Shown one piece after another: positions 1 through 64,000 of a stretch of 64,000 nt of DNA. The stretch is from the NCBI RefSeq assembly GCF_032362555.1, contig NC_083520.1:3224001-3288000 (forward strand), read 5' to 3'. The stretch comes from Amyelois transitella (taxonomy: Eukaryota > Arthropoda > Insecta > Lepidoptera > Pyralidae). Each line of letters begins with the position of its first letter. The stretch's first letter is position 1. Made by a program: the position numbers and the translations under genes. Below the pieces are notes generated by a model. That model was given only the letters and a program-made list of their open reading frames with translations. It was not told where the DNA came from and searched no databases.

Positions 1-1178
1 TGAGAAGGAATGCGTCTAAACTATTATCGCCAGTCTTGCAAATGTTAGTAATAACGAGCATGTTATTATTTTATTACATTTAGAATTTGAACAAATAATA
101 TTTTTTTTTTCTTGTATTGTGTATAATCAAAGCAAAATACATAGATAAATTTATAGTGAAAGAATCAGGATTTCGAACATATAAGTAACTAGGTTTGTTA
201 ATACTATACAAACAAAGATTTCTGCTGGATAGATCCAGACATGCTGGCGCCGTAATCTTTGTTATCCCTCGTGATAAACAGATCGATAAGACAACTTGAT
301 GTAACGCCAACAGCTGTGGATTGATTCTTTTATGTAGTGACGTAGTAGTGACTAAGGTGTATATAAAATATTTAGTTACTTAGTCACAAAAATAGCGTAC
401 TATTCATGGTGCTAAGACAGTTGTTATATATAGAAGTTAGATATTCAAAACGATATGTAGTATATGCACACTTAATTTTCAGTTTTTAGTTGAGAGATTA
501 TTTTTCTTGATAAAAGGTACTCGTATCTTCCCCTTTTTTGAATTGTAAGGGTATCGCAATATAACCACGACAATAGACTTACAACTCAATTAGTCATATT
601 TTATTAATGAAAATAGAACAAAAATTATTTTAACATGCTGTAAGTATATAGGTTTTTTCTAATTCCAATGGTAATCGTGGTGCTAATCTAATTAAAGTAC
701 CTAATAGGATCGTGACGTTACATTGTCTGTGCGTGTCGCCGGTAGTGTTAGAGGTCACGCTTGTGTGGGCTTGGCTTTATTCGTTTTTTTTAATAACATA
801 TGTAATTCATTAGAAAAAATGCAAAGTATTTTATTTAATCATGAATAAAAGTTTTTTTACAATTGCAAGTTACTGTCATTCTTTATTGAACATAGAACTT
901 TGGCCTAATATTTGTTTAATTACGTCTGTATCCCTTGCGGGGTAGACAGAGCCAATAGTCTTGAATAGGCCACGTTCAGCTTAGATACACAAAATTTAAA
1001 AAATGGTAATATTTTGCCAATTGTAAAATTATTGTCCAACTTATTATTATATAGGCTTATGACAAAGAATAAGAAGGTTTATACATCCTATCAACACTAC
1101 TTCTTTTTGGATCTAAAGTTACATTGAAAAGTCATTTCTCTTTAAATACATGGTAAGAAAAGAGTATTTAATAAGATT
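1..1178. other. Intergenic / 3' flank of HGD, AT-rich
   Basis: No coding segment is recognisable here. It lies downstream of the HGD stop on the minus strand. A minus-strand AATAAA at 882-887, and an ATTAAA right after the stop at 1167-1172, are candidate polyadenylation signals. A fragment of the common interspersed repeat R1 sits at 921-984. The rest shows nothing I can name. Confidence 0.5.
921..984 (-). repeat. R1 interspersed repeat, 3' fragment
   Basis: Matches the terminal segment of the R1 family (ACGTCTATATCCCTTGCGGG, then TAGACAGAG, TCTTGAA, GGCCACGTTCAGCT) in inverse orientation. The TATGTATG tail has been lost. Confidence 0.7.
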
Positions 1179-4100
1179 TCAGACGTATATTTTATCAGAG
1201 AACAGTTTGGGCAGGTTCTGCCAGCACTCGTAGTACTTGGGGTCCAGCTTCTGGCAGGTCTCCGCCCCCCACTTGGTGATCGCCATGCTGAGCGACGACT
1301 CGAACATAAACGCCTAGGAAATTTATAAATTTAAATTTATTTTGTGATAACTTTTTGTTTGTAAATTAAAGTCGCTGTCACGATTATTTAAAATGTTGGT
1401 AATTTTTTGCTTTCATAGATAAATATCTATTTTATCAATAAAAAGTGATATCTTGCGTCATCATCGCAAATTATGTGGAAAAAGGGTTCTCTTGATAAAA
1501 AACAAAACGTTTAGCTTGAGCAAGGAGTTTGACTATGACGAAAATTCTGAGGAAACTAGTCGAAGCTTATAAGCACCCTCGGCATCGCCAGTACAGTAGT
1601 TTTTCTGTGGGAAAATAATGCATCTGATGTTAATTCAAGCCCACATAAAATCGGCCACGACCACTTCATATTCAAGTCGTCAAGGATGCATTTTCACAGT
1701 TTCGCTAAGTGGCCCAATAGTAATCCGTCCTTGACGGAAGTAAAAGTCAATGCTACCTGAGTCCCGACAGCAATTTTCTCTGGTTTAAGTTCTGCGTTGG
1801 AAGCCCCATTGAAGCATTTATCATCGGGCCCGTGTGGGGTCATCATGGAGTGGAGCGAGGCCCCGCCGGGCAGGAACCCGCCAGCCTTGGCTTCATACGA
1901 GCCCAAAATCAAGCCCATAAACTCGCTCATACAGTTCCCTTAAATAAGAAATGCATTTTTACAATAGTTTTACTCAAATTGACTGCTTTCCAATAAGGTG
2001 AAAGAGCAATCTAGGATTGAAATCGTACGCACGCATAATGTGAAACCTACTACGTTTTCAGTGAGGGCACGATTTCCACCTCGTTCTTCATTTTCTTACG
2101 CGAAAAGTAATCAGTTTGTAAAACTAATAGCAAAAACAAATAAATACTCCTCGCTGAGGACAGGATTCGAACCTGCGCGGGTATAACCCATTGGATTTCA
2201 AGTCCAACTCCTTAACCACTCGGACACCTCAGCTCTGTGGATCTCTTCAAAAACACAGTTAACATACCAACGTAAGTAAAAATAAACACATTATTATATT
2301 TGATTTTCATAAAACATTTGTTTGTCGTGACTACATAACATACACTTTCATTTATTTGCACATGTGTTACCTACATAAAGATAATGATACCAAAATAAAA
2401 CATGGCGGAACTAAGAGGGGTCCTTGTTTAATTAGCCTAATAAATGTATCTCTGTAGTGTTAGAACTATGATTCTAGAATTCATAATTTTAAGTTACTTG
2501 CTAGTTTTTCATTGGGCAGACAAAAGAAATTAGACATATGTATCTATTATAGTATCGATGGCGACGTTTTTACTACCTGCCTACTTTATTACTTTTTACT
2601 TTCGGCCGTATTACGATTTATCTATGAGATTATTTTTATTCGTCCGAATACCTAAATACATGTAAATAAGGTAGGTATAAGGTTAGCCTGGATAGGTTCT
2701 GTTACGCAAAAGTACCTACCCCGGTCTAGAAAAGAAAGTAGGTAGATACTTGACTTTTTTAAGGTGAAGCATCGCTAACACGGCCAGTAGCCTGTAACAA
2801 TACATACTATGATAGTAAGGCGGTCTGAACGTATGCTCTTGCACCGACCACCTCGGCGGGAAGATGACGAAGTCTGCTATGGCTGTACCAGGCTTCGTGG
2901 ACGGGCATGTCAGCACCGTGAAGATGGATGGGTCCTGGGGAAAAAGCAGGAACGATAAGATCAGCACTGACTGGCTGTTTTTGTTGAGCAGTTCTTGTGG
3001 TTGCTTGATTATTGTGGTATTCTCAAAAGGGCCTTTTGGGAACACCACAATTTAGCACAGCTGGTTTTTTTTTTATAATGGCTATTTTTAGTAAGTAGGT
3101 AGTTCGTAGAAAGTAGTTGAGAATTTTTTCACCTAATCTATAAAAGAAAAAAATGATTACAAACCAAAATTGAATTTAAATATTGTACAGCTTCTGCATA
3201 ACATCAACCTGCGGGAGTGTGCGCAGAAGGCTTTAACAAGGAAGGAAACATTAGGTACCATTTTAAATGGAAAATCTGAGATAATTTCAAGCCCTCCGGT
3301 CAGGAGATTATGGTAGGAATATTATTACTAACAAGGTTGTTGCCCTAAGGTTGTTAAAATTGCAAAATATAGTTTTATAGTGGAAAAATTTTATTGAAAG
3401 AATTAGAACAAAAAAGAAAAGTTAAATATGGTTTCTTACGCAATGGTCAAAGGAGACAGAGTTGATGACCATAAACTTGCTCAGGTCATATTTGTAGGGC
3501 ACATAGTTGCCGTGCCAAGCCACCACATCGAACGGAGAGTGGCCCTGTTCCGCCTCGAACAGCGCGCCCTGGAACTTGTTGTATATCTTGAAACCTGTTT
3601 ACAATCACAGATTCAGAACAGAATCAGAAACATTCATAGAATATTTTAACAGAACACTAATAAGAAAACTGCAGCTAGAAAGATAGAGGGGAACTTATAA
3701 ACTTATAATACATAATTCTTCATAGGGCGGCAACGATAATGAGGCTTTGCTCTGCAAAACTCCATTATATGGATCCTAGGCTCTTTTCCACAGGGAGGAT
3801 TCGCGATTCAGATCCCAGTTCACGAAAAGATTTTAACTAACCTAACTTCACTTTTTGTTCTTTGTTAGTTTTTTATTAAAGATCGCAGTCGCAGATATCT
3901 TTCATTGTAAGTACAATTCTTTGTGGGACATATTTGACAAGATATCACATAAAATGTATGTTTTACTTACCGGGTATTACTCGATCCTGATAGTTCGCCG
4001 AAGGAGTCTGAAAGTCCCTGGGATTGGCGAGTCCGTTCGCACCGATTGGACCTAGGTCCGGGAGCGTGAAATGGCCACCGAAAACCTCTAGTATGTATCC

Positions 4101-6805
4101 TCTGAAATAAAACACGTAATATTTGAGACGATTCAAGATTGTTGGCTCATCTACTCCGTAAAGGACAAAATGATTGGCTGGTGGCGCTTTCTCTAAACGT
4201 CACACGCCATTAGCCAATAGCAAGCGCGTAGCAAAATTTACATGGAGTATATACCTAAGTAGTAAGTAAGTATACAACGTCCGTCTCTGCAGTAGAACCA
4301 GTACCTATAGACTAGCTTGAAAGTAGAACACAAAGAAATTATACTATGCATACCTGGTAGGACCTTCAACAGCCACGGCGAACCTCATGCCCAGCTGTAT
4401 GACCGCGATTTCATTCGGCGACACCTCCATCACGCCGAATTCTGTCGTTATCTTCAATTTCCCCTGTTGGGGCACTGGAGCAAATATTTTTAATGTAAAG
4501 CTAAGCACTGTTATTTTAATATCAATCCGGAGTAAAACTGGTATGGAAATGAACTATCGGTAAAACGAAATTACCTCGTTATTGAGAAAAAGGTTTTCTA
4601 GACGATGGCCTAGCCACATGTCACTTTATCTCTTATATTGACCATTTGGCTCTATTTACCCACTATGGAACAAAGACGCGATAATAAAAAAACAAGCATA
4701 CGGTATCAGATGGTAAGCGATTAGTGTAGTAACCCTTAGCGTAATCTTCATTAGGTAATTCCCTAATTCGTGGAAACAACAAAATATTATTATCTACATA
4801 TTACCAATCAGAAAGTCCCCATCGCTGCTGTAAAAGGCAGACTTCTCCATAGACGTGTTGCACAAGTAGACATGTATGGCGATGCCGCATCTTACTTTCG
4901 GGTCTCCAGCGCCGCAGACCGTGTGAAGGCCAGCGACGAAGTCCACAGGAGACGACGGTATGTCGAATGGAAGCCAACGGGACTGAAACATACATACATA
5001 CGTCATATGGTCACGTCTATAACCCTTGCGGGGTCGACAGAGCCGACAGTCTTGAAAAGACTGATAGGCCACGCTTCAGCTGTTTGGCTCAATGATAAAA
5101 AATTCAAAAAAATTCAAAATTTTTTATTCATTATTATAGGATACTATTATATCGCTTAATAATTGTCGTATGGTTTAACAACTTGGTTGACGTCAAATAA
5201 ATTACTTAAAAACTAAGTTTACTGCCGCTTCCAAGGCGTCAGTGCAGAAGAAGCGGTAACAAACTGCACTGCAGCATTTTCTTCAACAATTAGAAAGGTA
5301 ACAACGATAGAATTGAGATTCAATCAATCGATCAATTCGCTGGATTCATAACTCTATCTAACATCTTTTCATGACTGAAACAATCAGTATTTTCCGAGTG
5401 TTATTTTATACAGTATATATGTTATTTTATACATAATGTATGTTTCAAGTTGGACCACTTCATCTTATTACCTTGGATGCAGTAAGAGCTGAATGAGGAA
5501 CAAAGAACTTTCAGTCATATTAAAAACCAAGATCTAAGCGTCAGACTGATTTATTAACTAACTTGTCCACTCCGTGATTGTGATAACAGGTGAACCTTGG
5601 GCTCGCCAGAACAAACGTAAGCATGACAAACACCAAAAGAATGATGAGTTGTTTTGTTTGTAACTGAGAGTTCATAAAAACTATATATTTTACCTGATTT
5701 GGATCAGGGTGCTGTTCATCCCAGTTGTGAGTGAGATACTTGGTGACCGAGGACCTTTTGAATGGCTTGTGCACGACGGAGGGACGGATCCTGCAATCGA
5801 GTTGTTATTAGTTGAACATTGCGTCTAAATAAAATTCTGCACAACTCCCTCTGTAGACCGGTTATTCTTAGCAATTTGTGGGTTTCTCTATTCTAGAGGT
5901 TAAACTCCATGTCAGTACCCGACCGTTTTCTATAACGTAACCGGGATAAAGGGGTAAAGGTAGAGGACAGAAACTGCAAACATCAATGGGAAGAATCTTA
6001 AAATCAACTTCGCATGACTACTCATCTGCCCCCGCTAAGACGAGCCATGTGAAGCGCAAGGGTGTACTACCTACCTTTTATTTATTTATTCTTTATTGTA
6101 ACAATTTGTAAAGTAAAATAGGCGGACTTTATGCTAATAGCATTACTTATCTAACAGTCTCTCATACCACTTTTTTAAGGTCTCATCGTTTCTTTTTTTA
6201 TTTTCATAACTAATTTGTAAAGAAGTTGTACACTTAACATTCGACATCAATAACTGACCTGTAAAGCCAAGACCTCTTATTCTCGTTCCTGGGAGCAGTG
6301 AAGGCGCTTCCAGACAGTTGTTCAGCGTACAGTCCGTACGGGCAGCGTTGGGGACTGTTCTGACCGACTGGGAGGGCCCCGGGTCTTCGAGGGTCCTCTG
6401 AGGAAAATTCGGAGCCGAAGCCGTGTAAATACTGCAAAAAATACTCAAGTTTCTAAAATACGCTGAGAAGTTAAATCCTTTTTCGTTTCCGACGCATTAG
6501 GATAGGATCCCAGTTTATCTCTTGCGCTTAAGGAACACAAACACTTTAATATTTTTATGTTCAATTATTATGTATGGATTATTATGTTATAAATACAGAT
6601 TTTAAAAATCTTTGTTAAAATCAGAGTAACAGTAGGTACCTACTTCATTTAGGTAATTTTTTAATCTAATGAAAAACGCGAGATGTTTTTTTTTAGATTC
6701 AGTTACCTACTTATTCGTTATCCAATTATATCAAGAAAGTTAATTTGGGTTTATCCAAGTCCATAAAAAATATAAGAAAATATCACATACCTTTAATTCA
6801 CCCAT
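1179..6805 (-). CDS. HGD: Homogentisate 1,2-dioxygenase, complete 10-exon gene
   Basis: This enzyme opens the ring of homogentisate with O2 to give 4-maleylacetoacetate, in cytosolic phenylalanine/tyrosine breakdown. Exons (coding order): 6805-6791, 6431-6259, 5790-5694, 4982-4805, 4474-4354, 4101-3971, 3594-3440, 2934-2808, 1938-1757, 1313-1179. All junctions are GT-AG and in phase. They join to 437 residues, close to the 445 of the human enzyme. The product runs [20 protein letters not shown] at the start and has [13 protein letters not shown] near residue 45, [10 protein letters not shown], and [18 protein letters not shown]. The active-site iron ligands of the family appear conserved: His332 and Glu338 in [12 protein letters not shown], His368 in TPHGPD, and probable catalytic His289 in SFDHC. 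Exon 1 codes for only five residues; its ATG was chosen because MGELK splices in phase onto YLHGFG, as in other HGDs. A tRNA-Ser gene lies in intron 8 and R1/R2 repeats lie in intron 3. No damage is seen, so the gene is probably functional. Confidence 0.95.
2152..2233 (-). tRNA. tRNA-Ser (anticodon UGA)
   Basis: A class II tRNA of 82 nt. The 7-bp acceptor stem pairs GCTGAGG with CCTCAGC, followed by discriminator G. The D arm contains TGGTTAAGG (A box). The anticodon loop is CTTGAAA (anticodon TGA) on a TTGGA/TCCAA stem. There is a long variable arm, and a T arm with GGTTCGAATCC (B box). A T5 run (AAAAA at 2132-2136 on the plus strand) 15-20 nt downstream fits a Pol III terminator. It lies within HGD intron 8, in the same transcriptional direction. 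The sequence looks intact and functional. Confidence 0.95.
4988..5098 (-). repeat. R1 interspersed repeat, 5'-truncated
   Basis: Inverse orientation: the CATACATACATA tail is followed by the GGTCACGTCTATAACCCTTG segment, then ACAGTCTTGAAAAGACTGA and GGCCACG. Its TATGTATG tail ends only six bases upstream of HGD exon 4, so the exon's splice acceptor sits directly beside the repeat. An R2 element follows it immediately at 5099. Confidence 0.85.
5099..5290 (+). repeat. R2 interspersed repeat
   Basis: One of four copies of a ~190-260-bp element (others at 13711-13880, 29627-29866 and 38088-38345). Shared blocks include TTTTTATTCATTATTATAGG, TATCGCTTAATAATTGTC, GGTTGACGTCAAATAAATTA, and CCGCTTCCAAGGCGTCAGTG followed by CAGAAGAAGCGGTAACAAAC. 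I cannot name the family; it looks like a retroposon. It lies in HGD intron 3. Confidence 0.75.
6074..6160 (-). repeat. LINE 3'-end fragment
   Basis: The TTTATTTATTCTTTATTGTA block and AATAGGCGGACTTTATGCTA are the reverse complement of a common insect LINE 3' end (AAGTCCGCC ... CAATAAAG). It resembles the fragment at 33783-33905 in the opposite orientation. It lies in HGD intron 2. Confidence 0.5.
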
Positions 6806-7107
6806 ATTTAAGAGTCAAAGATTCCTGCAGTTCACTCGACTATCTGAGACGGAATGGCGTTTTTCGAGATGTTTAGGTACTAGTCCACTATGCAAATATA
6901 TCAGGTTTACAGATAAACAAGCAATGTGTTAACTTGTTATTGTAAGATTATTATAAAGTGGAAAGATTTGTTTGGATGGTTCTTCGATGAACTGTGCTAT
7001 ACGTTGTTTTATGTATATGTCTATGGGTTGGTCATATAGGCGCACCCCGGGCTCCGCTCTCCAGAGAGGTGAAAACGCAAACGGAAATTACGGAAGGATA
7101 ATGCTAA

Positions 7108-7361
7108 GTGGTTCCCGGCACCAATACAAAAAAGAATAGGACCACTCCATCTCTTTCCCATGGATGTCGTAAAAGGCGACTAAGGGATAGGCTTACAAAG
7201 GGATTCTTTTTTAGGCGACGGGCCAGCAACCTGTAACTATTTGAATCTCAATTCTATCATTAAGCCAAATAGCTAAACGTGGCCATTCAGTCTTTTCAAG
7301 ACTATTCGCTCTGTCTACCCCACAAGGGATAAAGACGTGAACATATGTATGTATGTATGTA
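7108..7361 (+). repeat. R1 interspersed repeat, near full length
   Basis: This is the family type sequence. It has a GTGGTTCCCGGCACCAATAC head, CATGGATGTCGTAAAAGGCG, TAGGCGACGGGCCAGCAACC, TCATTAAGCCAAATAGCT, and a microsatellite tail ACATATGTATGTATGTATG. The fixed 3' end with a short tandem tail and variable 5' truncation among copies suggests a non-LTR-type retroposon. Its exact family is not assigned. Confidence 0.9.
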
Positions 7362-10300
7362 ATGCTTAGTTAGACTGTATTGAAATAAATAAATAACCAA
7401 ACCCCTGAATATAAGTATATTAAATTCCCGCGAGAGGGAAATCCCGAAAGAGATCAAGTGAAAATTCCCACTGTATGAAATTGCATTCTTAGGCTTTTCC
7501 GGGTTTCGAAATATTTCTTATGTTATCACTAGATTTGGCAAACATTTTAAATCGGCTGTCTGCATATGGTTATATAAGTACACTTGTTAGTGCTTTAGTC
7601 GCTTCCTACGATATCCACTTATGACGAAGCCGTTACCTTTGACATTCATGTTTTTCAAGACTTTTCTATTGAAAATATGGAATATATTTAGGTAGAAATG
7701 AACTAACGCCGCTAAGCTCAAAAATATTATTTGGATTCCGAATTTTATTGAATGAACTTTTCCATTTATGGAATTATTATTTTCCATAAATGGAAAAGTT
7801 CAAAGTAATATTGCCACATATTGTGCAATTCAACCTGTTACATTAACAGAAAATAAACCTATTTTTACTATTTGAATACGTGATCAGAAACGCGTGGCCA
7901 GTATGCTAATATGCTGGCATGTCTGGTATAGTGGATTGGAATCTGTTCTTTGACATTTTGAGTATACCTGTTGCTACCGACATGAGGTAAACGGGATCAC
8001 AACAAATTATAATCACAGGATGATTATTTAGTCACTTATTATTTCATAAAAAAACCGTAAAAAAGAAAAGAAATAAACCTTATATGGCAATGGAATTATA
8101 TATATACCTAAGGTCAAAAAATTAATAGTAGTAATTAGAGAATTTTTTTTCAGTGCCTCTGCATCTCTATTAAATTTATGTACAAATGGTGAATAACCAC
8201 CTACTTACAAAAAAATAAACGTATTTTTACCGGATAAAGCTTGCTTGTAAGATTTTGAATATTGGAATATTATATCCATGATTTTGATTTCTTTTTATTT
8301 TTTTTTAATTAATAACTATAACAAAAACAAGTTTATACTTCCGCAAAGATTTATTTATTATAGTTAGGTTATATTACAATATCAAGCAAGTACATTGGAA
8401 CGATCATATTGTGTATGTTTGAGATCCCTTGTGGATTGGAGGTATTATAATAAAACATTAAAGGTAGCGTCACACTGGCCTCTTTAAAAAACATTTCTAA
8501 TTAGAAAAGCGCATTCGAAAACCCAGTATTGCATAGTTAGGGAAATATCATTTTAAGATAAAAAATGATATCTTGTTTGAAACATTCACTTCAGATTTTT
8601 TTTAAAGACACATGTGACCGTACCCTTAACGTTAAGCTGAGTATCATTATCAAGACATTCTGTTTATACACCATGTAAAAATACCAAGGAAACTTCTAAT
8701 GAATTTAAAATATTTTGTATTATTCGCAAGCCTTTCTTTTCCTGTAAAGTACGAGTATGTTGTGTTTACCCACTTTGTGAAAATGTAATGATATAAGAAT
8801 TCAAACTACAAAACAACATAAAATAAATTTACAGTTGTTATTATACATCTTGACACGACACTCATTAGCTAACTAATGGAGGAAGGGTAATTAAAGTTAC
8901 AAAATTACGAATAAATCCAAGATCTACTTACAACGTTTATAATATTATTGTTCTTATTTAATACTAATCAGCGGTCGAATCAAAACGGAAGGTATTGTCA
9001 CGAGTACAATATTTTAATATAATAACAATTTCGATCAAATAATTTCATAGCTGATAAAAATGCGAACATAAAAATATCACTGGATACGGCGAATATATGG
9101 TGTTGATGTATTAAAAAATTAGAGATCGATCATACGTCTTTGAAATATCAAAGAAAAAATTAAAGTCTATATATTTAATTTCAAATTACGTCGCAAAAAC
9201 ATCGCTACAATTTAAATTCCGCAACATATAAAAAAATCAATTTCAATAATAATCAAAACTTTAGTAAAAACGAGGGTAAATAACATTTCAGAATTTCTAA
9301 TCTCATCCAAACATTATGTTACACCAATATTATTACATAATCGCCGACCGAACAGCCGATAAACTCCTTACTAACATAAACGCAATATAACGTACAATAT
9401 TATGCTAAAACAATAACTATTACATTATGCATAACAACTTATTGGTTTACACAAATCACAGTCACGAAGCGCGGTACGTACACACCAAGCCTCCATTCGT
9501 GGTACATTTTTGCCAAGTATATTTATTTATTTAAAACTTTTTGAGCCTTAATACAACGAATACTAAAGCGAATGAATGCTTTAAGACTGCAAACCGAAAT
9601 CAGGTATTAATTTGACTCAGAGTAAAAGGTTAACTTTTAATGGCAAATCCATTTTTGAACCATTTATAAATTGATTTGTTTTTATTTCATATTTTAATGT
9701 TACATTTATGTTTTTATTGTAATGTTACATAAAGCTTTTATGTTCTAGTGTAATAATACAGTTTATTTTAAAAAAATCTGGAAAATGATTAATGAAGGAA
9801 TAGGCTCAAACTGCGTACCACGAATTTTATAAAACAATCCCAACCCTTAAATTACAAGAACATTCAATTTATTAAAAATATACATATAGGCCGTCAAAAA
9901 ATAAAAAATATGTTTACACTCTGGCAAAAAAAATAAGAAAATTCATGCTGCAGTAAATATTTTGGAATCATTAAATAACTTAAAAATAAAGTTAACATAT
10001 AAATAGTATAATAAACACTGAGATACCAAAATTCGTAACATTATGTGATTATACAACATAGAAAATTAACTACACATGCAATCGCTGATTCATGTTGTTA
10101 TTTAAATTGATAATATATCCGATTTCCTAAACCTACCCTAGAATATACAATAATATCACACGGCCCATACAACGGCCTTACACATACGCAATGATATACA
10201 TTGATATATTTGGTAACATCAAAATTTATAAAAAAATACAACCATTATTATTAAAAACGAAAAAAATAGTTAAATAAAGCGCCATAAATCACTAGAATAA

Positions 10301-12453
10301 ATTGGATATATCATTAAAATAAAATTAGTCACAATCAATTGAATAAAAAAAAATTAACGAAACCATTGTAATTAGCTTTAATAGCTTAAAGCTAGCAAAG
10401 GCTCGTAACAAAATTTATCAAATTGCTGTACAAAATCTACTCATACTTTGTGATATCTGTGAACAACCAGACGCATTCCGTGAAACTTGAGATTTTTTTT
10501 TCCATATTTTCTACCAATTTCACATTTTATACTGATATTTTTGAATTAACTCAAACAATAAAAATTAACAAAAATTTGGCAATCAAAACCAAATAGGCGC
10601 AATAATCAGTATAAAATGTGAAAATGTTATTTCAAATCAAGTTTCAGAATAGCGCATTTATAAGGGAACACTTTAGCTGTCATTGCCCCCACAAATTCAT
10701 TAAAAAAATATCTATAGGGCACTACAGCATTGCTATAAGACGATACAAATATAGATAGATATAAATATCATTCATTTTATCAACATTGCCAGTCATAAAA
10801 TTTATTAAGCAATAAAAAGCATAAACAAATATGTAATTTCTATTCTGGCAATATTTTTATACATATTATACTTACATTGTTTGGTAATCATTTATTTTAA
10901 TCTTATTATTAAATAGAAGTTATATTTGTCGCAGAATAACATATTTAAAGAGATCGCGATAGACGTACATAACTTTAAGCATTAGAGTATTATCTAAGGA
11001 ACTACATACTAAACTAGAGATTTCGAAGTTTTGTAACTGTCTTCCAAAAGCACGCCTTATCAGTTTTATGGGGTCCATAACGTGTGTAGGCTAGCTTTTG
11101 GAGGTAAGTCTTACAAAAACTTTTCAATAAAGTTTACGATTAAATTTTAATTTAGTTGTGCTTTTCCACCCGCTTAAGTTTTTTAAACGGCAAGATTAAG
11201 TGGCATTAGATTTGACCTTGCATCAAACTACAAGTATAATTTGATTACTTTATTTGAGATTGCGTTATATTATTTTATCAACATCGAGACCTATCCCGGT
11301 TGCTCCCTTCCTGGGAGCACGAAGTTCGCGTTTAAAAAACCTGTCGATACATAATTTCACATTCCAGTCGCCTGAAATATAGAGGTTTCCCCACTATGTT
11401 TCACCTTTAAAGACATATTATATTTATTTATAAAAATAAAACGAAGGCTCTACAGAAATCATTGAGACAACTACATGAGTATTATTTTCTTAGATGCAAA
11501 GTCTAGGTTACTCAAACCACCTCCCGTAATTTATTCATACGTCCTCTAAATCCACTAATTAATCCTAAAACTATACAAATACCGAACAAAATATCAACAT
11601 TGTCAGGAATGTACAATCTTTATCATCTGTTAAGTCACTCTTTAAGTACAGTGCACTTAACTCGGAAAGATATTTGAGACCAGGATTATTAGAAGACTTA
11701 TTGTTTGCATACAATAATTTGAAATTGCATTCAAATTATGAATTTTTTAACTCGGGTGCGGATTAAGACAAATCTAGTAATACTTTATGAGCATCTAATT
11801 ACAACAAATCATTATAAATATTTACAAAAATTAACCAGAATCAGTTATTTTTTTAATGATTCATTTAATTATTGCAAAAAAATATTTATAATGACTTGGC
11901 TACATTTTACTATATAACATTACTTCTTGTTATTTAAACAACTTTATGAACTTAAATCGCTGCATTTTATTGATAAAATGTTTTACAATTAATTGAAAAA
12001 ACGCATTCTTTTTATTATACTCATTTGTTCGAGATATACAAAATTTATATTTTACGGAATAAATATTCTATGGTTTAAATACCATAGAGTACTTTGTAAT
12101 ATCTATCCTTGTCGTGTAATTTTATTCTCACACAATATGCAATAAAATTTAAGAGTTAATTTAAATAACAAGAATCTAAAGTCTGTTTCTCAATATATTT
12201 AAAAGAAGGTAAACAAAAGCCTTTTATAACACGCCATTTCTCGTATCAGAGAAATACGAGTATTTTGTATTTAAGAAGTACAATCTGGCTTAATCACTCA
12301 AGTCTCTTGTTGCACCGTGAGGTTCACTTCTGGACAATAGAACCTAACATTTATCTCCCGTTCTACGCACCTATAATGTTTTGTTTACCCTCTTTCACGT
12401 ACCTCAAAAACAGACGTTATTATACTAGTAATAACGCTGCAATATGTATAGGA
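7362..12453. other. AT-rich gene-free stretch; possible long 3' UTR
   Basis: About 5 kb with no supportable coding sequence and no R1-R4 copy, unlike the rest of the window. It begins right after the stop codon of the PH-domain gene, which reads toward it. Minus-strand AATAAA motifs occur at 12121-12126 and 12011-12016, and several more occur further on. A long AU-rich 3' UTR would explain the lack of insertions, but this is inference. A perfect 21-bp hairpin lies at 7753-7802. Confidence 0.35.
7753..7802. repeat. Perfect 21-bp inverted repeat (hairpin)
   Basis: The arms at 7753-7773 and 7782-7802 are exact reverse complements separated by 8 nt. It is AT-rich. It has no recognised role. Confidence 0.8.
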
Positions 12454-15400
12454 TTACTGTTGCGGTAACATGTGCCTCCACGCGGCTTCGTACTTGGCGT
12501 GCGCAGTACTACAAGCTGATTTGCTGGCTTCCACCACGCTTAGGGGGAACGGCTCGCTCTGGGGAAGAGGAAAATATACATATATACAAACATATAATCA
12601 TGTGACACGTGTGCCGTGTGGTTCCCGGCACCATTACGAAAAATAATAGGACCACTCCATCTCTTTCCCATGGATGTCGTAAAAAACGACTAAGGGATAG
12701 GCTTATAAACTTGGGATTCCTCTTTTAGGCGATGGGCTAGCAACCTTTCACTATTTGAATCTCAATTCTATCATTAAGCCAAATAGCTGAACGTGGCCAT
12801 TCAGTATTTTCAAGACTGTTGGCTCTGTCTACCCCGCAAGGGATATAGACGTGACCATATGTATGTATGTATATAATCACGTCTTTATCCCTTACTGGGT
12901 AGACACAGCTAAGAGTCTTTCAAAAACTGAAAGTCCACGTTCAACTGTCTGGCTTAATGATAATATTAAGATTCAAATAGTGACAGGTTGCTAGCCTATC
13001 GCCTAAAAGTGAAATCCCAAGTTCATTAGCATTTCCCTTCGCCTTATACGATATCTATGGGATCAGATGGAGTGATCCTATTCTTAAAGTGACGAGAACC
13101 ACAAGGCATACAAAAGAATATAATAAATATAATATAATAAATAAACATTTTTATATTTGGCCGGTCGCGTTCACAACTTCTCTGGTGAGGAGCCCGGTAT
13201 GTGCTTATTTAAACCATGATCCTAATTGGGTAAGACAGGTTTTTATACGAAGCGACACTCGTCTGACCACAGCAAGTTATGAATATATGCGATCAAAACT
13301 AACATTGTCACTTATCTCTCTTTAAATCTTTGCGTGTTTCCGGTTGTACCCACTGCAATGTTTCGGGCCCCGGGTTCGTTTTTTATAACAATAGGCTACC
13401 CCCGCGTTTGCGCCTGCGCAAAACCAATAATCCCGCCGAATTTCAGTTTCAGCGGCAATTTTGCTTAATTGTTAGCGGATGCCTACATCGTAATAGTAAT
13501 TATTTGCATGTCAAATTTAAGCCTGATCGGTAAACTAGTTTAGGCTGTAGGTTGATAGTTCAGTCACATTTCCATTTGATATTAGCATTAGCTTTCAACT
13601 CTATCTCTGTGCCAAATTTAATCAAAATCGGTTCAGTGGTTCAGACGTGAAAGCGTAACAGACAGACAGACATGCTTTCGCATTAATAATATTAATAGGT
13701 ATTAAGGATTGCTGCAGTGCAGTTCGTTACCGCTTCTTCTGCACTGACGCCTTGGAAGCGGCAGTAAACTTAGTTTTAAGTAATTAATTTGACGTCAACC
13801 AATGTTGTGAAACCAAACGTTTTGACAATTATTAAGCGATATGACTATCCCATAATAATGAACAAAAATTTTGAATTTTAGAAGTTTATTTTTTGTGCCG
13901 TGCCGTGCCGTGTGGTTCCCGGCACCAATACAAAAAAGAATAGGACCAAGGCGACTAAGGGATAGGCTTACAAACTTGAGATTCTTTTTTAGGCGATGGG
14001 CTAGCAACCTCGCAAAGTCACTATTTGAATCTCAATTCTATCATTAAGCCAAATAGCTGAACGTGGCCATTCAGTCCTTTCAAGACTGTTGGCTCTGTCT
14101 ACCCCACAAGGGATATAGACGTGAACATATGTTTGTATGTTATGTTTATGTATTTTTTTTTTGAACACTCACTGTATGCAGGCTGTAAGCCCTCTCGACG
14201 GCCGCAATGAACCGCTCCAATTCCGTGCTACTTGCGAACACCAAAGCCAGGCCGGCGCCGCGCTCGCGAGCTTCGCACACGCTCCACTCCTGTTACACAA
14301 ACATATACGTATAATATAGTCACGTCTATGTGCCTTGCGGGGTAAACAGAGGCAGCAGTCTTGAAAGACTGAAGGGGCCACGTCCAGCTTATGATGAAAA
14401 TATTGACAGGTTGCTAACTAGAGGAATTCAAAGTTTATAAGCAAATCCCTTAGTAGCCTTTTTCGACAAGCATGAGAAAGATATGGATGAAAATATGGAT
14501 GGAGTGGTTCTATTCTTAAGTGCTGGAAACGGACATTGTACGACACGTCCATATTCCATACGAGTTAGACGGAGCAAATAGTGTAAGACTGAATGATCAC
14601 GTTCGGCCTGGTTGCTTGCCCATTGCCTCAAAGAAGAATCCAAAGTTAATTAGTAGTGATTTAAGTAACGTTTATAATCTGCCGTGCCGTGTGGTTCCCG
14701 GCACCAATACAAAAAATAATAGGACCACTCCATCTCTTTCCCATGGATGTCGTAAAAGGCGACTAAGGGATAGGCTTACAAACTTGGGATTCTTTTTTAG
14801 GCGATGGCCCAGCAACCTGTCACTAGTTGAATCTCAATTCTATCATTAAGCCAAATAGCTGAACGTGGCCATTTAGTCTTTCAAGACTGTTGGCTCTGTC
14901 TACCCCGCAAGGGATATAGACGTGACCATATGTATGTATGTTTATAATCTGAACTCACCAAACAGCACCAGTTCTCGTCTGTGTCGGGTATTTTGAAAGC
15001 TGTCAGGTTCTTTATAGACCCGCACGCCATTATCTCCACGTCCGTTCGCATTTCCTCCAAATATTCTGAGAACAACAAAAAAAACTCTTTCAAGTATTAT
15101 ATTTTAATCTATACATTTATATTTTTTTAAAGTATTATACTTTGATCCATACATTTATTAAATTTGTATCGAAAGACATTAATTTCTATTGAGCAAATTT
15201 AAAGAAATTTAGTACAGATAAAGTGGACCTTAAGCGGTGAAATGGCGCACCCCGGACTTCTAGACGCATCCTGGCTTCTAACGAGTTGAAGATGTAATCA
15301 AACAGGTTAAAACTGTAACGTTCTATATATTATGTAAAGTCACATACTTTTCTTTCACAAAAAAAAATCCGGTAAAATATAAGTATAACAACAACAACAT

Positions 15401-18400
15401 AAAGACAAAGCTGCAGGAAAATTAATACAAAATGGGATTTTATAACTGATTTTTAACTTTCGTTGCATTTTACTATTTATTTATCTATACTAATATTATA
15501 AAGCTGAAGAGTTTGTTTGTTTGAACGCGCTAATCTCAGGCACTACTGGTTCGAATTGAAAAATTTTGTGTTGAATAGACCATTTATCGAGGAAGGCTTT
15601 GGGCTATTTCAGTAACATCACGCTGCAACTATAAGGAGCAAAGAAATAATGGAATATGTAAAAAACAGGGAAAATTATTCATCCTTGAGGGCTTCAATGA
15701 TGCTCAAAATAACTATTCCACGCGGACGAAGTCGTGTGCACAGCTTGTAAATAATACATATATTAAACGCGCATTGTTGACCGCACGTGGTCGCTTGGTG
15801 ACCACGGATCATTGTGACATGATTCGAAACGTCCGAAATAAAGTAAAGAAACCTTACGTGCTCGTTCAATACCTTTATTATTCATAAACGGGATTTTATT
15901 TCAAATTACATTAGGTATTCTATTTCTTGGACAAGTCAGTACTTAAATAATTTACTAAACATAACAATGTAAAACGCAATACTGTTAACATATCAAATGA
16001 AAGCGAGTTTCATTCAAAGAAATTAGAAAGCAAAATTATGTTGATTAATTAGAGTAGAACTATTTTATTATTGTGTGCCCACCTTATAATAAATTCATGA
16101 GGAAACTAATTTATATCATCATAGCTTATACCTATACTTTACATGCTGTTTAAGATTATGCATTTTAACTGCCTTTTTGACAAATATAAAATTTTTATGC
16201 ACTAGTGTTTAAAATATAATCCTCTTCTTGATTCGTCTTTAAAAATCCCTTTATATAAGTAATTCTTTCCTTAAAATAGAAAAAAAATGTGAGAACGGCT
16301 GAATGACGCATAGCTAAAACTATAAAACTTAGAATAACTATAAATATCCTGAACTAATCCGGCACGTCCTGGCGAAAGCTCAGGTCAAGAATACGATTAA
16401 GGCCCAGGGTATAAGTCATGGATCTTAACTTTAGTCCTTATCACCTCTGAGCAAAGTATCTGAGCCTCTCTCCTTGACGTAGGCGAATGCTTAGTGATCC
16501 TGTGTGACGTCACAACTGCGCACACACTGTGTCTCACTACATCATTCCGATATCTATGGAGCTACCATTATATAATCAGTATTACCTCTGAGCAAAGTAT
16601 CTGAGCCTCTCTCCTTGAGGTAGGCGGCCGTTCCGTGCACGAAGGCGACATCCAGCGTGTCCCGGAGGCTGACCACGTCCTGTGACGTCACCAGTACAGT
16701 GCACGCGGCGGGAACACCGCCGGATAACGGGTCCACTTTCTTCGCACCATCTTTTTCTTCTAAAGCCTGGAATTAATATATTTCTTAGTGGTATATGGAT
16801 TAGTCGAGACTTATACATCGTCGACGAAAAGTTAATATTAAACAGTGTTTTAATCATCTAGTAGTATCTTCAGTTACCTGAGCAGCATGAAGCAGTAATG
16901 ATTGCAGCCAAGACGAGGCGGTAGGGTCATCAGGTGCCGCAAGAAGTAGCCGCGTGGACTCCATAGCGATTTCGAAGCAATGGGGTCTACGGGACGCGTC
17001 CATGTGGCGTCTCACGCCTAGTGCCGATCGTAACGCTATGCTGTTCGGCAGGGGGGTGCTGCCGTCTGGCGAGTGAGGACCCCATTGAAGGACTCCAGCC
17101 CTAGGTACAAGAGTAACGTGTTAAAATTTTGCGTTCAAAACTGAAACGTTGAACTGACTTTTAAACTCTGCTGTGTGATTCCTGGCACCTAGAAAAAAAA
17201 ACATCTTTTTTCTATTGGTGCCGGGAACCACACCACCACCACTCCATCTCTTTCCGATGGATGTCAAAAAAGGCGACTAAGTGATAGGCTAATATACTTG
17301 GGATCCTTTTTTTAGGCGATGGGCTAGCAATCTAAACAATAAAGTTGAAATAAATAATAAACTTACCTAAGTAGGAAGTAGCAGGGCTCGAATCGTTTGC
17401 TCTTATCGGTTCTGCACATCAAGTAGCCTTCAAGCGGCGGAGCGAAGGCGCCGGGGGCTTCAATGAGACTGTCGCCTGCGTCGCCCGAGCAAGCGCGACC
17501 GTAGAACAGGACTTGTGGTACCTGGGAACAATTAAAATATTTTTTATTAATTCATTCATCATTGCAAAAAACATGTGAACGGCGCTATCCGACCGAGTGA
17601 TGTAGGATGTATAGAAAGTTTGGGTAGGAGGTATACAATAAAGATAGTTATTTGATTGAACTACAGGAAAAAATCCAGCATGATATTAACCACAACTAAA
17701 TATAGGACTTTCTAACGATTTATATTTTAAGCAGTTAGGAGCTAAAGCTTCCACCATCTCCATGCAATAAAGTCATCAAACCCTAGCTGGTTCACAAATA
17801 TATGTTATTATAATTTTGTCTTCATATCTATTGTTTGAGTTAAGTAGTTCAGACAATAGTCATCTTCAAAACAAAGCTTAATTCTATTGACTACCCAGTC
17901 AATAGAATTAAGCTTTGTTTTCGTTTTTTCAGTTCGAAAAACATAAACTATTACCCATAGTTTATGTTTTTCGAACTAAAAATATATTATGATCACAGTA
18001 AGAGGCGTATACGTATAAAAAAAAATGAGAAATATGTTTTAATAAGGGATTTCTAAACAACAGTGATTATATTATTAGAACTATGTATCACATATGTTTT
18101 TTACAATAATAGTAAAATAATTAATGTTAAAGTTTGAGATATATCATTAATTACTATTACATTATTTTTAAGGGTAAATGTCCTTTAAATTACATAGTAA
18201 CAGATAAATATAAAAATTAAATAATATTTATTTCAATGAACTTCAAGTGTTATGTTAAATGTGTTATTGTTATTAAATGACTGCTGTGATAAGGAACATA
18301 TCATTGACATTTTTATCTGTCTGAAATATAATACCAAGGTTGGAGTGATGTTAAAAATTTTAATTACTTTATAAGAAGACAGTTACAATTTTCCATATTT

Positions 18401-21400
18401 ATCGGAACACATAATCCTTCCTATAAAGGTTTATCAATATTTTGTTGATGTTTTAGTAGACCACTTATGTATAAACAGTAAGCTGTAAAAAGTAAGTTAG
18501 ATGTTCTTTTTACTATAGAAAGTTCTTACTTTCTTCTTTGAATGAACTAATTATGTCTCTATGCATTTAAAATTTAATGCATGTAGTCATTACACCACAT
18601 GAATTAAGAGTGTAAGTAATAGACTTTTTTTATTTAGGAGTTGTATTCAGTTTTCTTAAAATTCAGTTTTTCACAGCCCTTTGTGTTGTGAAGGACTGTA
18701 GGTTACCCAATCATTAAAAAAATGAAGTTTCATACATATTGAATTCATAACTTATATTACCAATGCCAGTCTGTCAGATTATATCAACATTTAAAAATTA
18801 TTCAAACTAAGGGAAAAGTTGGGATTCTTATGGAAGGTGATGGGCCAGCAATCTCACCATTTAAATAGGTGGGATATAGATTTGATTACATGTTATATAA
18901 GTATATTCAGTCTCGCTTTTTTTCTGGAAATTCCTACAGGAATGGGAAAAACGCGAATTTTGTTCAACACGGATGAACATATAGGCTAAAAGTGGTCCAG
19001 CAAATTATATAAATAACTTACACATTTCTCCCGCCGCTGCGTAGCAACAGCCGCCGCCAGCTGCCGGTAGTTGAGCGGCAGCATGGCGGGCGGTCGTGGT
19101 ATTCGAAGCGGCGAAGTTCGCGCGCTCCACTCTAGAGAGGACGCCAGCCGCGCCCCGAGCGAAGCCTCGGCGGTCACCACTGAGCACGCTATGTTGCCCG
19201 CCACGTCTATCACTTGAATGTACTGGCCATCAGGACCAACCTGTAGACAAAAAAAAATTGTTGAATACTGCTAGGAAGTGAATAGTTTGTAGACCAATTT
19301 TCTTTGAGGTGAGTTTGGGTTAGACAGGTCACTTAATTCTTTTTCAGCATGAACAATCTTTGAGGTCAAAAGCAAAGTATGAAATAGATAGCTAGCTGCT
19401 ATTACGATTGCGATTATTGCGACTATGACGAGGGAAATAATAATTTAGTCCTGGAGACTTATTTGACACCTGATGATGATAAGATTTAATTCAACTTACT
19501 GCAATAGCATCGAGTTCATTGTGTGGCAAGCGACACAGCATATCATACTCGGTGCCTCCGTGTTTGACACTCGCCACATAGAGAGCATAGTCCGTGATGA
19601 AAACCAGCAATGGTGACCACAATCCATCTTCCATATTATATGGTGATTGAACTTTCATCATCTGAAATTAAATTTTAATTGTAAATAATGATTGAAAATG
19701 ATAATTATAATGTTTTGGCTTTGTTTTGTTGTATGTTGTTACCAATTCAGACCAAAATGGCGGCTGCACAGCAAGCACTATTAGTGTGCAATGATTATGA
19801 ACCTCATCTACACAATTAGAGACCTCAACGCTACCTCCACATTCTTCCTAGAAGAAGCCTTTACATTGAGCAATGATACTATATAAAAGCAACAAAGTAT
19901 GATGATTTAAAATAAAACCTACCCTATGCAATGTCTCATTGGGATATGAAAAAATCTGCAGCCTCAACTTTTCATTGCATTCCATAGCCACATTATCCTC
20001 AAAACTATCAAAATATGATGGTTCATCAGCGGTAAGGAGCCGCACAGATAATCTTTTGTTTTCTATCACCTCCTTGTCTATGAGACGCGACATCCTCTCG
20101 GCTGAGTAGTGGAATGTATCCGACACACGTTTAAATGGAAAGATAATACTTGGGAAATGCTTCTCCATTCTAAGTTTAAATTGAAAAAATTTATTATTTT
20201 TAATCTTCAATTCTAGATCTTTTCTCTGACAAACATTTTTCAGGTATCTGTTCAGCATGGCAGACTTATTTGACTGCAGTTTGTTGTTAGCAGGACTATC
20301 AAAAAAGTCATCATTGAAATCATCGGCACCTTTCAAAGTAGAATTGTCAGTGTTTGAGCAGTTGTCACTATTATTGGCTGGTGCCTGTTCCTCAGCCAGT
20401 CTCTGAACTGTGGATGTTAATTTCCTACTGTATCTATTCACATTCTGTTTCTTAGGCGATGATAAGTGTTTGGGAATGCCATTTTTTAGTTCAGTTTCAT
20501 CTTGGACAGTCTTGTTGAATTGTCTTTTAGGAGTTGAAGTTCTACTTGAAGTATCTGATTTAGAAGAATTCAACTCATTTTTGCTTGAACTTGTCACTAA
20601 CTCCTTAACTGGTGTCGTCTCTGGTATCGGTACAAAGGTTTCTTTAGGTGCATCAAAAGCAGTTTGAAAGGTATCATGTACATAACTGTATGAAACTCCT
20701 TTATGCTCATAAACAGTACTTTCACAGTTGACAACATATTTGTTGCTGTGCGGGAAGGCATCAGATTTGTTAGTGGATTTCTTATCTAACTGGCTCTTCA
20801 TGTTCAAAGTGAGTTTGTGGCGAGGGGACCCCTCTTTGGGTGTTTGATTGCCAATAGGGTTTTTTGATGTTAATGTGACCTCCTTTGTTTGTTCAGATAT
20901 TAAAGTTTGGCCATTGAGATTTATTTCCACAAAGTCATCCTCATCGTCTATTTGAAATCCTGAATCTAGACTTTTTGATAACTTTTTATCCTGATTCACA
21001 TCACAAGGCAAAGCTTCAACAACATTATGTAGCTCTACACTTGTTTCTGGCAGACCTTTTTGTGGTGCAAAATTAAAATCAAAGCTTTTATAGAAACTCT
21101 TTAAAGAGCCTATAATATTATTTGTGTCTAATAAGTTCAAACCTTTTTTATTCTGTTTTCTTTCTTCCACTACATTGGTACTAATATAGCGTTTCTTCTT
21201 GAGTACAGATTTGACAGTGTTGGGGCTCTGGGAAACTTCTAGTGGCTTTTTCATGCGATCATGGGTCTGATCAATATCAGCCTCAGAGAAATAGGTTTTT
21301 CTCATAAATGGTACATGACTCTTATTTTCAAAACCATCACAGGAATATGATTTTTGGGCTTTATCACACTTCCTCTGTAGAAGATTATTCTCAGTTTTGT

Positions 21401-22481
21401 TAGAATTGGAGTGTGATGATGATGAATCACTGGAAGAGGTTTCTGAATCACAGCTAAAATTAGAGTCAGAACTATTTGAATCGCATCCATAGAGTTTTCC
21501 AGTTGGCCTACTTTCATTGTTGTTGTCTTTATCTGTGCTGTTCTGACTATTTTCATCCTGACAATACTCAAATATTCCACTTCTATCATTTTTAGCATCT
21601 CCATATGTCAGAATGTCGGACATAGTCTGTTGAGCAACATCCGCTGCATATTTGGGAGTCTGATCTCCAGAAGCACACCATGAAAACCTATCCATCACTG
21701 AATTCTTTTGTCTAAACTTTTCACAGCTTTCTGGACCATAAGATACAAATCCTCTCTCTATATGTATGTTATCTGTTTTAGTGTTATTAAGTATATCCTC
21801 ATGGAAAGAAACTCTCTTTTTCTGTGAACTTGGCCCACTTTGTGATTTCTTGCGACATCTACGCCTATACACTATATCTTCAGACAATGATTTTTTAGGT
21901 TCACTTGTCCTCAAGGCTGGTTTTTTTACTTCTTCGCTAATGACCTTTTCACTTTCTAATGCTTTTAGAACAACATCAGGTAGGTTTTCATATAAACTGG
22001 ACTTTTTGCTGGTTTCAACTAGTAATTCAGGGACTATGTCATCGGGAATACCCATGTTTTGGTTGTCAATGTCGCTACGAGTCATAACACTGCTTGTTGT
22101 GCTTCTGATCATGTCTTGAGAACAAGATGTTGGCGCGTCATATTGGCTATCACAAGCTAACTCCTCTGCACCTACTAGACTATGAGACATGAGCGCTTGG
22201 CTAGTGGCTTCTGAGGCTTCACTATCTAAACATAGAACACCACTATCACCAGGCGTATCAGCCAAACTACTAGTTGTGCTAGATATCAGGTGAGAGTTAG
22301 TCTGCAAGCATAGTTCCGTCGGTTTTCCCGCACCATCGACATTCTCCATCTTCGCAAATTGCAATATATCTTCAACGCCGTTCATCACCGCTGTCGCAAC
22401 AATAGTGTCGTCAGTTTTGTGGCGACGTTTGCTTTTATCGATCTCATTGCCTTTTATTTCACTGGCCTTGTCTACAGACAT
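12454..22481 (-). CDS. Large PH-domain protein, 9 exons, ~1275 aa (PLEKHM2/SKIP-like?)
   Basis: Exons in coding order: 22481-19923, 19661-19500, 19240-19022, 17521-17367, 17100-16878, 16766-16586, 15065-14959, 14289-14173, 12558-12454. All junctions are GT-AG and keep phase. An in-frame TGA upstream supports the ATG at 22481. Exon 1 codes for 853 residues that are mostly low complexity (Ser, Asn, Asp, Lys; a Ser-rich run near residue 340) and so probably disordered. Residues ~850-980 (e.g. VFITDYALYVASVKHGG) look folded. A PH domain spans ~1009-1106, opening with LEGYLMCRTDKSKRFEPCYF and closing with the conserved Trp of SSWLQSLL. A second PH-like end (LALVFASSTELERFIAAVE) lies near 1230. PH domains bind phosphoinositides or proteins at membranes. 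The identity of the family is uncertain: PLEKHM2 (SKIP) is a guess from layout only, and no RUN domain was seen. The gene is transcribed divergently from gp210, 1.6 kb away. Confidence 0.85.
12611..12872 (+). repeat. R1 interspersed repeat, full length
   Basis: It spans the GTGCCGTGTGGTTCCCGGCA head to the CATATGTATGTATGTA tail. It abuts the inverted copy at 12873-13108, tail to tail, in intron 8 of the PH-domain gene. Confidence 0.9.
12873..13108 (-). repeat. R1 interspersed repeat, diverged inverted copy
   Basis: It reads R1 backwards: ATCACGTCTTTATCCCTTAC, then GATTCAAATAGTGACAGGTT, then AGATGGAGTGATCCTATTCT. It is more diverged than its tail-to-tail partner, so it is probably older. Confidence 0.85.
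13165..13690. repeat. Retroelement-derived fragments
   Basis: The segment near 13235-13275 (ACGAAGCGACACTCGTCTGA) recurs at ~45010 and ~58450. The segment near 13605-13690 (CCAAATTTAATCAAAATCGG, then AACAGACAGACAGACATGC) is a motif common in insect retroelement 3' regions. The family is not assigned. Confidence 0.4.
13711..13880 (-). repeat. R2 interspersed repeat
   Basis: Inverse orientation of the R2 element: it begins GCTGCAGTGCAGTTCGTTAC and ends in the AATAATGAACAAAAATTTTG block. An R1 copy follows after ~25 bp. Confidence 0.75.
13905..14140 (+). repeat. R1 interspersed repeat with internal deletion
   Basis: The head and tail are typical of R1, but the CTCCATCTCTTTCCCATGG segment is missing between TAGGACCA and AGGCGACTAAGG. 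It ends just upstream (on the plus strand) of exon 8 of the PH-domain gene. Confidence 0.85.
14300..14530 (-). repeat. R1 interspersed repeat, diverged
   Basis: Inverted R1, recognisable from TAGTCACGTCTATGTGCCTT, AGTCTTGAAAGACTGAAGGG, TGACAGGTTGCTA and AGATATGGATG...GGAGTGG. It starts ten bases from the acceptor of exon 8 of the PH-domain gene. Confidence 0.75.
14685..14943 (+). repeat. R1 interspersed repeat, full length
   Basis: A complete copy with the GTGCCGTGTGGTTCCCGGCA head and the CATATGTATGTATGTTT tail. The tail ends 15 bp from the donor side of exon 7 of the PH-domain gene. Confidence 0.9.
15483..15755 (+). mobile_element. Nonautonomous Helitron-like element
   Basis: It begins TCTATACTAATATTATAAAG and contains GAACGCGCTAATCTCAGGCA and TTTATCGAGGAAGGCTTTGG. 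It ends CCACGCGGACGAAGTCGTG with a short GC hairpin near the 3' end, then ACAGCTTG. It resembles a widespread lepidopteran Helitron-type family from memory. The expected CTAG-like terminus is altered. It lies in intron 6 of the PH-domain gene. Confidence 0.55.
16443..16526 (-). pseudogene. Relic partial duplicate of PH-gene exon 6
   Basis: 38 bases at 16443-16480 are nearly identical to the 3' end of real exon 6 plus its donor (16584-16621). The reading frame still encodes KERGSDTLLRG before a GT donor (GTGATA). Further upstream only a shorter, diverged match remains (TGACGTCAC context), so part of the exon copy is deleted. It is probably a non-functional tandem duplication. Confidence 0.7.
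17171..17336 (+). repeat. R1 interspersed repeat, rearranged head
   Basis: The 5' ~20 bp (TGTGTGATTCCTGGCACC) is followed by its own inverted form (GGTGCCGGGAACCACAC). The R1 body follows and is truncated after GGGCTAGCAATC. It lies in intron 4 of the PH-domain gene. Confidence 0.7.
17868..17921. repeat. Perfect 25-bp hairpin
   Basis: The arms 17868-17892 and 17897-17921 are exact reverse complements with a 4-nt ACCC loop. It lies in intron 3 of the PH-domain gene, ten bases from a second hairpin. Confidence 0.85.
17931..17977. repeat. Perfect 21-bp hairpin
   Basis: The arms 17931-17951 and 17957-17977 are exact reverse complements with a 5-nt loop TACCC. It shares the ACCC loop core with the neighbouring hairpin but has unrelated arms. 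Confidence 0.85.
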
Positions 22482-22901
22482 GATGACTTGTAACGCTGCT
22501 ATACTTGTTCATATAAAATTTCACGAAAATAACTGCGTTAAAAACATTCAGATTGGGCTAACAACTGTGTCCAATAATTTTTATATTAGAATTCAAAACG
22601 TAAAATACGACACAGAAATACGACGAACACACAGAAGCCATCTTTAGTATTATATTATGACAATGACATTTGCGTTTACGTTTCCTACTTTAATGACATG
22701 ACATTTGACAATACTTATGACAGATTTAGTTCATCTGCACCAGTCATTTAATACGCCTTAATCCTGTAAAGCTTATGATCTTAAGCTCTAGATATAGGTA
22801 CAGAGTTAAATATAGTGTACGTCTTCTGAAAGATCTTGCTGTTGTCAAGATATTGAAATAACTAATTATTGAAGGAATTGAAGATGTCAATAAGTAGAAG
22901 T

Positions 22902-23240
22902 GTGCCGTGTGGATCCCGGCACTTATAAAAAAAAGAATAGGACCACTCCAGTAGTTATAATTAGATTTCAATTATGTGACGTCAATAAGTGATACCTTGT
23001 ATCCAATTTTGAAAATAAATCTATTCTATTCTATTCCATCTCGTTCCCATGTATGTCGTAAAAGACGACTACGAGATAGCTTTATAAATTTGGGATTTAT
23101 TTTCAGGCGATGGGCTAGCAACCTGTCACTTTTTGAATCTCAATTTTATCATTAAGCCGAACAGCTTATCAGTATTTTCAAGACTGTTGGCTCTGTCTAC
23201 CCTGCAAGAGATATAGACGTGGCTATGTGTATGTATGTAA
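22902..23240 (+). repeat. R1 interspersed repeat split by an insertion
   Basis: The R1 head runs to GACCACTCC (22949) and the body resumes at CATCTCGTTCCCATG (23036). The 86 bp between them are a separate retroposon tail. Confidence 0.85.
22950..23035 (+). mobile_element. 5'-truncated retroposon tail with (TATTC)n end
   Basis: The insert ends GAAAATAAATCTATTCTATT plus a further CTATTC, an AATAAA-like signal followed by a pentamer repeat as in insect LINE 3' ends. It interrupts an R1 copy cleanly. Confidence 0.6.
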
Positions 23241-23331
23241 ACATCACTTACTGTCGGTCTGTTCAAAATATGACTGTTGGTCGGATCAAATTTTCATTGG
23301 GTCAAATCCCTACGGTCTTGGAAACTGTCAG

Positions 23332-23944
23332 TAGGGATGTGACATTGCTGATAAAAAATTGATTTTTTTATAATCGATTTATTTTTTAAGTATGAAAAAT
23401 CGATTAACAAATAATCGATTTTATTATATTGATAGACCTTTCTTAATTTTTCAATTTATGTCAAAATAAATGCCATATACATTATATCAATAGATTTATT
23501 AATTAAAAATAAACAACAGAAACAGCAAGTTCTTATATAATCAACACAAATTAAAGTTTTTAACAATCAAGTTTGAAAAATGAAGTTTCAGCAACGAATA
23601 ATGAATAAAATATCAACCGAATGTCGGTAAAATACTATTCATCGACTAATTCCATCTAGAGAATGTTTGATTAAATTAATCATCTAAACTGTTTTAAGAG
23701 CAAAGAAAGAATGCACAGATGGCGTTAATGTAATATTATGGAGCTTTGATAGTATTCTTTGGCAGTTCGCGTTCCGGGCTCCAAGCCAGAAGACAAAAAC
23801 GTAATGTCGGAGTGCATTAATTGTATGATTATAAAAATCGATTTTTAATCGATTATTAATTTAAAAAAAATCACGTATAAAAATCGGTTTTTTACTTTAA
23901 AAAAATCGATTTTTTCCATAATCGATTTTTTTTTCACATTCCTA
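23332..23944. mobile_element. Nonautonomous hAT-type MITE with 8-bp TSD
   Basis: The 613-bp element is bounded by an exact 8-bp direct repeat, ACTGTCAG (23324-23331 and 23945-23952). The termini are imperfect inverted repeats: TAGGGATGTGA at the left, and TCACATTCCTA at the right (TAGGAATGTGA on the other strand). Both subterminal regions are packed with AATCGATT palindromes in A/T runs. There is no coding capacity. An 8-bp TSD and TAGGG-type ends fit the hAT superfamily. It lies ~140 bp upstream of the gp210 start codon. Confidence 0.85.
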
Positions 23945-24087
23945 ACTGTCAGTGTCAGAAACAAAATAGCGCCGCGCCGCTTTGTTTAGATATCTGATAG
24001 AGGTTATGTGCTTGCTAACCGAACCAAAATTTTTTGTTTAAAAAATTGTTATTAGTAATAATGTGCAAATTGTAATTGCTAGTTAAC

Positions 24088-27000
24088 ATGGAAAATATAA
24101 GAAAGACCATAACTTTTATATCACTTCTTTGCATTTTTACTAACTGTTGTCAGTGTGCCAAAATAAACACGCCAAGAGTACTTCTACCATGGTTTGAGAA
24201 AATAAATGTTAATTTTACTTTTGAAATCATAGAAGGTGGCTGCTATTCATGGTAAATATACTTGCTGTACTCTTTAATTTAATCGTCACGTGTTAATTGA
24301 TAGCATTTTCAAATTATATTGTTTTTAGGAGTCTGTCTCGTGATGACATCATAGACCTCGAGCCTCTTTACGAAGATACCTGGGGTCATTGCTCGCATGC
24401 TGCACGAGTATCAGTATCTAAATCATGCATTCCACCGGGGTCTGTCATCATCTTGGCAGAGGAAGTTAACACAGGCGAAGTATGTTTTATTTGAAAAAAT
24501 GGCGGGAATATTATATTTAAGACTTATTAAGATTAAAATTAAGATAGCACTATTGCGCAATATTCTACAACATTAATTGTAATTCATTATTAATTCAAAA
24601 TGACCATTTGTCTTAGTCAAATGGGAGACCCCATAAACATCTGTTGTCATTGTCTTCACCTTTTAATAATTTATCCAAAAATATGGTTCTTATACATACT
24701 TCAATGCAATTGTATATGTAGATATACGAAACAAATTGCACAGATTGAGTTAGCTCTGAAGTAAGATCCAAACTTGTATTGTGAGATACTAACTCGGTGA
24801 TACTATATTTTATAAGAAATACTTATACAAATAAATATCCAAGGCAAAGGCCAATTTGGAAATTTTGTTTTACATGGGACCCCTAATATAACAGACAAGT
24901 TCACTACCGCTGTACTTCAGATGTACGGTCAGTTGAATAATAAGGAAATAAACTTTTAGAGAGCTGCTGAATTTAAATGATAAAAGTGTTTAGTGATTCT
25001 AGCACCACATCCTTTTGTGACACCAAATTCCTTCCAAGGCAATGCTCTAAGAAATTACTTTGGCAAAAAATTAATGGAAGTAATGATTTTTCAGATATTG
25101 AGAGGAGATGTCAATGTTGACAAAATAAGTTCTCTCAAGGTGATGAGTACAACCTGGAAGCTTTATCTGGAAGAGGCTCCTGAGGCCTTTGAAGTATTTG
25201 CTTATGATGAATCGGGTAAGGCAATTTTTGTTTGGCGGTTTGAGTGATGCATTATATTATGAGTAAAATAATATTTAATGATTATTTTGATGTTTAATTT
25301 TAGGAAACAAGTTTTCAACTCTTGAAGGATTGAGCTTTAAATGGTCTATCGAAAATATTGGCAGCACTGTTGGGGAAGACAACTTAGTCACGTTAGTAGT
25401 AAATGGTTATTTGTTTAAGTTGTATTTTCATTTAAAATAAATAAAAATAAAATTTATTTATTTCACATAACAGGAATACTTATTAACAATAATAAACACA
25501 TTTTCTCCAATCAATTAAATGTCCTATAAGGTTATTTTTGATCACAATCACCAAGTGCTGTGTGGTTCCGGCACCAATACAAAAAAAGAATAGGACCACT
25601 TCATCTCTTTCCCGACTAAGGGATAGGCTTACAAACTTGGGATTCTTTTTTAGGCGATGGGCTAGCAAACTGTCATTAAGCCACATCGCTGAATGTGGCC
25701 ATAGTCTTTTCAAGGCTAACTCAATCTGTGTAATTTATAAAAAAAAAAAAAAAAAAAAAAAAAGACTGTTCTGTCTACCTCTCAAGGGATATAGGCGTGA
25801 CCATATGTATGTATGTTGATCACAATACTGGGTTGGGTAATTCAGGTTTATAAATGAAGGAACTCACATCTGGCCTCTGCAACCTTAATTTCTGCATGGA
25901 AACCTTACTCATGTTGGATTATGGTTCATCCAAAGGGTAATTGTTCCAAATAGAAGTGAAAAAAAAAATTAATAATATCCTAATTAAATTTTTAGGTTAG
26001 TTCGTTGGCGGGACACGGACTATGAAGCGCCGCCAGGCATCACAGAATTAGAGGCTGTTGGCCTTCGTTCTTACTCTGTCCTGCTGTACGGCCAAGCCAT
26101 GGGCGAATGTCTCGTCACCGTCTGTCTTGACAATATCTGTACGGACTTCAGATTGCATGTAGTGGCCAGTGTTGTGCTCACTCCAGCTACTGCTATTGTG
26201 ACGCCGGGTGACACTTTGAGATACAAGTATGTAAATAAGTTTATTAAAAATTTAATGCCCGTTTTCTTTGACGAGCACAAGTTTGATAGCCACTGGCTAA
26301 TATATTATTATTAGCTGGCTATAATCAATGCTAATCGCAAACATACTACTGTTAGCTTAGTTTTGTTCTCGTAAAAAGAAATGATTAGAGGCGGTTTGAT
26401 TTTCACACAAAAAAAAATTTGGTTACATCATAGGGTTAATTTTTATTGTATTGGTTATTTTTTTGCAGGGTTGTAAGAGCACGTGCGGGTCGACTCACAA
26501 TACAGGATATTTCAGAGACACTTTATTATCTGACAGTGCCTGACACAAGCATAGCCCGACTAGAAGATAGCATCAGTTTGGTCCGAGCTAACGAAATAGG
26601 TGCCACAACTGTATACCTCTTATCCGGTTCAACAGAAGTAGCTACAGCTACTTTGACTGTAGCGGAATCACACAGCATAAAAGTGACCGTAAGACCATCC
26701 AAAATGGTCATTAGTGGAGAACCATTTATTATCCACTGCATACTTCTTGATGAATACGGCCATGCAATCACGGCCGGAGAGGAAGTTTCGATCAAACTGA
26801 ATGTTGATGGTGAAGCAAATGTAGAGCTATTGAAATCTACTCAAAACGGTACAATAACGGATGCGGTTGCCCAAAACGCTGGGCAGTTTACGGTGAAAGC
26901 AGTTCTTCATTCGGTTGCTGGGAAATTGTTGATGCGAAAGGTAATCTTTGTAATCTTTAATAACAATATTAATCGAGAAAATTGTCCGGTCGATATAATT

Positions 27001-30000
27001 TTAAAGAACATAGTTATAGTCACGTCTATTACCCTTGCGAAGTAGATCAAAGCTTAGAGTCTTGAAAAGACTACTATTTACTATTTTCCATATCTATCTA
27101 ATGGATTTGTCAGACTTTGATTTTAAAATATTTGTACTTATAGGTTGAAGGTCAGGCGATAGCTACAGCCATAGATCCCTTGGAGATTGTACCACCTGAA
27201 GTTTTCGTCGCTTGGACTGACACAATACAGTAAGAATAATTTTGAATTAATATCACAGAATTAGTTTTCTAATCATATGGAAGTTTTCGATATTAAAATT
27301 CACTTAAAATTGTATTGAAAGAAAATGTGTTAATTATGACGTGCATTAACTAGCTTACATTGCATGTTACTGTTTATAAGTCTTATTAACTGCTACAATA
27401 GAGTTTAAAGTATTTTGTTAATGTTGGTTGAAGCTGTTTACTCATGACTAACTAAAGTTAATGAAGCTGTATTTTAGCACAATATTTTTTATTCTAGAGA
27501 AGTGCAGTTACGCCACCATGGAGGTGGAGACGAGCCCGTGGTGTGGTCAGAAGTGGAGACTACCACTGATGGAGATCTCTCTCTGACTGACTCGGGCAAA
27601 GTAAGGGTCCGAGGTCTGGGCGAGATGTCAGTGAGAGTGCAATTGAAGAATTACCCACATGTGCGGGCTGTTGGAAAGTGAGTTTTGTTTTTAAGATATA
27701 GATGTCATATTACATCGTCTAGTGTATGAGTTATTGAAATGTTCAGCAAAGAAGTTATGTCCAATATGCGATTCCATTTTTCTAAGATGGTCAGTATTAG
27801 TTTTTATTGTAAAAAAAGCGAGAAGACCACGTGGACTCATAGGCAAAATTAACTAGCTTTTTCCCGCGACTTTGTACTTTTATAATTTTTTTACGCGGCT
27901 TTTATAAGTTTTATGTAACAAGACTTCCCGTGGTTCCTTCTAATGTTGCCTATCCTTGGGCCATGTCTAGTAGTAAGTGCAAAGTTACAACAAAAAGTAA
28001 GACATGGGCTGCATTTTTTAAATTAAGCCAGCATACCAAATACATTTGCTTATTCACGACATATGTTTTTAATGGGATCATATACGTAGTTATTCATTAT
28101 CCTTGAAATAATTTTAGTAAACTTGTATGGATTTTTAAAATTTACATTTTGTGACATTTTTGTATACTTTTTAGAGTGTACTCGACTGTTCCTGAACTAT
28201 TGCGAGTGTCAAGTACCGGGCACGCTCGCGTGGGTCGCCCGCACCACTTGCACGTCGCCCTCACTGCCACCCACCCCGCCACTGGACAGCTACATAACTA
28301 CAATGTGTAAGTAAAGATATACGCATTAATAAAAATAATCTTGTGGCTCCCGGCACCAATGCAAAAAAGAATAGGACCACTCCTCGTTCCCATGGATGTA
28401 AAAAGCGACTAAGGGATAGGCTTACTAATTTGGGATTCTTTTTTAGGCGATGGGCTAGCAACCTGTCACTAGTTGAATCTCAATTCTATTGTTAAGCCAA
28501 ATAGCTGAATGTGGCCATTCAGTCTTTTTAAGACTGTTGGCTCTGTCTACCCCGCAAGGGATATAGACGTGACCATATGTATGTATGTAAAAATAATCTT
28601 GTTGATAATAGTAGGTATAAATTTTCAAAAACAATGTGATATCTCTTTTCAATTTTCTCAGGAATGTACAGTTCCTCCCTAGATCACTCTGTTTCCCCGT
28701 CACTAGTAACTTTTTAAGCATGTTCGTTCTGAGTCTTATTTTATATTAATATTATAAATGTCAACTAATAATTGTTACCTCTTCAAACCTGCAGACCACT
28801 GAACTTTGCATATATAATATAGTGTCTTCCACACTATATTATGTATGCAAAGATAGAACAGAGAAGGAAATAAGGTACTTCAGAGTGAACGGAGCCAGCT
28901 AAAACTACTTAATTGCTTTTTCTTGTGTTCTATAGATGTAACTGCGAGTCTTTCGCCGTGACGCTGCTTGAAGGACCCGAGCCTCATAACGTGACGGCAG
29001 CTCCTTGGATACAACCAGAAGGTAATATTAAAGCAGTGTGACTAGTTTCTTAAATTTAATTTAATATAATCCGAAATTTTGCTAAAGAGACGGAGATAAA
29101 TTTGCTAAAGCCTAGAAAATTCTGGAAAATTCTCGGACAAGACGGACGAGTGTTGCCGTATTACTCCCATTGAGATGCATAAAATTAGGTGAACGCAACA
29201 CTTGTACTTTGCTGTGATATCTTTGCCTTTCATATTGTAAACTTTGATTACTATTCCTTGTTTTCCATGGATGTGGTATTATACATATATAGCATCGAGA
29301 TGTGTTTGACCTCTATCTGCCCGTAAGCTCAAATAATGTCTATTCACTTTTGCCTTGAAAATCCCCAAGTTGTATGTATAGAGGAAGAGAGGTGCGGGGG
29401 AGGAATTCCAAATCACAGCAGTTCGCATGATAAAAGATTTAGATTTAGAATCCCTTCCCACGCCGCGTCGTCCTTTATTTGAATGGTGCAGGAGGAATTA
29501 AATTATGTAAATTCCAGTGCATACTCTTCGAAGTGTCGTCTGTAGACGACAGACTGACTAGATACTAATTGGCGGGATATTATTATTTAATTTATATTTT
29601 GTGCTCAAAACCGCCAAGCTTGCGACTATGTATTCTCTCGTCAACATTCTATTCTAAGTTTGGATATTTGTGAAGTTGACGTTGTTGAAGAAAATGCTGC
29701 AGTGCAGTTTGTTACCGCTTCTTCTGCATTGACGCCTTGGAAGCGGCAGTAAACTTAGTTTTTAAGTAATTTATTTGACGTCAACCAATGTTGTGAAACT
29801 AAAAGTTTTGACAATTATTAAGCGATATGAAGTATCCTATAATAATGAATAAAAATTTTGAATTTTGCATGAAGAGAGTTATGAATGTGGATGAATATCG
29901 TGGAAAGATGTGGTCTCTGCCTACCCCTATGTATGTATGTATGTATATGTTGTTCCAGAGGGTGCGTGCTGCGTGCTGGAATGCGTGTGGGCGTCGCGCG

Positions 30001-33000
30001 GCGTGTCCGCGCTGCGCGTGTCGCGCGGGCGCGCGGGCGACACGGCGCGCGTGGCGCTGCGGGCCGCGCCGCGCGTGCTGTGGCCCGCGCGCGCCGCCGC
30101 CGTGCTGGGCGCCACGCTGCCGGTATGTTGTCACGCCTATTGGTACGAACAATACAAATCTCGAACCGAATGAAAACTTTAAAAACCCGGCCATTTGCGA
30201 AACAGACTTGCGCACGAAAGGTTTCGTACCATCGTAAAATTTGTTTTTTATATTTACGTTTCTACCTGATTATTAATATCGACGATTGACCTGTTTATTA
30301 GAATCGAATCTATGGGGCCCCTTTAATATGTTTTTTTTTTTGTATTTGTTATTATAGCGGCAACAGAAATACATAATTTCTAAATATTTCTTTCTAGCTA
30401 TAACGTTTTATGAGCCTGATGACAGACAGACGGATATACAGTCCCTAAAGTATAAAAAACCTTCGCTCGTATTAGTTGACAATTCGTTTATCGTGTTCAA
30501 ACGCTGCGCTTTGATAAACTCAATTGCACAAACAATTTCGCGCCCAACAAAAATTTGACTTCTGCCCAAGTACATGGGTGTAACTTATAAAGGTAATAAT
30601 AGGTGCTATACCCTCTTCCTCATGGCGTTATCCCGGGCGCATCCTCGCCTCTTTCGAATCAAAAGAAGCTCCATCCACACCTTAGAGCATGATGCCATGT
30701 TTGAGTAAGTTAATTTCTTACACGAAGCCATTTTATGGTTTATACTTTATTCTTCATCTTGATTTTACCTTTTGTTTAACGTTCCAGGTGATAGCAGAAG
30801 GCGAGTCCTTATCGGCACACTCGTCCGAAACTAGAATAGCTGAGATTTCCAGTCGACGCGGGGTAGCGCCTAGCAAATATCCTGATGCACAGTTGTTTAC
30901 CTTCTCATGTCGAAGGGTAAGTGCTTTTCGATGAATTACCAACTTTTATGGCTTAAGAGTTATTCCTCCCAAAATATCGACTGGTAAAAAGTTTTTAATA
31001 CAGTTTTGGCTCAAAAACCAAGTTAAACAGTTGTTTCAATGACATTTAATTTATTTTTGACACATACTTTTTGAATACTGCAGAAAAAAGAGATTATCTA
31101 AAAATCACCTTTGCCTGACTAAGGATTCTTCCTTTTGGAGCGTCTGGGGATAAACTTTAATCGTCAGGCCTTACACATTTAAGGAGAGAGAGAGAGTATA
31201 TAGTTTTCATTAGATATTTTCCCTGCTGCTCAACACTCCGCATCTGGTGTGTGAATAATTCATTGAACCAAGATACGTTCTTATTTCAGAAAGGCGAAGC
31301 CCGGCTAGCTGTGGTCTCTCAAACGGAAGGCGAGCAAGAGTCAGTAGAGCTGGAGGCGGCGTGCGCTCCACACGTGTCTCGCGTGCGGCTCGAGCCTCCC
31401 GACACGCCCGGGAACTGCTCGGGAGCCAGGTGTGATGACGTCATTATGTACTATGTTGTATACAGCTGCTCCATGTATAGTGATAATGTTCAGTACTTCC
31501 CAGCAAAGCGAGAGCAGCGCACCCATCCTATGATTCGGCTTGTATAACCGTATTCTTGGTAGAGTCATGAGCAGTGGTGGGATAATTATTTTTGTGGGAA
31601 ATATGAGTGAAACTCTCAAAACTTTTCTATAATAAACCAAGGATAAAAAAAAAAACAATAGTAGGATGATCCATAATCAAAGTATATGGGGTAAAAATTA
31701 CCGCAAATGAGATAAGGTTTGATAAAGAGCGCTTTTGATATAAATCTCATAGGTAAAAAAAATATTTATTAGAGAGTTTTTATTGTATTGTATTTGTATA
31801 TTTCTGAACTAAGTCATACCTGAACACTTGTTTTTTATCGGATTTTCACATATTTTCGTTTATTACAGAGTTTGGCTTCGACCCGGAAATGAAGTACCAC
31901 TGAAAGTGACCCTATTCGACGCGGTAGGCAGAGAGCTGTTAGACGAAACCGGGCCACGAGTGACATGGGAGACTGAACCTTATCACGTGGGAATAGAGTA
32001 CAAGTCTACCGACAGACTCTTTGTGGAAACGCATCCTGAATTCGATCCAGTACCCGTACCATATAAATATTACCAGGTATTATAGCTAGTTTTAAGACAA
32101 ATTGAATATAAGATTGTCAATTTGTCATTTTATTTTTGTGCAAACAAAATAAGCATCTTTATATCAATGGTATTATTACTTTTTATATACCAATTGTGGT
32201 TGAATGTTCAACAAAAAAATATTATAACTTGGCTGATTCAAAGCAAAATAAATGTATAATTCACATCTTTTTATATACATTTTTAATAGAAAACGTGTTT
32301 TACAGATTGTAATGGCCGACGAGCAGGCTGTAGGTTGGAGCGGCATCCTCCGAGCGAACATTCCAGAAACCACCGCCAGCATACAAGCGCGCGTTGTTGC
32401 GCCACTCAAATGTGACCCGCTAAAGGTTAGTTATAACTTTTTATAATTTAATCTTGATTTAGAGGACGACATTTTAAATAAGGCGTCATACATCAGCAGA
32501 CAGCAATAAATTGAAATTTTATACATTAAAAATCTTTTTCAAATTACTAGCGTTCCCCGAGTGGAACAAGCACATTGCAAAAGGTGACATCCTGAATTTC
32601 CAAGTAGAATCATAGGATGTTCAAATTTCTTCGGACACAGGGGAGCATGTCATGGGAAGCCCAGACAATAGGCAACAATTTGTGTATCAGGCCGTAATGA
32701 CAACTTTTCAAATAAAAAAAATGCGTTCTATTTTCAAATTCCCTTATTTCAGGTGAACATGGCATGGGAGGGCGAGACCGTTGGCAACATTGCTCGCATA
32801 TCTGGCGGTAGCGGGAAATACGCTATAGAAGCCCCTAAAGGGGTCTCAGGGAATGTAGACGGAGCCCTACTTACTTTAGCTGTGCCGGGCCCGGGGTCCT
32901 ATGACTTAGTAGTGACGGACTTGTGTGTGATGGGCGAGAAGCAACTTGTCGAGGTAACTTTGTGGTTTTGTTTTATTTATATGTAAGCATCACTTTTGGA

Positions 33001-36000
33001 ACTAGCTTTTGGAGCTTAGCTAACACTTTTCTTTTCTCTCGGTTAAAAGTATTAGTCTAAATTATAGGCAACTAAAATTATGTTAATTCTTATTGATGCA
33101 ATTTTGTCATTGTAATGAAATTTGCAATCAATTTACTAGTTTCAGAGTATATCCAATATAAAAAGAAATGAACAAATTTGATTGTGTTAGATAGATTAAA
33201 ATTAGAAGTAGTTAGTATGTTCCAAATGGTACAGTACAAACAATACAATAAACAGTACAATATATTTTAATTTCAATCTAATTCAACTCCATCATGAAGC
33301 CATACAGCTTAACGTGGCCTTTCAATATTTTCGAGAGTATTAGCTCTGTCTACCTCGCAAGGGATATAGACGTGACTATTTGTATGTATGTATAATATAA
33401 TTTATATCTTCAATTCTATTACTCATCAAAGTTTTTATCAAGCATCAAACTAAACAATTTTATTTTTCAGGTTGCTATAGAAGAGGTCATAACAGTCGAC
33501 GTGACCGGACCTCGTGCTATCGGCGTTGGTTCCTGCATGGATATCAGTGCAATCGCTCGCGGGGCCACCAACAGAGCCCTGGGCTCGGCCCGGGGCCCCC
33601 AGTGGAGGACCACAGGGCCTGTGATTGTGAAGGATGAGAAATTGTGCGGGCTCGATGAAGGAATAGCGACGGTTAGAGCGGCGATCGCTGGCGTTTGGAG
33701 TTCGGAACTTGAGGTAGTTTATAACACAGTTTTTATGATGTACTTTTTAGTAATATAGAGGTATCATGTGGTAGTTCTGACATATTTCCCACCCTAAGGA
33801 TGACTGGAAGAGATTGCTTTAGCGATAAGTCCGCCTTTGTACCTCATAACCTTTGTTTTTTTTTTCTGTTTTTCTTTTGGTAAAATAAAGACTTTATCTA
33901 TCTATTTATATCTGATGATGTTTATATTGATAAAAAGAGGTGTGGAAATATCGTGAAAACATCCAGCTTCGGGAGTCTGGACAGTTATGTGAAATTGGAC
34001 CATATGAAAATCACGCGGTGCCACCCGCATTTGTGCTAGATGTGTGTTATTTGTGAAACAATCGCTATTTACAATCTTCACGCGGCGAAGTGTTAAAATA
34101 TATGCTGGAAGAGTATGTATTCATAGTTTTATTGTTATTTGTACAAGTCATCCATTAGTTATGAGATCAATGTACAGTTGAGAGCGAGATTATTTCAGAT
34201 GACGGCAGCATGCGCCTTTGAAAAATGTAAAATAGCTCTTAAGACCTATACCTTGTCAAAGTTCGTGAATAACAGTAATATCCCTTCATTGGATTAGTCC
34301 GCCATTGCAAGTGATTTATTTATTTTTATTACTTTGTACTATTACTTGTAACTGTGTGTATTTCTGTGTAATAAAATATAAACATGGGATTCTTTTTTAG
34401 GCGATGGGCTAGCAACCTGTCACTATTTGAATCTCAATTCTATCATTAAGCCAAATAGCTGAGCGTGGCCTATCAGTCTTTTCAAGACTGTTGGCTCTGT
34501 CTACCCCACAAGGGATATAGACGTGACCATATGTATATATGTAAAATATAAATACCTTGTTTCTAGGTGGTAGTTTTCCCTCCCCTGGAAGTGGTTCCCC
34601 GCGAATCCCGGGTGCCTCTCGGCGGACGTCTCCAACTTCGACACCGCGGAGGACCGCCGCCGCACCTCGCCAACATTCTCTACCACACTGTTGGTACTCA
34701 GAGCTATGTCGAGGTGAGATATATAGATACATAGTGAAGATACTAGCTTTTACCCGCAGCGTCACCTACAAAAGAATACAGCGTTTTCGCAAATCCCAGG
34801 CACTATTTCCATACGAGAATTTAAAAAAAATCTTCAGAAACGCGTGGAGATATAACAAATAAACGAACTTACTTTGGCATTTTTAATAATAATAGGCATG
34901 GGACAAGAAAGTATGGTGACATCTCTTACGTCACTCGACATCAGCCAATCATAGCGGAGTATGCCATAAGCCAATAGCAACGAAAATTCTAATGAGTGCG
35001 AGCATTGTTCTACGGATTGGAGCGTGAATACAGTTTCCGACTCAACAATGTCTGAGCCGCGGTTCCCTACGGACGAGTAACACACCTACCTACCATACGA
35101 GTGAACTGGCGGGAGATATTTTGTGGCGGTCAACCCTGTAACATCGCATCCACTACAGTATTCCCTCCCCTGGCCACTTCCACTTCACACATCTTTCACT
35201 TGCCACGATCATTCACTATATATACTTCTTTTCATCCACATTCATAACTCATCATCCAAGCTGATCGGTTTAGGGTACTCTAGACCTGACATTTCACCAG
35301 GACGTCCCCGATTTGATGAAGATTTGTAGTCTTCCTCCCAATGTTTCCATTCACACACTCAATTTTATCTGATTATTTATGCTAACGTAAAGATCTTCCA
35401 CAGGTGTCGCCTACCGGTTCCGTCCAGGGGCTTTCGAAAGGCGTCGCGAAGATCAAATTGGTCGCTACAGACATCGCCAACGTGGAGATGGCTTCGGCTG
35501 ATGCTGAAGTGGAGGTTAGTGCCATTAATTATTCTTAACATTTATTTTTAGTCGTTTGACGCGACTAGTATATTTTCCTAGTAACATGTTTTTGCACTAT
35601 AACATTTTTGTTTAACATTACAATTAATATCTTGAAATTTGTCAGGCCGACCGACGCACCAAAAAATTAAAAATTGCGTAATCATTCCTATTGCATACAT
35701 AATTTAATTGAATTAAATAATCGACTTGTGACATATGAAGACGAAAATGATTATTTCCATCCATACTAACATACAAAAATAAGACATTTTTTTTTGTTTA
35801 ATTCGCTTCACCGCATCAAGTTCAAAGATTGTAACAATTGGCCATAAACAGGTGGCTGAATAACTTTGCACGGCCACACATTCTGTTTTAGTTCGCCGCA
35901 GCCACGCCATAGCGTAATAAAACGCGAAGCTCAAGACCGAGCGGGATGGCGACGCACTGTGGATGCCCTCTGCCCCAGCTAGGGGACATAGGACCTTAAG

Positions 36001-39000
36001 TCAAGTCACGCCATAGTAGACCTAACAGTTGTGTAATTCCCGCAGGTGGTGCCGATATCCGGCGTTCGGGTCCAAGCGGCCACGCAGAGCCTGGTGGTGG
36101 GCGCGCCGGGCCCGGTGTGGGTGGCGGCGCGCGCGGCGCTGGGCCCGGGCGCGCTGTGGGCGCTGCAGCCGCCGCCGCGCGTGCTGTGGACGCTGCGCCC
36201 GCCCGCCGCCGCGCGCCTCTACGCCACGCACAGCGACGGTGAGACACGAGATCCTATTACTGGGGAATTTAAGGGTATTACCTACTTGCGCCTCTACACC
36301 ACGCACAGCGACGGTGAGACACGGGATCCCATTACTGGGGAATTTAAGGGAATTACCTACTTGCGCCTCTACACCACGCACAGCGACGGTGAGACACGAC
36401 GACGCTATTAATGAGGAAATCAAGGGATAGCCTACTTGAAATAATTCAATTCCATGATTAACATCCACCACCTATCATATTGGTACATACATAGATTGTT
36501 TAAAGGGTAGGCCAAATTATATTTGATTTCATACATACATACATATGGTCACGTCTATACCCCTTGCGGGGTAGACAGAGACAACAGTCTTAAAAAGACT
36601 GAATGGCCACGTTCAGCTATTTGGCTTAATGATAGAATTGAGATTCAAATAGTGACAGGTTGCTAGCCCATCGAGTAAAAGAAGAAACACAAGTTTTGAA
36701 ACCTTTCCCTCAGTCGCCTTTTACGACATCCATGGGAAAGAGATGGAGTGGTCCTATTCTTTTTTGTATTGGTGCCGGGAACCACACGGCACAGGTCCAA
36801 GGTAACAGGTCTACTATATATACTTCTCTTCATCCACATTCATAACTTTTCATCCAAGCTCGTCGGTTTAGCGTACCTACTCTTGACCTGACATTTCACC
36901 AGGACGTCCCCGATTTGATGAAGATCCCCGATTCCATGATTAACAGGTCCGATAAATTACATATGAACAAATGAATTATTCGAATGAATCGGTTAATACT
37001 GTCCTTGTCGTCAAACAGAAATATTTGTGCGTCTGTTTATATTATTTTTATTTAATTCTTATTGTTTCGCAGATATGCTCGAGAGACAGGCCGCTGAAGG
37101 TTTGTCGGTGCGAGTGGTACCTCTGAAGCCCGGTGTTATTACGATAGATGTCAGAGTCAGGAATGTGGGACAGGTGAGTTGATTTGAAACTAAAATTTTT
37201 TCCTATAGTTTAAACAATAACGAATCACAATCGATTTTTTTTTATGTAAAAATAGTCTTGAGTGTAATATCTTTGAACAAAAGAACTAAATTCCTGTAAT
37301 GTGATTTTTTTAATTGCCTCAGAATATCAAAAGTCTCAGGATCTTACTAGTTACAAAGATATTTTAACCACCGCGCATTTAATGTGTTGATTGTGAGATG
37401 TGTTATGTGAAGAGAGCCACCTTAAAAGACAAAATATTTAGTGCTCAGATATAAATTAAGTCAATTATTTTATTTAACTTGCCGTGTAGTTCCCGGCACC
37501 AATACAAAAAAGAAAAGGACCACTCCATCTCTTTCCCATGGATGTCGTAAAAGGCGACTAAGGGATAGGCTTACAAACTTGGGATTCTTTTTTTGGCGAT
37601 GGGCTAGCAACCTGTCACTATTCAATCTACATATCTCAAATTCAATTCTATCATTAAGGCAAATAACTGAACGTGGCCATTCAGTCTTTTCAAGACTGTT
37701 GGCTCTTTCTACCCCTCAAGGGATATAGACGTGACCATATGTATGTATTTTATTTAAGACTGCACCGAGCATATCACAGGGACTCTGTTTAGGTATTTAT
37801 CTAGTAGTGTGCGTAACGCACACATCAGCGAGTGTCCGTGTGCTTGGATCGGAACGACCGAAGGGAAAATAGCATAAGTCATTATTTTAAAAATAATTAA
37901 AGTCGTAAATAAAACACAATACTAGTGTATAATATTATTTTATTTTAAACCTACCTAGTTTCATTACACCGAAAGAAGTACAGTTGACATAAGTATACTT
38001 CTATTACAAATACGGGTTTGAACTTATTTGAACCCTGGTCAGGTCAACATAGAAAATTATCTTTTTTCAGATTGGCCTGGGTCTTGAATACAAATTCAAA
38101 ATTTTTATTCATTATTATAGGATACTTCGTATCGCTTAATAATTGTCAAAACGTATGGTTTAACAACATTGGTTGACGTCAAATAAATTACTTAAAACTA
38201 AGTTTACTGCCGCTTCCAAGGCGTAAGTGCAGAAGAAGCGGTAACAAACTGCACTGCAGCATTTTCTTCAACAACGTCAACTTCACAATATCAATTAAAC
38301 TTAGAATAGGATGTGGACGAGAGAATACATTGTTCAGATTAATATAATTATATGAGATTTAAATGAATGTTATATATATATATATATATATTTATGTTAT
38401 AAAATATAGTATCCTTGAGTTAGTATTCCATAAACAAGTTTTAAACTTACTTTCAGACAACTCAATCTGTGTGATTTATCCCTATTTATCTTTATTTATT
38501 TATTATTATATTGCAATTAGCAAATTAAAAAACTGAATTAAATTTTATAACAAAAGTTAAGGTTTTAAAATCTTATGCGTTCATTTAATTAACCGACTTA
38601 TACACAAAAGAGGTTTTTATTCGCGTCCTTTCTCAAGCATTAGTGTCTATCTTTTTACCAAATTTCATGAAAAGCGGGTCAGCGGATTTGGAGTTAAAGC
38701 TTAAGGTGAAGTCCGTCTAGGAAAGTGACGCATAACTAACAAACAAACAAATAATTTTCTAAAAAAAGGAGGGTACCGTCTCTCAAGTAAAATTAAGTAA
38801 TCAGGTAAGGCAAACTTATTTTGAATTAGTTTCATTGGGTACTCGCTTATCTTATTTTTTTCGTTTCCGTTTTGTTTCTCTGGTTGTTTCATCTAGTTTC
38901 CGCTTAACTTCTTTAGTGTTTCTATTTTCAATTGCTTCCAGAATATGTTTTGGTTCTTTAATTTCCATCTGTCTATCTAATCTTGAATCAATTAGTTCTG

Positions 39001-42000
39001 GAAGGAGGCAACTAAAATAAAACTTTATTAATTTTTCTTCCATATCATTCCAAAAAAGTAAATCTTCTTCTATCATTTCTATCTTCATATCTACATTTGT
39101 CCAAACAGCAAATATGCATGTTTTTCGTTGTGCAATGTGAATTTGTCCCTGCGCTTGGAAAAACCAATCATGTCTTTTATTTAAAACAGTATTTCCGTCT
39201 TTACTGATTTTCCAAAAAAGATTTTTTTTCGTTTTAATAGCATCGTCGACACTTAGATCCCGAGCCGCATATGGACATTTTATTTCCACAATTTTATCGT
39301 CTTCCACAAGTCCATCTGGGCTTGCACCTAAGAATGGCAAATTTTGGTCAATAAATAGACCACACGATCTAATAGGCTTCTTTAGATGACATTCTAGTTG
39401 TTCGCGTGCAAGAGCTTCATGACTTTGTCCATAACTAATTGATTTGACATGCTCCAAATTCTTTTCAGTCACCAGATTTTTAACTAAAGGTCCACATTTA
39501 ATAAGTCCTCGTTTGCACACTTTGCCAAACACAGAAGCCGTAAGACGTAGTTTCCTTTCTTGGCGCCATTCCATAGATTCAGCCTGCAAGATAGTTCTTC
39601 TTTCTAGTGCCTGACGGTCTTCTTCACTTAAAGTCATGGTTTTTAAGTGCTCTGTTTTGGCAAAATCAAAATCAGCCTCACTTAAGTCAGGTTTTTGACA
39701 AGCCTCGCCATAGTTTTCGTCATTATTTCGATTATTAGACTTTTTGCGATTTTGGTTAGATTTGCGACATTTAAAAATTATCCGTTTTACGGAAGACATT
39801 CTCTTCAAATTCCTTTGCATTTCAAGACGTTTAATTAATTTATTTGGACTTCGCAAAAATATATTTTTATTGATGTAAGTTTGTGGTTGCTTTGAATTAA
39901 AGGAAACAACTGATGCTGCACATCTTCCAGAATATGACTGTCTGCCCGAATAATTAATGCGTTTTCCTCCAATAAACTTAGCAATAATACTATTGAAAAC
40001 CTCTGCTATATTGCTATTCACACAGTGCGTTCTTTAGCTGCATCTGCCATGCTTTTTTCTTTCGCTAGTTCCCATAATTCGCAGACCTTGGTATGGCACT
40101 TTGCATATAATTTATCAGACATACATGGTATGTTGAGACTGGCTGAAACAAGTTCCAATCCTGAAAACCCCGCACCTATAGACATAAAACTGCTTACAAC
40201 ATTATCGTTTAGGTCGAGATCCATGTTGTTATCAGAATCAGGACAATTTTTTAATTTGAATGACTCATTACACATTTGACATTTAAAATGAAATATTGAA
40301 CGAAACCCTTTTTTTACTTCTTTCTTAAGTTTTAAGCAATTTAAATTACAACCAAATGCCGTGCTATGATTAGAAATTTGTTGTAGTTGTTGAAAAATGT
40401 ACGCAAAATCTATAATTCTATTTCCAGTTATTACAATTTCCTCTTGCTCTTCATTTTCCTTTTCTATAATAAGTTTAGTATCAGATGTATCTTCTAGTGA
40501 TTCCTAGAAAGAAAAAATAATCGTATGTAATCAGAATAATAATCTCTATCGAAAATATGATATTAAATTATAGACCATAAGAATACTGACCTGTTTATCA
40601 ATGTCTGATATGTTCAAGCCTAAACTGTTTGGCGCTTCACCATCTTCGTTGCCTGCTTTGTTTCTATTCATAAAATATAAAAATTGTAAGTTAGACATTT
40701 ATTATTATCATAGTTGTATGTAATAGGGTACAACGAGTATTCAAAAACCTGACAAATACAAAAAAATTTTTTAGGACAATACTTGACGATGATGGTTGAT
40801 AATGTCGTCATGCTTCATGCAAACCGTATTATTTGCAAGAAACTTACTGAAAATGAAGCGGCAGAAGAAAATATTGTACCAGCAATGAAAATAATGGCGA
40901 GGATTGTCAAAAACCTGACCTAAGCGATGCAGATTTTAAATTTTCCAAAACAGAGCACTTAAAAAGCATAACTTTTTGTGAAGAAAATCGTCAGTCACTT
41001 GAAAGAAGAACCATCATGCAGGCTGAATCAATCAAAATAACCTGGTGCCTGAAAAGAGTTTGGGGCATGTGAAATCAATAAATAATGGACCAAATCATGA
41101 AGTTCTTGCACTAGTCAAGAAATCTGAGAAAAACAAAAATGTCATTTTTGTGACAATATTTGATGCTGATATATATTATGTTATCGACCAAATGATAATT
41201 TGGGCATTATGCATACTGCCCAAAGAGAGAGCAATGGCAGCATTAAAAATCTAACACCAGTGTTAGCCACTTACACACACAAAAAACATAAAAATTTATA
41301 CATACTTAATTATAGTCTTTTTTTTCTTGAATTTCGATTTGCTGACTAATTTATAATATTTTTGTTTACGTTTCCCCATTTTACTGAAATAAAAAAAAAA
41401 ATATTAAGACAATAAAGTAAAATAATTCATACTTGATTAGACTTGAAAAATTCCAAAAGAATACTTACCTCGTTTTACCGTGGCGTTCACTAGACGACGG
41501 GGCGACAGGCCGGCGTGCGACGGGAATATTTTTCGGTAAAAAAGTGACGTGAGATCACTCTGAACTCTTGTGGCCGACTGAAGCGCTGAGCCCGCGCGCT
41601 GTATATTTAAATCGACGCGCGGCCGCCATAGTAAAATGTATGGAGATTTTTATACACTATTTGATAAATACGTATTTAAATAATCGGACAATAATTTAAA
41701 TATTTAAAACGGACAAACTGTACATTAGACATTAAGGTATTGTGTCAATTGAAAATATTGTTAGTTTTCAACTTTTATCAAATAAAAAAGCCCTTAACGG
41801 CAGCATACGTTTTGGCAGTTTTCGACCAACTTTACGTAATTATGTAGGCTTATATATTGATATTTTTTAGTTTTTTCCACGGACTAATTCTTAACATATT
41901 CATTGTGATGGTAAATGTATTTTTTTTATGTTTATTGAACTAAAACTTTAGAAGTTATCAACTAAACGGTGAGTGCCTGTTTTGGCATTTTTGCTCGATG

Positions 42001-45000
42001 CAGTCTTAACACGTAACCCGATATTTAAACCGACTCAAAAAAATTGGAGGTTCTCAAATCAACTGTTTTTTATGTTTTAGTATTCAGTTTATTTCACCAT
42101 CCATCCACTTTCTGACCACAAAAACTTTGTTCCAGCTATCCGACACCCTCTCCTGGGACGGTACTATCGAAATACTCGGCATAGCCGACATTCGCACATC
42201 AGTTGATGGAGTCGGCGAAATATCATCTGGCCAACGTTTGGCCGTCGCCGTGGGAGCGACGGTCAAATTGAAGAGTACACCGACATCAAGTTACAGGGCA
42301 TTACAAGATGGCGCCTTTGAAGTCACGCCCGATGGAGAATTGAGAGGAATAAGACCCGGGCATGGAGTGGTTGTTGTTAGTCATAAGGATGAGAGGAATA
42401 ATATCTATAGGGAGAATGTAAGTTTGGTTTTGTGTTTACGTAAGTGCTATTTATGATACAGGATAAAAAACAGAGGAGCGCTGCGCTGAAACGTTTTGTA
42501 TGCACACTGTTGCTCTTGAAGGAAAACATCGTTAGGTTACCAACTGGTGATGACCATGATTCCAACTGGCTTAAGCTTTTATGCAGTGTCTTAATTTTTT
42601 GACGGGAAACATCGCATATAATAAATTGAGTACTATTCAGGATCGTGTTTACAAGTCTACGCCAAACTGTCAAGAGAAGAGACCAGAGTAGGATTATTCT
42701 TTATCATATTCATCAATAATGAAAAGCAGTGTTAACCAAAGTTTAATCATTCCAGGCGATCCATGTAGAAGTGGCGACTCCCCACTACTGCACAGCGGAG
42801 CCAGCAGACGAGGAAGGCTCAGTTCGCGTGGCTCTCCGCTCCAATATCGGCAGACATTTACTCGGACCGCAAGCCAATGTCACCATATCCTCACTCACTT
42901 ACAGTGGTACTCGAAGGTTTGTATATTATAAGCATCGATGTACATCAGTAGTCGATTAGAATGCCGAACACCAGATAAAGATGTCGGAAAGCGGATGAAG
43001 TAATAGCGGCCGCGGTTGCAACCAGGAACTCGCAGTAATGAAAGAAAAACATCATCTAAAAAATATAATATATTTTAGCATTTCTACTAGTTAGCACGCC
43101 CAGGCCTTGTTTCGATAGGTTTTGGTTTCGATAAATTTCTAATTTCAAATACCCGTATTTAAAAACTCCCAATGTAGGCTCCCAGTACTAGAGTACTACT
43201 AGTAATACTGAGTGGACTTTGAAAACTTACTTTAAATAGTCACTATTTTATTTCAGTTTTTAGTCAATATAGGGGTTCCAGATCCATATTTTCGATTATA
43301 ATTTCTTATACATAAATACATACATAAAATCACGCCTCTTTCCCGGAGGGGTAGGCAGAGACTACCTCTTTCCACTTGCCACGATCTCTGCATACTTCCT
43401 TAGCTTCATCCGCAATCCTAATTTCTTATATTTATATTTGTTGACAAACAGTGTAAACGGAAACGAATTGATGATATCGGACCTGGAGCCCGCCGGTGCT
43501 TTCATGAGTTTCGAAGCTTCCATCGGCGGCGTTACAGTCCGTGACGACGTGTGGGTCACTGGCCCAGATTCCCGCACTGATAGAATATTCGGTGAGTTTT
43601 CTCATAATTTGTTAATAACTTATTTGTCCAAGATATAAGCTCATGATAGAAAGTCATGGAAGATGAGAGCCCATGAACTTCTATAAGTCGATAAAAATAC
43701 TTTTATTATAGGTTTTTGCTATACGCGTTTCCATGTGCTCCACGCTGGAATCCCCCGAGATTACTTTATGACTGTTTAGGTCACAGTAATTTTTTTTTTC
43801 GATAGGTATTCTTTAAGAGTTGAAATTTCATAACTGTAATTAAATCACCCTCTTGTTAAGCAAAATTTCTAAATCATATTGTTGCAGGTGCCGCGTAGTT
43901 CCCGGCACCAATACAAAAAAAAAATGGGACCACTCCATCTCTTTCCCATGGATGTCGTAAAAGGCGACTAAGGGATAGGCTTACATACTTGGGATTTTTT
44001 TTAGGCGATGGGCTAGCAACCTGTCACTATTTGAATCTCAATTCTATCTTAAAGCCAAATAGCTGAACGTGGCCTATCAGTCTTTACAAGACTGTTGGCT
44101 CTGTCTACCCCGCAAGAGATAAAGACGTGATTATATGTATGTATGTATGACGGCCTCTGTGGCGCAGCGGTAATACGCTTGTCTGTGACATCGGAGGTCC
44201 CGGGTTCGAATCCCGGCCAGGGCATGATGAGAAAAGAACTTTTTCTGATTGGCCTGGGTCTTGGATGTTTATCTATATTATTAAGTATTTATTATAAAAT
44301 ATAGTATCGTTGAGTTAGTATCTCGTATCACAAGTCTCAAAGAACTTACTTCGAGGCTGACTCAATCAGTGTAATTTGTCCCGTATATATTTATTTATTT
44401 ATGTATATTGTTTGTCGCAGCGACCGGCGGCTGGGGTATTTGCCTGGACGGCGTGGGCTGGCGGGCGGACAGCGGCGTGCGGCTGCACGCGGGCGGCGGC
44501 GCCACGCTGGCCGTGCTGTGGCGCGCCGCCCGCGCCCGCCACGCGCTGCGCCGCGAGCGCCCGCCCGCCGCGCTCAGCGTGCAGCAGCTGTGTGTGCACA
44601 AGGTGCTACACGCCGCTACATTACATCTTCTGTTCTATACATACATATCGTCACGTCTATATCCCTTGCGGGGTAGACAGAGACAACAGTCTTGAAGAGA
44701 CTGAATGGCCACATTCAGCTATTTGGCTTAATGATAGAATTGAGATTCAAATAGTGATAGGTTGCTAGCCCATCGCCTAAAAAAGAATCCCAAGTTTGTA
44801 AGCCTATCCCTAAGTCGCCTTTTACGACATCCATGAGAAAGAGATGGAGTGGTCCTATACTTTTTTGTATTGGTGCCGGGAACCACACGGCACACGGCTT
44901 CTATTCTATCTTTTCCCCTTATGGTTTTAGTCCCGCGTGGCAACTCTGCAGAGCATAGGGTGTATGCCTTCTTTGACAATGGATCCTGATTTGAGTGAGT

Positions 45001-47820
45001 CAGATTTTACACGAAGCGACTCCCGTCTGACTTCGCAACCTGTGTAAGGGTACCTAACCCGTATTAGATTGATCATGGATACACATGCAGTTGCCTGAAT
45101 GTGCAGGTTTCGTCACGTTGATTTCCCTGACCGTAAGTGAATCGGTTAGTTTTCAAACTTGTTGTGTTCTATATATTCTACTCATAAAATATATAAAAGA
45201 TGAACTCATTGATACTACATAAGATCACGTCTCTTTCAGGTAGATAGGGACAAAATTTAACATAACTAGCATGGCAGGCGCGACGCCGTTTTTATCGCTT
45301 TCTTTTTCGCTTTTTATTATGATGTGAAACGGGACAGCGATAGTGGTACTCGGGCTGTTTTCCTTCATCCTCACCACTTGATGAATGAATGATGAGAAGA
45401 AGAACTATAATTTACTATTGCTTTCTTCCGCAGATGGAATTCGCGCCAGGTGAATGGCCATCGGCCATGGTGCCTCTCAAGATAGAAGCGGTTGGTTTAA
45501 CATCAGGACCTTTATTGTGTACCGAAGACCAGAAGTATGCATTGGAGGGCATTCAAGTGGAACTGCCGTTTATTTGCAGAACCAAAACACCGCATACGGC
45601 TAAAGCTGTCTTGGATATCATGAAGGGTGAGAAATTATTAGTCTTTTTAATTGAAGTAATACGAAACGCCCTTATGGCATTGTGTGTTATGTGTTAGAGA
45701 AGAATAAGATTTTAGGCATCTGTTTCCGTGAAAATCATATTTGTAGAAACACTAAGAATAGTGACTTTTTACTTAAAAGGAAAATATACCCTCTTTCTCC
45801 GCATTCAATAATACCGTCACTATGATGATAATAGAGAGATGGTTTTGAGGTCGAAATTTCTAACTCTATGTATGTAAGCTTAGATCTTTAAAACTGATTT
45901 AAGAGGAATGTTTATATGTATAACTGCTACCCGTGCGGCGGGTCGAAGAAGAAAGTTGGATAATAAACCTAAGACTTAACTAGTTAAATAGCGAATAAAT
46001 TTGGTACGAGTAAAAAAACATTTTTTAATTAAGAATACTTAAAAATACGTGGTTATATTAATTATATATATAAATATTCTTTAATCTTATAAATAATTTC
46101 AGGTGAACTCGGTTGTTCTATAATTCCCGCCTACACGATAACAGAAGCTTCCGAAGTGGAATTGTGCGCGGAGTGGGAAGCGGCGCGAACTTGCACCAAA
46201 GTTATGTTGCTGCCTCCGATCAAAACCTCTCATAGGACTGTGTCGTTGTTGAATCCACCCGCTTCTTTCACTGTCACAGGTATGTATTTTTTTTTAAGAA
46301 ATCATTTCACAATGATACTGATATTATAACATATTAAAAGGTAAAATATATAAGACAGTCATCAGACCGGTTATGCTGTATGGAGCAGAGTGTTGGGCAA
46401 CGAAAGCGATGGATGAAAGGAAACTGCATGCAAGTGAGATGCCAATGTTATGATGGATGTGTGGAGTGACAAGAATGGATAAAATACGTAATGAGTATAT
46501 AAGAGGAAGTATGAAAGTAGCGCCAATCAATGAAAAGATGAATGGTAATAAGCTGGGTTGATACGGACACATCATGAGAAGAGAGGAAGGTCATGTTACT
46601 AAAAGAGCCTTAAATATGGAAGTGAAAGGTTCAAGAAATAGGGGAAGACCGAAAAAGAGATGGATGGACGGCGTAAAGGATAGTATGAGGAGAAAGTGAC
46701 CAGTGAGATGGCAATTGACAGAAGTAATTGGAAAAAACTAACACACTGTGCCGACCCCACGTAAAAAGTGGGAAAAGGTAACGACGAAGAAGAAGACTGA
46801 TATATATAACATATATTTTTTATGGGTTTAAGCTTTATTGCAACTAAAATAAAGTACAATAGTGTTCGTGTAAAATCGTGACCTTTACACCGTGATCATA
46901 GTTAAAAGGCGCACCCTGGACTCCTCCAGGGGAGTGCAGATGTAACTGGAATTTATCCTATCATTAACATTTCTACATTTTTCACAGGTCACCCCCATGC
47001 CCTAAGACTGGTCAAACTAACCGCTTCACCAGGCGTCAAGATCGAAACGCGAACAAAAGACGGAGAGATTGAAGTTCTAGTCAAGAATGAAGCGTCGACC
47101 TGCGGCCTAGGGTTCATAGACGTTAAATCTAGACTCACAGCTCAAGAAATAAGGATAGACGTCGAAAGAGAATGCGACGTGGCATGTGGGACTTTGCTTG
47201 GGGCTCTAATATCAATTTTGAGGCCATATTTGACAACATTAGTGACGGTCTTGGCTGTTGCGGTGGCGTTTTTGTACAGTGAGTATTATTTGTTCTTTTG
47301 AGAGATTCTAAGTTCAAAAAACTTGCGATACCGTGAAAGGGAAACCTGCACATTTTAGCAGCTCAATGTGTTATCATACTAGAACCAATCCTAACTGGGT
47401 TTTTAGTCATAAAAACCGACAGGTGTCAATCTGACAAACCAACTAAAGGATCGTGGTTGTAGGTGACCTCGACCTCCTAGAATAAGTATGTCAAGTGCTA
47501 GTTACTGCTTTAAGCTACATGTTATGGTTCAGTTATCAGGTTTCTTCATAAATCTTAATTACCTATGTTCTAATTTTAAATCCACAGTTCAATCCCGCAT
47601 CCAGCAGAAAGGCCAGATCCGCATGCCGGTGGAGCGTCCCCAAACATCCGTATCATCAGGGCCGGGCTCCCCGCCTCTGTCGCGGACGCGCACGTGGTCT
47701 CGCAGCCCGTACGCGAGTCGAGGCCCGACGGCCCCCGTGTATGGCGATGCCAGTGTACTGCCAGATCAAAGCTTCTCGCCAAACTCAACAAGCATGCATT
47801 CAACTTTGTTTGGATTATAG
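24088..47820 (+). CDS. NUP210: Nuclear pore membrane glycoprotein gp210 (NUP210), 29 exons
   Basis: A single-pass membrane nucleoporin lining the lumenal side of the nuclear pore. Exons: 24088-24251, 24329-24479, 25095-25215, 25304-25391, 25996-26226, 26469-26940, 27144-27229, 27498-27677, 28175-28306, 28936-29021, 29959-30122, 30788-30916, 31290-31429, 31869-32076, 32306-32425, 32753-32953, 33471-33713, 34567-34713, 35404-35514, 36046-36238, 37073-37173, 42136-42417, 42756-42916, 43452-43591, 44421-44602, 45434-45626, 46103-46279, 46988-47278, 47588-47820. All junctions keep phase, giving 1708 residues (human 1887). It has a signal peptide (~1-23), the family opening NTPRVLLPWFEKINVNFTFE, a long lumenal Ig-like region, one membrane span (~1608-1632, LTTLVTVLAVAVAFLY) and a Ser/Pro/Arg tail of ~75 residues. 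Exons 11, 20 and 25 are extremely GC-rich. Exon 20's end is triplicated. A transposon gene lies antisense in intron 21. Confidence 0.95.
25556..25817 (+). repeat. R1 interspersed repeat with a SINE-tail insertion
   Basis: An R1 copy lacking part of the CCATGGATGTCGTAAAAGG segment. It is interrupted at 25715-25763 by a short retroposed tail. It lies in gp210 intron 4. Confidence 0.8.
25715..25763 (+). mobile_element. Severely 5'-truncated SINE tail with poly(A)
   Basis: GCTAACTCAATCTGTGTAAT plus a ~25-A run. This matches the 3' end of the tRNA-derived SINE at 44149-44403. Its position inside R1 shows that it inserted later. Confidence 0.65.
27016..27076 (-). repeat. R1 interspersed repeat, terminal fragment
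   Basis: TAGTCACGTCTATTACCCTT and GAGTCTTGAAAAGACT mark the terminal part of R1 in inverse orientation, in gp210 intron 6. Confidence 0.6.
28343..28588 (+). repeat. R1 interspersed repeat, near full length
   Basis: It starts GTGGCTCCCGGCACCAATGC and ends CCATATGTATGTATGTA. It lies 36 bp downstream of the gp210 exon 9 donor. Confidence 0.9.
29627..29866 (-). repeat. R2 interspersed repeat, longest copy
   Basis: It includes TATTCTCTCGTCAACATTCT, GTGAAGTTGACGTTGTTGAA, the GCAGTGCAGTTTGTTACCGC block, and the AATAATGAATAAAAATTTTG end. It lies in gp210 intron 10. Confidence 0.8.
29870..29950 (-). repeat. R3 repeat fragment with ATGT tail
   Basis: GTGGTCTCTGCCTACCCC followed by a (TATG)n tail matches the reverse of the R3 element at 43315-43440. 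The tail stops ten bases before the gp210 exon 11 acceptor. Confidence 0.55.
33289..33393 (+). repeat. R1 interspersed repeat, 5'-truncated
   Basis: It begins at the CCATCATGAAGCCATACAGC region and ends GTGACTATTTGTATGTATG. It lies in gp210 intron 16. Confidence 0.8.
33783..33905 (+). repeat. LINE 3'-end fragment
   Basis: ACTGGAAGAGATTGCTTTAG and GATAAGTCCGCCTTTGTACC, then a T-rich stretch and AATAAAGACTTTATCTATCT. This is the typical 3' end of an insect LINE. A similar but diverged TAGTCCGCCATTGCAA fragment lies at ~34295-34382. Confidence 0.6.
34383..34543 (+). repeat. R1 interspersed repeat, 5'-truncated
   Basis: It begins at ATGGGATTCTTTTTTAGGCG and ends CATATGTATATATGTA, 23 bp before gp210 exon 18. 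Confidence 0.85.
35170..35330 (+). repeat. R3 interspersed repeat fragment
   Basis: It shares CTTTTCATCCACATTCATAA, CCAAGCTGATCGGTTTAGGG and CACCAGGACGTCCCCGATTT with the copy at 36808-36930. It begins with the CACTTGCCACGATC motif shared with 43315-43440. It lies ~75 bp before gp210 exon 19. Confidence 0.65.
35913..36006 (+). mobile_element. LINE 3' fragment with 10-bp target duplication
   Basis: The insert is flanked by the direct repeat CACGCCATAG (35903-35912 and 36007-36016). Its frame encodes AQDRAGWRRTVDALCPS and a stop, a typical C-terminal end of an insect LINE reverse transcriptase. It lies 29 bp before the exon 20 boundary of gp210. Confidence 0.7.
36213..36437 (+). repeat. 75-bp triplication across a gp210 exon/intron boundary
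   Basis: Three direct copies start at 36213, 36288 and 36363. Each carries the last 26 bases of exon 20, the donor GACG|GTGAGA and ~49 bases of intron. Copies 1 and 2 are nearly identical; copy 3 diverges after the donor. The donors follow 36238, 36313 and 36388. The unit is a multiple of three and has no stop before the third donor. Confidence 0.95.
36530..36793 (-). repeat. R1 interspersed repeat, full length
   Basis: Inverse orientation, from the CATACATACATATGGTCACG tail to the GGTGCCGGGAACCACACGGC head, in gp210 intron 20. An R3 fragment follows it. Confidence 0.9.
36808..36930 (+). repeat. R3 interspersed repeat fragment
   Basis: Nearly the same ~115 bp as 35213-35325 (CTTCATCCACATTCATAACT ... 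CACCAGGACGTCCCCGATTT). The two copies flank exon 20 of gp210 in direct orientation. Confidence 0.65.
37481..37748 (+). repeat. R1 interspersed repeat, full length
   Basis: It runs from the GCCGTGTAGTTCCCGGCACC head to the CCATATGTATGTAT tail, with a small insertion after CTGTCACTATT. It lies in gp210 intron 21. Confidence 0.9.
38055..38515 (+). mobile_element. tRNA-derived SINE copy split by R2
   Basis: The SINE middle (TTTTTTCAGATTGGCCTGGG TCTTGAA) ends at ~38087. The SINE 3' part resumes at ~38393 (TTATAAAATATAGTATCCTT, then ACTCAATCTGTGTGATTTAT). An R2 element and a TA microsatellite lie between. Confidence 0.65.
38088..38345 (+). repeat. R2 interspersed repeat inserted in a SINE
   Basis: It carries AATTCAAAATTTTTATTCAT, TTGGTTGACGTCAAATAAAT, CCGCTTCCAAGGCG and GAGAATACATTGTTCAG, in the same order as 5099-5290 but extending further. 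A (TA)n run follows at 38374-38392. Confidence 0.75.
38852..41379 (-). pseudogene. Internally deleted Mutator-like / YqaJ-nuclease transposon gene
   Basis: Exons: 41379-41306 (MGKRKQKYYKLVSKSKFKKK...), 40663-40591, and 40503-38852. Splice phases fit. Exon 3 first codes for the opening of a Mutator-like transposase domain (NRIIDFAYIFQQLQQISNHS, then Cys-rich CQMCNESF, then FMSIGAGFSGLELVSASLNI). This frame stops at 40018. A second frame immediately continues with NSIIAKFIGGKRINYSGRQ and a complete YqaJ-type PD-(D/E)xK nuclease of ~380 residues to 38852. The nuclease has a catalytic-looking D in GASPDGL, ExK in VEIKCP, and FFQAQGQ, followed by a Lys/Arg tail. The central transposase core is missing at the frame change, so the copy looks internally deleted and frameshifted. 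A GC-rich probable 5' UTR exon ends at a GTAAGT near 41469. The gene lies antisense in gp210 intron 21. The family name rests on memory of the domain pair. Confidence 0.7.
40790..41265 (+). pseudogene. Degenerate second copy of the Mutator/YqaJ gene, inverted
   Basis: The plus strand encodes CQKPDLSDADFKFSKTEHLK and ENRQSLERRTIMQAESI, close to the YqaJ ORF's CQKPDLSEADFDFAKTEHLK and EDRQALERRTILQAESM. After a deletion comes NLVPEKSLGHVKSINNGPNHEV. The copy is broken by frameshifts and deletions. It lies, opposite in strand, inside the intron between exons 1 and 2 of the better-preserved copy. Confidence 0.8.
43315..43440 (+). repeat. R3 interspersed repeat fragment
   Basis: Begins with a CATACATAAAATCACGCC tail, then TTTCCCGGAGGGGTAGGCAG and CCACTTGCCACGATCTCTGC. 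It resembles R1 in having a tetranucleotide tail but differs in body. It ends just before gp210 exon 24. Confidence 0.6.
43888..44148 (+). repeat. R1 interspersed repeat, full length
   Basis: GTGCCGCGTAGTTCCCGGCA head to TATATGTATGTATGTATG tail. A tRNA-derived SINE begins directly in or after its tail. Confidence 0.9.
44149..44403 (+). mobile_element. tRNA-derived SINE, full length
   Basis: The head is tRNA-like, with a Pol III A box (TGGCGCAGCGG) and B box (GGTTCGAATCC). The body contains GATGAGAAAAGAACTTTTTC, TGATTGGCCTGGGTCTTGG, TATAGTATCGTTGAGTTAGT and ACTCAATCAGTGTAATTTGT. It ends TATATATTTATTTATTTATG. This is a well-known type of lepidopteran SINE. It ends ~17 bp before gp210 exon 25. 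Confidence 0.85.
44637..44893 (-). repeat. R1 interspersed repeat, full length
   Basis: An inverse R1 from the ATACATACATATCGTCACG tail to the GGGAACCACACGGCAC head. It starts 35 bp after the gp210 exon 25 donor, so exon 25 is flanked closely on both sides by retroposons. Confidence 0.9.
44985..45330. repeat. Repeat fragments in gp210 intron 25
   Basis: CACGAAGCGACTCCCGTCTG ... ACACATGCAGTTGCCTGAAT ... GTGCAGGTTTCGTCACG recurs in part at 13235-13275 and (inverted) at ~58380-58480. A second segment (GCATGGCAGGCGCGACGCCG) looks like another dispersed repeat. No family name is given. Confidence 0.4.
46336..46800 (+). pseudogene. Dead LINE reverse-transcriptase C-terminus (RTE-like)
   Basis: The frame reads KTVIRPVMLYGAECWATKAM, then CGVTRMDKIRNEYIRGSMKV, APINEKMNGNKLG, YGHIMRREEGHVTKRALNME and GRPKKRWMDGVKDSMRRK. 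It carries in-frame stops (e.g. at the expected Trp positions). This is a typical C-terminal part of an insect non-LTR retrotransposon protein. It lies in gp210 intron 27. Confidence 0.8.
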
Positions 47821-49560
47821 TGCTAGACGTGAAGTGTTTTAAATTGGTCGGATTTTAGTGTTTTGAATTGACTGTTTAATGTTTTCAATGGTGGTTTCAT
47901 CAAAGTGATAGATAAAGGTTTTGGGTGGTAGTGGTATTAAAATTGCATAGCATTCAATGCCTGCATGTTTGGCAAAATTTAATTGTGTAAAAGTGGTTGT
48001 TAAAGCTTTTTGAGTGTTCTAACCAAAATTTAAAGGGTTGCCAAAAGAAAGTTGTTATTAATAGGTTGAGTGTTAGGGGATGAGTGTTAGAAAGATGACT
48101 TTCAGAGGATTTGGAAGCAGGAAGTTGTGTATATTGTAAATGTATGAAATAATGATGCTCAGTGATATTAAAGATCTTGTATCCATAGACAATGATCTTA
48201 GAAAGTCGTACTTATTGAATATTGCATCAGGATAAATCCTAACGGTCTTAGGTCAATAGAATAAACCAAAAAGTTTCTTACTTCATAACTTTGTCTATAG
48301 TTCACCATTGTGTAGTATGTAATATCACTTTTTTTTGTTAAAATATATACAATACATGATCATTGCAAGAAATTTTAATTTATATATATATTTTTTCTAA
48401 CAGACTGAATAACTAGAACTTTTTTAAATAATGGATTAAGCCATCTTAATCCATTGCAACCTGCTGAGGATGAATAAGGAAACCACCATATGTTTTAAAA
48501 AAAATATACATATGGTGGTTTTTAAAACTATTTGAGTGTATTTTTTTCACAATGTTGCTGGATGGAAAAAATATTATTTCATTTAAATAAATTTATACCA
48601 AGCTCCGTAAGGACGGAATATTTCAGTATTGACATCTTTTATAGGTAAATATCTACCTCAACTATCAATCAATTAGTATGTATGTATCTTATTTTTTATA
48701 CTAAACAGGCCAACAAGATGCCTAATTTACTTCATAGAAAAGATGCAGAATCCTCTTTAGCATTTGTACTCAACAATGAATTGCATAGAAAGGACTTGAT
48801 AAACTATCAGCTTGCTAGTCAGTTGTTATGGGTTTGACGGTTTTTTTTGAAGCAAAAGGTTTTATTGGTTTGACGGTTTTTTTTGAAGCAAAAGGTTAGA
48901 ATAATTCATATATCCAAAATCATAATGTTATAGTTCAAAAATCTCCTGATCACCAAAGATACTCAGAGTACAGACATGTGAGTCTGTGGTTAAGATATGC
49001 GAAGGAGGTTGAATAATTTGTGAAGATAATTTTGTTATGATCTTTTTAAAAAAGTTAATACTCTGCACTTATTATCATAAGTTTGTGTTTTATGAAATTC
49101 AGTCATATTTTCTAGTGTACCTACGTGACTTAAGATTTTCTTTGTTTCTTTTTTAATTGTTTCATTTACATTGGGCAGGGAAATCCCAAATTATTTATAA
49201 TTTGAAAAAATTACTAGCTGCCCAAGTCAATTATAGACCAATCTATACAAATATAATTTAAAGAGGTAAATTCTGTAACTAAACAAAAGTTGTTTGTTTG
49301 TATGGGCTTATTATCGAAAATAATCATGCAAATTCAAAAACATTTGATTTTATAAGATTTTAATTTTGAAGAAGAGCACACCGTCCCTTTAGCTGGATGA
49401 TCTTTGTAATTGTCTTGTAAATATTTTACATTATCAAGTCTGATTTGTTGTTTTATTAGATAAATGTTAAAGAATGTGATTTACCATGTGTAGTATGTAT
49501 ACCTACGTAAGTAGTGTTGGGTGTCAAAAATAAAATTATTTTTGAACATTTTTCTGTTTT
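47821..49560 (+). other. Probable gp210 3' UTR
   Basis: An AT-rich stretch without repeats from the main families. It ends around AATAAA at 49529-49534, followed by a T-rich region. A short inverted repeat (14-bp arms, AAACCACCATATGT) lies at 48481-48526. The length of ~1.7 kb is inferred, not shown. Confidence 0.5.
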
Positions 49561-50538
49561 ATTTTTACATACAATACAACAATATACAATATTAGATATT
49601 ATTTAAAGACTTCATAACGTAGCTACTCACTAATCTTAATCCAAAAAGCTGTAGCAGACCCCCTGTATTTTCGCGCGTAGATAGAGGAGTGGGGGGAGAA
49701 AATTTTATACCTACCTGTTTTTACCTGTTTTAAAGTTGACCCATTGATGAAACCGCATTCAAATCAGAGCGAGCGTTTCTCGTGATGTGTAAAAACACAG
49801 ACAGAAATTCTAAAAAAATAAACACTATTTGGCTTCCGTTGGTCTTATTTTAGCAAAAGCTTTCAAGTATATATACATAACACCGGCTATTTACAATTTT
49901 TACAATTTTATTATAAGGATGTCTATTTCTACCCGACTGCGACAAGGAGGGTAATGTGTTTCGAGTGTATTTAACCAAAACAATTTATGTGTGCTTATAA
50001 AATTCTAAGACGGAAAGATTATCGTTTAGAAACTTCCTTTGAATTCTGTATAAATTCTTCGATTCTGAGAAACCGAGAGGGGATCCCCCTCAGACTTGTA
50101 TTTCCATATCAATGAGAGTGACAGCTAAAATTGTAAACAAATCAGTGTAGCCATAATAATAGATTGAACCTTAAACAAAGGAAAATTACTTGTAAAATTA
50201 TTTCTATTTGTAGGTATTCTTTACCTCCGCCCTGAATGAACATTGATGGGCGCCTGAAAAAAAATTATGATCAAAATGAGCGGCGGCTTTCTTTAATTCC
50301 AAGTATACGATTTTTAGAAATAATTTAAAATGAAGAATTCATGAGCGAGAAATTGGAAGTAAAATTAAAATTAATTGTCCATAAAAGACTATAAATATAA
50401 ATAAGCCATATAAATTCAAGCAAAAAAGCATAAAGTGAAACCACTTCTACATAGTTAACTGCCTTTATATATTATTATTATTATCATTTATTATTCCAAA
50501 AAAATTATTATTTAGGTAGGTAGTCAATTTAATTTTAT
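49561..50538. other. Intergenic between gp210 and OSCP1
   Basis: The two genes converge here. There is no coding signal. TTCTACCCGACTGCGACAAG at ~49929 resembles a common moth LINE 3' sequence. Minus-strand AATAAA signals at 50534-50539 and 50487-50492 could end OSCP1 mRNA. Confidence 0.4.
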
Positions 50539-51567
50539 TTAACATTCATCTAACATTTGTAAGAGATCTTCTTGCGGCGATTTTGGTAAATTGGGATTAA
50601 ATGTTAAATCATATTCAATATTGTTTTTGAAATTAGTTGCAATATTTTCGAACTGTGTATCTATTTCGATCGTTCGTTTTTTATTTTGTTTATTTCCCAA
50701 TTCAAAAGGTAATTGTATCTTTAGGAATGTATGTTTTGTTGGAAGTATATCTTTTTCTATCGAAGAAAGAAGACAACTAATTTCAGAAGTGTCTGAGCAA
50801 CGTCTTTCAAAATCTTCTACGGGATTTTTCTTTGAATCATATTTATAAATATTCTCTCCCAAATTGTGTAAAATGTTTGGGTTAATAGTGGCAGGTAAAC
50901 TGAATGTGCCATCTTTATTTTGTAATCCCAATCGTAAAAGAACAGAAATTTTTGTATGATATTCTGAGAACCAAAGTATTAGGGTATTGCTCAAACATTT
51001 ATAATCGGCATCTGTAAAACGTTGTTCTATATTTTCGAACCTGCGCATTGTTTGTTCGATGAAACATTTGGGAAAATAGTGCGGTAGTAGCCGGGCAATA
51101 CTTTTTAGGTGTCGGCGGGTAATGTCAAATATATTTTGCTTTGTTGCTACTGAAAGCTGCCATTTAAATATCATAGTCATTAGGTCCCATAATTTAGTCA
51201 TAGAATACTCGTCCAGTTTCATAATAGATGTAGCAGATATATCTTGCAACAACTGTTTGGTGACGACATGTGTGGCCACTGGTTGTGGTATAAATAGTTC
51301 ATCTAAAAGTTTCGGGTGGAGCAAAACCGTAGCTATATCCATTAGAACTGTAAGTAAAAATAAACTTTATTAGTTACAAACTCGTCAATAGGTCCCATTT
51401 CATATAAGCATACCACTTAGCTACAGATACAATATTGAAAATTTTCAGAACTAACCTCTCTCTGACTTATCAGATCCTATATTTTGTGCTTTCAGTCTTT
51501 GGTCAATCACATATAACATCTCACATCCCAAATTCACAACTATAAAAGGCGTTGAAAAGTGCGACAT
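50539..51567 (-). CDS. OSCP1: Organic solute carrier partner 1 homologue
   Basis: Exons 51567-51456 and 51347-50539 join in phase (split codon G|TT) to 306 residues; human OSCP1 has 379. The N-terminus (FIVVNLGCEMLYVIDQRLKA) and the block TSIMKLDEYSMTKLWDLMTM match the human LNLGGEMLYILDQRL and ASIMKLNQASMDKLYDLMTM. The C-terminus LLQMLDEC matches LLAMMDEL. Vertebrate OSCP1 (NOR1) is linked to organic solute transport and to cilia/centrosomes. The insect role is not evident from sequence. The protein is soluble, with no membrane spans and no signal peptide. The shorter central region may reflect lineage loss. It shares a 43-bp divergent start region with the SMYD4-like gene. Confidence 0.9.
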
Positions 51568-51610
51568 CACAAATAAATCTGACACTGAAAAATCGATTCA
51601 GAAATCTAAT
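51568..51610. promoter_or_regulatory. 43-bp divergent region between OSCP1 and SMYD4-like starts
   Basis: Only 43 bases separate the two opposite ATG codons, so the 5' UTRs must either be tiny or overlap the partner gene. The segment is AT-rich (AAATCGATT present) and lacks a TATA box. A bidirectional, TATA-less promoter is inferred. Confidence 0.6.
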
Positions 51611-54206
51611 ATGAGTATAGATAACTGCTATGATAATGTCATAAAGAGACTTACAGATGAAAACAAAATAAAACCTTTATCACAAAAACTATTATCGCTA
51701 ACTAAAAATGATGAAAGGGTTTTATATGTTTATAATACACTGGAGAGCCTGAAAGCTTTTCCAAACTTATTACAAGTGTCCAAGTCGGACGAAATATCTA
51801 CAAAGTACCGTAACCAGGGCAACAAATACTACCAACAAAGAGAAAATTATACGGCCTTGCAGTATTATAATTTGTCTCTAGGATATGCACCGATAGAGTC
51901 TGAAGCTTACAGTTTATCTTTAGCTAATAGATCTGCAGTATTATGTTCTTTAAAAGCTTATAATGAGTGTATCAAAGATATTGAAAATGTATTCTCACAA
52001 AAATTTCCTGAAAAACTTAGAAAAAAGCTAAATGATAGGAAGGAAAAGTGTCAAGATAGTTTGCTTACCAAAAAACCTCCAGTCACAAATAATACAGACC
52101 TTTTGGAATCCTTTGAAATAAAAAATGATTCTCGATACCCTTGTGCTAATTCAAAGTTGGAGGTGGTATTCAATAAAGAAATGGGTCGGCATGTTGTGGC
52201 CAAAGAAGATATAAGGGTGGGTGAGACACTAGCCCAAGAGGAGCCCTATTTTGTTCTGTTATTAAAATCTCAGTATTTGGTATGTTGTAGTTACTGTTTA
52301 TCTAGAGATCTGAATTTAACACCATGCAGTAGTTGCTGTTTTGCTTTATATTGTTCTGAGAAGTGTAAGAAAAGAGCATGGAATGATTATCATTCAGTTG
52401 AGTGTTCACTTATGCCAACCATAATACACATGGAGTTTACTAAACTTGAATGGCTGGGCCTCCGTACTGTTATAAGGGCTCGAAATGACCATAACAATTG
52501 GAAAGACCTGTTCCAAACAATAAAAGAAGCTGAAGAGAATGCTGAAACTGAATTTCGAGGCCATGTCAAAATTGATGGTAAATGGGTGTATGATTCTAAG
52601 TATTATACTTCAATACATATGTTAGCGTCTAATATAGAAAAGAGGACCATTTCGGACATATTCCAAAAATCAGTTACTGCTGCAGTATTTTTGAAATTGC
52701 TTGAGGAGACAGAATTTTTGAAAGGTAATGTTGATGAGGAGAAAAATGATATAAAGAAATGTGTGGCAGGTATATTACTTCACCATATAATGACGAGCCC
52801 GACTAACATGCATGGAATATCAGGACTTATGCAGAATTCTATGGGGCACTATGAGGATGACACCAGCATTGCAAGCGCTTCATATGCTTTCCACAGTTTG
52901 ATCAACCACTCCTGTGCACCTAATGTTGTAAGATTTAACAAGTTGGGTACAGGAAAAATGACACTAATAGCTCTTAGACCTATAAAGAAAGGAATGCAGA
53001 TCTTTGACAACTATGGGTATGTATTAATTTAAAAAATAGTATTGTATTTAATCTCTATGGAAATTTTCTTTCTTTCTCCTTTGAAAGTGTATTTTTCTCA
53101 TGATCACTGATAATTTATATTTGGGCTTGCAACTATCTTTATATCTCAATGCCATCTTGCTAAACTTGGCTTTTAGTTTTATAATATTTGACTCTGCCTT
53201 CCCCATTAGGATATATGATTCCCATAGGATAAAGACGTGATATTGTGTGTCCTCAGATTTCAGTCCATTGCCTCGCAAAAGATGACATGCGAGCCAATGG
53301 ACTGAAATCCAAGGACGCCGATAACCGGACCAAGTAGAGAAAGTCAAGTCAGAAGGCGGACCAGGCACCCGTAACACTTCTGTGGAGGGTGCAACCGGGA
53401 TCATGCAGAGATTAGAGACAGAGAGAGACGTTATATTGTGTTTTTTCCTAAAAGAAAAACTTATTTTGGACTTCCTTGTACTTATATGTATTTATTTAAT
53501 TGATTTATGAAACTTTGAAACTAGCTTTCGCCCACTGTTTCAATCGCGTTAAACATTTTTTTTTGGTTTTTTCGATATCTAGGAATTATAAAAAAAGGAG
53601 TCACGTTTCCTTCTGCAAGGTTGAGTGGTTTAATTGTGAACTTGTTAACTGTGCTCTTACATTCATAATAAGTATTTATAATAAGTATATATTCCTGATA
53701 TTAGTACCTAACTAATGGGACGCGATACGACACGATATTTGTAAATTAGGAAGGTATGATTGAAAAAAAAAATAACGTGTATAAGTATAACTAATGACAA
53801 TATTTTTCTATTTATTTTCAGAGCACACCACGCATTAGATGATTACATGTCCCGGCAAAGCACATTGAAATTTCAATATAAATTCACTTGCGCATGCGAA
53901 GCTTGTGTCAATAAATGGCCGATGTATTTCAGTTTACCACCAGCTAAGTGCTTACGACCGCAGATAAAAAGCACCAAGTGTTCCCTGTTGCATCAAAATA
54001 ACATTGAAAAACTCCAAAAGGGCGATATCAAAATGGCCATCAAATTGTACAAACCTCTATGTGAACTTGCTCAAATGTTGGAACCCTATTGTCCATGTGT
54101 TGAATTAGCTGATTGCCAAGAAACTTTGAAGCAGTGCTTGCAGATATTTGGTGGTTTAATACCTAATTATATTGAAATTCCATGGAGTGTTAAGCCTTCA
54201 AACTAA
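51611..54206 (+). CDS. SMYD4: SET and MYND domain protein, SMYD4-like lysine methyltransferase
   Basis: Exons 51611-53016 and 53822-54206 join in phase (GG|A) to 596 residues. The order is TPR-like helices (~65-130, YRNQGNKYYQQRENYTALQY), start of SET (~180-212), MYND zinc finger (~226-265; CSYC, PCSSC, YCSEKC, HSVEC), SET core with INHSCAPNVVRF (431-442) and the FDNYG motif (465-469) split by the intron, then post-SET cysteines CACEAC and C-terminal helices. N-terminal TPRs before a SET split by MYND are typical of SMYD4. The family methylates lysines using S-adenosylmethionine. The key NHSC motif and a near-canonical (D/N)YG motif are present, so it is probably active. The intron carries a repeat with a near-perfect 21-bp hairpin. 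The exact SMYD subgroup could be another arthropod-specific clade. Confidence 0.9.
53210..53440. repeat. Dispersed-repeat-like segment with 21-bp imperfect hairpin
   Basis: Arms 53257-53277 and 53288-53308 pair with one mismatch around a 10-nt loop. The flanking GGACCAAGTAGAGAAAGTCA and GGCGGACCAGGCACCCGTAA look like a dispersed repeat, but no second copy exists in this window. It lies in the intron of the SMYD4-like gene. Confidence 0.4.
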
Positions 54207-54539
54207 AAAGGGCAAAACAACACATGTACTTCGTTAACACACAGTATGCGACAGAATGCGAGTTTATTAATTAATTGAAAAGTAAAAAATTATATTTAAT
54301 TTACCAAAGAAAACATTGTCTAAAATATGTTTGCCACTAAAATTTAAAGTTTTGTTTTTTTATAAGATGCATAGAAAGTTGGGCATTTCATTTAGGTTAA
54401 ACAGATTTGATTACAAATGAATCGTCATAAAGGCTTAAAGAGGGGATGTGAATGTCCAAACCCGTTATTTTTATTTGCCTACAACTAAATTCTATTGATT
54501 AGCGATAAATGTTAATTCATATATCTCAGAGCGCTAATC

Positions 54540-54930
54540 AAGATCTATGGCGGATGAATCGATGAGATATAGCGACGACTTGCTATCACAACAACATCGA
54601 TGGACAGAATGAAGAAAGTATGGATGAATAGGAACATCACCAAAACCTCGAAGACCAGACTCGTTCACTTATTTTCCTCATAGTTCTTTATGCTGCTGAA
54701 ACGTGGACCCTGTGATAAGTGGAAAGGCAAAGAAAACACATTTTCGGGATCTGGTACTGGAGGAGAATGCTTGGAATTTCATGACAAATGTCTCCATATT
54801 CCATGAGCTTGGCATAAAGCAGCGTAGTCACATCTCGAAACGCGATAATTTGTCCATAGAACGCCTTGTCGTCCAGGGAAAAGTAGAAGGCACTACTAAG
54901 ACCGCGCGGGAGGTCGCCTACGAGTTGGAA
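54540..54930 (+). pseudogene. Dead LINE reverse-transcriptase fragment
   Basis: The frames read MKKVWMNRNITKTSKTRLV, FHELGIKQRSHISKRDN and SIERLVVQGKVEGTTKTARE, with a stop and frameshifts. These match the usual C-terminal region of insect LINE proteins. It is an old, 5'- and 3'-truncated insertion downstream of the SMYD4-like gene. Confidence 0.75.
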
Positions 54931-55502
54931 TGATCAAATAACGTCTATTTTGGGCCAGTCCATTAACCAGTGCAGTAGGATGACTTCGAGCAGAGAAAAG
55001 TGGCGAAAGCCTCTATTGAAGTCTTTGGAACCAAAATGTAGTAAGTTTCTTTGTCATAACAGGACATCCTCCATCACAGATATTGTTAAAACTTATAAAT
55101 TTTATTTAGTTATAAGATTAACTTTTCTCGAATTTTTTTTTTTTATGCATAAGTGATTAATTTTTGTATTTTAAATTGATAAAATTTGTTTTTTTTTTTG
55201 TTTTTGTATTTTTTTAAAATTTTATCTGCAAATTTAGTTAAACGTAAAATATGTTACATTATATCATATTTTTTTTATATTTTCTCAGATATTTTTAATT
55301 CCTATCAAAAGTTTACCAACGTTTTGACATGTTTACGAAAATTTTAATGTCATTATGGTATCAGTATCTTTTGCTACATTTCTAAATTACAGAATATTTT
55401 TATGAATAAATTTATGAACCTTTATTGTTGTTTTAGTCACTCAATAGGCATATTTTATTTAATAGATTTGTAAAACAAGGAAAAGGCTAATTAAATTGGG
55501 TT

Positions 55503-55606
55503 GGGCTGGCACGATGTTACTGTTTGAATCTCACAGCTGAGCGTGGGGCCTTTAGTCTCTTCAGTGTTTTCAAGACTTAAGGCACTGTCTACCTCGTACG
55601 GGATAA
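55503..55606 (+). repeat. R1 interspersed repeat, highly diverged
   Basis: Only GTTTGAATCTCA, AGCTGAGCGTGG, TTTTCAAGACTTAAGGC and CTGTCTACCTCG remain. A smaller remnant of the same family lies at ~59415-59470. Confidence 0.5.
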
Positions 55607-56000
55607 AACATGCTTGTAGGTAGAAAACATCAACAAACTTGCAGGGCGGGAGGAGATAGAAAGTTAAGATTTTGAAACAAAATTTATTTCATACGAGTAA
55701 TAAATTGCTAAAGCGATGCGCGCGAGCGACAGCTTCGAGTCAATTTCAACTTATAGCCGTCAAAATATTATCTGTACAGTGTTAGATAAATCCAATAAAT
55801 TTATAAACGCAGAAATGGCGCCATTAAACCAGTTAAAAAACCAATTACTGTGCACTTTTGTAAAATAACTACTATTATCATGATTTTTTAGGTAATTGCG
55901 CTTTTTAGGGTTTCGTGCCCACAGGATAAATATTTTCACAAATGTATTTTTATTACCGCTATACTACAAGAAATACTAAGAAAAAAACTTTTTAAAATAA

Positions 56001-56227
56001 CAGCCTTATTCATAAAAAAGAATTAGTCTATTAAGAACGTCTTAACTAAGACGTTGATTAAGACTTAAGCAGTGTCTTAAATTTTGTTATTCATAAAACC
56101 AGTAAAGTCGTGTCTTAGTTAAATATCTCTTATTTTTTAAGATTCTGTTATATGTTTAACTCACAGCATTTATTAATAAGATTTAAGTATGTCGTAAAGA
56201 GTGTCTTAACGTTTATGAATGAGGCTG
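56001..56227. mobile_element. PIF/Harbinger-type MITE with TAA TSD
   Basis: The 227-bp element has 16-bp terminal inverted repeats CAGCCTTATTCATAAA and TTTATGAATGAGGCTG (one mismatch). It is flanked by TAA at 55998-56000 and 56228-56230. The interior repeats GTCTTAA motifs. No coding sequence is present. The 3-bp TAA duplication is characteristic of Harbinger elements. Confidence 0.8.
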
Positions 56228-56552
56228 TAAATGTTTTGCTTGTTATTGATAACGTCACTTGAAATGTTCACAGAATATTAAGTTATATGTAATATGTACC
56301 CTTTAAAAATAAATATGTAACAAAAGTAAAAAAAAATTTACGGTGTTCCCAGACAGCAGTCATCTTTCTGTCCTGTTTCTGATATTCATAATGCTAATTT
56401 AGGTCGCACTTGACCGGTTTTTCAAAAGTGGCGTAAATTATGCGGTAATAAGTAACAAATACATAAATTCTAATCGAGCTGAGATTCTCAATTAAATTTA
56501 ATATTATTTTGTATGTAAAGACTACCTAAAAATAACTACCCGTATAGGTGCA

Positions 56553-57992
56553 TCACGTAGACAAAACATTTACATAAGAAAATAATACTATTAATATACT
56601 TAAAATACTGGAAATATTGTGGTGTAACAAACTAAATGCCCTAGATGGGGCAGTATCGTCGCCGAATTCTTTGAGTAGTTCTACATTCTTAATTTTAATT
56701 CGGTTACTAGTTTGAATATTTACAGGACCTAATTGTTTTAAGTAGTTAAATACACATTCGACTTCATTATATGGAAGGGTTTCCTTGTCAAGAGTTTCGA
56801 ACATCGTAAAACCGTCACCTCCCTTCGCTAAAAATTCTGGCATAGCCACTTTATATTCATAAGAGTCTTTTATGTAGCTTAATCCTGGTTTTCCACAGCC
56901 ATTACATACTGCTGAGGCGTCTATTATTCGAGAACCAGGCGGCTTCTCCAAGTTATAGGCTACTTTTATACCAGAAATTTGTAAAAATTGGCCAGTGCTA
57001 TCAATTTCCCGCCATGTCGATACTGAATGTTCCAGGGCCTGCTTCAATATCTTACCGTTCATTGTCACAATAGTCAACAAATCCGAAAATGGTAAAACTG
57101 TAATCCAGTCGCCTCTTGTCATCTCAAAAGGTTTCGGAAACCTATCTAGCGATGTTCTAATTCGACCACCCTGGACGATGGCTATACTTAAATCCTCATG
57201 GTGTGAATAAGCATATTTTTGACGTGTATAATTAACGACTGCATCTACGATCAAATCGCCAATATTACATTCTTTCAAACGGCATTCTCCGTCTAGAAAT
57301 ACTGATGATACTCCAACTACCTCACCGTTGATTTTGTCTATATCTTTTCGATATTTATTTATAGTTGCTTGGAGTTCCGGGTCTTTTGGTATATCCTGGT
57401 TCAAAAGTACTGGCGCGCCGTTAAAATCAATTATGTCGCCATCTTTATTGAAATTTAAATGCAATCTACCCATGTATTTAGTATACGCATATGCTTGCAC
57501 TACTAATACGGTTTTGCCGTTTGATTGTTTCACTGTTTTTGGATAGGGTCCTTGTGGTATTTCGGGTTTCTCTTCTGTTTTATTACCATTCCACAGAAAT
57601 GTGTTCGAATGTCCTCCTATAACTAAGTCAATGCCATCAACTTCTTTAGCTATTTCTAAGTCTTTTATATACCCTGAATGTCCTAGAGCTATAAGAATGT
57701 TTACACCATCCTTCTTCAGTTTATTTACTTCTCTTCTGATAGCGACTACTTCGTCTTCGTATTCTATTTTATTTTTTGGTGCCAAATACTTTGTTTCTGG
57801 CGTCAGGTATCCTATGATGCCTATTTTGATATCGTTGACTGGAATGACTACCGAAGGATGCAGATTTTTCTCATTCTGTAGTTCTGGCACGTTGTCCAGT
57901 ATAAGGTTAGCAGCCAAAACTGGTGATGTCAAGTTTCTGATAAATGGTATAACGCCTTCAACCTCCTCGTCGAACTCATGGTTGCCGAGAGA
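56553..57992 (-). CDS. 5'-nucleotidase C-terminal exon, copy A
   Basis: One uninterrupted exon of 479 codons after an acceptor (TTCCTTCCAG), starting SLGNHEFDEEVEG. Ecto-5'-nucleotidases hydrolyse extracellular nucleoside monophosphates at the cell surface; insect relatives also include secreted salivary apyrases. Visible family motifs are GNHEFD (metal ligands), ALGHSG, IGGHSNTFLWNG, GDWITVLPF and AKGGDGF. The hydrophobic tail ILSILIVLFSYV suggests a GPI-anchor signal. The usual QGGGIR loop reads QGGRIR, unlike copies B and C. The N-terminal part of the enzyme (signal peptide and first metal motif, HTND) is not encoded upstream before copy B. It is therefore either an alternative terminal exon of one larger gene or a truncated gene. 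Confidence 0.85.
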   Translation of the reverse strand, partial: SLGNHEFDEEVEGVIPFIRNLTSPVLAANLILDNVPELQNEKNLHPSVVIPVNDIKIGIIGYLTPETKYLAPKNKIEYEDEVVAIRREVNKLKKDGVNILIALGHSGYIKDLEIAKEVDGIDLVIGGHSNTFLWNGNKTEEKPEIPQGPYPKTVKQSNGKTVLVVQAYAYTKYMGRLHLNFNKDGDIIDFNGAPVLLNQDIPKDPELQATINKYRKDIDKINGEVVGVSSVFLDGECRLKECNIGDLIVDAVVNYTRQKYAYSHHEDLSIAIVQGGRIRTSLDRFPKPFEMTRGDWITVLPFSDLLTIVTMNGKILKQALEHSVSTWREIDSTGQFLQISGIKVAYNLEKPPGSRIIDASAVCNGCGKPGLSYIKDSYEYKVAMPEFLAKGGDGFTMFETLDKETLPYNEVECVFNYLKQLGPVNIQTSNRIKIKNVELLKEFGDDTAPSRAFSLLHHNISSILSILIVLFSYVNVLST

Positions 57993-59969
57993 CTGGAAGG
58001 AAAGAAATTTCAAGTCATCGATATAGTATAATTTGGATTTCACGTGATAAAACATGTAAGGTAGGAATATCACACTGCATTTTATTATCATTTATATACC
58101 TACGATGTAGGCTACTGTAGTTTTGGAAAAGAAAAAGAAAATATGCTAAATACTATATCGATGATATTTTTCCAGCTAAGTTTTCCAGGGTTTGATTTAA
58201 GCCGCTTGGTAGTTGCAATCGCGTCATCTACTTTCACAGTGATTTGATATTTAGTGAGTTAACACCCATCAAATCATAAGTAAATTTTTAAACCATATAT
58301 CATAGTGGTGAAGACATATTGGTACTTGTTACGGCTGACGGAAAACATAGGGAAACCTAAGGGAGGAGAAGTGGGAAGTGGAGTAGATGTGTATCCATGA
58401 TCCAATAGGTATTGGGATTCAAAATTGCAAAGGTTGCAAAACTGGGATGGGAGTCGCTTCGTGTAAAAAGCTGACCGATGAATGCTGTCTGATAATTTGT
58501 TATTTCTATTTTGTGATCTTCTACTACTGCTTATTAGCATAAGAATGGCAAATTACTGTAAATGTTCTTATAGATAATACTATTGTGATTAATAGGACCT
58601 TGTTTGGCATAATGAAACGAATTCAGATTGTAGAAATGTTTAATAAATATTTTTGTACTTATAAGTTATCAATTCAGGAACTTCACTTTGTTAGTGTTGT
58701 GGAATATTATAATAATATTATTTAGGTTTTTATGGTTGTAAAAAAATACCTTAATCTGACATTTAAGTATTTTTTTATGTAATTTAAACATCAACTTATG
58801 ATTTCTAGATATATATATTTCTAGATATATTCTAGATAGATAGATTCTTAGATCTTGCATTTTAACTGTAAATTTATGTTTGTAAAACACACTTAACTAG
58901 GATTTATTACATAGAACTTATAAGAATACACACGCACTCTGATGGACAATGTCAAAGGAAGATATGTATGTACCTACCTATCTATTTATAATATAGGGAT
59001 AATTTTTGTGGTAAATAAAAAACACATTATATTCGTGGCTATGTACATATTCAAGGAACATACCTAATTACTCATAGTAGTATAGCATAGTAGTAGGTAA
59101 ATTTCAACTTAGAAATTCGCATAAATATCCTTTTAGTCACAATATTTTATTTTAATTTCATCAGATATTTAAATCAAATCTTGTCACACATATTTTTAAC
59201 CATACAAAAGTGATAAAATTGTTATAAAAATAAACACTAACTATGTCACAACACTGTGTTAAAGTACCTATAATAAGCCTGCAGCAGGTTGGTTGGGTTT
59301 ATTAATTTTTGTGTTGTTTAATTTTTTTTTCTACCAATCGTTGGAAGCCACTGCTTTACGACGATTAATCAATAAAATAGCACAAAAAATTTTAGTAAAA
59401 TGGTATTATATAAGCTGATCGTGGCCTTTCCTGTTGGCTCTGGGTACTGTATTATGTATGTTTGAAATGGTAAACCATGTCAATTATAGCAATAATTAAT
59501 AACAAATTTTTATCTTATGCTGCCGCCTATGCTTAAATTAGAATTAAATTACAACAAATACTTATATCCGAGGAAATCTTTAGCTACAGACATTTTCTAC
59601 CATTTATCCCAAATCAATTTATTCACATACAGTTAAAGAAATACTGATATTTTGTATTTTTTATAATTAACCAGAGATCCGATTTAATACTGAATGTTTC
59701 GTTCGCCAATATATGTATTCCTAATTATAATCCAAGATTATGATATGTTTAGTATAATGGACAATTGTGTGTGAATAGAGAATATAATCTCTAAAGTCTG
59801 TGGTGTTAATCCACGTCCGTCTATTCTGCGATGTAGTTACCTAAATATCTCATCAAAATTTGTTATTCTTGTTGTTGACATTACCCCTAAAGAAAGAACT
59901 AATAATTTTTGTTCCAATTATTGCATTAGTATATATATTTGGTCCTGTACCTACTATTTAAATTATTCG
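57993..59969. other. Gap between 5'-nucleotidase exons A and B
   Basis: AT-rich. I searched for a 5'-nucleotidase N-terminal exon (HTND-type motif, signal peptide) and found none. A repeat fragment related to those at 13235 and 45010 lies near 58380-58480. There is a small R1 remnant near 59415-59470. Confidence 0.5.
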
Positions 59970-61358
59970 TTATTTATTAAGCGCTAATAACATCAATAGT
60001 AATAAGCCGTATGAAGGTAATAAAGAATTAGAGCTTGATCTAATCGCATCTAAATTTAGCAAAATTGACCTTCCCTCCACTTCGGGCAGGACATCCGTAT
60101 ATCGTTGTAAATAGGTCTTTAAGCAAAAGAGTTCATCATATGGATATGTTTCTTTTGGCAAACCAATAATCATAGTGTAACCATCTCCGCCATTAGAAAT
60201 AAATGTAGGCATTAAGACATTGTATAATTTGTCTTCTTCTATTATGGAATACTTTGGAATATCACACGCAGCACATCTTGCTTTTGCTTCCACCACTCTT
60301 GAGTTTGGGGGAAGTTTCAAATCGTAAACAACTTTTATACCAGAGTACTGGAGAAATTCACCAGGATAATCCAAAAGATTATATTTTGACACTGAATATT
60401 CAATAACTTGTAATAAAACGCTACCGTTCATTGTTACTCTCGATATACTACCTTTGAAAGGTAATACTGTTAGAAGATCTCCTCTTGTTAATACAGCAGG
60501 CTTTCTTGTATGTGTTATGGATGCTCTTATACCTCCTCCCTGAATAATAGCTATAGGTGCATCTGTCCAATGTTTACCAGTGTAATTTTTTACATAGGTA
60601 TAAATCATGGCGTCTGCTATTAAGTTTCCTAAATTACATTCAATTTTCTGACAATTTAAGCCATCTAGTGGAACTAAACTAGTACCCACCACAGCTTGTG
60701 TTGTGTTACTTACTTGCAATCTGTATTTATCGACTATCTTTAAAGTTTCTGTATCCTGTGGAATCGAACTATTTAGAAGAATGGGGTATCCATCAGCAGA
60801 AACCAAATTTCCATTAGTATCGAATATTAAATGCAATTTCCCTAAATACTTTGTATAAGCATATGCTTGTACTACTGGTACTAATTTTCCTGAATGTTGC
60901 ACTACGTAAGTGGGGTACGGTCCTTGAATTTCTTCTGAATCAGGAGAAGTTCCATTCCAAAGGAAAGTATTAGAATGTCCTCCGATAACTAAGTCGATTC
61001 CGTCAACTTCTTTTCCAATTTCTAAATCTTTGCTAAAACCAGAATGCCCTAATGCTATTATAATTTTACACCCTTGATCTTTCAGTTTTGGAACTTCTTC
61101 TTTAAGGGCAACGATTTCATCAATGTATTCTACATCATTTTTCTTTGCTAATATTTTAGTATCTGGTGTCAGGTATCCCACAATGCCAACTTTATGACCT
61201 GAAGTGTTGATGACTACTGATTTCTTGAGATTTGTCTCCTTGGCTAATTCCGGAACTTTAGAAAGAATTAAGTTAGCTGCTAACACTGGAGTGTTTAAAT
61301 TTTCTATGAATGGAGTAAGACCATCCACGTCGTTGTCAAACTCGTGATTTCCAAGGGA
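59970..61358 (-). CDS. 5'-nucleotidase C-terminal exon, copy B
   Basis: One exon of 462 codons after a TTGTTTCAG acceptor, starting SLGNHEFDNDVDG in the same phase as copies A and C. Motifs GNHEFD, ALGHSGFSKD, IGGHSNTFLWNG, IIQGGGIRASI, GDLLTVLPF and SNGGDGY are intact. The C-terminus SYGLLLLMLLALNK looks like a GPI-anchor signal. Only ~300 bp separate its acceptor from the stop of copy C, with no room for a signal-peptide exon that I can recognise. Confidence 0.88.
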   Translation of the reverse strand, partial: SLGNHEFDNDVDGLTPFIENLNTPVLAANLILSKVPELAKETNLKKSVVINTSGHKVGIVGYLTPDTKILAKKNDVEYIDEIVALKEEVPKLKDQGCKIIIALGHSGFSKDLEIGKEVDGIDLVIGGHSNTFLWNGTSPDSEEIQGPYPTYVVQHSGKLVPVVQAYAYTKYLGKLHLIFDTNGNLVSADGYPILLNSSIPQDTETLKIVDKYRLQVSNTTQAVVGTSLVPLDGLNCQKIECNLGNLIADAMIYTYVKNYTGKHWTDAPIAIIQGGGIRASITHTRKPAVLTRGDLLTVLPFKGSISRVTMNGSVLLQVIEYSVSKYNLLDYPGEFLQYSGIKVVYDLKLPPNSRVVEAKARCAACDIPKYSIIEEDKLYNVLMPTFISNGGDGYTMIIGLPKETYPYDELFCLKTYLQRYTDVLPEVEGRSILLNLDAIRSSSNSLLPSYGLLLLMLLALNK

Positions 61359-61587
61359 CTGAAACAAAAATTTGATATTGGACCTTATCAATACTTTAAA
61401 TTTCAACTCTAAAATTAATTAATATATTATATAATTTTAGAATATAATCATTAAATAGAAAAATTAAAAGATTTCACGTTTACACAGATGTATGTAATAT
61501 TATACAACATTATTTTCGTATACTTACAATATGTACTAATATAAACCAACAATTCGGTTATAACATAATATTACCCTATTGGCAAAC

Positions 61588-61593
61588 TTTATT
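61588..61593 (-). terminator. Candidate polyadenylation signal for copy C
   Basis: AATAAA on the minus strand ~70 bp after the copy C stop codon and before the copy B acceptor. It would let copy C serve as a terminal exon on its own. Confidence 0.45.
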
Positions 61594-61663
61594 GTAAATT
61601 CTCTGTTTGAAAGTAAAAAATTAAAACCCTTTTTTTACTGTGTAAGTAATATCAATAACAATT

Positions 61664-63058
61664 TTACCATAAACAGTCCAAAAACATATAAAATATTATA
61701 ATTAAACCTATGGAGCCCTGTATGGATACGGTAGAACTTTTAACCCAATTGAGGTTATCTAAAATTATACGATTTTCTACAGCGTAATATATGGGACTAA
61801 TCTTTTTAAAATAATTAGTAGTACAATTTAATTCATCATAGTCTAAAGCTACTGATGGAAGCCCATTTAGAACTGAAAATCCGTCACCTCCTGTTGAAAG
61901 AAATGATGGCATTAAAATATTGTAATACTGTGAAACGTTCAGAGCAGAATACGTAGGAATATCGCAAGTTCCACAACGAAGTAAAACTCGGGTAACTCTT
62001 TTTCCGCGTTTCTTTTTAAAATCATATTGAACTTGAATTCCAGAAACTTGGAGAAATTGACCGGGAGCACGTTTTGGTCTATAAAAGGCAACGGCGTGTT
62101 CAAGCATCTTTAAAACGTTAGTTCCGTTAACTGATACTTTTGCTAAATTACCACCAAATGGCAAAACTATTAGTACATCGCCTTTCGTTACATTCGCAGG
62201 TAAACTAAGCTTGGCTATAGAAGATCTTATGCCGCCTCCCTGAATTATAGCTATTGGAGCATCGGTCCAACCTACTCCTTTATACTCTGAAGCATATTTA
62301 TTAACCATAGCATCAGCTATAAAGTTACCCATATTACATTCCTTGACGCGACAAGAATGTCCATCTAGAATAACAGAAGTTTGGCCAACAATTATTTCAG
62401 TTTCTTTAAGTACTTCGCCGCGATACTTGTTAACGATAGATAAAACGTCAGGATCCTGAGGTACAGATTTATCTAACAAAATTGGATTTCCATCAAAGCT
62501 GATAAGATCGCCATTAGTGTTAAACACCAAGTGAAGTTTTCCTAAGTATTTTGTATACGCGTAAGCTTGAACTGCAGGAACAGATTTTCCTGACTTTTGC
62601 TTTACTATCGTGGGATATGGGCCTTCAGGTGTTTCCGTTTCATTAGTTAAGCCATTCCATAGAAAGGTATTCGTGTGTCCGCCTATGACGAGATCGATAT
62701 CCTCAACTTTTTTGGCGATCTCGAGATCTTTTGTAAATCCCGAATGACCTAAAGCGATAAATATTTTTACTCCTTCTTTCTTTAATCTGTCTACTTCTTT
62801 TTTGATGGCAGATACTTCTTCTTCGTATATTATATCGTTTCTCACTGCTAAAACTTGCGTTTCTGGTGTTAAATATCCAATAACACCTATTTTGGTATTA
62901 GATATGTTAAATACTACAGAGTTCATAAGGTTTGTTTCTGATTCAAGGGTTGGTTCCATAGTGAGATTGAGATTGGCTGCCAGGACAGGACAGGTCACAT
63001 TTTCAATAAATGGCGTCAATCCAGAAACCCCATTATCCAATTCGTGGTTACCCAGAGA
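61664..63058 (-). CDS. 5'-nucleotidase C-terminal exon, copy C
   Basis: One exon of 464 codons after a TTGTTTCAG acceptor, starting SLGNHELDNGVSG. Motifs GNHELD, ALGHSGFTKD, IGGHTNTFLWNG, IIQGGGIRSSI, GDVLIVLPF and STGGDGF are present. The hydrophobic C-terminus IGLIIIFYMFLDCLW fits a GPI-anchor signal. It is followed by a nearby AATAAA. It is closely similar to copy B, which suggests recent tandem duplication of the exon. Confidence 0.88.
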   Translation of the reverse strand, partial: SLGNHELDNGVSGLTPFIENVTCPVLAANLNLTMEPTLESETNLMNSVVFNISNTKIGVIGYLTPETQVLAVRNDIIYEEEVSAIKKEVDRLKKEGVKIFIALGHSGFTKDLEIAKKVEDIDLVIGGHTNTFLWNGLTNETETPEGPYPTIVKQKSGKSVPAVQAYAYTKYLGKLHLVFNTNGDLISFDGNPILLDKSVPQDPDVLSIVNKYRGEVLKETEIIVGQTSVILDGHSCRVKECNMGNFIADAMVNKYASEYKGVGWTDAPIAIIQGGGIRSSIAKLSLPANVTKGDVLIVLPFGGNLAKVSVNGTNVLKMLEHAVAFYRPKRAPGQFLQVSGIQVQYDFKKKRGKRVTRVLLRCGTCDIPTYSALNVSQYYNILMPSFLSTGGDGFSVLNGLPSVALDYDELNCTTNYFKKISPIYYAVENRIILDNLNWVKSSTVSIQGSIGLIIIFYMFLDCLW

Positions 63059-63599
63059 CTGAAACAAATAAAAAAATATTAAATTCATAATGTAGAAATA
63101 ATACCGAAAATATTATAAAATAGACACCAAATAAGACAGCAAAGATTAGGAAACACCAATAATGCAAGTAGGTAAGGTATGCATAAACATGCAGCATTAA
63201 TTAATATCGCAGGGAGAAAGAAAGAACTCAACTAAACGTTATAATTTTTTGGCAAGCAATACGAATATTTTCATGCTGTTAAAATTTGGTAAACGTTTTG
63301 TTTTAACAAAATATATTTAACAGGCCATCGGTCTGAATAGTAAGAGAGCATGCAAAAGAAATAGAGAAAAGATTCAGAAAGAGCATGCCTGGAATAAATA
63401 CCGTTTAGGTTTGTACTGCTACTTATCCCATATGGTAATATATTCTTATTCTTCCTTAGCTGGTCCAATTTTCACTATCACAAATATTTATGTTTATATA
63501 AAACAATTACATGGTTATAATAGAAATGACTTTGATGGCTGGTTATATCGGGTTAAAATAAAAACATATTTATGTGTTAAAACTATTTTTGTTACAAAA

Positions 63600-64000
63600 T
63601 TAAGAGAGAACACGTGAAAGAACAATAAGTGCAAATATTAAAACAGAAGAAGTGAATGTGGCTGCAGAATCAGGCGCGTTCAGTAAAATAGTACGTCCTG
63701 CTACTTCTGGATATACAGGACTTCTTAGGTTTAAGTATTCTGCTAGACATGTCACCTCATCATAAGCAAGTTCTTCTTGCGGTAAATTAGTAAGCATAGT
63801 AAAACCATATTGTGCGTCCAATAATGACAAAGGCATTATTATTTTGTATTCTCTCCAATCGTCGATAGCAAAGAATTGAGGTACTAAGCATGACCAGCAT
63901 CGAACTACTACAGATACGATTCTTGTACCTGGTTCGTTGTCGAAGTCGTATATAACCCTAACACCCGAAAATTGCAAGAATTGGCCAGAAGGATTTGAAG
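63600..64000 (-). CDS. 5'-nucleotidase C-terminal exon, copy D (cut by window edge)
   Basis: The open frame runs off the window. The visible end reads PSGQFLQFSGVRVIYDF, followed by CWSCLVPQFFAIDDWREYKI, YGFTMLTNLPQEELAYDEVT and a hydrophobic tail SSVLIFALIVLSRVLS. The usual GGDGFTM segment is DAQYGFTM here, so the two glycines and Asp of the substrate-loop motif are changed. It is the most diverged of the four copies. Confidence 0.8.
   Translation of the reverse strand, partial: SNPSGQFLQFSGVRVIYDFDNEPGTRIVSVVVRCWSCLVPQFFAIDDWREYKIIMPLSLLDAQYGFTMLTNLPQEELAYDEVTCLAEYLNLRSPVYPEVAGRTILLNAPDSAATFTSSVLIFALIVLSRVLS

Follow-up and report, generated by a model that had tools for sequence, protein, structure and literature searches.

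An ecto-5'-nucleotidase gene of Amyelois transitella very likely consists of one shared N-terminal part, referred to here as the head, and four last exons that are alternatives to one another, here called tails, to one of which the head would be spliced in cis. Its products would probably be three functional forms of the enzyme and a dead one. The tails were encountered at the end of the window, the whole stretch of 64,000 nucleotides that was analysed (C16:3224001-3288000), and the genome searched comprised 327,366,114 bases in 33 contigs. One of these, C33, is mitochondrial: its COX1 match shows no stops but TGA in the standard code and is open throughout under table 5, and its tRNAs start with Met-Ile-Gln, an arrangement typical of Lepidoptera. 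The model is supported by the existence of a single close head, by matching intron phases, by selection on each tail and by the gain in Metallophos score when head and tail are joined.

The minus strand of the window contains the 5'-nucleotidase terminal exons A, B and C in full and the final 401 bp of another one, D, which starts at C16:3288961, 961 bp past the window end. Together with two head exons, the four are arranged in the order head-D-C-B-A, all six on the same strand in one 12.25-kb span. The features are as follows, with a slash at splice junctions and window positions where no contig is given.

Head exon 1, C16:3292582-3292805, minus strand: hydrophobic leader, HNNDMHARFEQT...GGFPRVAYV, beginning after CTAATTTCAG; donor TATGT/GTGAGT, phase 2
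Head exon 2, C16:3291005-3291158, minus strand: VKEARR...AGDTYTG...QPDAV, preceded by CTTGCAG/, with the frame restored across the junction (GGFPRVAYVVKEARR); donor GCTGTG/GTAAGT, phase 0
Terminal exon D, whole, C16:3287600-3288961, minus strand: 453 aa and stop; acceptor TTCCTTTTCAG/TCGCTCGGA, phase 0
Terminal exon D, part in the window, 63600..64000, minus strand: last 401 bp
Terminal exon C, 61664..63058, minus strand: 464 aa and stop; acceptor TTATTTGTTTCAG/TCTCTGGGT, phase 0
Terminal exon B, 59970..61358, minus strand: 462 aa and stop; acceptor TTTTTGTTTCAG/TCCCTTGGA, phase 0
Terminal exon A, 56553..57992, minus strand: 479 aa and stop; acceptor TTTCCTTCCAG/TCTCTCGGC, phase 0; second half of the metallophosphatase domain, 5'-nucleotidase C-terminal domain and hydrophobic GPI-type tail

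All four tails begin in phase 0 at SLGN, and in A, B and C the frame is open between the CAG/ acceptor and the stop. A sequence-only reading of this DNA had described A to D as all running from SLGNHE, which is correct for A, B and C, whereas D begins with SLGNND and has only 401 bp inside the window. The same reading had A to C starting after acceptors of one phase; this was found to be so, and to extend to D. The proteins encoded by the four tails are 40-55% identical in pairs (49-55% among A, B and C), and the exons are separated by 1977 bp (A-B), 305 bp (B-C) and 541 bp (C-D). In the genome profile search, the Pfam family 5_nucleotid_C matched A to D with E-values from 5.6e-34 to 1.1e-26. 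These matches, and the rarity with which simulated neutral drift leaves a frame free of stops (see below), indicate that the array is not a product of chance. The order of descent of the tails is less clear, as three trees lie about 3 lnL units apart and none is favoured.

Poly(A)-like hexamers were found 3' of the stop of C (AATAAA at 71 nt), of A (ATTAAA at 51 nt, AATAAA at 379 nt) and of B (ATTAAA at 282 nt, AATAAA at 347 nt). Exon D has neither AATAAA nor ATTAAA in the 541 bp that precede C, where only weaker variants occur; hexamers of this kind abound in AT-rich DNA, so that their presence or absence here is weak evidence. A selector or intron element shared between tails was sought with blastn among the four upstream flanks and the flank downstream of A, which returned only matches of 11-33 bp (best E-value 0.03).

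N-terminal exons had been predicted upstream of position 64000, and a two-exon head was indeed read there, 2.0-3.8 kb upstream of the start of D. It contains the motifs HNNDMH and AGDTYTG and ends in a donor that agrees in phase 0 with the acceptors of all four tails. Introns from this donor would measure 2043 bp to D, 3946 bp to C, 5646 bp to B and 9012 bp to A. A further 5' exon should exist, because the sole in-frame Met of head exon 1 sits inside the HNNDMH motif. Among 23 ATG-to-donor candidates for the start-codon exon in 24 kb, none was compelling and none was chosen. The composition of the gene changes sharply along its length: the GC content at third positions is 0.70 in the head exons (C16:3291005-3292805) versus 0.25-0.32 in the four tails.

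Joining the head to the tails completes the metallophosphatase domain. The Metallophos score rose from 25.9 to 54.4 bits for A, from 24.8 to 52.6 for B and from 20.3 to 48.8 for C, the headless frames including some residues upstream of the acceptor and headless C falling below the cut-off of 21.5 bits. In these three cases the match began at profile position 64-67 without the head and at position 3 once the head was joined. The head joined to D scored 45.1 bits. Both Metallophos and 5_nucleotid_C exceed the Pfam cut-offs in all four spliced models. Tail A matches a CD73 chain (6vc9) with an E-value of 1.5e-96, and head plus D matches a venom 5'-nucleotidase (5h7w) over query residues 30-552 (2.4e-99). 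HNNDMH and AGDTYTG of the head, which are metal-ligand motifs (ND-H and GD, respectively), align with the venom enzyme. A hydrophobic leader in head exon 1 and a hydrophobic C-terminal stretch in each of the four tails were read from the sequence, with no dedicated predictor. By its sequence, the gene is of the ecto-5'-nucleotidase (CD73, NT5E) type.

No second head was found. Searched against the genome, the head returned six matches, namely its own two exons and the heads of four paralogs with 37-42% identity (three on C21, one on C19), and is thus its own only close match in 327 Mb. Tail A returned 21 matches, of which four are near full-length (42-100% identity) and correspond to A-D; 17 more cover shorter pieces and lie on C21, C19 and C23. 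The 5_nucleotid_C family search gave 11 matches, four of them A-D; for repeats and large families, such genome counts are lower bounds. Over 48 kb around the array (C16:3269001-3317000), tblastn of the head recovered its own two exons; every other hit had an E-value of 2.3 or more. That the gaps between the tails lack N-terminal exons, as initially stated, was upheld: head motifs are absent from the three minus-strand frames of every gap, and tblastn of the head within the gaps gave just two hits, both with an E-value of 23 and on the opposite strand, one overlapping A. Separate heads for A, B and C were therefore rejected on the gap and genome searches, with the reservation that a strongly diverged head could be missed, as even the head exons of this gene were missing from the genome matches listed for the Metallophos family. 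A more distant 5'-nucleotidase relative lies at C23:6146535-6148698, where tail pieces were matched and no head was; its head is probably too diverged for the query. Beyond the insect genome, 36 bacterial relatives in the genome-contig collection (31-39% identity over the best segment) were of no use for comparison with insects, and none of the 207 stretches of viral contigs that fitted a pattern was confirmed as a relative.

The four paralogous genes have heads of their own, and all four possess an intron at the same place and in the same phase. Their junctions, DAH/AIGNHE or DAH/VLGNHE in phase 0, are equivalent in position to QPDAV/SLGNHE in the array gene. This conservation suggests that the intron before GNHE is old. 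The paralog tails match in several separate pieces, unlike those of the array, each of which is a single exon; the single-exon tail and its multiplication would be features of the array gene. For the final coding portion of the C19 paralog there is a second, stop-containing match at C19:3093047-3093190, about 1.2 kb beyond the intact one, which looks like a decayed duplicate exon.

The tails are under selective constraint. A one-ratio codon model over 452 gap-free codons gave an omega of about 0.04, and fixing omega at 1 cost about 330 lnL units. Omega = 1 was rejected on the terminal branch of each tail with all three trees (2ΔlnL from 13.8 to 36.7; 31-33 for A, 33-37 for B, 14-16 for C and 23-25 for D), although the synonymous sites are saturated, which makes the omega values rough, and recent disuse of a tail would be compatible with the tests. 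When neutral drift was simulated from tail C, a stop-free frame was left in 1 of 200 runs at 74% identity and in none of 200 at either 55 or 43%. Codon model and simulation together led to rejection of the view that the tails are dead copies, against which the sequence-only reading had already argued from the open frames.

The active-site residues of CD73 were placed on the tails through the alignment of tail A with CD73, using the 12 tail-encoded catalytic, metal-binding and substrate-binding positions in CD73 numbering. Eleven of the 12 are kept in A and C, ten in B and five in D. A, B and C all have Gln at the position of Asn390. In tail B, residue 237 is a Gln at the position of Arg354, which is Arg in A, C and D; a change of substrate preference is possible. 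Tail D retains Asn117, His220, His243, Asn245 and Arg354. It has lost the catalytic His118 (to Asn), together with Asp121 (Glu), Asn390 (His), Arg395 (Ala), Phe417 (Val), Phe500 (Ser) and Asp506 (Tyr). The excess of this loss over the general divergence of D is marginal: of the columns that do not vary among A, B and C, D keeps 4 of 11 at the active site and 115 of 169 elsewhere (p = 0.046, Fisher test). Tail D probably encodes half of a pseudoenzyme and not of a working nucleotidase. It is regarded as a pseudoenzyme rather than a dying exon, since active-site residues are lost yet the frame is constrained.

In the proposed mechanism, one phase-0 donor (QPDAV/) would be spliced in cis to one of four phase-0 acceptors (/SLGN), each tail contributing a stop, a C-terminal domain, a GPI-type tail and a 3' end of its own. 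From the head would come the metal ligands of HNNDMH and AGDTYTG, and from the tail the catalytic motif GNHE, the motifs GHS and GGHxN and the substrate pocket. Three active surface enzymes would result from A, B and C, and a folded, catalytically dead one from D. An early stop of transcription with polyadenylation would yield D, whereas transcription running further would give C, B or A. We infer the use of all four junctions in RNA, splicing in cis, GPI anchoring of the products, and their activity or inactivity as the residues suggest. The catalytic residues of A, B and C would be useless without the head, so that their retention favours joining to it.

Alternatively, and with a small probability, the head transcript may be joined in trans to separately transcribed tails that have promoters of their own. 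At the DNA level a shared donor with many phase-matched tails would look identical, and the paralog heads also end in phase 0, so that their joins would be in frame too. The tails of Drosophila mod(mdg4) lie on both strands. For this gene, the abstract of one account describes common exons joined in trans to alternative 3' exons from independent promoters (PMC12692577), which provides a precedent. The array gene resembles mod(mdg4), as it appears from that abstract, in having common exons and one of many 3' exons; it differs in that its pieces are all ordered on one strand within 12 kb, whereas those of mod(mdg4) are joined in trans. The same strand and the short gaps make independent tail promoters of the mod(mdg4) type less likely, the 305 bp between B and C presumably leaving little room for a 3' end and a promoter. 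No step requires trans-splicing, and splicing in cis is simpler.

It is more improbable that only D, the tail nearest to the head, is used and that A, B and C are orphaned duplicate exons heading for death. Incomplete tandem duplications can leave headless copies, and an extra stop-containing copy of part of a paralog does lie at C19:3093047; against this, A, B and C, 49-55% identical to one another, each have an open frame of 462-479 codons, all three reject omega = 1, and it is D, not A-C, that has lost most of the active-site residues. The least probable reading makes A, B and C separate genes whose N-terminal exons or starts lie unrecognised in the gaps. An in-frame ATG does occur 99 bp upstream of the acceptor of A, with a partly hydrophobic stretch, and the searches could overlook a head that has diverged strongly. 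The B-C gap nevertheless has only its 305 bp and no head motif, the only tblastn hits of the head in the gaps have an E-value of 23, the genome search found no spare head, and no enzyme would be possible without the metal ligands of a head, yet the catalytic residues are retained. The model of a shared head spliced in cis to alternative tails is preferred to all three.

At the DNA level, the array gene has the plan of a shared head with alternative last exons: a single head, and tandem tails of matching phase, each with a stop. It is like the CD73 (NT5E) family in its two Pfam domains, its matches to structure chains and its hydrophobic GPI-type C-termini, and unlike it in that four tails have one head in common and one of them, D, is without most catalytic residues. 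Glutathione S-transferases (GSTs) are smaller cytosolic enzymes unrelated to nucleotidases, and the plan of GSTD1 is a shared 5' exon with alternative 3' exons. In Anopheles, a common 5' exon is spliced to alternative 3' exons in GSTS1 (PMC1797171), and GSTD1 has four alternatively spliced variants (PMC2588609). The array gene shares with both a common 5' part and alternative 3' exons. It differs from them in encoding a probable membrane enzyme whose active site is split between head and tail, and in that one tail is predicted to be dead. No nucleotidase gene of this plan was recognisable in the titles and abstract openings of the open-access literature matches listed, and isoforms may well appear elsewhere. 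The plan as such has been described before; a CD73-type enzyme built on it, with a split active site and a dead tail, was not seen among those matches.

Here a constant exon and a variable one would each supply part of a single catalytic site, whereas genes with many tails are best known for DNA-binding and adaptor proteins. Selection could reshape substrate pocket and membrane tail without touching the metal chemistry, and the array would amount to a natural series of chimeras, one of them dead. It is possible, though rather doubtful, that the choice of last exon yields three active ectonucleotidases that differ in substrate preference, together with a selectively maintained pseudoenzyme D. 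CD73 enzymes dimerise. If this reading is true, D, having the same head, could form dimers with the active enzymes or bind nucleotides and leave them uncleaved, and the level of extracellular adenosine, in gut or saliva for instance, would be set by splicing. Annotation that ignores the shared head would misread nucleotidase gene counts in moths and butterflies, with three headless genes or pseudogenes. In saliva of Helicoverpa zea caterpillars, apyrase is among the ATP-hydrolysing enzymes, which according to the title of the paper suppress plant defences (PMC3405022). Nucleotidase tail diversity may bear on feeding.

Other open frames lie near the array in the window. Downstream of the array, a frame of 275 codons occupies 50539-51366 on the minus strand. 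At 51455-53032 on the plus strand, pointing towards the nucleotidase array, an open frame encodes a SET domain and a MYND finger (SMYD-like protein), and the ORF at 53760-54206 may be its next exon.
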